Source of the DNA: Gammaproteobacteria bacterium
Lineage (GTDB): Bacteria > Pseudomonadota > Gammaproteobacteria > SZUA-152
Direction of reading: 5' to 3'
Assembly: GCA_021647505.1 (NCBI GenBank)
Contig: JAKIUN010000015.1
Location: 1-61,406, forward strand
Length of the DNA stretch: 61,406 nucleotides
How positions within the stretch are numbered: position 1 is the first letter of the stretch; the number at the start of each line of letters is the position of its first letter. Positions 1-61,406 of this stretch are shown piece by piece. Below the pieces are notes generated by a model, which worked only from the letters and a program-made list of their open reading frames with translations, was not told where the DNA came from and ran no database searches. The position numbers and the translations under genes are program-made.

Positions 1-207
1 TTTGCAAAGTCGTTGAGAAAGCACAGCCTTGGTATCTGTAATTATGCCAGGCACAAGCTCACCAGCGCCAGAATCGAGGCCGGCAATATTGCGATTGGCA
101 TGATCCGTAAGCGCGCTAGAGGAATTAAGGATACTGAGTATTTCAAACTGAAAATCAGGCAATCATCGCTTCCAGACAAAGATTCGATGTTCTACGTTTC
201 AGCCTGA
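1..207 (+). pseudogene. ISL3-family transposase, C-terminal fragment
   Basis: The reading frame is open from the first base and ends in TGA at 205-207, giving 68 visible residues. The text reads FAKSLRKHSLGI... then RARGIKDTEYFKLKI, which matches the C-terminal pattern of ISL3 transposases (a 'GI...S...E..N.....KR.A.G..D..YFKLK' layout). The rest lies outside the window, so the gene may be complete upstream or already broken. An inverted-repeat-like sequence follows at 221-235. Family assignment is from memory of the motif. Confidence 0.6.
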
Positions 208-220
208 TTTTCACTCACAA

Positions 221-235
221 GATCGGAGAAGAGCC
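221..235. repeat. probable right inverted repeat of the ISL3-type element
   Basis: Read on the minus strand from 235, the sequence begins GGCTCTTCTCCGATC. This resembles the GGCTCTTC-type ends of ISL3 elements and lies shortly after the transposase stop. The left end is outside the window, so the pairing cannot be verified. Confidence 0.4.
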
Positions 236-288
236 ACAGTTTCATTGCAAAAATATGAATATAATACTGGCGTTATACGCAACATAAA

Positions 289-317
289 TTGACACTTGTA
301 ACGTAACAGGTTACACT
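289..317 (+). promoter_or_regulatory. promoter of higBA
   Basis: A perfect -35 TTGACA (289-294) is separated by 17 bases from a -10 TACACT (312-317). Only six bases separate the -10 box from the higB ATG at 324, so transcription should begin on or next to the A of the start codon. No spaced Shine-Dalgarno is present, since AAAGGA directly abuts the ATG. The transcript is probably leaderless. Confidence 0.65.
297..315. promoter_or_regulatory. inverted-repeat operator over the -10 box
   Basis: TGTAAC (297-302) and GTTACA (310-315) form a perfect 6-bp inverted repeat with a 7-base spacer. A further GTAAC lies at 303-307. The right arm overlaps the -10 box. HigA antitoxins bind palindromes at their own promoters, so this is the likely autoregulatory site (inferred). 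Confidence 0.5.
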
Positions 318-323
318 AAAGGA

Positions 324-602
324 ATGATACAGAGCTTCAAACATAAAGGACTTGAGCTTTTCTTCACAACTGGTCGTAAGTCCGGCATTCAGGCTAAGCA
401 TGCGAAAAAATTGCAGTTGATTCTAGGTCGCCTAAATGCAGCCGTATCACCTGAAGATATGAATTTACCAGGCCTGTATCTACATCAACTCTCAGGTAAT
501 CGATCCAAAACATGGTCAGTGAGGGTTAGTGGCAACTGGCGTGTGACATTCCAATTTACAGATGTGCATGCCGAAGTTGTTGATTATGACGATTATCATT
601 GA
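324..602 (+). CDS. higB: HigB-like type II toxin (RelE/HigB superfamily)
   Basis: A 92-residue protein of the HigB/RelE family, whose members are mRNA interferases that cleave transcripts on the ribosome. The N-terminus MIQSFKHKGLELFFTTG and the C-terminal WRVTFQF...VDYDDYH follow the HigB pattern, including the basic and aromatic residues near the end. The toxin gene precedes the antitoxin, which is the usual higBA order, with a 9-base gap. The conserved N-terminus fixes the ATG at 324, six bases after a strong -10 box. Catalytic activity is inferred from the family. Confidence 0.88.
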   Translation: MIQSFKHKGLELFFTTGRKSGIQAKHAKKLQLILGRLNAAVSPEDMNLPGLYLHQLSGNRSKTWSVRVSGNWRVTFQFTDVHAEVVDYDDYH

Positions 603-611
603 GGTTATATT

Positions 612-899
612 ATGTTAATGCACAATCCGCCACATCCTGGAGAAGTCCTAAAGGAGCTTTGCATTGAGCCATTAGGTTTAACTGTAACGGAGGCAGCCAA
701 AGCACTCGGTGTCAGTCGAAAAACCCTGTCTGCTATCTTAAACGGCAAGTCGGGTATTAGCCCTGAAATGGCTGTACGATTATCTATTGCGTTCAATACC
801 TCGTCTGAAAGTTGGCTAAATCAACAAACACAATATGATCTCTGGCAGGCAGAACAACGGCGCGAAGAGCTGCATGTTACACGGTTATCTGTGGCGTAG
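612..899 (+). CDS. higA: HigA/VapI-type antitoxin, HTH_3 (XRE) domain
   Basis: A 95-residue DNA-binding antitoxin. It opens with [15 protein letters not shown], the standard HigA start, followed by an XRE helix-turn-helix at about residues 25-60 ([20 protein letters not shown]). GAGG at 601-604 serves as ribosome-binding site. It should neutralise HigB and repress the promoter at 289-317 through the palindrome there. Its base composition is more AT-rich than the housekeeping genes that follow, as expected of a mobile TA pair. Confidence 0.9.
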
Positions 900-900
900 A

Positions 901-957
901 ATAATAGGGAATAAAGAAATAAGGGTAAGAAATAAGGGGACATAATACTTAATTATG
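901..957. repeat. AT-rich element end, possibly from a REP-associated (Y1) transposon
   Basis: The stretch contains repeated AATAAGGG motifs and AAGGGGACATAATACTTAAT, wording I associate with the ends of IS200-like/REP-associated tyrosine transposase elements. A related phrase, AGGGGACAGACAAGAATGGC, occurs near 61196. No transposase is present. Low confidence. Confidence 0.25.
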
Positions 958-960
958 TTA

Positions 961-1170
961 TCCGTCGGCCATGGCCACTTGCTTACTAACTTGTGCCAAC
1001 TCACAGTGTTGCATACCATCGGGCCGGCCCTGGGAATGTCCGCCCCAAAAGAAGCCATGTTCATTGGCGATGCCAGCGAATTCACGCACGGAACCCTTCT
1101 GGCCTTCGAGAGCCGGGATTGCACCCAGGCGATTCCACTGGTAATTGATGTCGAATGCGCTGCCGGTTCG
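961..1170 (-). pseudogene. decayed M15-family (VanY/endolysin-like) peptidase fragment
   Basis: On the minus strand the frame reads GSAFDINYQWNRLG, then GSVREFAGIANEHGFFWGG and RPDGMQHCEL. This matches the end of M15 D-Ala-D-Ala carboxypeptidases and phage endopeptidases, normally 'AFD(V/I)N..WN', 'GSV.E...IANEHGF.WGG' and 'DGMHFE'. The zinc-ligand motif is altered to MQHCE. The sequence upstream of the fragment does not continue the family in the same frame, so the gene is broken. The rest of 900-1509 holds no gene that I can support. Confidence 0.4.
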
Positions 1171-1460
1171 ACAATCCCATCGGAGACAGAGCGTTAGTGC
1201 GCTGAGATGCCTTCGTGGCACGCTCGGTAAGCGGCCCGAAGTCGCGTTCGTCGGTGATGACGACACCGGCTGGCCAGTCGGGGTGCCCGGCAGCAGCGGG
1301 ATGGACAGGAATGTGGGCCGGACGGAGGGGGCATGGCGGATCCCTTTTATGGAATGTCTGGTTTGAGTATCGTTGCCGGGGCTTATAATAGGTGGGCTAT
1401 GAGGTGCTTGCCGCCAGCGCTATTTTCGCCCAGGATTAGGGGTTTACGGCTCAACTCAAG

Positions 1461-1466
1461 TATAAT
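1461..1466 (+). promoter_or_regulatory. possible -10 box upstream of ndk
   Basis: A perfect TATAAT lies 44 bases before the ndk ATG. No good -35 box is seen at standard spacing. A second TATAAT lies at 1384-1389. Either could start the ndk-rlmN-pilW-rodZ-ispG transcript. Confidence 0.3.
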
Positions 1467-1509
1467 GGGCGGTTTACAATTTTCTGGATTGCATCGGAGT
1501 TTTACGAGA

Positions 1510-1941
1510 ATGAGCATCGAAAGAACCTTTTCCATCGTCAAGCCAGACGCCGTCGCCAAGAACATCATTGGCAAAATCTACAGCCGTTTTGAAAAGGCCG
1601 GCCTGACGATCGTCGCCTCCAGGATGATGCACCTGTCCCGCGAGCAGGCTGAGGGCTTTTATGCCGTGCATCGCGAGCGTCCTTTCTTCAACAATTTGGT
1701 GGATTTCATGATCTCCGGCCCGGTGGTGGTGCAGGTACTGGAAGGCGAAAATGCCATTGCCAAGAACCGTGAAATCATGGGCGCCACCAACCCGGCCGAG
1801 GCTGCTGAAGGGACGGTTCGTGCGGATTTTGCCAGCTCCATCGACGAAAACGCCGTGCACGGTTCCGATGCCCCGGAGACTGCGGCGCAGGAAATCAAGT
1901 ACTTCTTCGCCGACATTGAGCTGTGCCCACGCACCCGCTGA
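1510..1941 (+). CDS. ndk: nucleoside diphosphate kinase
   Basis: A 143-residue cytoplasmic enzyme, the usual bacterial length. It transfers the gamma-phosphate of ATP to NDPs through a phospho-histidine. It opens [15 protein letters not shown] (family signature) and carries the active-site histidine in NAVHGSD at about residue 117, followed by the EIKYFF end. The frame extends upstream to 1333, but family length and the GGAG at about 1496 place the start at the ATG at 1510. It heads a housekeeping cluster, with rlmN beginning 34 bases later. Confidence 0.97.
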
Positions 1942-1975
1942 TACCATGGGCAGGCGGTAACCGGCGTAACGTGAG

Positions 1976-3064
1976 ATGACAGACAAGATCAACCTGCTCG
2001 ATCTGAACCGTGCTGACATGGAGGCCTTCTTCCTCGCCAGGGGGGAGAAGGCCTTTCGCGCTACGCAGGTATTGAAGTGGCTGCATCAGTATGGCGTGAC
2101 CCACGTTGACGAAATGACCAATCTCGGCAAGGTGCTGCGCGCCAAACTGGCAGAGGATGCGGAGATTCGTGCGCCGGAAGTAGTCATTGATCAGGTCTCT
2201 GTTGATGGCACGCACAAGTGGCTGCTGCGCCTGGATAGCGGCAATTCGGTGGAGGCGGTGTTCATTCCCGAGCGTGGACGTGGCACCCTGTGTGTGTCTT
2301 CGCAGGTAGGTTGCGCACTGGAATGCTCGTTTTGTTCCACTGGCCGTCAAGGCTTCAACCGAAATTTGACCGTGGCCGAAATCATTGGACAGGTGTGGGT
2401 GGCCAACAAGGCCTTGGGCCGTGATCCCAAAGGGGAGCGTATTATCTCCAACGTGGTGTTGATGGGCATGGGCGAGCCGTTGCTCAACTTCGACAACGTG
2501 GTCAAGGCGATGGATCTGATGATGGATGATTTTGCCTATGGTCTGTCCAAGCGCCGCGTGACCCTGAGCACTTCCGGCGTGGTGCCGGCGCTGGAAAAAC
2601 TCAAGCAGATCAGTGATGTGGCACTGGCCCTGTCGCTGCATGCACCTAACGATAAGTTGCGTGATGAGCTGGTGCCACTGAATAAAAAATATCCCATTCG
2701 CGAAGTGCTGGATGCCTGTACGCGTTACATCGGCAGTCTCGATTCACGCCGTAAAATCACTGTGGAATACGTCATGCTCGACGGTGTCAACGACACGGAT
2801 CAGCATGCCCGCGAACTGGTCAAGGTGCTACGCAATGTGCCGGCCAAGGTCAATCTGATTCCCTTCAATCCCTTTCCTGAGACGCAGTACCGACGCTCCC
2901 CGTCGGAACGCATCGATGGTTTTCGCGATATTCTGCAAAAAGGCGGACTGATTACCATTACCCGCAAGACGCGCGGCGATGACATTGATGCCGCCTGCGG
3001 GCAATTGGTGGGTAAGGTGATGGATCGTACCAAGCGAAACCTGTCCCGGGAGGCGCTGGGCTAA
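1976..3064 (+). CDS. rlmN: 23S rRNA/tRNA adenine C2-methyltransferase (radical SAM)
   Basis: A 362-residue radical SAM enzyme that methylates C2 of A2503 in 23S rRNA and A37 in some tRNAs. The CxxxCxxC cluster motif is at C113, C117 and C120 (CALECSFC). The C-terminal methyl-carrying cysteine is at about residue 341 in [10 protein letters not shown]. The GMGEPLLN motif typical of the family is present. It lies in the classic ndk-rlmN-pilW order, with the pilW start two bases after the stop, so the two are probably co-translated. Confidence 0.97.
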
Positions 3065-3066
3065 TT

Positions 3067-3822
3067 ATGTTGCTTCGCTCGCTGGTCGTTTTTGTGCTGA
3101 GTATTCTCCTTATCGCTTGCGGTGGCGGCGTGAAGGAAAAAATTGATACGCAGAAGCTCGCCGAGACCAACCTGCATCTTGCCATTGGTTATTTCAAACA
3201 GGGCCGCATCGAGGCCTCCCGGGAAAAGTTGCAAAAGGCGCTGAAGGCGGAGCCCGACTATGCACCGATACATGGCGCCCTTGCCCTGGTCTACCAACGC
3301 CTGGGCGAACTGGACAAGGCTGATGAACACTTCAAGCGTGCCCTGTCACTGGATCCGATGGATGGCCGCACGCACAATAATTATGCCGTGATGCTTTGTC
3401 AGGCAGGCAAGCTCGACGAGGCGGAAAAACATTTTCTGATCGCCCTGGACAGCCGCAACTACCAGACGCCGGCAAGTGCCTTTGAGAATCTGGGTGTCTG
3501 TGCGTTACAAAAACCCGATATCAAGCAGGCCGAAAAATATCTTCGCCGGGCATTGCAAATCGATCCGACTCTGCCGGTTGCGCTGTTGCGGATGGCGCAA
3601 ATCAGTCTGGACAATCAGCGTTTTTTGAGTGGTCGTGCCTACCTGCAGCGTTATCAGGCGGTGGCGCCGGATACCGCCGGCAGTTTGTGGCTGGGCATAC
3701 AAATCGAGACGCAACTGGGCGATGAAGCGGCCGTGCACGGATACGCCAACCAACTGAGTCGGCATTTTCCCGATTCTGATGAACTGGGTTTATTGCTCGA
3801 CATGGAAGCGAGGCAGCGGTGA
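3067..3822 (+). CDS. pilW: type IV pilus biogenesis lipoprotein PilW/PilF (TPR)
   Basis: A 251-residue outer-membrane lipoprotein. It has a lipoprotein signal peptide ending in LLIAC, with the lipidated cysteine at residue 18, followed by about six tetratricopeptide repeats (for example PIHGALALVYQRLGELDKA and THNNYAVMLCQAGKLDEAE). In characterised systems PilF/PilW is the pilotin for the PilQ secretin. It sits between rlmN and rodZ as in many gammaproteobacteria. The 3' end overlaps the rodZ start by four bases. Confidence 0.92.
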   Translation: MLLRSLVVFVLSILLIACGGGVKEKIDTQKLAETNLHLAIGYFKQGRIEASREKLQKALKAEPDYAPIHGALALVYQRLGELDKADEHFKRALSLDPMDGRTHNNYAVMLCQAGKLDEAEKHFLIALDSRNYQTPASAFENLGVCALQKPDIKQAEKYLRRALQIDPTLPVALLRMAQISLDNQRFLSGRAYLQRYQAVAPDTAGSLWLGIQIETQLGDEAAVHGYANQLSRHFPDSDELGLLLDMEARQR

Positions 3823-4859
3823 GCACGTTTGAGCAGACAGAGACCGAGACAGAGGTTGAAACGGCCGCGCTGCCCGGGGAACGTCTGCGTCTGGCGAGAG
3901 AAGCCCTGAAATTGAGTCAACAGGATGTGGCTGGGCAGATACGAATCAGCGTTGACAAGGTGGCGGCGCTGGAAAGCGACGAGATTGCCAGGGTAGGTCC
4001 GCCGGTATTTGCTGCGGGTTATATTCGTGCCTATGCGCGGATTGTCGGCTTGCCGGCGGATGAACTGATTCCGCAATTTACCGGTCTGGTTCATCTCAGC
4101 ACGCATTCGGCAATGCGGCTGCCCGCTGCAGATGCGGGTGGTTTGGCGCGACCCAGTAGCGGCCCTCCCATGGCTTTTACCAGGGGAAATGGCAGACGCT
4201 GGGGACGCCTCCTGGGCATGATCGGTTTGGTGCTGCTTATTCTGATCATTGTGACAGTGGTGCTGTGGATGGTGAAAAGTGGAAACCTGCTGCTGGTGGA
4301 AGCGCCACAGGAAAGAGTGGCGTATCAGCCGTTGCCACAGAAACCCGTGTTGGAGCAACCCATGTTGGAGCAACCCGTGTTGGAGCAACCCTCGCCACAG
4401 CAGGCCCTGCCGGAACCTTCCCGGGAGACCTCTCAGAAAAAAGACATCGCTGCTGGAGGGCTGGTGCTGGCCATCCCTGATCTGGATGTGCCGGAGTCGC
4501 TCCTAGTGCCTGCTGTTATCGATGAAGGTCTTTTGGATGCTCAGCCTGTTTCGTCCGCTGACCAGCAGGCTGGTTCTGAAGACACAGTGGTTATCGACAG
4601 CGAGAATGAGTTGAGCCTGTATTTCCAGGCTGATTCCTGGGTTGAGGTACATGACGCCCGTGGTGAACGCCTGATCCACCAACTGGCGCGCGCAGGACAG
4701 ACCCATGCCTTGCACGGCGAGGCGCCTTTTGCCGTGGTATTGGGCTATGTTCCCGGGGTCAGTCTTTTACTGGATGGCGAGGCGGTGGATCTGGCTAAAT
4801 ACCAGGGTCGGCGTCTGGCGCGTTTTTCCGTGGGTGGCGAGAAGGCTAACGAGAACTAG
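3819..4859 (+). CDS. rodZ: cytoskeletal protein RodZ (HTH, single TM, DUF4115)
   Basis: A 346-residue inner-membrane protein that links MreB to the cell-wall elongation machinery. An XRE-like HTH spans about residues 22-55 ([19 protein letters not shown]), one membrane helix lies at about 127-151, then a proline/glutamate-rich linker and a periplasmic DUF4115 domain ([19 protein letters not shown]). The GTG start overlaps the end of pilW. The linker contains a 15-bp tandem repeat at 4347-4391. The stop abuts the start of ispG. Confidence 0.93.
4347..4391 (+). repeat. 15-bp in-frame tandem repeat in rodZ, three copies
   Basis: Three copies of a unit reading RTGTTGGAGCAACCC encode consecutive (V/M)LEQP pentapeptides in the linker after the membrane helix. 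The array is exactly 45 bp, so gain or loss of a unit keeps the frame. Confidence 0.85.
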
Positions 4860-5956
4860 TGACTATGCATAAACCCGAATATCAAATGATTCGACGCCGT
4901 AAGTCGCGGCAGATCATGGTGGGCAATGTACCCGTGGGTGGCGATGCGCCGGTCTCGGTACAGAGCATGACCAACACTGAAACTACCGATGTCGATGCTA
5001 CTGTGGCGCAGATTGAAGCCCTTGAGCGCGCCGGCGCCGACATGGTGCGCGTTTCCGTGCCTAGCATGGAGGCCGCCGAGGCCTTCGGTGAAATCAAGCG
5101 CCGGGCCAATCTGCCGCTGATCAGCGATATTCATTTCGATTACAAAATCGCCTTGCGTGTGGCCGAGCTGGGTGTGGATTGTCTGCGCATAAATCCGGGC
5201 AATATCGGCCGCGAGGATCGTGTGCGTGCGGTGGTGAATGCGGCACGTGACAACGGCATTCCCATCCGCATCGGTGTCAATGCCGGTTCACTGGAAAAGG
5301 ATTTGCAGAAAAAATACGGCGAGCCGACGCCGCAGGCACTGGTGGAATCCGCCCTGCGTCATATCGATATCCTCGATCGCCTTGATTTTCAGGATTTCAA
5401 GATCAGCCTCAAGGCCTCGGATGTCTTTATGACCGTCGCCGCCTATCGGCAGCTGGCGAGCCAGATCGAACAACCCCTGCACCTGGGTATTACCGAGGCG
5501 GGTGGCGCACGCGCTGGTGCGGTGAAGTCCGCCATCGGTCTGGGCATGTTGTTGGCCGAGGGTATCGGCGACACCATCCGTGTCTCCCTGGCGGCTGATC
5601 CGGTGCAGGAAATCAAAGTCGGTTTTGATATTTTGAAAAGCCTGCATGTGCGTGCCAAGGGTATCAATCTCATCGCCTGTCCTTCCTGTTCGCGGCAGTG
5701 CTTTGACGTGGTGGGAACCACCAACGCCCTGGACGAACGGCTGGAAGATATTCTCGAACCGTTGAATGTGGCAGTGATCGGTTGTGTGGTCAATGGCCCC
5801 GGTGAGGCGCGCGAGGCCGACATCGGCCTTGCTGGTGGCGAGCCCAATCTGCTCTATATAGGCGGTAAACCGGATCACAAGGTGAGCGATGCAGAGTTGG
5901 TCGACGAACTGGAACGCGTGGTGCGCGCGGAAGTGGCACGGCGGCAGGGCGGGTAG
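4859..5956 (+). CDS. ispG: 4-hydroxy-3-methylbut-2-enyl diphosphate synthase
   Basis: A 365-residue iron-sulfur enzyme of the MEP isoprenoid pathway that converts MEcPP to HMBPP. The 4Fe-4S ligands are C274, C277 and C309 plus the glutamate in NGPGEA, counting from the GTG at 4859. An ATG two codons later (4865) is an equally good start. The opening [17 protein letters not shown] is typical. The start overlaps the rodZ stop by one base, so translation is coupled. Another MEP enzyme, dxr, is encoded later in the window. Confidence 0.97.
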
Positions 5957-5962
5957 AAAACC

Positions 5963-6139
5963 GTTTGCCACAGAGGCACGGAGGGCACAGAGAAATACAA
6001 GTTGTTCGTCATTCCGGGCGAAGCGTAGCGCAGACCCGGAATCCAGTGCCTCGATTCAAGCGCAAATCTGGATTCCAGCATACGCCGGAATAGACGAGAC
6101 ATTCATTAAAATGCTTTTCTCTGTGCCTCTGTGGCAAAC
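5963..6139. repeat. palindromic element, family C, copy 1
   Basis: The ends are a perfect 17-bp inverted repeat: GTTTGCCACAGAGGCAC at 5963-5979 and its complement at 6123-6139. Inside are CATTCCGGGCGAAGCG and a second CGGAATCC/GGATTCC pair. A related element lies at 13088-13208. No ORF is carried. It sits between ispG and hisS and looks like a MITE or REP-type unit. Confidence 0.7.
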
Positions 6140-6177
6140 ATGATAGTTAAGAACAAACGAAGACTGGAACCATAACC

Positions 6178-7446
6178 TTGGCAAATATGATTCAGGCCGT
6201 GCGTGGGATGAACGACATCCTGCCCGGCGACACCCCCTACTGGCAGCAGCTCGAAGCAGAAATACGCGCTGTGCTGGCGCAGTACGGTTATCGTGAGATT
6301 CGCTTTCCCATCGTCGAAAAGACCGAGTTGTTCAAGCGCTCCATCGGTGAGGTCACGGATATCGTCGAAAAGGAAATGTACACCTTTGAGGATCGCAACG
6401 GCGACAGCTTGACCCTGCGTCCGGAAGGCACCGCTTGTTGTGTCCGTGCGGGTATTCAGCACAGCCTGCTGACCAATCAGCAGGTGCAGCGTCTGTGGTA
6501 TATGGGGCCCATGTTCCGCCACGAACGGCCGCAGAAGGGCCGCTATCGCCAATTCCATCAGGTGGGCGTGGAAACCTTTGGCATGCACGGGCCGGATCTG
6601 GATGCCGAGCTGATCCTGATGAGCGCACGACTGTGGCAGCGCCTGGGGTTGGATGGGCTGGTGTTGCAGATCAACTCCCTCGGTACTGCGGAGGCGCGTG
6701 CCGTGTACCGTGAAAAACTGGTGGCCTATTTTAACCAGCACCGCGAGCAACTGGACACCGACAGCCTGCGGCGGCTGGAGAGCAATCCGCTGCGTATTCT
6801 GGACAGCAAAAATCCACAAATACGCGCACTGGTAGAAGCCGCCCCCAAGCTGTCGGCGTATTTGGACGAGGAGTCGCGTGAGCATTTTGCTACCCTGTGT
6901 GGTCTACTCGATGCGGCGGGCCTGAGATATACCGTCAATCCTTGCTTGGTGCGCGGGTTGGATTATTATTCGCGCACTGTGTTCGAGTGGGTCACGGATC
7001 GGTTAGGAGCACAGGGCACCGTGTGTGCCGGTGGTCGTTTCGACGTGCTGGTGGAGCAATTGGGTGGCAAGCCGGCAGCGGCAGCGGGCTTTGCCATCGG
7101 CCTGGAGCGCCTGCTGGAATTGGTACGCGAGCAACTGCAACCGCAGCACCTGCCGCATGCTTATCTGGTCTTGGTGGGTCAGGCGGCGCAGGCCCAGGGC
7201 CTGATTCTGGCGGAAAGGCTGCGTGATGCGCAGCCTGATCTGCGCCTCGTTACCCACTGTGGTGGTGGTAGTTTCAAGAGCCAGTTCAAGCGTGCCGACA
7301 AGAGCGGCGCGCAGGTCGCCTTGGTGCTGGGCGAGGATGAAGTGGCGCAGGGCACCGTGGGCCTGAAATATCTGCGTGAGAACCGTGAGCAGGAAACTGT
7401 ATCGCAGGAGGCGCTGGCAGGGCATTTGATGGGTGTGTTGACATAA
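6178..7446 (+). CDS. hisS: histidyl-tRNA synthetase
   Basis: A 422-residue class II aminoacyl-tRNA synthetase that charges tRNA-His. Motif 2 ([20 protein letters not shown]), the histidine-specific [15 protein letters not shown] and motif 3 ([14 protein letters not shown]) are all present, with the anticodon-binding domain at the C-terminus. The TTG at 6178 gives [13 protein letters not shown], which aligns with the family N-terminus; an ATG at 6187 is the alternative. Next come yfgM and bamB, as in E. coli. Confidence 0.96.
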
Positions 7447-7511
7447 GGTTTTGCACCCCTAACTGAATATAGTGAAACCGTAAAACTTAAGAGCATAGCT
7501 GGAGACAAATA

Positions 7512-8162
7512 GTGGAAGTCTATAGAACTGAGGAAGAACAGGTAGAAGCCATCAAAAAATGGTGGCGTGAAAACAAGTTGTCGCTTATTGGTGGCATCAT
7601 TATTGGTATCGCCGTACTGTGGGGCGGGCGTACCTGGATGGCCGGACAGGATGCCCATGCCGAAGCCGCCTCGACTCTCTATCAGGTGATGATGGCAAAA
7701 TTGTCCCGGGGTTCGCTGGAAGAGGCGGCAGCGGAGGGTTCGGCCTTGTTGGGGCAGTTTTCCGATACTCCCTACGCGGCTCTGGCCTCGCTGGCATTGG
7801 CGAAGATCAGGCTTGAACAGGGTGACATGGCCGCAGCCAGTTCACACCTCAACTGGGCCTTGAGCAACGCCGAGCAGGAAGAAGTGAAAATGGTGGCGCG
7901 CCTGCGTCTGGTGGAACTGCTGTTGGCCGAAGGTGATACGGCGGGCGCGCTGGCCCAGTTGAATGCCATTACCGCGCCGGATACTTTTGAAGCAGTCTAT
8001 GAGCAGCTGAAAGGGGATGTTTATGTGGCCGATGGAAAAGCGGATCTGGCCCGTACGGCCTATGCTCGCGCCCTGTCTGTCATGGATCCCACTTCACCCG
8101 GCCGCCGCCTGTTGCAGATGAAGCTTGATGAGCTTGGTACCGGCGAAGAGGATTTGTCGTAA
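7512..8162 (+). CDS. yfgM: YfgM family ancillary SecYEG translocon protein
   Basis: A 216-residue inner-membrane protein with a short cytoplasmic N-terminus, one TM segment at about residues 24-42 (LSLIGGIIIGIAVLWGG) and a periplasmic TPR-like domain (DUF2133). In E. coli YfgM binds SecYEG and PpiD. The GTG start at 7512 is supported by GGAGA at 7501-7505. It lies between hisS and bamB, the conserved order. Two bases separate it from bamB. Confidence 0.92.
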   Translation: MEVYRTEEEQVEAIKKWWRENKLSLIGGIIIGIAVLWGGRTWMAGQDAHAEAASTLYQVMMAKLSRGSLEEAAAEGSALLGQFSDTPYAALASLALAKIRLEQGDMAAASSHLNWALSNAEQEEVKMVARLRLVELLLAEGDTAGALAQLNAITAPDTFEAVYEQLKGDVYVADGKADLARTAYARALSVMDPTSPGRRLLQMKLDELGTGEEDLS

Positions 8163-8164
8163 CA

Positions 8165-9391
8165 ATGCGGGTATTTGCGCTTCTGCTGCTGGCCGTCGGG
8201 CTGTCGGGTTGTGGTCTTTTCAATAAAGACAGCAGTTTGGCGTTGCGTGATCTGCAACTGGAAGTAAAACCCGTCTGGGCAATTCAGACCGGTGAGCTGC
8301 CAGAGAATGCGAATGTCCAGCTGACGCCGTTTGTCACTGATGACAGGCTTTATGTGGCGAATGTTTCCGGGGGCGTTATCGCCATGAATAGCCGCGATGC
8401 GAGTCCCTTGTGGACGGTGAATCTGGGTGAACAGCTGACGGGTGGCCCGACCGCAGACGGCGGCATGGTGCTGCTCGGTACCATCAAGGCCGAACTGGTC
8501 GCTCTAAATGCAGAGGATGGCAAGACCCTGTGGCGCAGCAGAATTTGCAGCGAAATGCTGGCGGTGCCGGTGATCACGGCTGAGAAGATTCTGTTGCAGT
8601 GTATTGATGGTTATGTGATGGCGCTGAATCGTAGCGATGGTCAGCGAATCTGGAGTTATCGGCGTCCGCCGCCGACCCTAACTTTGCGTGGTACGGCCTC
8701 ACCGTTGCTCGTGGGGGATCGGGTTATTGCCGGTTTTGCCGACGGTGTACTGGTGTCGCTGAGCCTGGAGAAGGGTGAACTGGAATGGGAAGCCACCATT
8801 GCTGTACCGCGTGGGCGCAATGACCTGGAGCGCATGGTCGATATCGATGGCCGGCTGCAGGCCGCTGATGGGGTTATCTATGTGAGTAGCTATCAGGGAC
8901 ATGTGGCGGCCGTCAGCAGCGAAAATGGACGCTTCCTGTGGACGCGTGAAATGTCCGCCTATTCTGGCGTCGTGCTGGGTGACAGCCAGGTATTTCTCAG
9001 TGATGAGTCGGGGCGGATATGGGCACTGGATCGCCGTACCGGCGCCACCTTGTGGCGACAGGATCGGTTTTCCAGCCATCTCGTCAGTGCGCCAGCGGTG
9101 ATGGTGCGCGCCGTCGTGGTGGCGGATGATCAGGGCGATATATACTGGCTCGATACCCGTGATGGCCATGTCCTTGCCCGGCAGAACATTACCGAGGCCT
9201 GGGACTATTTTCATTATCCATGGGAAGATGAAGAGGGTGATCAGGCAAAGCCGGATCATGCGGTGACGACCTATCCCGTGGTCACCGGTGAGCGTCTCTA
9301 TGTGCGCGACAATACCGGCGCCCTGGTGGCCTTCCGTATGCGTGCGACAACAGACATGATCACAGACGTCACAGAAAGCCGCAATCAATGA
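8165..9391 (+). CDS. bamB: outer-membrane assembly lipoprotein BamB
   Basis: A 408-residue lipoprotein of the BAM complex, which inserts beta-barrel proteins into the outer membrane. The signal peptide ends in a lipobox LSGC with the lipidated cysteine at residue 16. The rest is PQQ-like beta-propeller repeats (for example [17 protein letters not shown] and [15 protein letters not shown]). The last four bases overlap the der start (ATGA). BamA is encoded further along, at 30533. Confidence 0.95.
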
Positions 9392-10788
9392 AGCCCGTTA
9401 TCGCCCTTGTTGGGCGTCCGAATGTGGGCAAATCCACGCTGTTTAATTGCCTTACCCGTTCGCGCGATGCCCTGGTGGCCGATCTGCCGGGCATGACCCG
9501 TGACCGAAAGTACGGTGAAGGCCGCCTCGGTGATCGTCCCTACCTGGTGGTCGATACCGGAGGCCTCAGTGGTGAGGACGAAGGCATCGCTGGCTTGATG
9601 GCCGGGCAGGTCTGGCTGGCGGTGGAAGAGGCCGACGTCATCCTGTTTCTGGTCGATGCCCGCGACGGCCTGCTGACCGGCGATGACGAGATTGCCCGCC
9701 GCCTGCGTGCCAGTGGCAAGCCGGTCTACCTGGTGGTGAACAAGATAGATGGCGCTAATGCCGATCTGGTAACGGCCGATTTCTACGCCCTCGGCCTGGG
9801 TGAACCGGCCGGCATCACGGCCTCGCATGGCCGCGGTGTCCGTTCACTGATGGATCTTGTGCTGGCCGGCCTGCCGGAGCCCGATGAAGAAGAGGATATC
9901 GAGGATCGTGGTATCAAGATCGCCGTTCTCGGCCGACCCAATGTCGGCAAGTCCACGCTGATCAACCGCATCCTCGGTGAACAGCGGGTGCTGACCTATG
10001 ACCTGCCGGGCACCACCCGCGACAGCATCTATGTGCCCTTTGAGCGGCGGGGACAGGCATACACCTTCATCGATACCGCTGGTGTGCGACGCCGGCGCAA
10101 GGTCAGTGACAAGCTGGAGAAATTCAGCATCATCAAGGCCCTACAAGCCATCGAAGAGGCCCATGTGGTGGTGCTGGTGATCGATGCCCACGAAGGCGTG
10201 AGCGAGCAGGATGCCCACCTGCTGGGCTTTATCCTCGATGCCGGCCGTGCCCTGGTGATCGCCGTCAACAAGTGGGACGGTTTGGATAAATCCGCACGTG
10301 AGCGGGTACGTTACGAACTGGAGCGCCGCCTGCAGTTTGTCGACTTCGCCAGGCTGCATTTCATCTCCGCCCTGCATGGCACCGGCGTCGGCGACCTGTT
10401 CGCGCCTATCCTGCGCGCCTACGAATCGGCCAGCCGCCAGTTTTCCACGCCGGATCTGACGCGCATTCTCGAACAGGCCGTGGAAGAACACCAGCCACCG
10501 CTGGTGCGTGGCCGCCGCATCAAGCTGCGCTACGCCCATCAGGGCGGGCGTAATCCGCCAGTGATCGTGATTCACGGCAACCAGACCAAGGATGTACCGG
10601 CGGCCTACAAACGTTATCTGGCCAACGTCTATCGCAAGGTGCTACGCCTGGAAGGAACGCCGGTTCGTATCGACTTCCGCACTGGCGCCAACCCCTATCA
10701 GGGGCGCAAAAACAAACTCACCAAACATCAAGTTGACAAGCGCCAGCGCCTCAAGCGGCATATCCGCAAGGCGCGCAAGCGGAGCTGA
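9388..10788 (+). CDS. der: ribosome-assembly GTPase Der (EngA)
   Basis: A 466-residue tandem-GTPase protein needed for 50S subunit maturation. The first G domain has GRPNVGKS at residues 8-15, DTGG and NKID; the second has GRPNVGKS at about 182, DTAG and NKWD. A KH-like domain follows, with a basic tail ending [15 protein letters not shown]. The overlap with bamB indicates coupling. Length and domain order are normal. Confidence 0.97.
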
Positions 10789-10881
10789 GTGGGTTTGATA
10801 TACCGGGTCAGAGAGCAGTATCAATATTGACGCCATGGCAAAGGCATGCCACAGCATGCTGGATGTGGTGCGGACTTTCAT
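10642..10881 (-). other. possible short membrane protein antisense to the der 3' end
   Basis: On the minus strand an ATG at 10879-10881 is preceded by AAAGGAG with a 7-base spacer, an excellent ribosome-binding site. It opens MKVRTTSSMLWHAFAMASIL, a signal- or TM-like start. The frame runs 79 codons and its last 49 overlap der antisense, which argues against the full length being real. It may be a truncated gene start or a leader peptide. I do not recognise it. Confidence 0.2.
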
Positions 10882-10988
10882 GTGGACGCTCCTTTATTTG
10901 GCACGCCGTGAGCAAAAGAAATGAGTGATGCCTTAACTCAAAGGCATTGGGGGAAACCCCTTTTATTTCTGGACAAGGAGTCAACCGT

Positions 10989-12596
10989 ATGCGCTGTCAA
11001 AAAGTCATCCGCAGGCGTTACACATGCTTTTCCGTGTCGGCCATTTCCCTGGCCATTGGCCTGTCTCTGGGGAGCGCCGCCCAGGCGGAGTCACCACAGC
11101 AATGGTACCGTGATGGCGCCCAGGCTGTAAAACAGGCCAAGCATCTGCACAAAAACAGGCGCCGAGCCAGGAATGTCATCCTCTTCGTCGGTGATGGGAT
11201 GGGCATCTCCACGGTAACCGCCGCGCGCATTCTCGAAGGTCAGCTGCGTGGGGAAAACGGCGAGGAGAACCGCCTTTCTTTCGAGATGCTACCCTATCTC
11301 GCCCTGTCGAAGACTTACAATACCAATCAACAGACGTCGGACTCTGCCGGCGCCATGACGGCCATCATGACCGGCGTGAAGACCAAGGCCGGCATGATTG
11401 CGGTTAATCAGTATGGCGAGCGTGGCAACTGCGCCAGCTCCATCGGCAACGAGCTGCCCACCTTTCTCGAACAGGCCGAGATGGTGGGTATGTCTACGGG
11501 TGTGGTTACCACCGCTCGCCTCACCCACTCCACGCCCGCCGTCACCTATGCCCACGTGCCGGAGCGCAGCTGGGAAAGTGACGACAGGCTCACCGACGAA
11601 GCCAAGCAGAGTGGCTGCAAGGACATTGCCCGTCAGCTCATCGAATTCCCCTATGGTGACGGCCTGGAAGTCGCCCTGGGCGGTGGTCGCCGTCATTTCA
11701 TCCCGCGCGAGAGGGTTGATGGCGAGGGCAGGAGCGGCAGGCGCGAGGATGGGCGTGACCTGACCGCCGAGTGGGTGGCCAATTATGACGATGCCGCCTA
11801 TGTGTGGAATCGCGAACAGTTCGCTGCCATTGATGCCGACGCAGTGAAGCATCTGCTGGGCCTGTTCGAAAGCTCGCACATGGAATACGCATTTGATCGT
11901 CCCCTGGATGCGGGTGGCGAGCCGAGTTTATCGGAGATGACCATCAAGGCCATCGACGTGTTGGACAACAACCGGAAGGGCTTCTTCCTGCATGTAGAGG
12001 CTGGCCGCATCGACCATGGCCACCATGCAGGAAACGCCTATCGCGCCCTGACCGACACCATCGAGTTCTCCAATGCCGTCAGGGTCGCCATGGAAAACGT
12101 GGACATGAATGATACGCTGATCCTGGTGACGGCCGACCACAGCCACGTGTTCACCATCGCCGGTTATCCGACGCGCGGCAATCCCATTCTCGGCAAGGTG
12201 GTGGGTAACGACAACGCCGGCAACGCCTCTTCCCACGCGCTGTTGGCCGGAGACGGCATGCCCTACACCACTCTGGGCTACACCAATGGTCGTGGTTTTC
12301 ATGACCTCGAGATTGGCGGTGACAGGGTCTACGGCGAGGCCATCAATGCCGGCAGCCGTACCGACCTGAGGGCCGTGGATACCAGGAGTCAAGGTTTCCA
12401 CCAGGAGGCGCTGGTGCCGTTATTCCTCGGGACCCACGCTGGGGAGGACGTCGCCATCTATGCCGGTGGCCCGGGCGCGTACATGGTGCATGGCGTGCAG
12501 GAGCAGAATGTGATCTATCACGTCATGCGCGAGGCCACCCGTATGGATCGCCGGTTGACGCGTGCAGGGCACAAGAAGTATGACCACGACGACTGA
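10989..12596 (+). CDS. secreted alkaline phosphatase family protein
   Basis: A 535-residue protein. The ATG at 10989 is chosen because AAGGAG lies about 9 bases upstream and a signal peptide follows (MRCQKVIRRRYTCFSVSAIS... cleaving after AQA); an upstream in-frame TTG at 10947 lacks these. The alkaline phosphatase metal site is visible: VGDGMG at about 67-72, the nucleophile S119 in TSDSAGAMTA, RIDHGHH at about 341-347 and TADHSH at about 381-386. It should hydrolyse phosphomonoesters in the periplasm. It stands alone between der and a repeat cluster; no Pho box was recognised. Confidence 0.9.
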   Translation: MRCQKVIRRRYTCFSVSAISLAIGLSLGSAAQAESPQQWYRDGAQAVKQAKHLHKNRRRARNVILFVGDGMGISTVTAARILEGQLRGENGEENRLSFEMLPYLALSKTYNTNQQTSDSAGAMTAIMTGVKTKAGMIAVNQYGERGNCASSIGNELPTFLEQAEMVGMSTGVVTTARLTHSTPAVTYAHVPERSWESDDRLTDEAKQSGCKDIARQLIEFPYGDGLEVALGGGRRHFIPRERVDGEGRSGRREDGRDLTAEWVANYDDAAYVWNREQFAAIDADAVKHLLGLFESSHMEYAFDRPLDAGGEPSLSEMTIKAIDVLDNNRKGFFLHVEAGRIDHGHHAGNAYRALTDTIEFSNAVRVAMENVDMNDTLILVTADHSHVFTIAGYPTRGNPILGKVVGNDNAGNASSHALLAGDGMPYTTLGYTNGRGFHDLEIGGDRVYGEAINAGSRTDLRAVDTRSQGFHQEALVPLFLGTHAGEDVAIYAGGPGAYMVHGVQEQNVIYHVMREATRMDRRLTRAGHKKYDHDD

Positions 12597-12752
12597 TCGG
12601 AGTCAGGGTCTGACGGCTCCCCACAAAAACCGGTGTTTTCCATCTCGCCGCCCTGCTGCCAGCATTCTGATGAATACCGGAACCCAGAGATCGGGATCCG
12701 GTTTTCGCCGGAGCGATTCATTCAGAGTGTTTGAAATTCCCTACATTCTGGA

Positions 12753-12770
12753 TTCCCGCCTGCGCGGGAA
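12753..12770. repeat. short palindrome TTCCCGCNNGCGGGAA type
   Basis: TTCCCGCCTGCGCGGGAA is an almost perfect palindrome within CTGGATTCCCGCC...GGAATGACG, a widespread intergenic repeat type. It begins a repeat cluster that fills 12740-13210. The preceding 12597-12740 holds nothing that I recognise. Confidence 0.5.
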
Positions 12771-12787
12771 TGACGTATGCCAAGCAT

Positions 12788-12862
12788 GTAGGGTGGGCAG
12801 GTTTTTCATGCCCACGTGGAATATGTGCCAACCGTGTGGGCACAAAAACTCGCCCACCCTAC
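12788..12862. repeat. palindromic repeat, family A, copy 1
   Basis: The ends are GTAGGGTGGGCA and, inverted, GCCCACCCTAC. The interior has a second inverted pair, CATGCCCACGTGG against CCGTGTGGGCAC. Family A recurs at 18802, 22575, 32869, 58478 and, as a half copy, 59808. Confidence 0.75.
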
Positions 12863-12873
12863 ATGCTGCTTAT

Positions 12874-12982
12874 TGTAGGTTGGTGGTGGCGCAGGAATTC
12901 CAACACGGTGGGTTTCGTTGGGGTTCGCAAGCTCACCACCAACCTACAAAACAGTGATAATTTTGTTAACTTAATGGCATTG
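12874..12982. repeat. palindromic repeat, family B, copy 1
   Basis: TGTAGGTTGGTGGTG is inverted as CACCACCAACCTACA, followed by AATTTTGTTAACTTAATGGC. The same arrangement recurs at 50275-50382, including the flanking TTTTGTTAACTTAATGGCAT. Confidence 0.75.
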
Positions 12983-13087
12983 GAAGCCGATCCCTTCGTG
13001 CAGCAATTGCCGCTGGTCGAGGGTGGGCTCCAGCACCCTTGAGCTGGCTATCTAATCAAGGATAGGTTGGTGATACGGTTTGTCGCT

Positions 13088-13208
13088 ATTTGCCACAGAG
13101 AAAAGCTTTTAAAAATATAGCTCGTCATTTCCGGTCTACGCTGCGCTAGCCCCGGAATGACGAACGACGATGGTTTTTCTCCATGCCCTCTGTCTCTCTG
13201 TGGCGAAC
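13088..13208. repeat. palindromic element, family C, copy 2
   Basis: The ends TTGCCACAGAGAAAAGC and TCTCTCTGTGGCGAA are imperfect inverted repeats related to those at 5963-6139. The centre again holds an inverted CCGG...CCGG pair with TCGTCATT and GGAATGACG. It lies just after the end of dapE, with no ORF. Confidence 0.65.
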
Positions 13209-13232
13209 CCTGGACTTTCCGGGCCATCGGCC

Positions 13233-14721
<1,489 letters not shown>

Positions 14722-14745
14722 GCGGCTCTCCAAAATATACGCAAT

Positions 14746-14907
14746 GTAGGAGCGGGCCATGCCCGCGATCAAAGAATAGAAAACAACACTAATGTGGGAG
14801 CGGCTTCAGCCGCGAAAGATGATCTGCCTACCTTCGCGGCTGAAGTCGCTCCCACAATTGTTTTCACCCAGCCGGAATGGCTTATCGCGGGCATGGGCCG
14901 CTCCTAC
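14746..14907. repeat. nested palindromes (repeat family E)
   Basis: An outer inverted repeat, GTAGGAGCGGGCCATGCCCG (14746) against CGGGCATGGGCCGCTCCTAC (ending 14907), encloses an inner one, GTGGGAGCGGCTTCAGCCGC (14794) against GCGGCTGAAGTCGCTCCCAC (ending 14855). The arms of the two palindromes are related. It lies between dapD and the ArsC-like gene and may fold as a long cruciform in RNA. Confidence 0.75.
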
Positions 14908-14917
14908 GATTTGTTGT

Positions 14918-15739
14918 TCAGATATCGCGCAGTAGTGCGTTGATACCGACCTTGCTACGGGTTTTTGCATCGACCTTTTTTACGATTACCGCGCAGTACA
15001 GGGAGTAGCTGCCGTCCTTGGAGGGCAAGTTGCCGGACACCACCACGGAGCCGGCGGGCACACGGCCATAACTGACCTCACCGGTTTCGCGGTCGTAAAT
15101 CTTGGTGCTCTGGCCGATGTACACGCCCATGGAGATCACTGCACCTTCTTCGACAATGACGCCTTCGACCACTTCGGAGCGGGCGCCGATGAAGCAGTTG
15201 TCTTCAATGATCGTCGGTGCGGCCTGCAATGGCTCCAGCACGCCGCCGATGCCGACGCCGCCGGACAGGTGTACGTTCTTGCCAATCTGCGCACAGGAAC
15301 CGACGGTGGCCCAAGTATCGACCATGGTGCCGGAATCGACGTAGGCGCCGATGTTGACGTAGGAGGGCATTAGTACTACCGAGGGCGCGATGTATGAGCC
15401 CTTGCGTACCGACGCGGGAGGCACCACACGCACACCAGCCTCGCGGAAATCGCGAGCGTTGTATTCAGAGTATTTGGAGGTGACCTTGTCGAAGTAATTG
15501 GTGAAGCCACCTTTCATGAATTCGTTGTCGTTGATGCGGAAAGACAGTAGCACGGCCTTCTTCAGCCATTCGTTGACCACCCAGTCGCCATCAGTCTTTT
15601 CCGCCACACGCAACTCGCCGCTGTCGAGCAGGCGGATGGCCTCGTTGACGTACTCCTTGACATGAGTGTCGACGGTGCGGGGAGTGATGTCGGCGCGGTG
15701 CTCGAAGGCCTCTTCGATGACTTGCTTCAGGTCTGCCAT
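14918..15739 (-). CDS. dapD: tetrahydrodipicolinate N-succinyltransferase
   Basis: A 273-residue trimeric left-handed beta-helix enzyme that succinylates tetrahydrodipicolinate, the first committed step of the succinylase DAP branch. It opens [20 protein letters not shown] and shows hexapeptide-repeat text ([20 protein letters not shown]) and [17 protein letters not shown]. With dapC upstream and dapE downstream on the same strand, three consecutive-pathway enzymes are clustered. Confidence 0.97.
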
Positions 15740-15786
15740 GTTTGTAATCCTCTAAATAATGTTAGTTTTGGTGTCAGTTTTCGGCT

Positions 15787-17001
15787 TCAGGGCAATGCTT
15801 CGACATAACTGCGAATACGCTTCGCAGCGTCGATGCATTCTTGCAGTGGCGTCACTAGCGCCATGCGTACATGGTTCTTACCAGGGTTGATGCCGTGCGC
15901 GTCGCGTGACAGGTAGCTGCCGGGCACCACGTTGACGTTCTGTTGTACGAATAGATCACGGGCGAAGACCTCATCGCAGACGGGGGTTTGTGCCCAGAGA
16001 TAAAAGCCGGCCTGCGGTTTTTCTACACCGAGCACTGGGCGCAGGATGTCCAATACGGCAGCGAATTTTTCCCGGTACAGTTCACGGTTTCTTTTTACAT
16101 GTACCTCATCGCCCCAGGCCTTGGTGCTGGCGGCCTGTGTTGGCGGTGACATGGCGCAACCGTGGTAGGTGCGGTAGAGCAGAAATTTTGCCAGTATTTC
16201 GGCGTCACCGGCGACGAAGCCGGAGCGCAGGCCGGGCAGGTTGGAGCGCTTGGACAGACTGTGGAAAACCACACAGCGGTGATAGTCCGTGCGGCCCATT
16301 TCGGCGGCTATCTGCAGTAGGCCGACGGGTGGTTGGTCTTCGTCAAAATAGATTTCTGAATAGCACTCGTCGGCGGCGATGATGAAGTCGTGTTCGTCGG
16401 CCAGCGTGATGAGATGGCGCAGAGTGGTGGCATCCACTACGGCACCAGTGGGATTGCCCGGTGAGCAGAGGTAGATCAACTGGCACCGTCGCCATACGTC
16501 CACGGGTACGCTGTCGATGTCTGGCACGAAGCCGGTATCGGCCAGGATATTGAGAAACCACAGCTCGGCGCCGGCCAGCAAGGCTGCGCCCTCGTAGATC
16601 TGGTAGAAGGGATTGGGCATTATCACCAGCGGATTCGTATCACGATCCACTACCGCCTGGGCGAAGGCGAACAGAGCCTCGCGGGTGCCATTGACGGGCA
16701 GTATCTGGGTTTCCGGGTCAATACCACGGCTATTCTGCGAAGAGGCCGTGAGATCGAAGCGTCGTTGCAGCCAGGCAGCGATAGCCTCGCGCAAGGGTGT
16801 ACTGCCCTTGGTGAGCGGATAATTTCCCAGACCGTGCAGGTGCTTGATCAGTTCCTCGATCACAAAATGCGGCGGTTCGTGTTTCGGTTCGCCGATGGAA
16901 AGGTCGATGGGCGACCTGTCCGCAGGTGCCTGCAAGCCGTCCTTGAGCTGGTGCAGCTTTTCGAACGGGTAGGGCTGAAGCCTGTTAAGATCCGGATTCA
17001 T
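15787..17001 (-). CDS. dapC: succinyldiaminopimelate transaminase
   Basis: A 404-residue class I/II PLP aminotransferase. The PLP lysine is in HSLSKRSNLPGLRSGF; the LCSPGNPTGAV and AADECYSEIYFDE motifs are typical. The opening MNPDLNRLQPYPFEKLHQL matches DapC. It transaminates N-succinyl-2-amino-6-ketopimelate with glutamate, between DapD and DapE. It is divergent from the transporter gene at 17096, and the 94-base gap should hold both promoters. Confidence 0.94.
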   Translation of the reverse strand: MNPDLNRLQPYPFEKLHQLKDGLQAPADRSPIDLSIGEPKHEPPHFVIEELIKHLHGLGNYPLTKGSTPLREAIAAWLQRRFDLTASSQNSRGIDPETQILPVNGTREALFAFAQAVVDRDTNPLVIMPNPFYQIYEGAALLAGAELWFLNILADTGFVPDIDSVPVDVWRRCQLIYLCSPGNPTGAVVDATTLRHLITLADEHDFIIAADECYSEIYFDEDQPPVGLLQIAAEMGRTDYHRCVVFHSLSKRSNLPGLRSGFVAGDAEILAKFLLYRTYHGCAMSPPTQAASTKAWGDEVHVKRNRELYREKFAAVLDILRPVLGVEKPQAGFYLWAQTPVCDEVFARDLFVQQNVNVVPGSYLSRDAHGINPGKNHVRMALVTPLQECIDAAKRIRSYVEALP

Positions 17002-17095
17002 ATCGTATTTTTATATTGGATGCGTGATGCGGGGTGGGTAGTGAAAACAGGCCGCGTAGTATACCCAAGAACGACAGTGGATACACGGCGAATCA

Positions 17096-18019
17096 GTGAG
17101 TATGACTTCCGGTATTTCTCCCTCACCGGCTCCGGCAAACGGGTTGCCGGTGGCTGCACTGCTGTTTGCCGCCAGTTTCTGGGGCTGCATTTGGTATCCG
17201 TTGCGGCAACTGGAAGCGGCGGGTCTGGGTGGGCTGTGGGCGACGTGGGCCATTTTCATTGCCGCAACCCTGGTCGGGGGCGCGCTGGCCTGGCCACGGC
17301 GCCATGAACTGCTGACACACCCCGGACTGCTGCTATTGCTGGCCCTGGCGGGCGGCTGGATGAATACCGCCTTCGTGCTCGCCCTGCTGGAAGGCAACGT
17401 ACTACGCGTGTTGCTGTTGTTTTATCTTTCACCCCTGTGGAGCACCCTGCTGGGCTGGTGGTGGCTGGGTGAGCGGCCCTCGCGAGCCGGCCTGCTGACC
17501 CTGGCCCTGGCGACCCTGGGGGCGGCGGTCATGCTGTGGAATCCACAATTGGGTCTGCCTTGGCCGCAGGGCTGGGCGGACTGGCTGGCACTGAGTGCCG
17601 GCCTGACCTTTTCCTTGTCCAATGTGCTGTTGCGCCGTTTACAACATCTGTCAGAACCGCCGCGGGTATTTGTCGGTGTGGCGGGCGTGGTGGTGGTGGC
17701 CGGTGTCTGGTTGCTGCTGAGCGGGGTGGATGTCCCCCAGGTGGCGCCGTTGGTATGGAGTGGGGCAGTACTGTTGGGAGGAGTGGGCGTCATCCTCGCC
17801 GGGTTGGCGGTCGTGTACGGGGTGTCGCATATGCCCGTACATCGTTCGGCGGTGATCATGTTGTTCGAGTTGGTGGCAGGGGTGATGTCATCCCAGCTGT
17901 TGACGGATGAGGTGGTGACCGGACTGGAGTGGCTGGGTGGTGGTCTGATCGTGTTGGGAGCCTATTGGTCGGCGCGCAGCGGCGGAAAAACAGGGAAAAA
18001 TGAAGGGGCAGTGACATGA
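17096..18019 (+). CDS. EamA-family (DMT superfamily) inner-membrane transporter
   Basis: A 307-residue protein with about ten hydrophobic segments and two EamA repeats (for example LFAASFWGCIWYPLRQL and GVSHMPVHRSAVIMLFELVAG). DMT exporters carry amino acids or other metabolites; the substrate cannot be read from sequence. The GTG at 17096 or the ATG at 17102 may be the start. The last four bases overlap the VOC gene. Its position opposite the DAP genes might hint at amino-acid export, but that is speculation. Confidence 0.85.
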   Translation: MSMTSGISPSPAPANGLPVAALLFAASFWGCIWYPLRQLEAAGLGGLWATWAIFIAATLVGGALAWPRRHELLTHPGLLLLLALAGGWMNTAFVLALLEGNVLRVLLLFYLSPLWSTLLGWWWLGERPSRAGLLTLALATLGAAVMLWNPQLGLPWPQGWADWLALSAGLTFSLSNVLLRRLQHLSEPPRVFVGVAGVVVVAGVWLLLSGVDVPQVAPLVWSGAVLLGGVGVILAGLAVVYGVSHMPVHRSAVIMLFELVAGVMSSQLLTDEVVTGLEWLGGGLIVLGAYWSARSGGKTGKNEGAVT

Positions 18020-18399
18020 CCATTCAGGCGATTACGCATGTGAGTTTTCTGGTGCGGGATACGGCTTGTTCGCTGGTCTTTTACCGCGATGTCTTGGGGC
18101 TTGAGGTCTGTCCCCAGCGGCCCGATCTTGGTTACCCCGGGGCCTGGTTGACACTCGGGATACAACAGATCCATTTGTTGGAATTGCCCAATCCGGATCC
18201 CGTGGAAGGTCGGCCTTCACACGGGGGACGTGATCGTCATGCGGCATTTCTGGTGACTGATCTGGAGGATTTGGCAAGGCGGTTGGCGGACGCAGCGATC
18301 CCCATGAGCAGGAGCCATTCCGGGCGTGCCGCGTTGTTCTGCCGTGACCCCGATGGCAATGCGCTGGAGTTTATACAGCGGCTGGAAGGCGACATCTGA
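18016..18399 (+). CDS. VOC (glyoxalase/bleomycin-resistance) family protein
   Basis: A 127-residue single VOC module pair. It opens ITHVSFLVRDTACSLVFYRDVLGLEV, where the metal-ligand histidine is in THVS; GRDRHAAFLV supplies the second histidine, and RDPDGNALEFIQ the C-terminal glutamate. Members include lyases, dioxygenases and resistance proteins; the reaction here is unknown. It is translationally coupled to the EamA gene by ATGA overlap. Confidence 0.85.
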   Translation: MTIQAITHVSFLVRDTACSLVFYRDVLGLEVCPQRPDLGYPGAWLTLGIQQIHLLELPNPDPVEGRPSHGGRDRHAAFLVTDLEDLARRLADAAIPMSRSHSGRAALFCRDPDGNALEFIQRLEGDI

Positions 18400-18569
18400 A
18401 TGAATGATAATGATGGCATTGATCTTGAACTGTTTGTATATTTGCAGGTAGGTGTAACCCATGGGTGCACTGTAGGTTTTTAGCCGGAGTCGAAGATACG
18501 CAGGGGAAGCGGTTTGTCGTGATGGGATAACCTGAATGCGTGATTTCAGGGTCAATCAGAGGGACTGCG

Positions 18570-18800
18570 ATGATAGATGTGGAACTAATTTTTTGTCAGT
18601 TGGAAGATGCGTTGAGGGGCATGGATGAAACCACGGTCGATCAGCTCGACGAAGATGACAGGGTTCGCATCGCGGAAATAATCATTAACCTGCAAATGCA
18701 GTTGGACATGGTGGGTAAAGAGGCCCATGCGCGCTTCGATGCACGGCTGAATGCGCTGAAGGCGACGGCGGAGTCCGTCGGTATTGAAATGAGATTTTAG
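18570..18800 (+). CDS. small acidic hypothetical protein
   Basis: A 76-residue protein that opens MIDVELIFCQLEDALRGMDE. It is helical and rich in Asp and Glu, with no TM segment. GAGGG about 8 bases upstream of the ATG at 18570 supports this start over the GTG at 18540. I do not recognise the family. It stands alone between the VOC gene and a family A palindrome, which could act as its terminator. Confidence 0.5.
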   Translation: MIDVELIFCQLEDALRGMDETTVDQLDEDDRVRIAEIIINLQMQLDMVGKEAHARFDARLNALKATAESVGIEMRF

Positions 18801-18801
18801 T

Positions 18802-18866
18802 GTAGGGTGGGTATCGCCCGCCGATCCGCCCTGTTCGAACCGTGATGGCGGGCAATGCCCGCCCTA
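18802..18866. repeat. palindromic repeat, family A, copy 2
   Basis: GTAGGGTGGGTATCGCCCGC pairs with GCGGGCAATGCCCGCCCTAC. It sits between two convergent genes (18570 plus and glnD minus), where it may also serve as a bidirectional terminator-like hairpin, though no T-run follows. Confidence 0.75.
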
Positions 18867-18899
18867 CAAACATAATCAGGGAGATGGAGGCAAATGGCC

Positions 18900-21620
18900 T
18901 TAGTCTTCCAACAGACGTTTTATGGCCTCCCGCAGACAGTCGAACTGTGGTGTATCTAGTGGTTGGTGTTCACCGTTTGTGACAAAGAAAATATCCTCCG
19001 CACGTTCACCAAAAGTGGCGATCTTGGCGCTCTGCAATAACACGCTGCACTCCAACAGGGCGCGGGCAAGGCGCGCCAGCAGACCAGGGCGGTCACTCGT
19101 GGTCACTTCCATGATCGTTCGCTGGTTATGCAGGTCATCGCGGAACCACACCTCGGTGGCAATGGGAAAGTGTCTCTGCTGACGACTCAGGTGGCCCTGT
19201 TGCTGTGTGGGCAGGCCGGGCTCGGCCAGCTGCCGCTTGAGGCGTTGCTGGATCTCCTCCAGACGCTGCGGATCGGTGATGGCCTCGCCGTTGTGATCCA
19301 GTACCAGGAAGGTGTCCAGTGCATACTGGTCACAGGAGGTGACGACGCGTGCATCGATGATATTCAGGCCCAGTTGTTCCAGGCTGGCCGTGATGGTAGC
19401 GAAGAGGAATTCATGATCCTGCGCATAGACGAAAATCTCGGTACCGCCGCGATGGGTTCGGCCCCAGGCACGTACCATGGCCTCGTCGTTGCTCTCCGGT
19501 TTGTCGAGGATGCTGCGTGTCTGCCAAGCGATTTCTTCCGCCGAGTGGCGTAGAAAGTAGTCTGCATTCAGTCCCCGCCAGAATTGCTGTGCGGTCGTCT
19601 CGCTGCAACCGTGTCGGGTCAGCAGGCTGAGGGCCTGGGCGCGTGTCTCGCGAATCAGATCCTGGTGCGCCACAGGCTTGTCCAGGCCGCGACGCAGGGC
19701 GCGCGAGGTGGTGCGGTAGAGGTCGGCCAGCAAGGCATCTTTCCACGAATTCCACAGGCTGTCGCTGGTGGCGCGGATGTCTGCCACGGTCAACAGGTAG
19801 AGATGATCTAGGCGTTTTTGCGAACTCACACGCTGGGCGAATTCACTGATCACCTCGGGATCGCTGATGTCCTTGCGCTGCGCGGTGGTGGACATGATGA
19901 GGTGATTTTCTACCAGCCACTTCACCAACTCGGTGTCATATTCGCCCATGCCGTGATCACGGCAGAAGATCACCGCATCAGCGGCGCCGAGTAGAGAGTG
20001 GTCGCCGCCGCGACCCTTGCCGATGTCGTGGAAAAAGCCCGCTAGAGTCAACACCTCCTGTTTCTTGATGCGCTGAATGATATCGCTGCAGAGCGAGAAT
20101 TCGTGGTGGAATTCCGCTACCGTGAAGCGCCGCAGGTTACGCACCACAAACATGGTGTGTTCATCCACGGTGTAGATGTGAAACAGATCGTGCTGCATCT
20201 GCCCGACAATATGGCCGAATACCGGCAGATAGGCGGCCAGTACGCCATAGCGGTTCATGCGTCGCAATTCGTGAGTGAGGCCAGTGCCCTGGCGGAACAG
20301 CTCGATGAACAGGGTGTGGGCCTTGGGATCGCGGCGGAAGTTATCGTCGATCTGATAGCGATGGTCGCGCACCAGGCGGATGGTGCCGGCGCGTACGCCA
20401 CGCAATTCCGGGTGACGGGCCATGAGCACGAACAGCTCCAGCAGGGCAGTGGGGCGACGCAGGAAGATGTCTTCGTTGACGGCCTCCAGATAGCCGTGAC
20501 GGGCCTGGAAGTCCATCGACAGGGGCTGAGGTTCACCCAGCTTGTTGGCCAGCAGGATCTCTTCCTCGAACAGCTGCAGCAGCATCTCGTTGAGCCGCGA
20601 CAGGCGCAGCACGGTGCGGTAGTAATCCTTCATGAATTGTTCCACGGCCATGCTATGGGTCTGGTCGTGATAGCCGAACTGCTCGGCCAGTTTGCGCTGG
20701 TACTCGAATAGCAGACGATCTTCGCGCCGTCCGGTGAGATAGTGCAGGCCGCAGCGTACCTTCCAGAGGAAGTTTTGTGCCTCGCTCAGGGCATGGTATT
20801 CATGTTCGGTGAGAAACCCCCCCTTGCTGGCGGATGGCGCCTTGCTGCGGTGCAGTTGGGGGGAGCTGCTGCCACCCGTATTGTCCCGGCGGAGCACCAG
20901 GTCGCGCAAGGTGTCGACGCCGAAGTGGCGCTTGGCCACCCAGCCGATGACCTGTAGATCACGCAGTCCGCCGGGGCTTTCCTTGATGTTGGGTTCGAGG
21001 TTGTAGCCGCTGTCGTGGAAGCGGTGGTGGCGGGTCTGCTGTTCTTCGATCTTGGCGCGAAAAAATTCGGCGCTGGGCCATACCCGATCCGGTCCAGCAG
21101 CCTTTTTCATGGCCTGGAACAGGCCTTGTGGCCCACTCAGGAGGCGTGCCTCCATGAGATTGGTGGCGACGGTAATGTCCCGTTCCGCCTGCCGCGTGCA
21201 TTCGTCCACGCTGCGCACGCTTTGCCCCACCTCCAATTTCAGATCCCACAGAAACAACAGAAAGTGTTCGATGCTCTCGGCGTAGGTGTTTGCCGTGCTG
21301 TCTTCGGTCAGCAGGATCAGCAGGTCGATGTCCGAGCCCGGGTGCAGTTCGTGGCGGCCATAACCACCCACGGCCACCAGGGCGATGTCATGGGCATCGG
21401 TGCCGATTTGCCTATGCCAGGCGCGTACCAGTAGCTGGTCCATGAGTTTGGCACGTGCGTTGACCAGCCGATCCACCGCTTCGCCGGCCAGGAAACGCTG
21501 TTGCAGGTTATCGTTGGCGGCGTCCAGCTGTTTGCGGAACAGGGGCAGGGGCGCGTCCGTTGCGGACAGTTGGCGGTCAAATTGCGGCCAGTCGCAGGCA
21601 TGCGTTGGGGTGTCGTTCAT
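18900..21620 (-). CDS. glnD: PII uridylyltransferase / uridylyl-removing enzyme
   Basis: A 906-residue bifunctional nitrogen sensor that uridylylates PII under nitrogen limitation and reverses this when glutamine is high. The nucleotidyltransferase motif GGYGRHELHPGSDIDLLIL lies at about residues 86-104; the HD hydrolase motif FFHDIGKGRGGDHS and two C-terminal ACT domains follow. Between LRDLVL and FLTEHEYHAL an unusual insert of about 25 residues, rich in Ser, Gly and Arg, is seen (see findings). It lies 26 bases downstream of map on the same strand. Confidence 0.96.
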   Translation of the reverse strand: MNDTPTHACDWPQFDRQLSATDAPLPLFRKQLDAANDNLQQRFLAGEAVDRLVNARAKLMDQLLVRAWHRQIGTDAHDIALVAVGGYGRHELHPGSDIDLLILLTEDSTANTYAESIEHFLLFLWDLKLEVGQSVRSVDECTRQAERDITVATNLMEARLLSGPQGLFQAMKKAAGPDRVWPSAEFFRAKIEEQQTRHHRFHDSGYNLEPNIKESPGGLRDLQVIGWVAKRHFGVDTLRDLVLRRDNTGGSSSPQLHRSKAPSASKGGFLTEHEYHALSEAQNFLWKVRCGLHYLTGRREDRLLFEYQRKLAEQFGYHDQTHSMAVEQFMKDYYRTVLRLSRLNEMLLQLFEEEILLANKLGEPQPLSMDFQARHGYLEAVNEDIFLRRPTALLELFVLMARHPELRGVRAGTIRLVRDHRYQIDDNFRRDPKAHTLFIELFRQGTGLTHELRRMNRYGVLAAYLPVFGHIVGQMQHDLFHIYTVDEHTMFVVRNLRRFTVAEFHHEFSLCSDIIQRIKKQEVLTLAGFFHDIGKGRGGDHSLLGAADAVIFCRDHGMGEYDTELVKWLVENHLIMSTTAQRKDISDPEVISEFAQRVSSQKRLDHLYLLTVADIRATSDSLWNSWKDALLADLYRTTSRALRRGLDKPVAHQDLIRETRAQALSLLTRHGCSETTAQQFWRGLNADYFLRHSAEEIAWQTRSILDKPESNDEAMVRAWGRTHRGGTEIFVYAQDHEFLFATITASLEQLGLNIIDARVVTSCDQYALDTFLVLDHNGEAITDPQRLEEIQQRLKRQLAEPGLPTQQQGHLSRQQRHFPIATEVWFRDDLHNQRTIMEVTTSDRPGLLARLARALLECSVLLQSAKIATFGERAEDIFFVTNGEHQPLDTPQFDCLREAIKRLLED

Positions 21621-21646
21621 TGGGGATACCGCAGAGAAATAGGGGA

Positions 21647-22414
21647 TTACAGCTCGTCACCGGGTAGTCGGGTGAGTATCTCGACGCCGTCGTCGGTGAC
21701 CCACAGGGTGTGCTCGTACTGGGCGGAGAGGCTGCGGTCGCGGGTGACCACGGTCCAGCCATCAGGCAGTACCTTGACTTGACGTTTACCGGTGTTGACC
21801 ATTGGCTCGATGGTGAAAGTCATGCCGGGCTCCAGGATGATGCCGGTGCCGGGCACGCCATAGTGCAGCACCTGCGGCTCTTCGTGGAACTGCTTGCCGA
21901 TACCATGGCCGCAGTATTCACGCACGACGGTGTAGTTATTGGCTTCGGCATGCTTCTGGATGGCGGCGCCAATGTCGCCCAGGTGGATGCCGGGCTTGAC
22001 CATTTCGATGCCGATGAGCAGGCATTCGTGGGCCACACGGCAGACGCGCTTGGCCAGGATGGAGGGTTCGCCGACGAAGAACATCTTGCTGGTGTCGCCG
22101 TGGTAGCCGTCCTTGAGGACGGTGATGTCGATATTAACGATATCGCCGTTTTTCAGCTTCTTGTGGCTGGGGATGCCATGGCAGACCTGATGGTTCACCG
22201 AGGTACAGATAGACTTGGGGAAGCCATGATAGTTGAGCGGTGCGGGAATGGCGTGCTGCACGTTGAGGGTGTAGTCGTGGCAGATGTCATTCAGCGCGTC
22301 GGTGCTCACACCGGGTTTGACGTAGGGGGCAATCATGCGCAGCTGCTCGGCGGCCAGTTGGCCGGCGATACGCATTTTCTCGATGTCCTCGGGGGTTTTT
22401 ATCTGGATACTCAT
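21647..22414 (-). CDS. map: methionine aminopeptidase, type I
   Basis: A 255-residue dinuclear metalloprotease that removes N-terminal methionine from nascent proteins. The metal ligands are visible in order: NIDITVLKDGYHGDTSKMF (two Asp), REYCGHGIGKQFHEEPQVLHYG (His), EPGMTFTIEPM (Glu) and a final Glu in SAQYEHTLWVT. It is divergent from rpsB, as in E. coli, with a 659-base gap that carries a repeat and the rpsB leader. Confidence 0.97.
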   Translation of the reverse strand: MSIQIKTPEDIEKMRIAGQLAAEQLRMIAPYVKPGVSTDALNDICHDYTLNVQHAIPAPLNYHGFPKSICTSVNHQVCHGIPSHKKLKNGDIVNIDITVLKDGYHGDTSKMFFVGEPSILAKRVCRVAHECLLIGIEMVKPGIHLGDIGAAIQKHAEANNYTVVREYCGHGIGKQFHEEPQVLHYGVPGTGIILEPGMTFTIEPMVNTGKRQVKVLPDGWTVVTRDRSLSAQYEHTLWVTDDGVEILTRLPGDEL

Positions 22415-22574
22415 TCAGGGCTCTCGACCCGTTGCCGGGCGTTGGTCGGGGCGGGCCGCGCGGGCCTGCACAAATGCTTGTAACGGAGGGGTTGTCGGCA
22501 GGCCGTGAAATATGTTGAAGCCGGGCTCGGAACCGCTTTTACCTGTGCCGTCATCGCGGCGCCAGACACAGTAT

Positions 22575-22650
22575 GTAGGGTGGGCACGTTTTTTGTGCCC
22601 ACGCGGTTGGCGTATATTCCACGTGGGCATGAAAAACCTGCCCACCCTAC
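22575..22650. repeat. palindromic repeat, family A, copy 3
   Basis: GTAGGGTGGGCACG at the left end pairs with CCTGCCCACCCTAC at the right end. The inner pair TGCCCACGCGG/CCACGTGGGCA is preserved as in copy 1. The rest of 22415-22860 shows no supportable gene; short frames there run through the palindrome. Confidence 0.75.
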
Positions 22651-22876
22651 CAGATTTTTGTGGGGAGCCGTCAGGCTCGGAGCCGGACACAGCACAAAGC
22701 AGGCGCGCTTGGGCGAGCTCTTGTTTCCATGACGGATCAAACTCAGAGCAAAGCAAAATGTTCCCCTTACCGCGAGGGTACACTTTGTAAACCGACGGGT
22801 GAAGCCAAGATTTTTGAAACCCCTGTAAAACCAATATCTTGCACCATGCATCCACGTTTAGGCCGCAGATTCAGGA

Positions 22877-22905
22877 TTGTTGCAAAAGGCTGTTTATGGT
22901 ATAAA
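22877..22905 (+). promoter_or_regulatory. extended -10 promoter of rpsB-tsf
   Basis: TTGTTG (22877-22882) is followed after 17 bases by TATAAA (22900-22905), with an extended TGG motif directly before the -10. The GCCCGCGCC after the -10 is a GC-rich discriminator, as at stringently controlled ribosomal promoters. It would give a leader of about 160 nt. Confidence 0.6.
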
Positions 22906-22911
22906 GCCCGC

Positions 22912-23073
22912 GCCGTTAAGGCAATCGAACGAGACGTTTGGCGGTTGTTTCTCGAAAACGCCGTAACTGTCTCATAAATCCGCACACGCGCCGACACATT
23001 TTCCAGGGTGCTCCAGCATGGAGTTTGGTTAATGGGGTGCGTGGAGGCCAAACCCAAACACAGGAGTTATAAC
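22912..23073 (+). promoter_or_regulatory. long rpsB 5' leader, likely S2 autoregulatory
   Basis: The untranslated leader between the promoter and the rpsB ATG is about 160 nt and includes GGTGCTCCAGCATGGAG, which can fold as a hairpin, and AGGAG at 23062-23066. In E. coli the rpsB leader is of similar length and mediates repression by S2. The position and length match; I did not verify structure conservation. Confidence 0.45.
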
Positions 23074-23826
23074 ATGCCTCAAGTGACCATGCGTCAAATG
23101 TTGGAGGCCGGTGTGCATTTCGGCCACCAGTCCCGTTACTGGAACCCCAAGATGGCCCCGTACATCTTCGGCGAGCGTAACAAGATTCACATTATCAATC
23201 TCGAAAAAACCCTGCCACTGTTTATTGATGCCATTAACTTCCTTGGCAAGCTGGCATCCAATAAGGGCAAGATCCTCTTCGTGGGCACCAAGCGCGCTGC
23301 GCAGGACGCCGTCAAGGAACAGGCCGGGCGCGTGGGCATGCCCTTCGTCAATCATCGCTGGCTGGGTGGTATGCTGACCAACTTCAAGACCGTGAAGCAG
23401 TCCGTCAAGCGTCTGAAGGATCTGGAAGCCATGACCGACGACGGCAGCTTTGCCCGTCTGAGCAAGAAAGAGGCCCTGATGTTGACCCGCGAGCGCGAGA
23501 AGCTGGAACGCAGTCTGGGTGGCATTAAGGAGATGAACGGCCTGCCCGACGCGCTGTTCATCATCGATATCGGTCATGAGAAAATCGCCATTGCCGAGGC
23601 CCGTAAGCTGGGCATTCCGGTGATTGGCATCGTCGACACCAATACCAACCCCGATGGCGTTGATTATGTCATTCCCGGCAACGATGATGCCATCCGCGCC
23701 ATCCAGCTGTACACCCGTGGCGTGGCCGATGCCATCATCGATGCACGCGCCTTGACCATCGATGCTGCCAGCAGCGATGACGGCTTTGTCGAGGTCAAAG
23801 AAGAAAAGGCTGCCGAGTCGGCCTGA
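23074..23826 (+). CDS. rpsB: 30S ribosomal protein S2
   Basis: A 250-residue S2 protein. It opens [20 protein letters not shown], the invariant start, and contains [14 protein letters not shown] and [25 protein letters not shown]. The ATG at 23074 has AGGAG 7 bases upstream; the in-frame GTG at 23008 lies in the leader and is rejected. It is followed by tsf in the conserved order, with a 115-base gap. Confidence 0.98.
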
Positions 23827-23941
23827 TCCCGGTAGAACTCGCCACGGGCCTTCAGTGCCAGGTCTGTGGTGGGTTCTCTGCATTTTCTGGCTCTGCGCAT
23901 GCAGGGCCTTTTGTACAAATTAGATTGAGGAAGACGGAATC

Positions 23942-25563
<1,622 letters not shown>

Positions 25564-25609
25564 CACCGCGGGTTGACCCCTAACGCAGAGCAGAGTTGAG
25601 AAGGAACCC

Positions 25610-26167
25610 ATGATTAATGAGATAAAAAGCGATGCCGACACCCGCATGGGCAAAAGCATTGAAGCCTTGAATGGTGAATTGACGAAACTGCGCACCGGGC
25701 GTGCGCACACCAGCCTGCTGGATCACATCACCGTCGAGTATTACGGCAATGCCACGCCACTCAGCCAGGTGGCCACCGTTACCGTTTCTGATGCCCGTAC
25801 CCTGACCGTGACACCGTGGGAAAAGAACATGGTGGGGCCGGTGGAGAAGGCCATCATGACCTCGGATCTGGGTTTGAATCCGGCCACATCCGGCACCGTG
25901 ATCCGTGTGCCTTTGCCGGCACTCACCGAAGAGCGCCGCAAGGACATGATCCGTATCGTGCGCCAGGAAGGTGAGCAGGCCAAGGTCGCGATCCGCAACA
26001 TCCGCCGTGATGCCAACAGTGACATCAAGGCGCTGTTGAAGGAAAAAGACATCAGCGAAGACGAGGAACGTCAGGCGGAAGAGGCCATCCAGAAGCTCAC
26101 GGACAAGCGCATTGCCGAAGTCGATGAACGGGTCGCGGTGAAAGAAAAAGACCTGATGGAACTTTGA
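25610..26167 (+). CDS. frr: ribosome recycling factor
   Basis: A 185-residue protein that splits post-termination ribosomes with EF-G. The family pattern is complete: [27 protein letters not shown] and [16 protein letters not shown]-type text, and the C-terminal helix ending [17 protein letters not shown] precedes the ATG. The 180-base gap to uppS holds no gene. Confidence 0.97.
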
Positions 26168-26347
26168 GCCCGAATGTGCCACACATCGCGTGCGGTCTCG
26201 CGGGTCTCTCTGTTCGCAGAGGAAAATTTCCTCAGTCGAGCGTAAGCGCTGGCAGGTTTTCAAGGCACCCCGTATTTTGCCTGTTTAGTGGCGAAAATAA
26301 TTGTGCTCACAAAGGCCTCTCTCACCGTGCGGCGAGATTTTTGATCC

Positions 26348-27118
26348 ATGTCCGACGCCTATCCTGATAACAGTACATTGTCGGCCTCCAAGGTGCCGCG
26401 TCACGTTGCCATTATTATGGATGGCAACGGGCGCTGGGCCGAGCGCCGGCACATGCTGCGTTTCACCGGCCACAAGGCAGGTGTGGACGCGGTGCGCCGC
26501 GTGGTTGAGGTGGCCGGCAAGCGAGGTGTCGAAGTCCTCACCCTGTTTGCCTTCAGCAGTGAAAACTGGCGCCGGCCGAAAAAAGAAGTAGGGCTGCTGA
26601 TGGATCTCTTCATGGTGGCGCTGGAGCGCGAGGTCAAGCGCCTCAACAAAAACAATGTGCGTCTGCGTATCATTGGCCATCTCGAAGGTTTCAGCGAAAA
26701 ACTCCAGATGCGCATCCATCGGGCACAGACCCTGACGGCCGGCAACACCGGCCTGACTCTCGTCGTCGCCGCCAATTATGGTGGTCGCTGGGATATTGCC
26801 CAGGCCGCAAAGCAGCTCGCCCGGCGTGTCGAGGCCGGTGAGATCCGCGCCGACGACATCGATGCCGAAATGATGAATGCCTGCATGTGCCTGCACGATC
26901 TGCCGGAACCGGATCTGTTCATTCGCTCCGGCGGTGAGATGCGCATCAGCAATTTCCTGTTATGGCAGCTGGCCTATTGCGAAATGTATTTCACCGACAT
27001 TCTATGGCCGGACTTCAACGAAGGCGTGATCGATGATGCATTGGCATCGTTTGCCAAGCGCCAACGCCGTTTTGGCCGTACCGGCGAGCAGGTGGTCGAG
27101 GGCGAAGGCGGTGCTTAG
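26348..27118 (+). CDS. uppS: undecaprenyl diphosphate synthase
   Basis: A 256-residue cis-prenyltransferase that makes C55-PP, the lipid carrier for cell-wall and LPS synthesis. HVAIIMDGNGRWAERR holds the catalytic Asp; FAFSSENWRRP and LFIRSGGEMRISNFLLWQ are conserved regions. It uses isoprenoid units from the IspG/Dxr pathway also encoded here. The cdsA GTG lies within its last codons (8-base overlap). Confidence 0.96.
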   Translation: MSDAYPDNSTLSASKVPRHVAIIMDGNGRWAERRHMLRFTGHKAGVDAVRRVVEVAGKRGVEVLTLFAFSSENWRRPKKEVGLLMDLFMVALEREVKRLNKNNVRLRIIGHLEGFSEKLQMRIHRAQTLTAGNTGLTLVVAANYGGRWDIAQAAKQLARRVEAGEIRADDIDAEMMNACMCLHDLPEPDLFIRSGGEMRISNFLLWQLAYCEMYFTDILWPDFNEGVIDDALASFAKRQRRFGRTGEQVVEGEGGA

Positions 27119-27941
27119 GCAGCGTATTCTCACTGCCCTGGTGCTGATACCGCTGGTGGTGTGGGGCATCATTGCCCTGCCATCCACCTGGCTGGCGCTG
27201 TTGTTCGGCCTGTTCGTGGCTCTGGGCGGCTGGGAGTGGAGTCGTCTGATGCGGCTGGAATCCGCTGGCCTGCGGCTGGCTTATGTGGCGTTGGTGCTGA
27301 CGGGTATGATCGGGGGCTGGTACCTGTTCGTTCTGGGCGGCGAGACCTGGCTGGTTCTACCGGTGTTGAGTCTGTTCTGGTGGCTGATGGCGCTGGTTTG
27401 GGTGCTGAGTTTTCCTCGCACTGCGGGGCGCTGGTCGCATCCGTTGGCGCAGGGCATCATCGGCCTGCTGGTATTACTGCCGGCCTGGGTGGCGGTGATC
27501 GGTCTGCATGCCAGCCACGATGGCCTGGGCCCCTGGCTGGTCATGTACCTGTTGAGCTTGATCTGGGTGGCGGATTCCGGCGCCTATTTCGGCGGGCGTC
27601 GTTTCGGCAAGCGCAAGCTGGCGCCGGCGGTCAGTCCTGGCAAAAGTTGGGAAGGCGTGCTTTCCGCGCTGCTTCTGGCCGCTCTGTATGCGTTGCTGGC
27701 CGCCAGTCTGTTCGGTCTCAGTGGGAACCAGTGGCCGGCTTTTGTGGTCTTGTCCCTGGTGACAGTGATGTTCTCCGTTCTCGGCGATCTGGCGGAGAGT
27801 ATGTTCAAACGTCATGCCGGGGTGAAGGATAGCGGCACCCTGTTGCCCGGGCATGGCGGCGTGCTGGATCGTATCGACAGCATTACCTCAGCGGCACCAG
27901 TGTTCGTGGTCGGTTTCTGGTTAGGGGACTTCCAGTTCTGA
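27111..27941 (+). CDS. cdsA: phosphatidate cytidylyltransferase
   Basis: A 276-residue polytopic inner-membrane enzyme that forms CDP-diacylglycerol for phospholipid synthesis. The C-terminal signature [21 protein letters not shown]...[13 protein letters not shown] is clear. The GTG at 27111 ([17 protein letters not shown]) gives the family length and overlaps uppS; an earlier in-frame ATG inside uppS is rejected. The last base is shared with the dxr ATG. Confidence 0.95.
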
Positions 27942-29164
27942 TGACTGAGGCAACCGATACGCCGTTCGAGATTCCGCATGGGCCAGTGGGTGTCACCGTA
28001 CTGGGTGCGACCGGCTCCATTGGCGCCAGCACCCTGGATGTGATCGCGCGCCATCCGGCGATTTATCGTGTAGTGGCGTTGAGCGGCCATCGGCAGGTTG
28101 AACGGCTGGTGGAACAGTGTTTGCGATTCGCACCGGAATTTGCCGTGTGTGCCGACAGTGATGCCGCGCAGCGCCTGGCCGTTCAGCTAAAAACGGTGGG
28201 TTCACAGACACAGGTGTTGTCCGGCAGCGAAGGCCTGGCGCAGATCGCCAGCCTGCCGCAAGTGGATCAGGTGATGGCCGCCATCGTCGGTGCAGCGGGA
28301 CTCTTTCCGGCCCTGGCGGCGGCGCGTGCCGGCAAGCGGGTATTGCTGGCCAACAAGGAAGCCCTGGTGATGTCCGGGCAGATTTTTATCGACGAAGTAC
28401 GCCGGCATAACGCTGAATTGCTGCCCATCGACAGCGAACACAATGCCATCTTCCAGTGCCTGCCGGTGGACTGTGCAGAGGGCTTGGATGAAGTCGGCGT
28501 GCGCCGCATCCTGTTGACCGCCTCTGGCGGGCCGTTTCGCAATGCCTCCCGTGAAGAGTTGGCCAGGGTGACGCCGGCGCAGGCCTGTGCGCATCCCAAC
28601 TGGCGCATGGGACGCAAGATCTCCGTCGATTCCGCCACCATGATGAACAAGGGACTGGAACTGATCGAGGCCTGCTGGTTGTTTGATACCTCACCGGAGC
28701 GGATTCAGGTGGTGGTTCATCCACAGAGCGTGATTCACTCCCTGGTGGAGTACATCGATGGCTCGGTGCTGGCGCAGTTGGGTAACCCGGACATGCGCAC
28801 ACCCATCGCCCACGCCATGGCCTGGCCGCAGCGCATGGCATCCGGCGTTGGCGGTCTCGACCTGTTTGATATTGCGCGGCTCGATTTTAGCGAGCCGGAT
28901 ATGGTGCGCTTTCCCTGCCTGCGGCTGGCCTATGAGGCCATGCGTGCCGGCGGCACGGCACCGGCAATTCTCAATGCCGCCAACGAAATTGCAGTGCAGG
29001 CCTTCCTTGATGAGCGCCTGTCATTCACGGCGATACCCGTCGTGATCGAAAAGACCCTGGAAACGATAAGCAGCCACGAGGCGAGTGAACTGGAAGTGAT
29101 TATGACCGATGACCGTCTGGCGCGTGGCGCCGCAGAGCAACTGGTAGCGGAGGGGGTTTCTTGA
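27941..29164 (+). CDS. dxr: 1-deoxy-D-xylulose 5-phosphate reductoisomerase
   Basis: A 407-residue NADPH enzyme that makes MEP, the first committed step of the non-mevalonate pathway. The [18 protein letters not shown] nucleotide-binding motif lies at about residues 18-35 and [13 protein letters not shown] in the metal site. About 17 residues precede the conserved core, a modest extension. It overlaps cdsA by one base and rseP by four. Confidence 0.96.
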
Positions 29165-30528
29165 GCACCTTCATTACCTCCGTGCTGGCCCTGATCGTTA
29201 CCCTGGGGCTGCTCATCGCCTTTCATGAATTCGGCCATTACTGGGCCGCCCGCAAACTGGGTGTAAAGGTGCTGCGTTTTTCCATTGGCTTCGGCAAACC
29301 GCTATGGTCGCGCCGTCACGGCCCAGACGACACCGAATATGTCATCGCTGCCTTCCCGCTGGGTGGTTACGTGAAAATGCTCGATGAACGCGCGGAAGAA
29401 GTGCCCGAGTCCGAGCGTCATCGCGCCTTCAATAATCAGTCGGTGTGGCGTCGTATTGTCATTGTCGCAGCCGGGCCGGTGTTTAATTTTATTTTTGCGA
29501 TTTTTGCCTTCTGGCTCATGTATATGCTGGGTGTGCAGGGAATGAAACCGGTGATCGGTGAGGTGACACCGTCCTCTATTGCCGCTGAAGTGGGTTTTCG
29601 CGCTGGTGATGAGATCGTTACCATCGGCGACAGGGCCACGCCAACCTGGGGCGCGGTACGCATCACCCTGTTGGACAAGGCGCTGGATCAGGACAGTATC
29701 GAGCTGCGAGTCCGTGACGATGATGGCCGCGAGCGGCAACTGTCTTTGCCCGTGAGCGGCATACCCACTGAAAACAAGCAGGAGGATTTATTGCGCTATG
29801 TGGGTATCACGCCGTGGCGTATGAATTATCCGCCGGTGCTGGGTGAACTGGCCAGCGATGGCGCTGCGCTCAAGGCCGGCCTGCAGAGCGGTGACCGCAT
29901 ATTGTCCACCGATGGTGAACCCATTACGGACTGGATGAGTCTGGTCGAGTTTGTGCGTGCGCATCCGCAGCAGACGGTCAAACTACAAATAGATCGTGAT
30001 GGTTTGCAGCAGACGGTCGAGGTGCATATTGCCAGCCTCGCCACCGACGGCGGTGTGATCGGCCGTATCGGCGCCGGGCCTGCGCCCGCCGGGTCGTTAC
30101 CGGAAGAGATGCAAGCCGAGATTCGCTTCGGCCCCATTTCCGCAGTGGCTGAGGCGCTGAGCAAGACCTGGCAGATGTCGTCGCTGACCCTGCGCATGAT
30201 CGGTAAGATGATTGTCGGTGAGGTATCGCTGGAAAACCTTAGCGGGCCGATTACCATTGCCACCTATGCCGGTTATTCCGCCAGCGTGGGCATCACCTCC
30301 TTTCTGTACTTTCTCGCCATAATAAGCATCAGTCTTGGTGTCTTGAATTTGCTGCCGATCCCGTTGCTCGACGGCGGTCATCTGATGTATTACCTGGTGG
30401 AAATCGTCAAGGGCAGCCCGGTGTCCGATGCGGTGCAGATGCAATTTCAACGCTTGGGTATTGCCCTGTTGGCAATGCTGATGCTGCTGGCCTTTTATAA
30501 TGATCTCAACCGGCTTTGGGGCGGTTGA
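29161..30528 (+). CDS. rseP: site-2 protease RseP (sigma-E pathway)
   Basis: A 455-residue intramembrane zinc protease that cleaves anti-sigma factor RseA after DegS. The HEFGH active site lies at about residues 22-26 in the first TM helix; two periplasmic PDZ domains follow, and [13 protein letters not shown] holds the third metal ligand. The start is TTG, overlapping the dxr stop. It is followed by bamA, a sigma-E target in E. coli. Confidence 0.95.
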
Positions 30529-30532
30529 CAGA

Positions 30533-32821
30533 ATGCGTTCGAGCCCTTGGTTTTTTCTCTGCTTGATGTTGCTGACGGCTGCGCCGGCCCACGCGTTCAA
30601 ACCCTTCGTGATCGCCGATATTCAGGTGCAAGGACTGCAGCGTATCTCGCTGGGCACGACCTTTAACTATCTGCCGGTCAAGGTGGGCGAAACACTCACC
30701 GATGAAAAGGCCAGCGCAGCGATTCGCGCCCTGTTCAAGACAGGTTTCTTTGAAGATGTCCGGCTTTATCGACAGGGCCTGGAGTTGCTTATCGAGGTCA
30801 AAGAGCGCCCCTCCATTGCCAAGATCGAAGTCTTTGGTAACGAAGATCTGAATACCGAGGATCTGGACACAGCGCTGAAACAGGTTGGGCTGGTCGAAGG
30901 CCGGGTATTCAACCGTTCGATTCTTGACCAGGTGCAGCAGGAATTGCATCGGCAGTATTTCAGTTTGAGCAAATATGCCGTCAAGATCGAAACCACCATC
31001 AAGCCGTTGGAACGTAACCGGGTCGAAGTGACGCTGGACATCAGTGAAGGCAAGGCCGCGCAGATTCGCCAGATCAATATCGTCGGCGCCAAGGCCTTCC
31101 CGGAGTCACGCCTGCTGGGTGAGTTTCAGCTCAGCACGCCGACGATGGTCTCCTTCATCGACAGTAGCGGAAAGTATTCCAAGCAACAATTACTGGGCGA
31201 TTTGGAAAAGCTGCGATCTTTTTATCTGGATCGCGGCTACCTGCACTTCAATATCGAATCGACCCAGGTCTCCATTACGCCCACTAAACGTGATGTCTAC
31301 ATCACCATTAATGTTTCGGAAGGTGAGCGCTATCATGTTGGCAAGGTTCAGATTGCCGGCGACTTGGTGGTGCCGGAGAGCGAGTTACGTACGCTCCTGC
31401 AGGTGCACGACGGACAGATATTTTCACGTCGAGATGTGGCGGAAAGTTCCAGCCGGATCAGCGAACGTCTGGGCATTGATGGCTATGCCTTTGCCAACGT
31501 CAACGCGGCGCCGCAGATCGATGAAGAAAAACGCATTGTTGATCTGACTTTTTTTGTCGATCCCGGTAATCGCGTCTATGTGCGACGCATCAATATCACC
31601 GGCAACACCAAGACCCGCGATGAAGTGGTGCGCCGGGAGATTCGTCAGATGGAGGGTGGCTGGTTGTCGACACCCCTGGTGGATCGTTCAAAGATCCGTC
31701 TGCAACGGTTGGGCTTTTTCGAAGGTGTCAATATCGAGACGCCGCCGGTTCCCGGCACCAATGACCAGGTGGATCTGAACTTCGATGTCACGGAAGGTTC
31801 TACCGGGAATTTTTCCGCCGGTATGGGCTATGGCCAGACGCAGGGCGTCCTCTTCAACATGAGCGTTACCTTCCAGAATTTCCTCGGTACCGGTAATCGC
31901 GTTAGTGCAGAAATGAACAACAGCCAGGTCAACACCATTTACCGTTTTTCCCACACAAACCCCTATTTTACCGATGATGGTGTGAGCCGAACCTTCAGCG
32001 TCCACTACCGTTCCACCGATGCCAACGCGGCCAATCTGGCCTCCTATCTGTCCGATACCTACGGGGCAGGCATCAATTTTGGTGTGCCACTGAGTGAATT
32101 CAATCGGCTCGGCATGGGTCTGGATTTCAAAAATACCCAGATATCCACCGTCAATGATGCCACTCCGCCAAGCTATATCGATTGGCTGGATAATAATGGC
32201 TCGGCCTTCGACACCTTCCTGCTTTCCGGCAGCTGGTCATACGACACGCGCAACAAGGCCATTTTTGCTGACCGGGGTTATTACAACCAACTGTCGGCCA
32301 GTGTCGCGGTGCCGGGTCTGGATCTGAGCTACTACAAGCTGAGCTACCGGGTCAAATCCTATCACCCCCTGTTCTGGGGCTTGGTCTGGTACATGGGGGC
32401 CACCGTCGCCTCCGGTGATGGCTATGGAGACACCAGCAGCCTGCCATTTTGGGAGCATTATTTTGCCGGTGGCGTGAGTTCTGTGCGTGGATTCCGCGCC
32501 AATACTCTGGGGCCACGGGAGCCGGGCATTGACCGCGCGGTGGGTGGTTCGGCCAAGCTGGTGAGTAATTTTGAGCTGTACTTTCCAGCACCCTTCGAGG
32601 GGGCGGACAAAAGTCTGAGACTCAGTGCCTTTGTTGATGCGGGTAATGTCTTTGACACCTTCCGGGATATTGCTGCGGAAGAACTGAGGGTTTCTGCCGG
32701 CGTTTCTGCCATCTGGCTGAGTCCGGTGGGCGCTCTGGCCTTTAGCTGGGGCTGGCCGGTCATATTTGAAGATGAGGATCAGAAGGAACTGTTCCAGTTT
32801 ACCATTGGTACCGGCTTCTAA
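30533..32821 (+). CDS. bamA: outer-membrane beta-barrel assembly factor BamA
   Basis: A 762-residue Omp85 protein. The signal peptide MRSSPWFFLCLMLLTAAPAHA argues for the ATG at 30533, although an in-frame ATG at 30500 exists inside rseP. Five POTRA domains (about residues 22-420) precede the barrel, with the conserved VRGFRANTLGPRE loop-6 motif and a C-terminal phenylalanine (FTIGTGF). It works with BamB (8165) and receives clients from Skp, encoded next. Confidence 0.96.
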   Translation: MRSSPWFFLCLMLLTAAPAHAFKPFVIADIQVQGLQRISLGTTFNYLPVKVGETLTDEKASAAIRALFKTGFFEDVRLYRQGLELLIEVKERPSIAKIEVFGNEDLNTEDLDTALKQVGLVEGRVFNRSILDQVQQELHRQYFSLSKYAVKIETTIKPLERNRVEVTLDISEGKAAQIRQINIVGAKAFPESRLLGEFQLSTPTMVSFIDSSGKYSKQQLLGDLEKLRSFYLDRGYLHFNIESTQVSITPTKRDVYITINVSEGERYHVGKVQIAGDLVVPESELRTLLQVHDGQIFSRRDVAESSSRISERLGIDGYAFANVNAAPQIDEEKRIVDLTFFVDPGNRVYVRRINITGNTKTRDEVVRREIRQMEGGWLSTPLVDRSKIRLQRLGFFEGVNIETPPVPGTNDQVDLNFDVTEGSTGNFSAGMGYGQTQGVLFNMSVTFQNFLGTGNRVSAEMNNSQVNTIYRFSHTNPYFTDDGVSRTFSVHYRSTDANAANLASYLSDTYGAGINFGVPLSEFNRLGMGLDFKNTQISTVNDATPPSYIDWLDNNGSAFDTFLLSGSWSYDTRNKAIFADRGYYNQLSASVAVPGLDLSYYKLSYRVKSYHPLFWGLVWYMGATVASGDGYGDTSSLPFWEHYFAGGVSSVRGFRANTLGPREPGIDRAVGGSAKLVSNFELYFPAPFEGADKSLRLSAFVDAGNVFDTFRDIAAEELRVSAGVSAIWLSPVGALAFSWGWPVIFEDEDQKELFQFTIGTGF

Positions 32822-32868
32822 ATGCGCTGCCTCAACCTGGCTGCTGACACTGCTGAAGGAATAATTTT

Positions 32869-32938
32869 GTAGGGTGGGCACCGCCCACCAATGCAGATTG
32901 CCCGTATTCGCGCAAATGGTGGGCAATGCCCACCCTAC
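32869..32938. repeat. palindromic repeat, family A, copy 4
   Basis: GTAGGGTGGGCACCGCCCAC pairs with GTGGGCAATGCCCACCCTAC; the loop is TTGCCCGTATTCGCGC-like. It lies 47 bases after the bamA stop. Together with family D at 32981 it fills most of the 341-base bamA-skp gap. Confidence 0.75.
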
Positions 32939-32980
32939 GAACGGCGTTGGTTTTTTGTTCGAGCACCTAAGCGTTTGAAC

Positions 32981-33057
32981 TGGCCGTGTAATACCCCGCT
33001 TTCGCGTAGCGAAAGTCGAGCATCAGCGAGATAGCTTGCTGCGGGGTGGTTTATTTC
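32981..33057. repeat. repeat family D, copy 1
   Basis: It begins TGGCCGTGTAATACCCCGC and ends GCGGGGTGGTTTATTTC, with an internal TTTCGCGTAGCGAAA palindrome. ACCCCGC/GCGGGGT can pair across the unit. A near-identical copy is at 51331-51406. It could double as a terminator for bamA. Confidence 0.75.
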
Positions 33058-33162
33058 CTTGTTATAAATACGGGCTGGCCATTGGGCCAAAGAGCGATTC
33101 GTGGCATCATAACGGATTACAGCCGCATTGCGGAATTATGATCACGGGAGTGCAGACAGAAA

Positions 33163-33696
33163 ATGCGCAAATTGTTCGTTGGTTTGTTGGGGGTACTGGC
33201 CTCGGTTGCTGTCACGGGTTCGCTACAGGCTGCCGAGTTGAAGATTGGTGTTGTGAATGCCCCGAAGGTTCTTGAGCAGGCCCCGCAGGCAGAGGCTGCA
33301 CGCGTTCATTTGGAACAGGAATTTTCCCCGCGGGACAAGGCCATGCAGGCCTCCCAAAAGGAACTGAAAAACCTGGAAGAACGGCTGGGCCGTGATGGCG
33401 CCATCATGAGCGAAACCGAACGCCGTAAGCTTGAGCGCGATATCATTTCCCGCCAGCGTGATTTGAAGCGTGAGCGTGAAGAATTCACGGAAGACCTGAA
33501 CATTCGCCGCAACGAGGCCTTTGAAAAACTGCGCCAGCGGGTGTTTGAGGTGATTGTTAATCTTGCCGAGACCGAGAAGTACGACCTGATTCTCAGTGAC
33601 GGCGTGGTCTTTGCCAGCGACAATGTCGATATTACCGAGGCGGTGATCCAGCGTCTTAGCACCGAGTTCAAAGCAAAGTCCTCTAGCGGAAAATAG
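33163..33696 (+). CDS. skp: periplasmic chaperone Skp/OmpH
   Basis: A 177-residue protein with a cleavable signal peptide (MRKLFVGLLGVLASVAVTGSLQAA) followed by ELKIGVVNAPKVLEQAP and a long charged coiled coil (about residues 45-125) that forms the tentacles of the Skp trimer. It shields unfolded outer-membrane proteins on their way to BamA. It has its own upstream region after two repeats and lies three bases before lpxD. Confidence 0.93.
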   Translation: MRKLFVGLLGVLASVAVTGSLQAAELKIGVVNAPKVLEQAPQAEAARVHLEQEFSPRDKAMQASQKELKNLEERLGRDGAIMSETERRKLERDIISRQRDLKREREEFTEDLNIRRNEAFEKLRQRVFEVIVNLAETEKYDLILSDGVVFASDNVDITEAVIQRLSTEFKAKSSSGK

Positions 33697-33699
33697 CCG

Positions 33700-34731
33700 A
33701 TGTTTAGCCTGGCTGACTTGGCCGAGCGTCTGGGTGCGCGACTGGTGGGAGAGGGTGCTTGCCGTGTTTCCCGCGTTGCCACGCTGACTTCTGCGGGCGA
33801 GGGTGATATTGCCTTCATCACCCATAAACGCTACCGAAATCAGCTGGCGGATACCTGCGCCACGGCCGTTTTGCTCAGCGAGGCGGATCTTGAATTTGTC
33901 CGTGACGACGTGCACTCCCTGGTGGTCGGGGATCCCTATCTGGCCTACGCGCGCGTGGCGCGCTGGCTGAACCCCGATCCCGATGAAGGCCGTGGTGTGC
34001 ATCCCTCCGTCGTCGTCGACCCCACGGCAGACATCCACGCGAGTGCCTGGATCGGCCCGCAGTGCGTGATCGAGGCAGCGGTCGTGATCGGCGCCGATTG
34101 CCGCATTGGCCCTGGCTGTGTGGTGGGTCGGGATGTGGTGATCGGCGAAGGCGGGCGGCTGGTGGCCAATGTCACGATCTGCCACGGCAGCCGGATTGGC
34201 AAACGGGTACTGATGCATCCGGGCGTGGTGATTGGCGCCGACGGTTTCGGCCTGGCCAATGACCAGGGCCACTGGGTGAAGATCCCGCAGCTGGGCCGGG
34301 TGCTGATCGGAGATGACGTCGACATTGGCGCCAATACCACCATCGACCGCGGCGCCATCGAAGACACGGTGATCGAGGATGGCGTCAAACTCGACAATCT
34401 GGTGCAGGTGGCGCACAACGTGCACATCGGCGCCCACTCAGCGATTGCCGGCTGTGCCGGTATTGCCGGCAGCGCGCGTATTGGCAAACATTGCGCCCTG
34501 GGTGGTGGGGTGGGCATTGTCGGTCACCTGCAGATTGCCGATAATGTTACTGTTACGGGGATGTCCATGGTGTCTCATACGATTACCGAGGCGGGCGTCT
34601 ATTCCTCCGGCACGCCATTGCAGGAAAATGCCAAGTGGCATCGCAACTATGTACGTTTCAAGCAGCTGGACGATATGGCGCGGCGTCTGAAACGGCTCGA
34701 GAAGCAACTTGAAGCAAAAAATACGGGATAA
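33700..34731 (+). CDS. lpxD: UDP-3-O-(3-hydroxyacyl)glucosamine N-acyltransferase
   Basis: A 343-residue left-handed beta-helix enzyme that adds the N-linked acyl chain in lipid A synthesis, step three. The N-terminal uridine-binding domain ([18 protein letters not shown]) and hexapeptide repeats with [19 protein letters not shown] and the catalytic His in VAHNVHIG are present. It is followed immediately by fabZ. Confidence 0.96.
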
Positions 34732-34735
34732 GACC

Positions 34736-35179
34736 TTGGAAACACTAGACATCCTCGAAGTACAGAACCATCTTCCGCACCGCTATCCCTTTCTGCTCAT
34801 CGACCGTGTGCTGGCCTTTGAGTCAGGCAAGTCACTGGTAGGTCTGAAAAATGTGACCTTCAACGAACCCCATTTTACCGGCCATTTCCCCAACAAGCCG
34901 GTGATGCCCGGCGTGCTGATTATCGAAGCCCTGGCGCAGGCCACCGGCATCCTCGCCTTTCGCACCAGTAACAAGCGTCCCGATGACGGCTCGCTGTACT
35001 ACCTGGTGGGCGTGGACGGCTGCCGCTTCAAGCAACCGGTGGAACCGGGCGACCAGCTGATTCTCGAGGTCGAGGTGATCAAGTCTAAGCGTGGTATCTG
35101 GAAATTCAGTGGCGTGGCGAAAGTCGATGACATCGTTGTCTGTTCCGCACAGCTGATGTGTGCCGAGAGAGACGCCTGA
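34736..35179 (+). CDS. fabZ: 3-hydroxyacyl-ACP dehydratase FabZ
   Basis: A 147-residue hot-dog-fold dehydratase of fatty-acid synthesis. [13 protein letters not shown] at the N-terminus and the catalytic His/Glu in [20 protein letters not shown] are seen. The TTG at 34736 ([10 protein letters not shown]) is preferred on family length; a TTG at 34709 lies inside lpxD. Its gap to lpxA is two bases. FabZ and the LpxA/LpxD acyltransferases compete for the same hydroxyacyl-ACP pool. Confidence 0.94.
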
Positions 35180-35181
35180 CC

Positions 35182-35952
35182 TTGATTCACCCGCAGGCGA
35201 TTATCGATCCGTCGGCTGTGCTTGCCGAGGGTGTTAGTGTCGGGGCGTTTTCGGTGATTGGCGCCGGGGTCGAGATCGGCACGGGCACCCGGATCGCCTC
35301 GCATGTGGTTATCGACGGCCCGACCCGCATTGGCAGCGATAACAAGATTTATGCCTTCGCCGCCATCGGTGGCGATCCACAGGACAAGAAATACGCCGGC
35401 GAACCGACCTCGCTGGAGATCGGCGACCGCAACGTCATCCGCGAATACTGTACCCTCAGCCGTGGCACCGTGCAGGATGGTGGCATGACCCGCCTTGGCG
35501 ATGACAACTGGATCATGGCCTATGTGCACATTGCCCACGACTGCCGCATCGGCAATAACACCATTTTCGCCAACAGCGCCTCGCTGGCCGGCCATGTGAC
35601 GGTCGAGGATTACGTCATCCTCGGCGGCTTCAGCCTGCTGCACCAGTTTTGCAAGGTGGGTGCACATGCCTTTACCGCCATGAACAGCGTCATCTCCAAG
35701 GACGTGCCGCCCTTCATCATGGTCTCCGGCCACATGGCCAAGCCTTACGGCCTCAACAGCGAAGGCCTCAAACGGCGTGGATTCTCCCCCGACAGCCTGT
35801 CCCAATTGCGCAAAGCCTACAAAATACTCTACCGTTCTGGCCTGACCCTGGAGCAGGCTATTGAACAGTTGCAGGCCATGGATGGAGCGGTTGCCGAGGT
35901 CGACCAGTGGGTCGCTTTTCTCAAGGATGTGACTCGCGGCATCGTGCGTTAA
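35182..35952 (+). CDS. lpxA: UDP-N-acetylglucosamine acyltransferase
   Basis: A 256-residue beta-helix enzyme that begins lipid A synthesis by 3-O-acylation of UDP-GlcNAc. LIHPQAIIDPSAVLAEGVSV at the N-terminus and the catalytic histidine in YVHIAHDCRIGNN, with GGFSLLHQFCKVG in the C-terminal part, are diagnostic. The start is TTG at 35182, right after the fabZ stop; the frame upstream lies within fabZ. Confidence 0.95.
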   Translation: MIHPQAIIDPSAVLAEGVSVGAFSVIGAGVEIGTGTRIASHVVIDGPTRIGSDNKIYAFAAIGGDPQDKKYAGEPTSLEIGDRNVIREYCTLSRGTVQDGGMTRLGDDNWIMAYVHIAHDCRIGNNTIFANSASLAGHVTVEDYVILGGFSLLHQFCKVGAHAFTAMNSVISKDVPPFIMVSGHMAKPYGLNSEGLKRRGFSPDSLSQLRKAYKILYRSGLTLEQAIEQLQAMDGAVAEVDQWVAFLKDVTRGIVR

Positions 35953-35965
35953 GGGTTAGCAGAGC

Positions 35966-37099
35966 ATGCGCATCGGAATCGTCGCCGGTGAGGCATCGGG
36001 TGACTTGCTTGGTGCAGGCCTCATCAGCGCCATCCGTCAACGCTACCCGGACGCCGTCTTTGAAGGCATCGCCGGTCCGCAGATGATGGCCGCAGGGGCG
36101 AGCAGCCTGTTCCCCATGGAACGCTTGTCAGTGATGGGCTTTTCCGAGGTCTTCGGCCGCCTGCGCGAGCTGCTGGGCATCCGCCGCCAGCTGGCTGAGC
36201 ACTTCATCAGTAATCCGCCCGATGTATTCATCGGCATCGATGCCCCGGATTTCACCCTCGGCCTGGAACGCCGCTTGCACAAGGCCGGCATCAAGACTGT
36301 GCATTACGTCAGCCCCTCCGTGTGGGCTTGGCGTCAGCGGCGGGTGAAAAAGATCGTTAAATCCACCGACCTGATGCTGACCCTGTTCCCCTTCGAGGCA
36401 AAATTTTACCGTGACCACCGCATGCCGGTGCACTTCGTCGGTCACCCGCTGGCGGATCTTATTCCCATGCACCCGGATCAGGCCGCCGCGCGCTGCACGC
36501 TGGGTTTGCCGGCCAAAGGCGAAGTGCTGGCCCTGTTACCCGGCAGTCGTTCCACGGAACTCAAGCATCTCGCTGCCACCTTCATCGACACCGCGCGCTG
36601 GCTGAAGCTACAGCGTCCCAAGCTGCACGTCGTGGTGCCACTGGCCAACGAACAGCGGCGCCGGCAATTCCAGTCCATCCTCGCCAAAGCCCTGGAGCCA
36701 CCAGCGTTGACCCTGATTGACGGTCGCGCGCGCGAGGTGATGACCGCCGCCGACGTGGTGCTGTTGGCCTCTGGCACGGCCAGCCTGGAGGCCATGCTGC
36801 TCAAGCGCCCTATGGTCGTGGCCTACCGCATGGCGCCTTTCAGCTACTGGCTGGCCAAGCGCCTGCTGAAGGTGAAGAGCATATCGTTGCCCAACCTGCT
36901 TGCCAACGATATTCTCGTTCCTGAATTGTTACAGGACGAGGCGACACCGGATCAGCTCGGCCTCGCCGTACTCTACTATTTTGAAAACCCACAGTCGGCT
37001 GCCGAGGTCATGGTGCATTTCGACGAGATCCACCATGAGCTGCGTCAGGACGCCAGCCAGCAGGCGGCGCTGGCGGTACTGGAGCTGATCGGCCGGTGA
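35966..37099 (+). CDS. lpxB: lipid A disaccharide synthase
   Basis: A 377-residue GT19 glycosyltransferase that joins lipid X and UDP-diacylglucosamine. RIGIVAGEASGDLLGAGLI at the start, YVSPSVWAWRQRRVKKI and LLPGSRSTELKHL are signature segments. It closes the lpxD-fabZ-lpxA-lpxB set. The stop is followed by a perfect hairpin at 37114-37138. Confidence 0.96.
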   Translation: MRIGIVAGEASGDLLGAGLISAIRQRYPDAVFEGIAGPQMMAAGASSLFPMERLSVMGFSEVFGRLRELLGIRRQLAEHFISNPPDVFIGIDAPDFTLGLERRLHKAGIKTVHYVSPSVWAWRQRRVKKIVKSTDLMLTLFPFEAKFYRDHRMPVHFVGHPLADLIPMHPDQAAARCTLGLPAKGEVLALLPGSRSTELKHLAATFIDTARWLKLQRPKLHVVVPLANEQRRRQFQSILAKALEPPALTLIDGRAREVMTAADVVLLASGTASLEAMLLKRPMVVAYRMAPFSYWLAKRLLKVKSISLPNLLANDILVPELLQDEATPDQLGLAVLYYFENPQSAAEVMVHFDEIHHELRQDASQQAALAVLELIGR

Positions 37100-37113
37100 G
37101 TAGTTAGTTTAAG

Positions 37114-37138
37114 GCAGGCTGGGCAGTGCCCAGCCTGC
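37114..37138. terminator. hairpin after lpxB, short family A-like palindrome
   Basis: GCAGGCTGGGC and GCCCAGCCTGC form an 11-bp perfect stem with a three-base loop. There is no T-run, so intrinsic termination is uncertain. The GGCTGGGCA wording is related to the family A ends. Confidence 0.4.
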
Positions 37139-37280
37139 ATTCTCTCGTCGGGAAATGAATAAAACTCGTTAAATAACAACCTATTAACCTGTTTTTCTGC
37201 GGCATTAGATGAATTCTCTGGCCCACTGGGCAGGCCGCTCAACAGGTTAATCTAAATTATTAATAAGTGCGGGTAAGTTA

Positions 37281-37883
37281 ATGAATAGACAGTTAGAACT
37301 GGGTTCTCCCACGCAGATCACCCTTGTCGCCGGCGTTGACGAAGTGGGCCGTGGCCCGCTGGCCGGGCCGGTGGTCACCGCCGCAGTGATCCTCGATCCG
37401 GCCCGTCCCATCAGTGGATTGGCCGACTCCAAGGCTCTCACTGAAAAACGTCGCGAGGCCCTGTTCGACGAAATTAGTGAAAAGGCCCTGTGCTGGGCAT
37501 TGGGTCGTGCCGAGGTCGAAGAAATTGACGAACTGAATATCCTCCAGGCCACCTTGCTGGCCATGCGCCGCGCCGTATTGGCCCTCGACCCAGCGCCACA
37601 GCACGCACTGATAGACGGCAACCGCTGTCCGGATTTACCCTGTAGCGCCGAGGCCATCATCAAGGGCGATGGCAGCGTGCCAGTGATCAGCGCCGCCTCC
37701 ATCATCGCCAAGGTGAGCCGTGACCGGGAAATGGTCGCATTGGATGCCGAATACCCCGGCTACGGCCTCGCCGGCCACAAGGGCTATCCCACCAAGGCGC
37801 ACATGGCAGCCCTGACGGAACTGGGCGTCACCCCCATACATCGGAAATCATTCGCACCCGTGCGGCGTTTGCTGGAGGGTTGA
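37281..37883 (+). CDS. rnhB: ribonuclease HII
   Basis: A 200-residue nuclease that removes ribonucleotides from DNA-RNA hybrids. The [16 protein letters not shown] motif holds the first Asp-Glu pair; [10 protein letters not shown] and [12 protein letters not shown] give the other active-site residues, and [19 protein letters not shown] is the conserved C-terminal part. It is the last housekeeping gene before the WYL/CRISPR region. The preceding 180 bases are AT-rich. Confidence 0.96.
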
Positions 37884-37924
37884 AATACAATACGCTGGCA
37901 GCTTACTGGCGGTTGGCTTGTTAA

Positions 37925-38557
<633 letters not shown>

Positions 38558-38794
38558 CCTGGGTTGAGCTTGCGAAACCCGGGTTGGCCATTTTAGCGGA
38601 GGCGTTTTACCTTCATGTAGATACCAATACTCTTGGAAAGAAGGCCGGAATAGAGAAGCCGTGACAACAAAACCGGAAAATAGCCCTTTGCCCGGTCAAG
38701 TTTTGACAGGGTGGGGTGGTAGGATTCCAGGGCAGCAAGTTTGGTATCGGCAATATGGTGGATTTAGGAGCAACGGATTCATGGGGAAGTAACA

Positions 38795-41236
38795 ATGGAT
38801 AATGAATACATGGCTTTCTTTCAGGCAGCTTTGGATACGAAAGATGCGCCCTATTCTTATCAAACCAGGCTTGCCACGGAGCCCTGGCCAGAGCTGCTGG
38901 ATATTCCGACCGGCCTGGGAAAAACCGCTGCGGTGGTGTTGGCCTGGTTGTATAAACGCCGCAATGCTGATCCCGGGACGCCACGCCGCCTGGTCTATTG
39001 TCTGCCCATGCGGGTGCTGGTGGAACAGACCCATGACAACATCGTTGACTGGCTGAAGCGCTTGAACTGTTTCGCAGATACGGTGGAAGAAAAAGGTATT
39101 TCAGTACATCGGTTAATGGGTGGGGAGGCAGATACCCGTTCCTGGGTGGAATACCCGGAAAAGGACATGATCCTCATTGGCACGCAGGACATGCTGCTGT
39201 CGCGAGCCTTGATGCGTGGTTACGGCATGAGCCGTTATCGCTGGCCCATTGATTTTGCTTTGCTGCACAACGATGCCCTGTGGGTCTTTGATGAAGTCCA
39301 GCTGATGGGGGCCGGTCTGCCAGCCTCGACCCAGTTGGAAGCCTTTCGGCGGCGGACGGATATGCCGGGCAGTGCAAAATCCCTCTGGGTTTCTGCCACC
39401 TTGAATCGTCAATGGTTTAACAGCATTGACCTCCGGCCGTATCTTGATTCCCTGCAATCCCTGACGCTGAGTGAGCAAGAGATACAAGGTTCGGCAGTCA
39501 GCAAGCGTCGAGAGGCTGTAAAGCAACTTTGTCAGACAGGGGTGGTGCTCGATGCGGAAACCAGCAAGGGAGGCGCGAAGACCTATCTCGAAGCATTGAC
39601 CGAAAATATCCTCGAAGCCCATAGTGGCGATGCCCCGACACTGGTCATCCTCAATAATGTGCAGCGTTGTCAGGGGCTCTATGAAAAACTGGCAAAACGA
39701 CTCAAGGGACAGGCGAATGCGCCGGAGTTGCTGCTTGTGCATTCCCGTTTTCGCCAGGCCGAGCGCACGGCCATCAATCAACGTATCCTTGGTATCAGTC
39801 CAGACGATAATGTGGTCGTCATCGCCACCCAGGCGATTGAGGCAGGCGTGGATATTTCCTCGCGCGTGATGTTTAGTGAACTGGCCCCCTGGTCTTCGAT
39901 GGTGCAGCGTTTTGGTCGTTGCAACCGTGCGGGTGAATATGATGAAGCACAGGTCTATTGGCTCGATATCATGTCAGGGGGAAAGCTGTCTCCACCCTAT
40001 ACCGATGATGAACTCGGTGATGCCCGTGACATCCTGGGCAGGCTTGAATCCGTCACAGCCGCTGATCTGCCCGCAGTCAAAAATACATTGCCTCTGTATC
40101 AGGTGATTCGACGCAAGGACTTTCTCGAACTGTTCAACACCGACCCCGACCTGTCCGGTTTTGATATCGATATATCACCCTGGATCAGGGATGGTGGTAC
40201 GCCGCCGGTGCAGGTTTTTTGGCGCGATTTTTCAGATACCCCAGACGAAGAGGGTGCACCACTACGGGACGAGCTGTGCCCGGTATCCATTGGTCAGATC
40301 AAGATCCATCTCAAAAAACGAAACGGCCTGGCCGCCTTTGCCTGGGATGCACTCGGTCGCCAATGGAGCACTGTTTCTGCCGACAATGTGCGCCCGGGCA
40401 TGACATTGATGCTGCGCTGTGCCGAAGGAGGGTATGACCTTGCGCGGGGCTTCATAGCGGGCTATCTCAACAAGAAACAGCCGCTGTCTGCACTGGAAGT
40501 CGTGACTGAAACTCAGGCTGCGTATGACGATGATCGCCGAAGCCTGCCTGGTTGTGCCGTAACACTGGCGCAACACCTCACCGATGTGCGAACCGAGGCG
40601 GAAAATCTTTGTGATCTCGTTGGTGAGTCTAGCGGCCGATCCTGTGTGACCCAAGCTGCGCAATGGCACGACGTAGGCAAGGCCCATCGCGCCTTCCAGA
40701 CCATGCTGCTGAATAACGATGAAAAGGCCGCAGAAAAGGAGTCTGAACTCTGGGCCAAGGGTGAGGCAAAAGGGCGTAGTTGCTACGCCGTCTGTGGCGG
40801 TACTGCTGGTTTTACCGAGCGCCGTCATTTCCGGCATGAACTGGTCTCCCTACTGGTATGGCTGGAACACGGCGACAGGGACGAGCACCACAACCTGATC
40901 GCCTACCTTATTGCGGCCCATCACGGCAAGGTGCGTATGGGCCTGCGCGCGCTACCGGATGAACAAGGGCCGGGGGATACGCGCCGTTTTGCACGGGGTG
41001 TGTGGGAAGGTGACAGCCTGCCCGCACTTTGCTTTGCTGACGAACAACTCCCTGAAACCATGCTTCGCCTGGATATCATGGAGCTGGGGGATGGAGCCAT
41101 GGGGGCGTCGTGGAGCACGCGTACCCAGCGCTTACTGCAACACCACGGGCCCTTCCGTCTGGCCTGGCTGGAAACCCTGGTGCGGCTTGCAGACTGGCGT
41201 GTCTCGGCACGCTACATCGGAGAGGATTCCGCGTGA
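38795..41236 (+). CDS. cas3: Cas3 helicase-nuclease, type I-G (helicase first, HD at C-terminus)
   Basis: An 813-residue protein. Helicase: Walker A IPTGLGKT at about residues 38-45, DEVQ at about 166-169, VVIATQAIEAGVDIS, and motif VI MVQRFGRCNRAGE at about 368-380. The HD nuclease lies at the C-terminal end, with QWHDVGKAHRAF at about 623-634 and AAHHGKVR further on. Helicase-then-HD order is typical of type I-U/I-G. It unwinds and degrades target DNA recruited by Cascade. The stop overlaps the next start, so translation is coupled. Confidence 0.93.
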   Translation: MDNEYMAFFQAALDTKDAPYSYQTRLATEPWPELLDIPTGLGKTAAVVLAWLYKRRNADPGTPRRLVYCLPMRVLVEQTHDNIVDWLKRLNCFADTVEEKGISVHRLMGGEADTRSWVEYPEKDMILIGTQDMLLSRALMRGYGMSRYRWPIDFALLHNDALWVFDEVQLMGAGLPASTQLEAFRRRTDMPGSAKSLWVSATLNRQWFNSIDLRPYLDSLQSLTLSEQEIQGSAVSKRREAVKQLCQTGVVLDAETSKGGAKTYLEALTENILEAHSGDAPTLVILNNVQRCQGLYEKLAKRLKGQANAPELLLVHSRFRQAERTAINQRILGISPDDNVVVIATQAIEAGVDISSRVMFSELAPWSSMVQRFGRCNRAGEYDEAQVYWLDIMSGGKLSPPYTDDELGDARDILGRLESVTAADLPAVKNTLPLYQVIRRKDFLELFNTDPDLSGFDIDISPWIRDGGTPPVQVFWRDFSDTPDEEGAPLRDELCPVSIGQIKIHLKKRNGLAAFAWDALGRQWSTVSADNVRPGMTLMLRCAEGGYDLARGFIAGYLNKKQPLSALEVVTETQAAYDDDRRSLPGCAVTLAQHLTDVRTEAENLCDLVGESSGRSCVTQAAQWHDVGKAHRAFQTMLLNNDEKAAEKESELWAKGEAKGRSCYAVCGGTAGFTERRHFRHELVSLLVWLEHGDRDEHHNLIAYLIAAHHGKVRMGLRALPDEQGPGDTRRFARGVWEGDSLPALCFADEQLPETMLRLDIMELGDGAMGASWSTRTQRLLQHHGPFRLAWLETLVRLADWRVSARYIGEDSA

Positions 41237-41745
41237 AACTGCGTACTCTTGAGGCTATTTTTCGCGCCCTTAACGAAGCCGGTGTGCGCTACCTGGTGGT
41301 TGGTGGCCTGGCAGTCAACGTCCATGGTTACCAGCGCCTGACCAATGATCTGGATCTTGTTATACAGCTCGGCCGCGATAATATCCTGGCAGCATTTCAG
41401 GCACTGTCTTCATTGGGTTATCAGACCTCGGTACCGATTACCCCCGAACAGTTTGCCAGTGCCGAGAACCGGCAAAAGTGGCAAGTGGAAAAAAACATGC
41501 AGGTACTCTGTCTGGTCAGCAACCGGCACCTGGAAACACCACTGGATATTTTTATCACCGAGCCCTTTGATTTCGACAGGGAATATGCAGCCGCATTGCG
41601 TGGTGGTATCGCCAAAGGGCTGGAAGTCCGCTTTGTCACTATTCCCACCCTCATTGCCATGAAAGAAACCGCCGGCCGGGAACGGGATCGGGACGATATT
41701 CAGCACCTGCGCTGGATTCTCGAGGAGCTGGAGAAAAATGACTGA
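41233..41745 (+). CDS. nucleotidyltransferase-fold protein (AbiEii/DUF6036-like) inside the cas operon
   Basis: A 170-residue protein. VVGGLAVNVHGYQR (residues 22-35) followed by TNDLDLVI gives the GG...DxD motif, with D39 and D41; D105 in PLDIFI is the likely third carboxylate. The C-terminal LIAMKETAGRERDRDDIQHL is typical of small nucleotidyltransferases related to AbiEii and MNT toxins. The GTG overlaps the cas3 stop by four bases, and its last eight bases overlap csx17, so it is built into the operon. Relatives include toxins that modify tRNA or proteins. I know of no such gene as a standard part of type I-G. Confidence 0.82.
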   Translation: MKLRTLEAIFRALNEAGVRYLVVGGLAVNVHGYQRLTNDLDLVIQLGRDNILAAFQALSSLGYQTSVPITPEQFASAENRQKWQVEKNMQVLCLVSNRHLETPLDIFITEPFDFDREYAAALRGGIAKGLEVRFVTIPTLIAMKETAGRERDRDDIQHLRWILEELEKND

Positions 41746-41926
41746 CAAGCCAAAAGATCCGAAATGGGAATCCGGTACATGGGCAGGCAGTCGCAGGGCA
41801 CAGCTGCGGGCAACACTTCGCTTGACCACACGCCAACGACTCGAAGCGCTGGAAACGCTCACAGATACCAGCCGCCATTTTGCCCAGATGCGACGTGCCG
41901 GAGAGTTTCACTATGGGGATCAAGCC
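41738..41926 (+). other. antitoxin-like N-terminal domain of the Csx17 fusion
   Basis: Residues 1-63 read MTDKPKDPKWESGTWAGSRR..., then LRLTTRQRLEALETL and RHFAQMRRAGEF. The pattern 'W.G.RRAQLR..L.LT..QRLE.LE' is one I associate with short (about 60-70 residue) proteins encoded beside AbiEii/DUF6036-type nucleotidyltransferases; that recollection is unverified. Here the small protein directly follows such a nucleotidyltransferase but runs on without a stop into Csx17. The domain is basic and helical, with no HTH seen. Confidence 0.55.
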
Positions 41927-44143
41927 ATGCATGAGCCGTCTGCCATTGCGCCAAAAGTAGGTGAGCCCGATACCGATTACGTGCTGGCTTCTGATGCAGG
42001 CAGATGCCGGGTACACCTGCACGGCTGTACGCCAACACCCTTGGCAAGCTATCTCAAGGCGCTGGCTATCCTGCGCCTGGTTGCCGAGCAGAAAGATGCC
42101 GAAGCCAGAGGCTGGTGGGAAGGTGAGCATTTTGTGCTGGAGAGCATGCTTGATGAAGAAGGATTAAAAGAGTTTTTCCTGGCGGAGTACAGACCAACGC
42201 CGATCATTGCGCCGTGGAATGGGGGGAGTGGATTTTATCCAAATGACAATAAAGACGGTATTTCCGCGCTGGAAAAATCTGATGATTCACGATTTCAGGA
42301 TTATCTGGAATCCATATCAATTGGAAGGCTGGGTGTTAAATCAATGGGATTATCTGAAAGTCCCAAAGATAAGGTAGTAAAGTCTAACTTTCTTATCTTG
42401 TTGCGCTCACAATTACCCGATGAGGCATTAGCCTGGATGGACGCGGCGCTTATGCTGACCAGTGACGACGTACGTTTCCCCCCATTGCTGGGTACGGGCG
42501 GAAATGATGGGCGCCTCGATTTCACCAATAACTTCATGCAGCGCCTGAATGATGTTTTTGACCTCTCAAGTAATAATGATGAACAAGCAAGTAATGCATG
42601 GCTGGATGAAAGCATATACCGGAATCCTCAACCTTTTTTGACGAGTAAAAAGGCTATCGGCCAATTTTCACCCGGGCAATCTGGTGGGCCCAATGCGGGC
42701 ACTGGCTACGAGGCTGAATCACTTATCAATCCCTGGGATTTTATTTTTATGATTGAGGGCGCGCTGCTGTTTGCCGCAGCGGCAACCCGTCGACTGGGGA
42801 GTGAAGAGCAGGGAGCCTTAACCTTTCCTTTTACAGTGCGTCCCAAGGGTAGCGGTCAGGGTGGTTTGAGTATGAGAGATGAAGCCCCTGCACGGGCGGA
42901 GATATGGTTGCCGTTGTGGGAAAGGCCGACCTCGCTAATGGCTCTCAAGGGCCTGTTTTCGGAAGGCCGCGTTACTTTGGGTCGCCGTAGCGTAAAGGAT
43001 GGCTTGGACTTTGCCAGAGCCATCAGCCTGCTGGCCGTTAATCGGGGTATCAATAGCTTTCAGCGATACGCATTCATGATGCGATCAGGCAAGGCATATC
43101 TTGCCACGCCGTTGACTCGTTTTCGCGTTCCACGGGAGCCTCAGCAAGATTTAATCAGTGAACTGGATCATTGGTTGTGGCGCTTTCAGGCCTGGGCGCG
43201 AGGGGACAATACACCCAACCGGGTCAAGAGCCTTGCGCAACGTCTGGACAATGCCCTGTTTGATCTGACTCGGCAGGGAGGTGACAAACATGACACCGTA
43301 CAAAAAACACTGATCCTTCTCGGCGAAATTCAGCGCTATGCGGGTACCAGCCCGGCGACGCAGGAAAAGGTGCCACCTGTGCCGGTTCTGAGTGAGCGCT
43401 GGTTCGCGGCGGCAAGGGATAACAGCATTGAATTTCGTATTGCAGCCGCATTGGCCGGACTGCAAGGTGTCAAAGAGCACCCACTCCCCATGCGAGTGCA
43501 CCTGTCACCACTTGATCCCAAAGAAGAAAAATACCCAGCTTGGTTACTGGAAGGGAAAAAACATCAGTACCGTACCTGGCACCACGGCGGGTTGGAGAAA
43601 AACCTTCTCGCGGTACTGGAGAAGCGTCTGTTGCTGGCACAGAAAGATGGGTTTGGCGATAAACCCCTGGGTGGCTGGCCTGGTGCGGATCTGGCGTCAA
43701 TAGCCACTTTCCTTGCTGGTGAAACAAATGACAATCGCATCACCCAGTTGGTAGCGGGGCTTGCTCATTGCCGATCGCCCAGACATATCGAATGGGAACC
43801 TGTTGAAAATTCCTTTGCCATTCCCGCCACATTCACCTTGCTTAAGCTGGTAATGACGCCCAACCGACAACTTCGACGTTGCGGCCTGCTGACGGAGAAC
43901 GAATATTTACCCATACCTGTTGGCCTGGTGCGACGACTTGCCGCAGGCCGTATCGACGATGCCGTCAGGCTCGCTCAACGGCGGCTTCGTATCGCGGGGA
44001 TATCGCCTCTACCGGGATCACCGGGCAGTGCCGGGTTGACGGGTTCCCGGCTGGCGGCGGCCTTGCTGATTCCCCTCAGCGATGTGTCGGTTCGAGACCT
44101 GTATCGCTCTATTTCCCAACAAAACAACAAACAAGCCTCTTGA
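41738..44143 (+). CDS. csx17: Csx17 (Cas8 of type I-G) with an extra N-terminal domain
   Basis: An 801-residue Cascade large subunit. The family body starts at about residue 92 (CRVHLHGCTPTPLASYLKAL) and continues with ARGWWEGEHFVL and EYRPTPIIAPWNGGSGF, all standard Csx17. Cas8-type subunits recognise the PAM and recruit Cas3. Residues 1-91 are not part of the usual protein and resemble a small antitoxin-like partner (separate entry). The start at 41738 has GGAG 4 bases upstream and overlaps the nucleotidyltransferase gene. An in-frame ATG at 41927 could give a canonical-length form. Confidence 0.9.
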   Translation: MTDKPKDPKWESGTWAGSRRAQLRATLRLTTRQRLEALETLTDTSRHFAQMRRAGEFHYGDQAMHEPSAIAPKVGEPDTDYVLASDAGRCRVHLHGCTPTPLASYLKALAILRLVAEQKDAEARGWWEGEHFVLESMLDEEGLKEFFLAEYRPTPIIAPWNGGSGFYPNDNKDGISALEKSDDSRFQDYLESISIGRLGVKSMGLSESPKDKVVKSNFLILLRSQLPDEALAWMDAALMLTSDDVRFPPLLGTGGNDGRLDFTNNFMQRLNDVFDLSSNNDEQASNAWLDESIYRNPQPFLTSKKAIGQFSPGQSGGPNAGTGYEAESLINPWDFIFMIEGALLFAAAATRRLGSEEQGALTFPFTVRPKGSGQGGLSMRDEAPARAEIWLPLWERPTSLMALKGLFSEGRVTLGRRSVKDGLDFARAISLLAVNRGINSFQRYAFMMRSGKAYLATPLTRFRVPREPQQDLISELDHWLWRFQAWARGDNTPNRVKSLAQRLDNALFDLTRQGGDKHDTVQKTLILLGEIQRYAGTSPATQEKVPPVPVLSERWFAAARDNSIEFRIAAALAGLQGVKEHPLPMRVHLSPLDPKEEKYPAWLLEGKKHQYRTWHHGGLEKNLLAVLEKRLLLAQKDGFGDKPLGGWPGADLASIATFLAGETNDNRITQLVAGLAHCRSPRHIEWEPVENSFAIPATFTLLKLVMTPNRQLRRCGLLTENEYLPIPVGLVRRLAAGRIDDAVRLAQRRLRIAGISPLPGSPGSAGLTGSRLAAALLIPLSDVSVRDLYRSISQQNNKQAS

Positions 44144-45124
<981 letters not shown>

Positions 45125-45128
45125 CGCC

Positions 45129-46646
45129 ATGCTGGCTATTGGATTCCGTTTTCTTGCCGGGCGTTATCATGCCAACCCTTGGGGGCGGCATGTCAACGAG
45201 GCAGATATCGAATGGCCTCCAGCACCCTGGCGAGTTTGTCGTGCCCTGATTTCCACCTGGTATCACAAGGCCGATCATCAAAGCTTTACCTTCGACCAAC
45301 TGGAAGCGATGATTGATGTTTTGAGTGAAACACAGCCCGTCTATGAATTGCCGCCAGCAGTACACACACACACTCGACACTACATGCCGCAGTGGAAGGG
45401 GAATGCTTCCCTGGTATTTGACGCCTTCGCCCGAGTGGATCCACAGGATGAGCTGGTAATGGCCTGGCCAGAATTGGAGTTGGCTAATGATTCGGTCATG
45501 TTACTGGACGAACTACTGCACAAGCTGGGCTATCTGGGCAGGGCCGAAAGCTGGGTAGAGGCTCGTCGTCTGCTCGATGAAGAACTCCCCGAAACATTCA
45601 CATGCCGGCCGGGCGAAAATGCGGTGGATACCGATACCGGCGAAGTCATGGGAGAAGTGGTGCGGCTGCTGGTGCCCCAGTCTCACCAAATCTACCGTCA
45701 ATGGCGGCGAAAATTTGCTGACAATAAAATTTCTGAACAAAAAGGAAAAAAGAAGAAATTACTGCAACAAACAACGCCTAAGAGTTTGACCAAGGCTCTG
45801 TGCCTGGATACTTCAGAGTTGCAGAAAGCGGGCTGGAGCCAGCCGCCCGCCGGGAAATTCGTTAACTATCTGCGCCCAGTGGACTGTCTGCGACCGAAGC
45901 GGGCAAGACCCAAAACGCGCACCCGGTCAGTGACCACCGCCCGTTTTATGCTGGTGGGTAAGCCTCTGCCGCGCATTGAAGATGCCGTCCGCATTGGAGA
46001 ACAATTTCGTGCGGCGCTCATGGGAAAAGCCAAATACGTGTTAGGTGGCGAGGGCAACATCCCACCGGAGTTATCCGGGCATGATCTCGGTCAGGGAAAT
46101 CGTCACGGCCACGCCTTTTACCTGCCCGAGGATGCCGACACCGATGGGCGTATTGATCATATCCTATTGCATGCACCGGATGGTTTGTCGGCATCGGCAC
46201 AGCGGGTGTTGGCTCGTATCAATATGTTTCGCGGTAAGCAGGGCCGGGAATGGCAGGTGATATTGGAGGGTGTCGGTACAACCGGTAATTTCTGCGCTGA
46301 CAGCCGCTACACCGGTGAGAGTTCCGTGTGGCAGTCCGTGACGCCCTATCTGCACCCGTGGTTCGCCAAGAAGCGGTTCACGCTGGAAGATCAAATCCGC
46401 CGCGAATGTCGAGAGAGGGGGTTGCCCGAACCAATCAAGATCGAGCGCCTGGAGAGCATCACGGTGAAAGGGCGCGCGCGCCGCGCCATTCACTTCCACC
46501 GCTTCCGTAACAAACGTGGCCTTACCCAGCCGGACACCCGGGGCGGCTTCCTGAAGTTGTACTTTGTAGAGCCTCTTGGCGGCCCGCTGGCGTTGGGCTT
46601 TGGCTGTCATTTTGGGTTGGGGTTGTTTCAGGTGGTCTCTGATTGA
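45129..46646 (+). CDS. csb2: Csb2 (Cas5-Cas6 fusion of type I-G)
   Basis: A 505-residue protein. The N-terminal Cas5-like part begins MLAIGFRFLAGRYHANPWGR and includes EWPPAPWRVCRALIS; the C-terminal RAMP half ends in a glycine-rich GGPLALGFGCHFGLGLF loop typical of Cas6. It should cap the crRNA 5' end and process pre-crRNA at the repeat hairpin. The ATG at 45129 is four bases after csb1. HGHAFYLPEDADTDGRIDH is the conserved central histidine region. Confidence 0.92.
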   Translation: MLAIGFRFLAGRYHANPWGRHVNEADIEWPPAPWRVCRALISTWYHKADHQSFTFDQLEAMIDVLSETQPVYELPPAVHTHTRHYMPQWKGNASLVFDAFARVDPQDELVMAWPELELANDSVMLLDELLHKLGYLGRAESWVEARRLLDEELPETFTCRPGENAVDTDTGEVMGEVVRLLVPQSHQIYRQWRRKFADNKISEQKGKKKKLLQQTTPKSLTKALCLDTSELQKAGWSQPPAGKFVNYLRPVDCLRPKRARPKTRTRSVTTARFMLVGKPLPRIEDAVRIGEQFRAALMGKAKYVLGGEGNIPPELSGHDLGQGNRHGHAFYLPEDADTDGRIDHILLHAPDGLSASAQRVLARINMFRGKQGREWQVILEGVGTTGNFCADSRYTGESSVWQSVTPYLHPWFAKKRFTLEDQIRRECRERGLPEPIKIERLESITVKGRARRAIHFHRFRNKRGLTQPDTRGGFLKLYFVEPLGGPLALGFGCHFGLGLFQVVSD

Positions 46647-46727
46647 GGGATGTAAACATGGTGAGCAATACACTTTATCTCGACACTCTACTGGTATTAC
46701 TATCGCTGGCCGCATGATACGCCAGAC

Positions 46728-46922
46728 GTGTACAGAAAATACGATGTCTATGAATTACAGAGGCACTGTTATGGCTTGGACTTCAAGAGTATGAGCGAGA
46801 GAGAACTGAAGAGGGTTGCGAGTGAACTTGTAAACGAAATGGACGCAGTAGCGGGTCGTCTGCAACGGAAAAAGCCTGACGGCAAGGAATACGATAACCC
46901 TTCCTCTACGCAGCGGCAATAA
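46728..46922 (+). CDS. small hypothetical protein in the cas operon
   Basis: From the GTG at 46728 the frame encodes 64 residues, charged and helical (SMSERELKRVASELVNEMDA). The open frame continues upstream for about 23 codons and is rich in aromatics (LYWYYYRWPHDTPDVY), but it has no ATG or GTG there and no clear ribosome-binding site, so the true start is uncertain or the gene is a remnant. Not recognised. It is placed between csb2 and the TPR gene. Confidence 0.35.
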   Translation: MYRKYDVYELQRHCYGLDFKSMSERELKRVASELVNEMDAVAGRLQRKKPDGKEYDNPSSTQRQ

Positions 46923-46937
46923 ATATTGGTGTATGAA

Positions 46938-47765
46938 ATGGCAAAGAAAACACCCGATAACATCATCAAAATTCCTGATCGCCGGGCTATGGAAAATCTG
47001 ATGAAACCCTTCGGCAGGGCATCCCAAGATTCTGCCCTCGATGAAGCTCAGGAAATCATGTATCAAGCCTGGGAATCAGGTGACCCGGCTGAGCGCGTCG
47101 AACTGGCCGAGCGTGCATTACAGGTCTCAGCGGATTGCGCCGATGCCTGGACGCTGCTGGCAGAGGAAAGTGCGGACAGTCTGCCGCAGGCGCTGGCGTA
47201 CTACCAAAAGGCCGTTGAAGCCGGTGAGCGTGCGCTGGGCTCGCAGGCCTTCGAAGAAGACAAAGGCCACTTCTGGGGTTTGCTGGAAACTCGCCCCTAC
47301 ATGCGCGCCAGTCTGGGATTGGCTCAGTGCTTATGGGAAAAAGGCGACCGGAATGCGGCTATTCAGCGTTATCAGCAGATGCTGGAATTGAATCCCAACG
47401 ATAATCAAGGCGTTCGCCAAACTCTCTTAGGCTGTTTAATGGATGAGAAGCGCCATGATGAAGCTGAAGTGTTGATACTGGCATACCCGGACGACTGGAG
47501 TGCATGCTGGCGATATGCTCGGGCCTTGATCGCTTATCGCTATGAGCAGGACACGAAAAACAGCCGGGATTATCGCAAACAAGCGCTGGAGAGCAACAAA
47601 CACGTTCCGGCCTATCTTGCCGGAAAACGCAAGATGCCCAAATATCTGCCTGACTATGTGGGAGTAGGCGACAAGAACGAGGCTATTGCCTATGTACTCG
47701 ATAATCGGCAGGCCTGGCTGGATACACCCGGCGCTATTCCCTGGTTGCTGAAAGGCAAAGGGTAA
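46938..47765 (+). CDS. TPR protein, ST7-like, inside the cas operon
   Basis: A 275-residue soluble protein. TPR-type helices run from about residue 35 to 170 (ERVELAERALQVSADCADAWTLL and RASLGLAQCLWEKGDRNAAI). The C-terminal part, VPAYLAGKRKMPKYLPDYVGVGDKNEA, is the signature I know from the ST7-like TPR family. It is not a recognised Cas protein. It sits 15 bases before the cas4-cas1 start, in the same direction as the operon. The ATG at 46938 is chosen; a TTG at 46926 is the alternative. Its role here is unknown. Confidence 0.75.
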   Translation: MAKKTPDNIIKIPDRRAMENLMKPFGRASQDSALDEAQEIMYQAWESGDPAERVELAERALQVSADCADAWTLLAEESADSLPQALAYYQKAVEAGERALGSQAFEEDKGHFWGLLETRPYMRASLGLAQCLWEKGDRNAAIQRYQQMLELNPNDNQGVRQTLLGCLMDEKRHDEAEVLILAYPDDWSACWRYARALIAYRYEQDTKNSRDYRKQALESNKHVPAYLAGKRKMPKYLPDYVGVGDKNEAIAYVLDNRQAWLDTPGAIPWLLKGKG

Positions 47766-47779
47766 ACCTATCCCCGTCT

Positions 47780-49510
47780 ATGCAAATGGATACGAGCAAC
47801 CAAAGCCAGACACAGGTCGAACTCCCCCTGCCATTCCCCGAGCTTTCCGGTGATTTGCCCCTGCTGCCCGCGCGCATGGTCAACGAATACGAATACTGCC
47901 CGCGTCTGGCCTACCTGGAATGGGTGCAGGGCGAGTGGGCAGACTCGGGGGACACCGTGCAGGGTCGGCACATTCACCGCCGGGTGGACAAGCCTTCGGG
48001 TGATCTTCCTGACCCGCAGGCAGAGGAAGAAAATGAACGCTTCCACGCCCGCTCCATCACGCTGTCCTCCAACCGTCTCGGCCTGATCGCCAAACTGGAT
48101 TTAGTGGAAGGGGAGGGCGACACCGTCACCCCGGTGGACTACAAACGCGGCAAGCGGCCACACGTTGCCAAGGGTGCTTATGAACCCGAGCGGGTGCAAG
48201 TCTGTTTGCAAGGCATGCTGCTGGAAGAACACGGTTATCAATGTGAACAAGGGCTGTTGTATTTTGCCGGTTCAAAAGAACGAGTGAAAGTGATTTTTGA
48301 TGAAGAGCTGCGCAACCGAACGCTCTCCGCCATCAACGGCCTGCGCCTCATCGCTGTCGGCGGACAGATGCCACCGCCGCTTGAAGACAGCCCCAAGTGC
48401 AACGGTTGTTCCCTGGTTGGCATTTGTTTGCCCGACGAAGTCAATTTTTTGCGCGATGGTGGCGTCAATCCCCGACCATTAACGGTCGGTCGAGATGAAT
48501 CCCTGCCACTTTATGTGCAGGCCCATCGCGCAAAAGTGGCAAAGAAGGGCGAACGGCTTGAGGTTAGCATTGAAGACAAAGTGGTCACAAAAGTCCGTTT
48601 GATTGACGTATCGCAATTAGTGCTGATGGGCAATGTCTATGTCACCACACCCTGCCTCAATGAACTCATGCGTCGGGAAATTCCCATTACCTGGCATTCC
48701 TATGGCGGCTGGTTTTTTGGTCACAGCATTGGAACCGGGCATAAAAATGTCGAACTGCGAACCGCCCAGTACAAAGCGAGCTTTGACGAGCAAATCAGCC
48801 TGCGCATCGCCAAAATTCTGGTACACACAAAAATACTCAACAGTCGCACCCTGCTGCGCCGCAACTGGCGCGGCGAAGAAAAGCCACGAGATATTCTTGA
48901 AGGCTTGAAGCGCGACGCCACCCAGGCCCTGCGTGCTTCATCACAACAAACATTGCTGGGTATCGAAGGCGCCGCAGCCGCCCGTTATTTTTCCGCCTTT
49001 GGTGATACCATCAAACGGGAATCGGACGACAAGAACTTTGTCTTTGACTTCAAACTCCGCAAACGCAGGCCGCCGCCAGACCCGGTCAATGCACTACTGT
49101 CCTACGCATACAGCCTGCTGGCGAGAACCTGGACGGTTACCCTCAGCGCCGTCGGCTTCGATCCCTATCGGGGCTTTTATCACCAACCCCGCTACGGCCG
49201 TCCCTCCCTGGCGTTGGATATGATGGAACCTTTTCGCCCGCTCATTGCAGAATCCAGCGTACTGTCCGCCATCAATAACGGCGAAGTGCGGCCCAGCGAT
49301 TTTATCTCCGTAGCAGGTAGCGTTGCACTGACCAATGATGGACGAAAACGTTTTATCGCCGCTTTTGAACGACGCCTTAGCCAGGAAATCACCCACCCCC
49401 TGTTTGGCTATCGGGTCAGCTACCGGCGCATCCTTGAAATACAAGCCCGCCTGCTGGGGCGCTATCTACTGGGAGATATCCACGATTTCCCTGGCTTTAC
49501 TACACGTTAA
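47780..49510 (+). CDS. cas4-cas1: Cas4-Cas1 fusion (adaptation nuclease plus integrase)
   Basis: A 576-residue fusion typical of type I-G. The Cas4 part (about 1-220) has RMVNEYEYCPRLAYLEW and a closing cysteine set in CNGCSLVGICLPDE for the iron-sulfur cluster, with VTPVDYKRGKRP in the nuclease motif. The Cas1 part begins at about residue 230 (PLYVQAHRAKVAKKGERLEV) and ends DIHDFPGFTTR. Together they trim and integrate new spacers. The gene looks intact. Cas2 starts eight bases later. Confidence 0.94.
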   Translation: MQMDTSNQSQTQVELPLPFPELSGDLPLLPARMVNEYEYCPRLAYLEWVQGEWADSGDTVQGRHIHRRVDKPSGDLPDPQAEEENERFHARSITLSSNRLGLIAKLDLVEGEGDTVTPVDYKRGKRPHVAKGAYEPERVQVCLQGMLLEEHGYQCEQGLLYFAGSKERVKVIFDEELRNRTLSAINGLRLIAVGGQMPPPLEDSPKCNGCSLVGICLPDEVNFLRDGGVNPRPLTVGRDESLPLYVQAHRAKVAKKGERLEVSIEDKVVTKVRLIDVSQLVLMGNVYVTTPCLNELMRREIPITWHSYGGWFFGHSIGTGHKNVELRTAQYKASFDEQISLRIAKILVHTKILNSRTLLRRNWRGEEKPRDILEGLKRDATQALRASSQQTLLGIEGAAAARYFSAFGDTIKRESDDKNFVFDFKLRKRRPPPDPVNALLSYAYSLLARTWTVTLSAVGFDPYRGFYHQPRYGRPSLALDMMEPFRPLIAESSVLSAINNGEVRPSDFISVAGSVALTNDGRKRFIAAFERRLSQEITHPLFGYRVSYRRILEIQARLLGRYLLGDIHDFPGFTTR

Positions 49511-49518
49511 CAAGAGCA

Positions 49519-49809
49519 ATGGAAGAAAGGCTCTATATCGTTACCTACGACATCGCCGACCAGCGGCGCTGGCGTGCCATATTCAAACTCATGAATGGCT
49601 ATGGAGAATGGTTGCAACTATCTGTCTTTCAATGTCGTCTCAGTCGCAAACGGCATGCCGAAATGCTGGCCACCCTTGACGAACTTATCCACCATAGCGA
49701 GGATCACATTTTACTGCTTGACTTGGGCATTGCTGACCGAGTAGATCCTCGCGTCGTCAGTCTGGGTAAGGCCTTCGAAGCCGTAAAGCGCGAACCTGTG
49801 ATTGTTTAA
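49519..49809 (+). CDS. cas2: Cas2
   Basis: A 96-residue ferredoxin-fold protein that bridges Cas1 dimers in spacer integration. It opens MEERLYIVTYDIADQRRWRAIFKLM, with the conserved aspartate after TY, and contains WLQLSVFQCRLSRKRHAEM. It is the last cas gene; the CRISPR leader begins immediately downstream. Confidence 0.95.
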   Translation: MEERLYIVTYDIADQRRWRAIFKLMNGYGEWLQLSVFQCRLSRKRHAEMLATLDELIHHSEDHILLLDLGIADRVDPRVVSLGKAFEAVKREPVIV

Positions 49810-49940
49810 TAACGAGGTGCATCCCCATGCCGATTACTGCCGATGAAATGCGAGTGCTGGGATGGCGGCCAAATCACCGGGAAGCACTCGCAAATGTGTA
49901 GTTCTTTGAAAATTTGGAGAAAATCGGGTTTTGTAGTCGC

Positions 49941-49971
49941 TGGACAAGCGGCCTGGAATGTGAGTTATAAT
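49941..49971 (+). promoter_or_regulatory. probable CRISPR leader promoter
   Basis: TATAAT at 49966-49971 and TGGACA at 49941-49946 (19-base spacing, long) lie in an AT-richer stretch between cas2 and the first repeat. It would start pre-crRNA about 60 bases before the array. Just before repeat 1 are two AGGCCT hexamers (50019-50024 area and 50031-50037 area) that could be a leader-anchoring element. Confidence 0.4.
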
Positions 49972-50037
49972 CAAAATTCGCCACTGCTCGCAAAGTACGT
50001 GTCTGGTAAAGTAAATCCAAGGCCTCTGCAAAGGCCT

Positions 50038-50145
50038 GTTATCCGTGGCAAAACGCCACGGCCTCATTGAAGCACACGGGCCAAGTCTTTATTCAGGAGG
50101 TATGGTCTGGTTATCCGTGGCAAAACGCCACGGCCTCATTGAAGC
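50038..50145 (+). CRISPR. minimal CRISPR: two 36-bp repeats, one 36-bp spacer
   Basis: Identical 36-bp repeats occupy 50038-50073 and 50110-50145. They begin GTTATCCGTGGC and end CCTCATTGAAGC; CCGTGGC and GCCACGG form a 7-bp stem with an AAAAC loop. The single spacer is 50074-50109, beginning ACACGGGCC and ending TATGGTCTG. No third repeat follows within the window. Repeat length and hairpin suit a type I system, and the cas2 gene is 228 bases upstream. The array is interrupted soon after by an inverted-repeat element. Confidence 0.9.
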
Positions 50146-50177
50146 CCGGTTAATCAATTACGGTGCAATTACCAATT

Positions 50178-50449
50178 ACAATTACGGTGACAGTTTACTA
50201 AATACACTTAACTGTCACCTGGATAAAGGGGGGCGTTACCAATGCCATTAAGTTAAGCCTGAGCCCCTGCTTGTTGTAGGTTGGTGGTGAGCCTGCGAAC
50301 CCCAACGAAACCAACAATGTTGGGGTTCCTTCGTCACCGCCAACCTACAAACAGTCGTGATTTTGTTAACTTAATGGCATTAGGTAGCATCTCCTTATTC
50401 CCCCCCCCCGGCATAAAATAGTATATTTAGTAAGCTGTCACCATAATTC
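50178..50449. mobile_element. composite inverted-repeat (MITE-like) element next to the CRISPR
   Basis: GGTGACAGTTTACTAAATAC (50186) and the complement of its near copy (50421-50442, CTGTCACC at the right) form long imperfect terminal inverted repeats. Each is flanked by related AATTAC/AATTAT text. The left end also folds on itself with AACTGTCACC at 50210-50219. It contains a family B unit and a run of ten C at about 50401. No transposase is present. I associate the GGTGACAG ends with IS200-like/REP transposons, at low certainty. Confidence 0.5.
50239..50383. repeat. palindromic repeat, family B, copy 2
   Basis: Terminal inverted repeats CCAATGCCATTAAGTTAA (50239) and TTAACTTAATGGCATTA (ending 50383) enclose TGTAGGTTGGTGGTG/CACCGCCAACCTACA. 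Copy 1 at 12874 keeps the right terminal repeat but not the left. The ends faintly resemble IS4-family termini. Confidence 0.65.
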
Positions 50450-50536
50450 GGGGATGGGCCGATTTACATCGCCTGGATAGCGTGCATGAGATGTTGCGCT
50501 ATCATTTGATGGCGCAATTTAGAAGGAAGGCAAGTT

Positions 50537-50860
50537 ATGGGCACCTTTACCGTAAGAGACTTGCGCGAGCGCACTGGGGAGCTGATCCGGGATGCCGAGA
50601 CGGGTGAATTGTCCATCGTGACGAAACATGGCCGACCCGTGTTTATCGCCATTCCCTTTGATGAAAAGGTAGTGGAATCCGGCGTGTCAATGGCTCTGGC
50701 TGTAAAACTCTACGAAGAGGAGGTGCTGAGTCTGGGCAAGGCCGCCAAGTTTGCGGGTTGCCCGGTGATGGAATTTACCGAACGTCTCAGCAAGGCCGGC
50801 ATATCCAGTGTTCGTTATTCGGCGGAAGAGTTGGAAGCGGAGTTGACTGCCATTGGCTGA
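50537..50860 (+). CDS. antitoxin: Phd/YefM N-domain fused to UPF0175 C-domain
   Basis: A 107-residue protein. Residues 1-45 follow the Phd/YefM pattern (FTVRDLRERTGELIRDAETGE then KHGRPVFIAIPF); residues 50-100 follow UPF0175 (ALAVKLYEEEVLSLGKAAKFAG...FTERLSKAGI). UPF0175 genes are usual partners of DUF3368 PIN-like toxins, and that gene overlaps here by eight bases. GGAAGG at about 50523-50528 provides the ribosome-binding site. It likely represses its own promoter through the Phd domain. Confidence 0.82.
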   Translation: MGTFTVRDLRERTGELIRDAETGELSIVTKHGRPVFIAIPFDEKVVESGVSMALAVKLYEEEVLSLGKAAKFAGCPVMEFTERLSKAGISSVRYSAEELEAELTAIG

Positions 50861-51326
50861 ATCGAGGGGTCGGGTGGTCGTCGCCGATACCGGGCCTCTG
50901 ATAGCCTTTGCACGGCTTGATCTACTGGCGTTGTTGCCGGATATGCTCGGTATCCTGTTGGTGCCCGACGTCGTGTTGAGCGAGTGTCTCTATGTTCCTT
51001 CCCGGCCGGATGCGAAGGCGATTCAACGGGCCATGGATGCCGGGTTACTGGAGATTCGGGCCGCGCAATTTTCCCTCGCTGACGATTGGCCGTCTGCGCT
51101 GGGTATGGGTGAGCAGGCGGCTATCCATCTGGCGCAGAAGTTGGGGTGCCAGATATTGATGGATGACAAACTGGCACGGCGGACTGCCGCCTCGATGGAG
51201 CTGCATGTGATTGGAACGGCCGAGGTGCTCATCAAGGCGAAGCGGCTGGCAAGGATCGAGGCCGTTGCACCCCTGCTGCATACCTTGCAGGCATCCGGTT
51301 ATCACTTAGGAACGTGCACGAAATAA
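50853..51326 (+). CDS. PIN-like (DUF3368) toxin
   Basis: A 157-residue protein. VVVADTGPLIAFARLDLL gives the first PIN aspartate, VVLSECLY the glutamate, GMGEQAAIHLA the next Asp/Glu region, and LMDDKLARRTA the DD pair. PIN toxins cleave RNA. It starts TTG within the antitoxin gene. It completes a TA pair downstream of the CRISPR. Confidence 0.82.
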   Translation: MAESRGRVVVADTGPLIAFARLDLLALLPDMLGILLVPDVVLSECLYVPSRPDAKAIQRAMDAGLLEIRAAQFSLADDWPSALGMGEQAAIHLAQKLGCQILMDDKLARRTAASMELHVIGTAEVLIKAKRLARIEAVAPLLHTLQASGYHLGTCTK

Positions 51327-51330
51327 CATC

Positions 51331-51406
51331 TGGCCGTGTAATACCCCGCTTTCGCGTAGCGAAAGTCGAGCGTTAGCGAGATACTTGCTGCGGGGTAGTT
51401 TATTTC
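51331..51406. repeat. repeat family D, copy 2
   Basis: Nearly identical to 32981-33057, starting TGGCCGTGTAATACCCCGC with the TTTCGCGTAGCGAAA palindrome and ending GCGGGGTAGTTTATTTC. It starts five bases after the DUF3368 stop and may act as its terminator. Between 51407 and 51706 I see no gene. Confidence 0.75.
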
Positions 51407-51706
51407 TGGCCTGCCTATGACGACTGAATATCCTGAAACGACCCCAGGGATGCACCCAATCCCATGCCAAACACAACGCCGTCCAGAGACAATACCGAGG
51501 AATGTAGATGGAGGTCAAAACCCGAGCATAATTGGCGAACAGCGGTAACCGGACAAAAGAGCTGCGGATGGCAAGTCATGAAGAAACAGCCAGCGACGAT
51601 CATGCTGTTGGGCGTTGGTTGACTAGCTCTGGGGATCGTGAGGCACTACGCCTTCATCAAATACCACTCGCAAAGCGGGTGGCATTTAATGAAAATCCAG
51701 ACCGAG

Positions 51707-52360
51707 TCAGATTCGAACGAGAATGCTGCCCAGGCGACGTCGTGACTTGGGCTGGGCGGCGTTGGGGTCGTCCGGGTGGTGGTAGCCGATGGCCAGCGCC
51801 ACGTCGCATCGGTAGCCGTCCAGTTGCTTGGCGAATTCCTCGTTGACCCGTTGTGCGTCGATGCCCTCGATGGGGGTGGCGTCGATCCGCATGCGGGCTA
51901 AGGTGTGCAGGGCGCTGCCGAGGGCGATGTAGAGCTGGGCCTTGGTCCAGCAACTGGTGTCGCCGTTTTCGTCGGTGTTCATTTCCGCGAAAAAGAAGCT
52001 GCGGAAGCCGCGTTCCCGGTCTTCGGGCTTGAGGCGGCCGTCTTCGATCTGCTTGTCGACGACCTGCGCATAGTCCTCCCGGGTGTAACGGGGATTGTAG
52101 GCAAACAGGACGAAGTGGGAGGCGTCGAAAACGTGGGGCTTGTTGAACACGAACTTTTCGCTGAAGGTGTCGGCCATGCGTTGGCGCGCCGCCTGGCTGT
52201 CGATGACCACAAAGCGCCAGGGCTGGGAGTTGATGGAGGAGGGCGTGAGACGGATTGCTTCGAGAAGGGTGTTCAGATCCTCTTCGGATACCTTGCGGGT
52301 GGGGTCGTATTTCTTGGTGGTGCGGCGCCAGTTGAGATCCTCGATGATTTCGTGGGTCAT
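51707..52360 (-). CDS. NfsB-like nitroreductase family protein
   Basis: A 217-residue FMN-dependent nitroreductase-fold oxidoreductase. It opens MTHEIIEDLNWRRTTKKYDP; LTPSSINSQPWRFVVID is the FMN-binding signature, and ALAIGYHHPDDPNAAQPKSRR the C-terminal part. Such enzymes reduce nitroaromatics or quinones with NAD(P)H. CAGGAGACAAACT precedes the ATG, a good ribosome-binding site. A broken merR lies just upstream on the same strand. Confidence 0.9.
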   Translation of the reverse strand: MTHEIIEDLNWRRTTKKYDPTRKVSEEDLNTLLEAIRLTPSSINSQPWRFVVIDSQAARQRMADTFSEKFVFNKPHVFDASHFVLFAYNPRYTREDYAQVVDKQIEDGRLKPEDRERGFRSFFFAEMNTDENGDTSCWTKAQLYIALGSALHTLARMRIDATPIEGIDAQRVNEEFAKQLDGYRCDVALAIGYHHPDDPNAAQPKSRRRLGSILVRI

Positions 52361-52462
52361 AGTTTGTCTCCTGAACCTGACATTGGAATGCTGCGGATTC
52401 GATTATGCCATTGTCTGGCTGGCAGTACATGATCTTGCCGGGATTTCTGTTCGCAGCCATGT

Positions 52463-52661
52463 TTACGGCTCGTCTTGCTCCAGGTCTTCAATGATGGGGG
52501 CAGCCGTCCTCGCTGCCGGCGCACAGGTTGACCAGCAGGGTGAGTTCATTACGCAGGGTAAGCAGATCCTTGATTTCCGCCAGACTGAAATTCATTTTCT
52601 GCGCGCGCTGGATGAAGCGCAGGCGGGAGACGTCCTTGTCGCTTCGGCGCCCTCGCCGTGA
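52463..52661 (-). pseudogene. MerR-family regulator remnant with frameshift
   Basis: The minus-strand frame reads SDKDVSRLRFIQRAQKMNFS and LAEIKDLLTLR, the dimerisation-proximal part of MerR regulators. The N-terminal HTH is absent. After CAGSEDGC the frame ends early, but dropping one C from a five-C run (52495-52499) restores CPIIEDLEQDEP and a stop at 52463, the expected MerR tail. The central helix is also shortened after LRNEL. It is therefore broken in at least two ways. Confidence 0.65.
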
Positions 52662-52703
52662 ATCCATACTGATGGCGATGCCGGCCACCACCTACTGTTA
52701 TCA

Positions 52704-53204
52704 CTACAGAGGTTCGTCCGGCGGCAGAACAATACGCTGCGGTTCACTGATATCCGCCAGTTCCACCAGATCCCATCGACCACTGTTGCGATATAAGCGC
52801 ATATCCTTGTCCGGGTAATCGGCTACATCCTGTTCCAGTCGCTGTCCCATCACCAGACACACCAGTTCCTCATGACTATCGTTGATGATGTTGTGTGCCG
52901 CTCGGCCTGCGGGCAGGCCGAGGAAGTCGCCAGCCGCCATGGCGTGCTGTTTGCCGTCAATGATGGCGGTGCCGTGGCCGGAAAGAATGTAGATGCATTC
53001 TTCCTCGTAATAGTGCTTGTGGGTTTCCGTGCTGTCGTGGCCGGGCTGTACGGTGATGATGTGCACGCCGATTTGCGTTAGACCCACGGCGTCGCCGAGG
53101 GACTTGTTGATGCGTACGGCATTGGAGTTGAGGAAATGAACACGCTTGTCGCCGGGCATGGCGGCGATGTCGGCGGCCTTGAGTAGCAGCAGGTGTTTAT
53201 CCAT
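52704..53204 (-). CDS. cupin-domain protein
   Basis: A 166-residue single cupin. GHDSTETHKHYYEEECIYILSGHG carries motif 1 with two His and a Glu; FLGLPAGRAAHNIIND carries motif 2 with a His, so a metal site is likely. The C-terminal YPDKDMRLYRNSGRWDLVE matches small cupins annotated as sugar- or anion-binding regulators. Function unknown. It stands alone, ending just upstream of the merR remnant. Confidence 0.8.
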   Translation of the reverse strand: MDKHLLLLKAADIAAMPGDKRVHFLNSNAVRINKSLGDAVGLTQIGVHIITVQPGHDSTETHKHYYEEECIYILSGHGTAIIDGKQHAMAAGDFLGLPAGRAAHNIINDSHEELVCLVMGQRLEQDVADYPDKDMRLYRNSGRWDLVELADISEPQRIVLPPDEPL

Positions 53205-53425
53205 TCGGGGTTATTTCCTTTTTGTGGCGAAAGGCATCATGATGCTGTAATCGAATGTTGCTGGTCTACACGTCGAATGTCGCCAAGTTGGTAATAAGAC
53301 AATGCAAGTTCTTAAAGTTCAAGTAAATTCACACAGTTCCACCAGTGTTAGGCGGGCGACATCAAAGCGAACCAGGAAATCTATTTTGATGCCGACTAAT
53401 AACTACGAAGCGAGGGAGAAAGGGT

Positions 53426-54157
53426 ATGTCGAAAACTCACCTGCCGTACTGGTTGCCATTGATTGTCGCCACAGTACTGCTGCCATTGATTGTCGCCACA
53501 GTACTGCTGCCGTTGGTGGCCGGTGCCGATGATGAAGTCACCCATTATGACCGTATCAGTCTACAGGCTATGGCTTCCGCCGAGGTCGAAAACGATATTC
53601 TTGAGGCGACGCTGTCTGTGTACCGCGAGGGCAGTAATCCATCGTTACTGTCTGAGGAAGTGAATTCGACCATCCAGTGGGCCATCGGTGAAGCCAAAAA
53701 GGTCAGCGGGGTTACGGTGCAGACGCTGGGTTACCAGACCAATCCTGTTTATCAGCAACAGCGCCTGTCGGCCTGGCGGGTGCGGCAAAGCTTGCGCCTG
53801 GAAAGTAGGGATATTGCCAAACTGAGCCAGCTGATCGGCAAGCTGCAGGAACGGCTGGCGGTGGGAAGGGTGGGGTATCGTATTTCTGCCCAGCGTCGCA
53901 ACGCAGTGGAGGAAAGCCTGATCATCGAGGCGATTACGCTTTTCCAGCAACGTGCAGAGCTGGTGGCGAAGCAGATGGGGCGTAGCCGTTATCGGGTGGT
54001 GCAAATGGCCATTAATACCGGGGGGGTGCCGATGCAGCCAATGATGCATGCGGAGATGGCGGCGATGGCTGATACGCGTTCCTCACCCAGCTTTGAAGCC
54101 GGTGCGCAAACGGTCAGGGTGTCTATTAATGGCATGATCGAGTTACAGTTGGACTGA
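53426..54157 (+). CDS. SIMPL-domain (DUF541) periplasmic protein
   Basis: A 243-residue secreted protein. The signal peptide MSKTHLPYWLPLIVATVLL is lengthened by a duplicated PLIVATVLL block and ends at VAGA. The body has the DUF541 pattern, SLQAMASAEVENDILEATLSVYREG and the C-terminal AGAQTVRVSINGMIELQ. Members are periplasmic or outer-membrane proteins linked to oxidative-stress tolerance, without a firm activity. GAGGGAGAAAGG provides the ribosome-binding site. A chemoreceptor fragment follows it. Confidence 0.85.
   Translation: MSKTHLPYWLPLIVATVLLPLIVATVLLPLVAGADDEVTHYDRISLQAMASAEVENDILEATLSVYREGSNPSLLSEEVNSTIQWAIGEAKKVSGVTVQTLGYQTNPVYQQQRLSAWRVRQSLRLESRDIAKLSQLIGKLQERLAVGRVGYRISAQRRNAVEESLIIEAITLFQQRAELVAKQMGRSRYRVVQMAINTGGVPMQPMMHAEMAAMADTRSSPSFEAGAQTVRVSINGMIELQLD
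53456..53509 (+). repeat. 27-bp tandem duplication in a signal peptide
   Basis: The unit CCATTGATTGTCGCCACAGT plus ACTGCTG occurs twice in succession, giving two copies of the nonapeptide PLIVATVLL. The copies are identical, so the duplication is recent. Confidence 0.85.
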
Positions 54158-54177
54158 GCACTGCGCCGACGAAAGGA

Positions 54178-54303
54178 ATATTCCAAATCAGTCAGGTAAC
54201 GGATCAGACCAATAACAGTGCGCAGGTGACCTTTGGCGCCAGTGATGAGTTGGGGCAGGTTTCCTCACGTCTGATCGACCTGGTCAGTCGCTTCAAGGTG
54301 TAG
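54178..54303 (+). pseudogene. C-terminal fragment of a methyl-accepting chemotaxis protein
   Basis: The frame reads QISQVTDQTNNSAQ, SDELGQVSSRL, then IDLVSRFKV and TAG at 54301-54303. This is the standard end of MCP signalling domains. No upstream part of a chemoreceptor is present; the SIMPL-domain gene ends only 20 bases earlier. The fragment has no start codon and is a deletion scar. Confidence 0.7.
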
Positions 54304-54332
54304 GCTGCGTGGTGCTGACAGCCTGCACGGGG

Positions 54333-54893
54333 CTATTTGTCCAGTCGGCTATACTTTGAACCTTCGAGTGTCAGGTTGTACATCAGCCCTTTGTTACCGA
54401 ACACAAATCCCACGATGGGTTTATTGAGGCTGGTTGAATCGATGCCGGCACCAGCACCCAGGGTGGCGAAGGCCACAGAGCCATCCACGCCGGCCTCCCA
54501 GCCGTCACTATTGCGAAACCTGTCCAGTGCATTTTTCTGTAGAAAGACAATGACAACGGTCTTCATCTGCGCACCAAGCTGAAAGCCGATGGAAGCTGCG
54601 GCCGTATTGTAGTAATCCACTGTCTTGCCGCCAACCAGCAGGGCACCCTCTCCATATTCTCCGCCGATACCGATGCCGGCCTTGATGACTTCCGGGAACA
54701 CGAGCACTCCCTTGGCCGAGTCAAGAAACTCGCTGGCGCCACCCACCGTTTTCTTGAAACGTTTCAATGCGTCATTGACCTTGATGTCGATTTCCTGGGC
54801 GGATGCTGCCTGTGCGGCTGATGTGCCGCCAACGAAGGTGAGTAGCAGAAGCGTGGTGAGAAAGCCGCTAAAGAAAAGTGGGCGGTGGGTCAT
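54333..54893 (-). CDS. YSC84-family (Ysc84/SYLF domain) secreted protein
   Basis: A 186-residue protein with a signal peptide (MTHRPLFFSGFLTTLLLLTF... to AQA) and a SYLF lipid-binding domain: SAKGVLVFPEVIKAGIGIGGEYGEGALL and FQLGAQMKTVVIVFLQKNALDRF. Bacterial members are periplasmic and of unknown role. The ATG at 54893 has GGAG at good spacing; four extra codons to 54905 are possible. Convergent with the chemoreceptor scar. Confidence 0.85.
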   Translation of the reverse strand: MTHRPLFFSGFLTTLLLLTFVGGTSAAQAASAQEIDIKVNDALKRFKKTVGGASEFLDSAKGVLVFPEVIKAGIGIGGEYGEGALLVGGKTVDYYNTAAASIGFQLGAQMKTVVIVFLQKNALDRFRNSDGWEAGVDGSVAFATLGAGAGIDSTSLNKPIVGFVFGNKGLMYNLTLEGSKYSRLDK

Positions 54894-55044
54894 GGTGGAC
54901 TCCAATGGATTGTCGGTGGGACTGCTGGTCAGGGATGTTGCTTATTCTCCCGGAGAAGTCCCCGGGGCGTCAATTCCGGGCGGTGGGGTTTGGGCGGTGT
55001 TTGGCGTAAACTGGCCGGCTGTTTGAGCCGCTTCAGGAAAACGC

Positions 55045-55983
55045 ATGGCTACCGTCGATGATCTGATCGAATCACTTTCCACCCTGGGTGATTTCGTGCG
55101 CTGGGGTGCGAGCCGCTTCGGCGAGGCCGGCTTGAATTTTGGCCACGGCACCGACAACGCCCTCGATGAGGCCTATGCCCTGGTGCTGCATGCACTGCAT
55201 CTGCCGCATAACATCCCACCCTACATGACCCAGACCCAGCTTACCCCGGCGGAGCGCCGCGAGGTGCTTGAACTGCTGCAGCGGCGCATCGACACGCGCC
55301 TGCCGGCCCCTTATCTGACCCATGAGGCCTGGTTTGCCGGCCAGCCATTTTATGTCGATGAACGCGTGCTGGTGCCACGCTCGCCCATCGCCGAGTTGAT
55401 CGAGAGTGGCTTTGCGCCGTGGATCTCCCCTGAACAGGTGCACGATGTGCTGGATCTCTGTACCGGTAGTGGTTGTATCGCCATCACCTGCGCATTGGCC
55501 TTCCAGCAGGCCCAGGTGGATGCCTGCGACCTGTCGGCGGAGGCGCTGCTCGTGGCGCAGAAAAACCTGCAACGCCATGGCCTCGAAGACCATCTGGCCC
55601 TCTATCAGGGCGACCTGTTCGCGCCGCTGGTCGGGCGTCGTTACGACATCATTGTCAGTAATCCTCCCTATGTCGATGCCGAGGATATGGCGGCTCTGCC
55701 CGAGGAATACCATCGCGAGCCGGCATTGGCGCTGGCTGCCGGTGATGATGGCCTGGATATCGTGCGCCGTATCCTCGCCGAGGCCGCCGACTATCTCAAG
55801 CCCGGTGGGATACTGGTGGTGGAAGTCGGTAACAGCCAGCTGGCGTTGGTTGAGCGATTCCCCGAGGTCGCTTTCAACTGGTTGGAATTCGAGCGCGGTG
55901 GTCACGGTGTATTTCTGCTCGGTGAAGAGCTGCTGCACGAATACCGGCCGCTCTTTGAGGCCGCACTGCCGCCGGGAGACTGA
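55045..55983 (+). CDS. prmB: ribosomal protein L3 glutamine N5-methyltransferase
   Basis: A 312-residue SAM methyltransferase. [13 protein letters not shown] binds SAM, and [16 protein letters not shown] is the NPPY glutamine-binding motif. [17 protein letters not shown] and the long N-terminal part distinguish PrmB from PrmC. It methylates Gln150 of L3 in E. coli. It has the same orientation as hemN, with a 56-base gap. Confidence 0.93.
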
Positions 55984-56039
55984 AGCCTGAACCTCAGGTT
56001 ATAATCTCCGTTATCTATTGCCAACCCGTTTACCGAACT

Positions 56040-57473
56040 GTGAGCCCTGCTATGCAACCGATGGACCAGAAACTCGTCATCGATCTCGACATGATCCGCC
56101 GCCACGACAAGTCCGGCCCCCGTTACACGTCCTATCCCACCGCTGTGCAGTTCCATGAAGGCTTTGGCGAAGCGGAATATCGCGCCTGGGCCGAACGCAC
56201 CAATGTGGAGAGCAGGGAGGCGAGCCGTGCGGCCGGCAAGCCCACGCCGCTGTCGTTGTATTTCCACATTCCCTTCTGCGATACCGTATGTTTTTTCTGT
56301 GGCTGCAACAAGGTCTCCACCAAGGATCGCAGCCGTGCCCAGCCCTATCTTGAACGAGTGCACAAGGAACTGGCCCTGCAGTCGGCATTATTTGATGACA
56401 ATCGCAAGGTCGATCAATTGCACTGGGGTGGTGGCACGCCTACCTTCATCAGTCACGATGAAATGCGCGAACTGATGCGGGTGACGCGTGAAAACTTCCC
56501 CCTGCATGACGACGACACGGGTGAATACTCCATTGAAATCGACCCTCGCGAGGCCACCACCGAAACCATCGACGTGCTGCGCGAGATCGGCTTCAACCGT
56601 ATGAGCCTGGGTGTACAGGACTTCGAGCCGAAGGTGCAGAAGGCCGTCAACCGCATCCAGAGCGAGGCGGAAACCTTTGCAACCTTGAACGAGGCGCGCA
56701 AGGTGGGTTTCAAGTCCATCAGTATTGACCTCATCTACGGCCTGCCGCATCAGACGGTGGAAAGCTTCGCCAGTACGGTAGACAAGATCATTGCCGCCGA
56801 GCCGGATCGTTTGTCGGTGTTCAATTACGCCCACCTGCCGGAAATGTTCAAGCCGCAGCGCCGCATCAACGAGGCCGACCTGCCCTCGGCGGCGGAAAAA
56901 CTGGACATTCTGCAGCGAACCAATGAACAGCTGTCTAACGCGGGCTACGTCTATATCGGCATGGATCACTTTGCCAAGCCTGATGATGAGCTGGCCGTGG
57001 CCCAGCGTGAACGCACCCTGTATCGGAATTTTCAAGGCTATTCGACCCATGCCGACTGCGACTTGGTCGGCTTGGGTATTACCTCCATCGGCAAAGTGGG
57101 TGCGACTTACAGTCAGAATATCAAAGGTTTGGATGAATACTACGCAGCTATTGATGCCGGTAAGCTGACCATTTTTCGTGGCCTTGAACTGGATGCCGAC
57201 GACCTGCTGCGGCGCGAGGTGATCAGCCAGCTTATTTGCCATTTCTCGCTGATCGAGGCCGATATCGAAAAACGTTTCGGCATCGATTTTCGCGACTATT
57301 TCGCCCAGGAACTGAAGCAGTTGGAAGGCTTGCAGGAGGATGGTCTGCTGACTATCCGTGACGGCGTGATTTCGGTGTTGCCCGTGGGTCACCTGCTGAT
57401 TCGCAATGTCTGCATGGTGTTCGACAAATATCTGCGCCAATCCAAAGAGCAGCGTTTCTCGAAGGTGATCTGA
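56040..57473 (+). CDS. hemN: oxygen-independent coproporphyrinogen III dehydrogenase
   Basis: A 477-residue radical SAM enzyme of anaerobic haem synthesis. SLYFHIPFCDTVCFFCGCNKV carries the CxxxCxxC motif plus the extra cysteine of HemN. GPRYTSYPTAVQFHEGF is the conserved N-terminal trip-wire region. The start is GTG at 56040 or ATG at 56052. A strong terminator follows. Its presence fits a facultative or anaerobic lifestyle. Confidence 0.95.
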   Translation: MSPAMQPMDQKLVIDLDMIRRHDKSGPRYTSYPTAVQFHEGFGEAEYRAWAERTNVESREASRAAGKPTPLSLYFHIPFCDTVCFFCGCNKVSTKDRSRAQPYLERVHKELALQSALFDDNRKVDQLHWGGGTPTFISHDEMRELMRVTRENFPLHDDDTGEYSIEIDPREATTETIDVLREIGFNRMSLGVQDFEPKVQKAVNRIQSEAETFATLNEARKVGFKSISIDLIYGLPHQTVESFASTVDKIIAAEPDRLSVFNYAHLPEMFKPQRRINEADLPSAAEKLDILQRTNEQLSNAGYVYIGMDHFAKPDDELAVAQRERTLYRNFQGYSTHADCDLVGLGITSIGKVGATYSQNIKGLDEYYAAIDAGKLTIFRGLELDADDLLRREVISQLICHFSLIEADIEKRFGIDFRDYFAQELKQLEGLQEDGLLTIRDGVISVLPVGHLLIRNVCMVFDKYLRQSKEQRFSKVI

Positions 57474-57495
57474 ACCTTTGGGCCTCGTGCAAGAG

Positions 57496-57526
57496 CCGCC
57501 GATGGATTGCCCATCGGCGGTTTTTT
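57496..57526 (+). terminator. rho-independent terminator of hemN
   Basis: CCGCCGATGG and CCATCGGCGG form a perfect 10-bp stem with a five-base loop, followed directly by TTTTTT. It lies 22 bases after the hemN stop. Confidence 0.92.
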
Positions 57527-57695
57527 GTTTCTGTCGTCAACAAAAGTTCAGTCGGTTGCCGGTGTGTGGCAGCGAACCGTATCAATAATTTTTTCTTGAA
57601 AATACCCCTGAGGAAGGTGCATAGGCGAATGCCCCTGCGGGTGGTAAAATCCCCCGATTCCGAATTTCACACCACGCAGCTATTTCGAGGTCGTC

Positions 57696-58439
57696 ATGGC
57701 AGGACACAGTAAATGGGCCAATATCCGCCACCGTAAGGGCGCGCAGGACGCCAAGCGCGGCAAGCTCTTCACCAAGCTGATCCGTGAGATCACTGTCGCG
57801 GCGAAGATGGGTGGGCCTGATCCCAGCGCCAATCCGCGCTTGCGTTCCGCCATTGACGCGGCACTGTCCAACAACATGCCCAAAGACACCATCGAACGTG
57901 CCGTGAAACGCGGCGCCGGTGCCGGCGAGGGTGAAAACTACGATGAAATCCGCTATGAAGGCTATGGCCCGGTAGGTGTCGCAGTGATGGTGGAATGCCT
58001 TACCGACAATCGTAACCGAACTGTCTCCGAAGTGCGTCATGCCTTCAGTAAGAGTGGCGGCAACCTCGGCACCGACGGTTCGGTGTCTTATCTGTTCACT
58101 AAACTGGGGATGCTAAGCTATTCCCCGGGTAGTGACGAGGACGCCATCATGGAGGCTGCGCTGGAGGCCGGCGCCGACGATGTGGTGGTCAACGATGACG
58201 GCTCCATTGATGTGCTGACTGCGTGGGAAGAACTGGTTAACGTCAAGGAGGCAATGATCGCCGCTGGTCATAGACCGGCCAACGCCGAGGTCACCATGCA
58301 GGCCTCAACCTCGGTGGAGTTGGGCGTGGACGACGCAGAAAAGGTGATGCGTCTGGTCGATATGTTGGAAGACCTTGACGATGTGCAGAAGGTCTACAGC
58401 AACGCCGATTTTTCCGCTGAGGTGATGGCACAGCTGTGA
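57696..58439 (+). CDS. yebC: YebC/TACO1-family translation or transcription factor
   Basis: A 247-residue protein. [23 protein letters not shown] is the invariant start, and the [25 protein letters not shown] region is complete. YebC proteins have been described as regulators and recently as factors that ease translation of difficult motifs. It lies upstream of ruvCAB as in many gammaproteobacteria, but a repeat and a gene remnant separate them here. Confidence 0.95.
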
Positions 58440-58477
58440 TGATGGTTTCTCCCTTACCCCAACTGAGGGGCAGAAAA

Positions 58478-58542
58478 GTAGGCTGGGCATTGCCCACCAT
58501 TGCATGTTTCCTGGCTCTTCTGGTGGGCAATGCCCACCCTAC
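58478..58542. repeat. palindromic repeat, family A, copy 5
   Basis: GTAGGCTGGGCATTGCCCAC pairs with GTGGGCAATGCCCACCCTAC around a TGCATGTTTCCTGG-type loop. It lies 39 bases after yebC. Confidence 0.75.
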
Positions 58543-58575
58543 CAGTCGTTATGTGAAGAACAAGGCCCCAGGCAA

Positions 58576-58695
58576 ATGATAAGAAAGCTGCAAGAAATAC
58601 TGCATTCCGAAATACCGTTAACGAAAGAAATTGGCATAGAAGTAAAAGAGCATACTGGTTTATCGTTAACAGTAGCTTTAGCCATACCCTCATGA
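58576..58695 (+). pseudogene. N-terminal fragment of a YiiD_C-like hotdog thioesterase
   Basis: From the ATG at 58576 the frame encodes 39 residues, [20 protein letters not shown] then [19 protein letters not shown]. This resembles the first helix and strand of the YiiD C-terminal thioesterase family ('IPL...MG......G..V...APL.PN'). It stops at TGA overlapping the ruvC ATG, long before the domain would end. Its AT-rich codons contrast with yebC and ruvC. It is probably a truncated, foreign gene start, though it might still be translated. Confidence 0.4.
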
Positions 58696-59201
58696 TCCGC
58701 ATCCTCGGCATCGATCCCGGCTCACGTTTCACCGGCTTCGGCATCATCGAGAGTGATGGTCGAAATGCCCGCTATATTACCAGCGGCTGTGTGCGTGTCA
58801 GCGGCGAGACCTGGGCTGAACGCCTCGGTGTCATCTTCGACTCCATTAGCGAGTTGGTGGAGACTCACCAGCCACAGGAAATGGCTATCGAACGGGTCTT
58901 CATGCACCGCAATGCCGACTCGGCGCTCAAGCTGGGGCAGGCGCGTGGCGCCGCTATCTGCGCCGTCATCACCCGCGATGTGCCGGTGCACGAATACAGC
59001 CCCACGCAGATCAAGCAGTCGGTGGTTGGTAAAGGCCGTGCCGCCAAGGAACAGGTGCAGCACATGGTGCGTATCCTGCTCAAGCTGCCCGGCAACCCCC
59101 AGGCCGATGCCGCCGATGCCCTTGCTGTGGCACTGTGTCATGGCAATACCCGTAGTACCCTGATTCAGGTACCCAACATGCATAAAGGAAGACGCCGGTG
59201 A
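58692..59201 (+). CDS. ruvC: Holliday junction resolvase RuvC
   Basis: A 169-residue nuclease. [17 protein letters not shown] holds the first catalytic Asp; [19 protein letters not shown] holds the Glu, and [16 protein letters not shown] the C-terminal Asp pair. It cuts Holliday junctions in the RuvABC complex. The ruvA GTG overlaps its stop by four bases. Intact, unlike ruvB. Confidence 0.96.
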
Positions 59202-59800
59202 TCGGACGATTGAAAGGCACCCTGCTGGAAAAGAAGGCCCCCCGCTTATTGTTAGATGTCAATGGCGTCGGTTATGAAGTCGACGCCCCCATGACCACCT
59301 TCTACGAACTGCCCGAGGTGGGCAGCGCGGTGATCCTGCACACTCACTTCGTGGTGCGCGAGGATGCGCAGCTGCTGTACGGCTTTCTGCGCGAGTCCGA
59401 CCGCAGCCTGTTTCGCACCCTGATCAAGATCTCCGGCGTCGGCCCCAAGCTGGCGCTGGCGATCCTCTCCGGTATGTCTGCGGATGAATTTGTCGGCTGT
59501 GTGCAGGGTGGTGACAGCGTGGCGCTGACGCGTGTCCCCGGGGTCGGCAAAAAGACCGCCGAGCGGCTGGTGGTGGAGATGCGCGACCGGGTCAAGGACT
59601 GGCAGGGTGTGAGCCTGTCGCCGGATGCCGTGACCCGGGCCGGAGAGCACGCCGCCGATGCGCTGAAGGATGCCATCAGCGCCCTGGTGGCACTGGGTTA
59701 TAAACCACAGGAGGCGAGCCGTATGGTGAATGCGGTGGAGAGTGAGGGATTGGCGAGTGAGGCGGTGATTCGTTTGGCGTTGCGGGCGGTGGTGAAGTAG
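59198..59800 (+). CDS. ruvA: Holliday junction DNA helicase subunit RuvA
   Basis: A 200-residue junction-binding subunit. The start is GTG ([20 protein letters not shown]). Two helix-hairpin-helix motifs, [15 protein letters not shown] and [16 protein letters not shown], and a C-terminal domain III ([20 protein letters not shown]) that contacts RuvB are present. It is complete. The gene that should follow, ruvB, is only a fragment here. Confidence 0.96.
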
Positions 59801-59807
59801 TCCAGTA

Positions 59808-59840
59808 GTAGGGTGGGCAGGCTGTTCATGCCCACGCGGA
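59808..59840. repeat. half copy of palindromic repeat family A
   Basis: GTAGGGTGGGCAGG then TTCATGCCCACGCGGA matches the left arm of copies 1 and 3. The right arm is missing, and ruvB-derived sequence starts directly after. It begins eight bases after ruvA. Confidence 0.7.
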
Positions 59841-60079
59841 CTGCGGGTCAACTGGCGGATTACGTGGGACAACCGGTGGTGGCGGAACAAATGGAAATCT
59901 TTGTTTCCGCCGCCCGTGCTCGCAGTGAGGCATTGGATCACACCTTGATCTTCGGCCCGCCCGGCCTTGGCAAGACCACCCTGGCGCACATTATTGCCAC
60001 CGAGATGGGTGTCAATATGCGCCATACCTCCGGCCCGGTGCTGGAGCGCCCCGGCGACCTGGCCGCCCTGCTCACCAAA
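59813..60079 (+). pseudogene. ruvB: ruvB fragment, both ends lost
   Basis: About 75 residues of RuvB are recognisable, from [18 protein letters not shown] through [20 protein letters not shown] (Walker A) to [15 protein letters not shown]. The first 25 or so residues are replaced by codons from the family A half-repeat, and everything after LLT is missing, including Walker B, sensors and the DNA-binding winged helix. The frame runs on to 60184 through unrelated sequence. It cannot be a working RuvB motor. Confidence 0.85.
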
Positions 60080-60199
60080 ATGCTGTTTCATGCCGTTTTG
60101 ATAATCCAACGCTTGGGTAAGGCCGAATCTGTCAATTCTAAAATCAAAGATGTTCTCAAAATCGTCGTCTGCGGCCCTGGTTAATTCATCGCATCCCAT
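60078..60199 (-). pseudogene. parE toxin fragment (N-terminal)
   Basis: On the minus strand, from the ATG at 60199, the frame reads [20 protein letters not shown] then [21 protein letters not shown]. This is the ParE N-terminus ('LT..A..D...I..Y....FG...A..Y...L...F'). It is cut after about 41 residues where ruvB sequence begins. It overlaps the upstream parD stop, as in intact parDE operons. Confidence 0.7.
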
Positions 60200-60365
60200 T
60201 TCTACGCCGTCTCGCAATTACAGCAGTGATAATATCGTCCGGCGTCCGGCTACTCGTTCCGCTTTCCTCGCCTTCGGTCAAGGCGGCGCGGATTGCTTCA
60301 AACTCTGCTTTGTCCGCTTGGTCACGACGGAGCAAATCGCGGATATATTCGCTATCGTTCGTGAA
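60186..60365 (-). pseudogene. parD antitoxin fragment (C-terminal)
   Basis: The minus-strand frame reads FTNDSEYIRDLLRRDQADKA, EFEAIRAALTEGEESG and ends RRRRNGMR with TGA at 60186-60188. This is the C-terminal two-thirds of a ParD/CopG-type antitoxin. A TGA codon stands where 'GR' or 'GD' would precede FTNDSEY, and the ribbon-helix-helix start is not found upstream. Confidence 0.65.
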
Positions 60366-60506
60366 TCAGTAAGGTAATCCCCTGGCTCTGAAAGCGGGTG
60401 TTGGAGCGCTTTGCGTTTCCGACGCCAGCTCAGTAGACATGCCAGACAGTGAATCGGGGGGGCTTGCGTGAGGATTTGTCGTACTACGCGAGTGAGTATG
60501 TTTGAA

Positions 60507-60579
60507 GAGCCCTGTGCGGGAAAATCGCACGCAGGGATCTGTGCAGGGGACGCCGGGTAACCGGCGTTCCTACTGCGAC
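60507..60579 (+). ncRNA. group II intron 3' end (domains V and VI), remnant
   Basis: 60507-60539 reads GAGCCCTGTGCGGG, AAAA, TCGCACGCAGGGATC, the catalytic domain V hairpin with its two long complementary arms. 60550-60567 forms a GCCGG/CCGGC stem with a GTAA loop (domain VI-like), and CCTACTGCGAC up to 60579 fits a 3' splice end in -AY. No reverse transcriptase or 5' domains are present within the window. The preceding GTACTACGCGAGTGAGTATG resembles the domain IV-V junction of such introns. Confidence 0.6.
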
Positions 60580-60596
60580 GGGCTACAACAAGAAAT

Positions 60597-60630
60597 TTGA
60601 CATTCTGTAAAATGTAAATACAATGTATTT
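60597..60630 (+). promoter_or_regulatory. promoter and operator of brnTA
   Basis: TTGACA (60597-60602) and TACAAT (60619-60624) are spaced by 16 bases. A perfect palindrome AAATAC-AAT-GTATTT (60616-60630) covers the -10 box and reaches the ATG; it is the likely BrnA operator. Six bases separate the -10 box from the ATG at 60631, and no Shine-Dalgarno is present, so the message is probably leaderless. Confidence 0.7.
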
Positions 60631-60915
60631 ATGATTAAGTTCGAATGGGATCCATCAAAAGCAGCATCAAATAAAAGGAAGCACGGCGTAACCTTCGAAG
60701 AGGCGCAGTCTGTATTTTACGATGACTTCGCCATCCAATTCTTTGACGATGAAAATCCAAAATTGGAAGACAGGTTTCTTATACTAGGCCACAGTAACCA
60801 ATCAAGAATATTGCTCATCTGCCACTGTGAAAAAGAATCAGGTGATCTCATTAGAATCATATCAGCACGTAAAGCAACAGCAAAAGAGCGCTCGCTCTAT
60901 AAAGGTGAAGCATAA
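60631..60915 (+). CDS. brnT: BrnT-type toxin
   Basis: A 94-residue RelE-fold ribonuclease toxin. MIKFEWDPSKAASNKRKHGV and TFEEAQSVFYDD are the BrnT signature, followed by RFLILGHS and the RIISARKATAKERSLY catalytic end. The toxin gene comes first, as usual in brnTA. Its stop overlaps the brnA start by one base. AT-rich, unlike the ruv genes. Confidence 0.92.
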   Translation: MIKFEWDPSKAASNKRKHGVTFEEAQSVFYDDFAIQFFDDENPKLEDRFLILGHSNQSRILLICHCEKESGDLIRIISARKATAKERSLYKGEA

Positions 60916-61139
60916 TGAAAAAAGAATATGATTTATCCAAAATGAAATCACGTAAAAATCCCTATGCGTCAAAACTCAAAAGGCCTGTAACAATGCGCCT
61001 TGGTGAGGATGTCATTAATTATTTCAAAGATATGGCTGAGGATTCAGGTGTACCTTACCAAAGCTTAATTAACTTATACCTTCGTGATTGTATCTCACAG
61101 CATCGTAAAGTAGACATATCGTGGAATCAAAAGCCCTAA
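60915..61139 (+). CDS. brnA: BrnA-type antitoxin (ribbon-helix-helix)
   Basis: A 74-residue antitoxin. MKKEYDLSKMKSRKNPYASK is typical of BrnA, followed by the C-terminal VTMRLGEDVINYFKDMAEDS and PYQSLINLYLRDC (CopG-like RHH). It should bind the palindrome at 60616-60630 together with BrnT and neutralise the toxin. After it, 61140-61279 shows no gene. Confidence 0.9.
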   Translation: MKKEYDLSKMKSRKNPYASKLKRPVTMRLGEDVINYFKDMAEDSGVPYQSLINLYLRDCISQHRKVDISWNQKP

Positions 61140-61279
61140 CGAATAAGGCTCTCCATTACCCACAACTCCACAACTCAAAATACAATATTGATAATAGGGG
61201 ACAGACAAGAATGGCACTTCCTTAAGGCTAAGGTTATGAGTAACTACTCAGCCCACCCGCGCTAAGCACCTTACTTTTT

Positions 61280-61406
61280 GGGGTTCTTCGAAGAATTGTG
61301 TGAAGGCCTATGGGGCCATTTTCAGGCCACCACAGTAAAACAATATGCTATTTCTGAATCCATCGAATGAACGATAACCCCTGGCATTCGACTTGACGGT
61401 CTGAAT
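61280..61406. mobile_element. possible left end of another ISL3-like element
   Basis: GGGGTTCTTCGAAGAATTGT at 61280 resembles the GG(G/C)TTCTTC-type termini of ISL3 elements, and the following 100 bases have no ORF, as expected of a terminal region. The element, if real, continues beyond the window. An unrelated ISL3 tail is at position 1. Weak evidence. Confidence 0.25.

Follow-up and report, generated by a model that had tools for sequence, protein, structure and literature searches.

The window analyzed in this study, a stretch of 61,406 nucleotides from a gammaproteobacterial contig (JAKIUN010000015.1), contains a type I-G CRISPR-Cas locus followed by a two-repeat array, a composite repeat element, and a toxin-antitoxin (TA) pair (Table 1; G, C, and L numbers below denote genomes, contigs, and loci). 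All six cas genes scored above their NCBIfam cut-offs, and both NCBIfam and PADLOC assigned the locus to type I-G. The signature effectors Cas8g/Csx17, Csb1, and Csb2 are present, together with Cas3g, a Cas4-Cas1 fusion, and Cas2. Compared with the two copies in the same-genus genome G002, the cas genes contain no stops and show dN/dS values of 0.03-0.14 where these are computable; relatives share the helicase and HD motifs of Cas3 and a conserved Cas4-Cas1 sequence. To judge from these properties and the leader, the locus looks maintained rather than pseudogenized. To judge from its sequence, the type I-G locus is complete and apparently under constraint, which agrees with the original prediction of a complete cas set with intact adaptation and effector genes.

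Similar to the type I-G (formerly I-U) systems with a Cas4-Cas1 fusion in Geobacter sulfurreducens and Methanosarcina barkeri (PMC10504553), the window combines cas3g, cas8g/csx17, csb1, csb2, cas4-cas1, and cas2 with a 36-nt hairpin repeat and a leader beside cas2. It differs from them in its one-spacer array, in its extra nucleotidyltransferase and TPR genes, and in the upstream WYL regulator without a helix-turn-helix (HTH) domain. The DUF2204 nucleotidyltransferase gene lies between cas3g and cas8g in the window and in G002, and a homolog in G004 (L125:11213-11719) is found between the WYL gene and a type I-E cas3; the gene was not detected in the type I-G locus of G006. The TPR gene between csb2 and cas4-cas1 (L041:7173-7623 in G002) carries an internal deletion in one G002 copy.

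The WYL gene is located directly upstream of cas3g, and five same-genus genomes keep it at full length. The window's copy has lost about 370 bp in frame, and short matching sequences border the deletion; Pfam detected HTH_11 in the G002 homolog and not in the window's protein, where the WYL and WCX domains remain. WYL regulators are known companions of defence islands (PMC9122601). The loss of the HTH suggests that regulation of the locus may be altered.

Table 1. Features of the type I-G locus and the adjoining region, with positions in the window.
Feature	Position	Strand	Remarks
rnhB, conserved left anchor of the genus CRISPR site	37281..37883	+	DNA 85-89% identical in 5 same-genus genomes, beside WYL
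WYL-WCX regulator, N-terminal HTH deleted in frame	37958..38557	+	199 aa vs ~324 aa in relatives
cas3g helicase-HD nuclease	38795..41236	+	TIGR02621, 794 bits; helicase and HD motifs conserved
Nucleotidyltransferase-like accessory gene (DUF2204)	41218..41745	+	also in both G002 type I-G loci
cas8g / csx17	41738..44143	+	TIGR04113, 732 bits
cas7g / csb1	44147..45124	+	TIGR02570
csb2 (cas5-cas6 type)	45129..46646	+	TIGR02165, 222 bits
TPR protein	46926..47765	+	found in relatives' type I-G loci too
cas4-cas1 fusion	47780..49510	+	NF049935, 834 bits; dN/dS 0.03 vs G002
cas2	49519..49809	+	TIGR01573; PADLOC Cas2g
CRISPR leader	49810..50037	+	motifs GCGAGTGCT, GCACTCGC, CTTTGAAAA, and GCTCGCAAA kept in relatives (alignment)
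CRISPR repeat 1	50038..50073	+	36 bp
Sole spacer	50074..50109	+	36 nt; no target found
CRISPR repeat 2	50110..50145	+	36 bp, 100% identical to repeat 1
Stretch after repeat 2	50146..50179	.	34 nt; trailer, or junction sequence with AATTAC(GGTG) duplications
Outer element, 29-bp GGTGACAG inverted arms and left hairpin	50180..50449	.	similar end precedes a RAYT-like coding sequence elsewhere in the genome
Inner MITE, ends CAATGCCATTAAGTTAA / TTAACTTAATGGCATT	50240..50382	.	~143 bp; ~40 genome copies; ~10-bp target duplications at several copies
TA promoter/operator region with palindrome TTGCGCTATCATTTGATGGCGCAA	50488..50536	+	paired changes vs relatives
Phd/UPF0175 antitoxin	50537..50860	+	homologs inside relatives' type I-E operons
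PIN-like (DUF3368) toxin partner	50853..51326	+	matches PADLOC candidate PDC-S70

The array and the arrays of relatives

As originally predicted, two identical 36-bp repeats enclose one 36-nt spacer (50038-50145). The repeat folds into a 7-bp hairpin and is a bona fide type I-G family repeat, which occurs with few base differences at two same-genus loci and in a Sedimenticola MAG; together with the conserved leader it forms the cognate array of the locus. The statement that no further repeat appears was upheld for the whole 3.74-Mb genome: a pattern search allowing up to 3 mismatches, in which a control pattern gave 0 matches, found only the window's two copies and no fossil type I-G repeat beyond 50145. 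An array served in trans was rejected, as this search found no other copy of the repeat in the genome. For the 34-nt stretch that follows repeat 2, no homology was found.

The type I-G arrays of relatives comprise 11 to 59 repeats. At the same locus in G002, the same repeat (1-2 changes) forms one array of at least 14 copies, which runs into a contig end, and one of 11 copies. The G008 array has 17 repeats and the Sedimenticola array 59; 58 repeat matches were found in the G049 stretch covering the array end, part of the array head lying outside this stretch. The window's spacer is not among the listed G002 spacers, and neither a shared spacer nor a fossil repeat from the lost part was found. 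The original prediction also read the intact last repeat as a sign of truncation. The last repeats of relatives vary, however: at the four readable array ends, two are intact (Sedimenticola L059 and G049) and two are degenerate (G002:C165 and G008), so an intact terminal repeat is not diagnostic of truncation. The two type I-G loci of G002 (C130 and C165; L042 and L041), whose Cas4-Cas1 proteins are 94-95% identical to the window's, belong to one MAG, and their contigs begin at the same cas3 position; this may reflect a duplication or two co-binned strains.

The spacer has no detectable target among the phage, plasmid, and self sequences, including the window's own TA genes, that the original prediction had considered. 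No target was found in its own genome. Against phages and plasmids, only 22-nt matches at chance level were obtained (E about 5); these lie in lysin genes of enterobacterial phages. Exact scans of three sub-stretches against IMG/VR gave one 18-nt match, which was rejected because it extends to just 21 of the 36 bases. Self-targeting of the TA genes was also rejected; the window holds no seed of at least 8 nt outside the spacer itself. Spacers without a recognizable target are common in environmental bacteria.

Since the leader and repeats are intact, as are Cas4-Cas1 and Cas2, the locus, if expressed, should yield one processed crRNA, and new spacers could in principle be inserted at the leader end. 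For the type I-G Cas4/1 fusion, directional prespacer integration into a plasmid carrying a leader and one repeat has been described (PMC10504553); two repeats would thus be enough for the array to grow. From these sequence features, we infer that the type I-G system may be active at present. The locus offers a clean case of a CRISPR system that is complete in its genes but nearly empty of spacers, which raises the question of whether such a system is being lost or can fill its array again.

The composite element beyond the array

The original prediction placed a MITE-like element about 32 bases after repeat 2 and held that it had cut the array. An element is indeed present, although it consists of two nested elements instead of one and begins 34 to 40 bases past the repeat: the 29-bp inverted arm starts at 50180 (34 bases) and the GGTGACAG terminus at 50186 (40 bases). 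The outer arms (50180-50208 and 50420-50448) are 90% complementary over 29 nt and have GGTGACAGTTTACTAAAT ends, which occur at five other sites of the same genome; the outer pair is rarer than the inner MITE. At L009, an outer-type end is followed by a frame that, as judged by reading the sequence, resembles the C-terminus of a RAYT (Y1) transposase. A genome search with the inner element returned 63 matching pieces, many of them both strands of one copy, from which about 40 separate copies are estimated. Most of the best 30 are 93-98% identical. Target duplications of about 10 bp are recognizable at several copies and poorly conserved at the window's copy. The nested structure implies at least two insertions. 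The outer element is similar to REP/REPIN sequences with RAYT transposases (PMC3116915) in its palindromic end pair and in the similar end that precedes a RAYT-like coding sequence; it differs in being interrupted by a nested, unrelated high-copy MITE and in having few outer-end copies.

A cut made by the element finds no support in this arrangement. The element lies 34-40 nt past the last repeat and interrupts neither repeat nor spacer, and no array resumes beyond it. Thus, the element marks the boundary of the array and cannot be shown to have made it. Since it combines a high-copy MITE with a RAYT-type palindrome pair around it, the element may postdate the loss of the array.

The toxin-antitoxin pair and the type I-E operons of relatives

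The antitoxin and its PIN-like partner both match the PADLOC candidate PDC-S70. A search of 24 family genomes revealed close antitoxin homologs in seven other genomes, and in six of these the homolog separates the cascade genes from cas1e within a type I-E operon (G004, G015, G013, G001, G017, and G016, the last one degraded; loci L125:3220-4159, L133:2603-3380, L134:9658-9975, L136:4056-4376, L137:7011-7764, and L147:1504-1713). The PIN-like partner was detected in three of the six loci, and was not detected in G013 and G001. The seventh homolog, in G020, is not beside cas genes and adjoins a gene that reads as orn. Upstream of the antitoxin, the operator palindrome TTGTGCTATCATTTGATGGCACAA is conserved in most homologs; the window keeps it with paired changes (TTGCGC...GCGCAA). 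In the same-genus genome G004, the lpxB-rnhB-WYL site corresponds to that of the window. There, a nucleotidyltransferase gene is followed by a complete type I-E operon with the TA pair between cas6e and cas1e, and then by cas1e and a type I-E array of about 30 repeats.

In the window's own genome, no Cse1 and no type I-E repeat were found, and there is only one Cas1. The tblastn and repeat searches around the TA pair detected no remnants of cas6e, cas1e, or type I-E repeats. Because the homologs are linked to type I-E and this genome is without type I-E, the sequence between the type I-G array and the TA pair has probably been deleted or replaced. The DNA identity of the TA pair to G004 is 77%, compared with 87-90% for rnhB, WYL, and lpxB, so independent transfer of the pair is possible. 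The pair is absent from the G002 contigs examined. Carriage as a common plasmid passenger was considered and rejected, as only two distant plasmid matches were found.

The Phd/UPF0175-PIN pair may tentatively be viewed as an integral component that recurs in the type I-E operons of this family, perhaps an addiction or abortive guard module, which here would have outlived the loss of the type I-E genes as an orphan beside the one-spacer type I-G array. This recurrence inside type I-E operons is a more interesting side result than the array itself and deserves a wider survey. To the right of the pair, repeats common to other sites of the genus are located at 51330-51405 and 51503-51597, which leaves the pair with repeats to its left and right. 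A second antitoxin copy, a fragment of about 31 amino acids with a stop, was found elsewhere in the same genome (G000:C115:155-250).

History of the site

The locus is an unexceptional example of array loss, and its local history is instructive. It is fairly probable that the array was cut back to its leader-proximal end and that its distal part was lost together with a type I-E operon. A type I-G and a type I-E locus would once have stood side by side at this site. A deletion or cassette replacement that began within the type I-G array and stopped just short of the TA operator would have removed the distal array and the type I-E genes and left the TA pair behind as a type I-E relic, with the composite RAYT-type/MITE element now at the junction. 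The original prediction that the distal array was removed or displaced therefore stands as the best reading, in the form of a probable loss, given the longer arrays of relatives and, as the strongest evidence, the type I-E relic next door. We infer the deletion, how far it extended, and when it happened relative to the elements; the deletion itself is read solely from absent sequence, as no type I-E remnant lies beside the TA pair. The ancestral order (type I-G, then type I-E with the TA pair) is assembled from different genomes because the G002 contigs are without the pair, and no genome found has the whole order. The window may thus show two CRISPR types trading places at one chromosomal site.

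The array may also have been shortened by ordinary homologous recombination between identical repeats, with the TA pair and the elements as separate arrivals. Spacer deletion is frequent in all CRISPR types, with a median of 374-fold the per-site mutation rate and joint deletion of about 2.7 spacers (PMC11472070). The window is similar to such spacer-depleted arrays, having an intact leader and repeats with most spacers gone. The intact last repeat is what these events leave, the element is a nest of widely inserting repeats, and one TA homolog, that of G020, has no CRISPR link. However, recombination leaves unexplained why the pair is located in type I-E operons in six of the seven other genomes, in G004 at this very locus, and we regard it as rather unlikely; the loss in the window probably ran past the array into the neighboring type I-E operon, which distinguishes it from known spacer-depleted arrays. 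It is still less probable that the array is young or rarely updated, having gained one spacer since the type I-G cassette arrived and lost nothing. The leader and adaptation genes are complete, and a single acquisition beside one founder repeat would give two identical repeats. Against this, G001, G002, and G006 all carry the type I-G locus at the same rnhB-WYL position, which means that the genus has not acquired it recently, and the readable sister arrays are long.

Two further explanations are very improbable. One attributes the short array to an assembly error at the element, through a collapse, which was a concern named with the original prediction, or through a chimeric join. The inner element occurs in dozens of copies, and contigs do break there: L058 (JAJRRA010000019.1, MAG Dive100_bin2.37) ends 11 nt inside it. 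The same contig aligns to the window over 4413 bp with 2 mismatches (47407 and 47882) and, past the two repeats and the spacer, reaches into the element. The assemblies of two different MAGs therefore agree, which makes collapse unlikely; moreover, arrays with unique spacers are not normally prone to collapse. Among the relatives, none was found with the same two-repeat array and no element. The other explanation, a regulatory mini-array that steers the effector complex to a host promoter in the manner of CreTA/CreR, is just as hard to credit. CreTA units typically have one or two repeats (PMC9458426), and a TA module beside or within cas genes is common to these CRISPR-guarding toxin-antitoxin RNAs and the window. 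In CreTA, the repeats are degenerate and the spacer partially matches the toxin promoter, whereas the window's repeats are identical, their position after cas2 and the leader is canonical, and the 61-kb window has no second match to the first 8 nt of the spacer, leaving no seed match at a local promoter. The adjacent pair is a protein Phd/UPF0175-PIN system, not an RNA toxin, and it shows no sign of regulation by the CRISPR effector.

Type I-G and type I-E sequences also adjoin in two relatives. In Sedimenticola (L059), a type I-E-like repeat is located about 400 nt beyond the type I-G array. In G002:C165 (L041 10616-11000), the last type I-G repeat runs directly into the 3' end of a WYL gene, and a type I-E-like cas3 comes next; this junction is a second CRISPR rearrangement involving a similar site.
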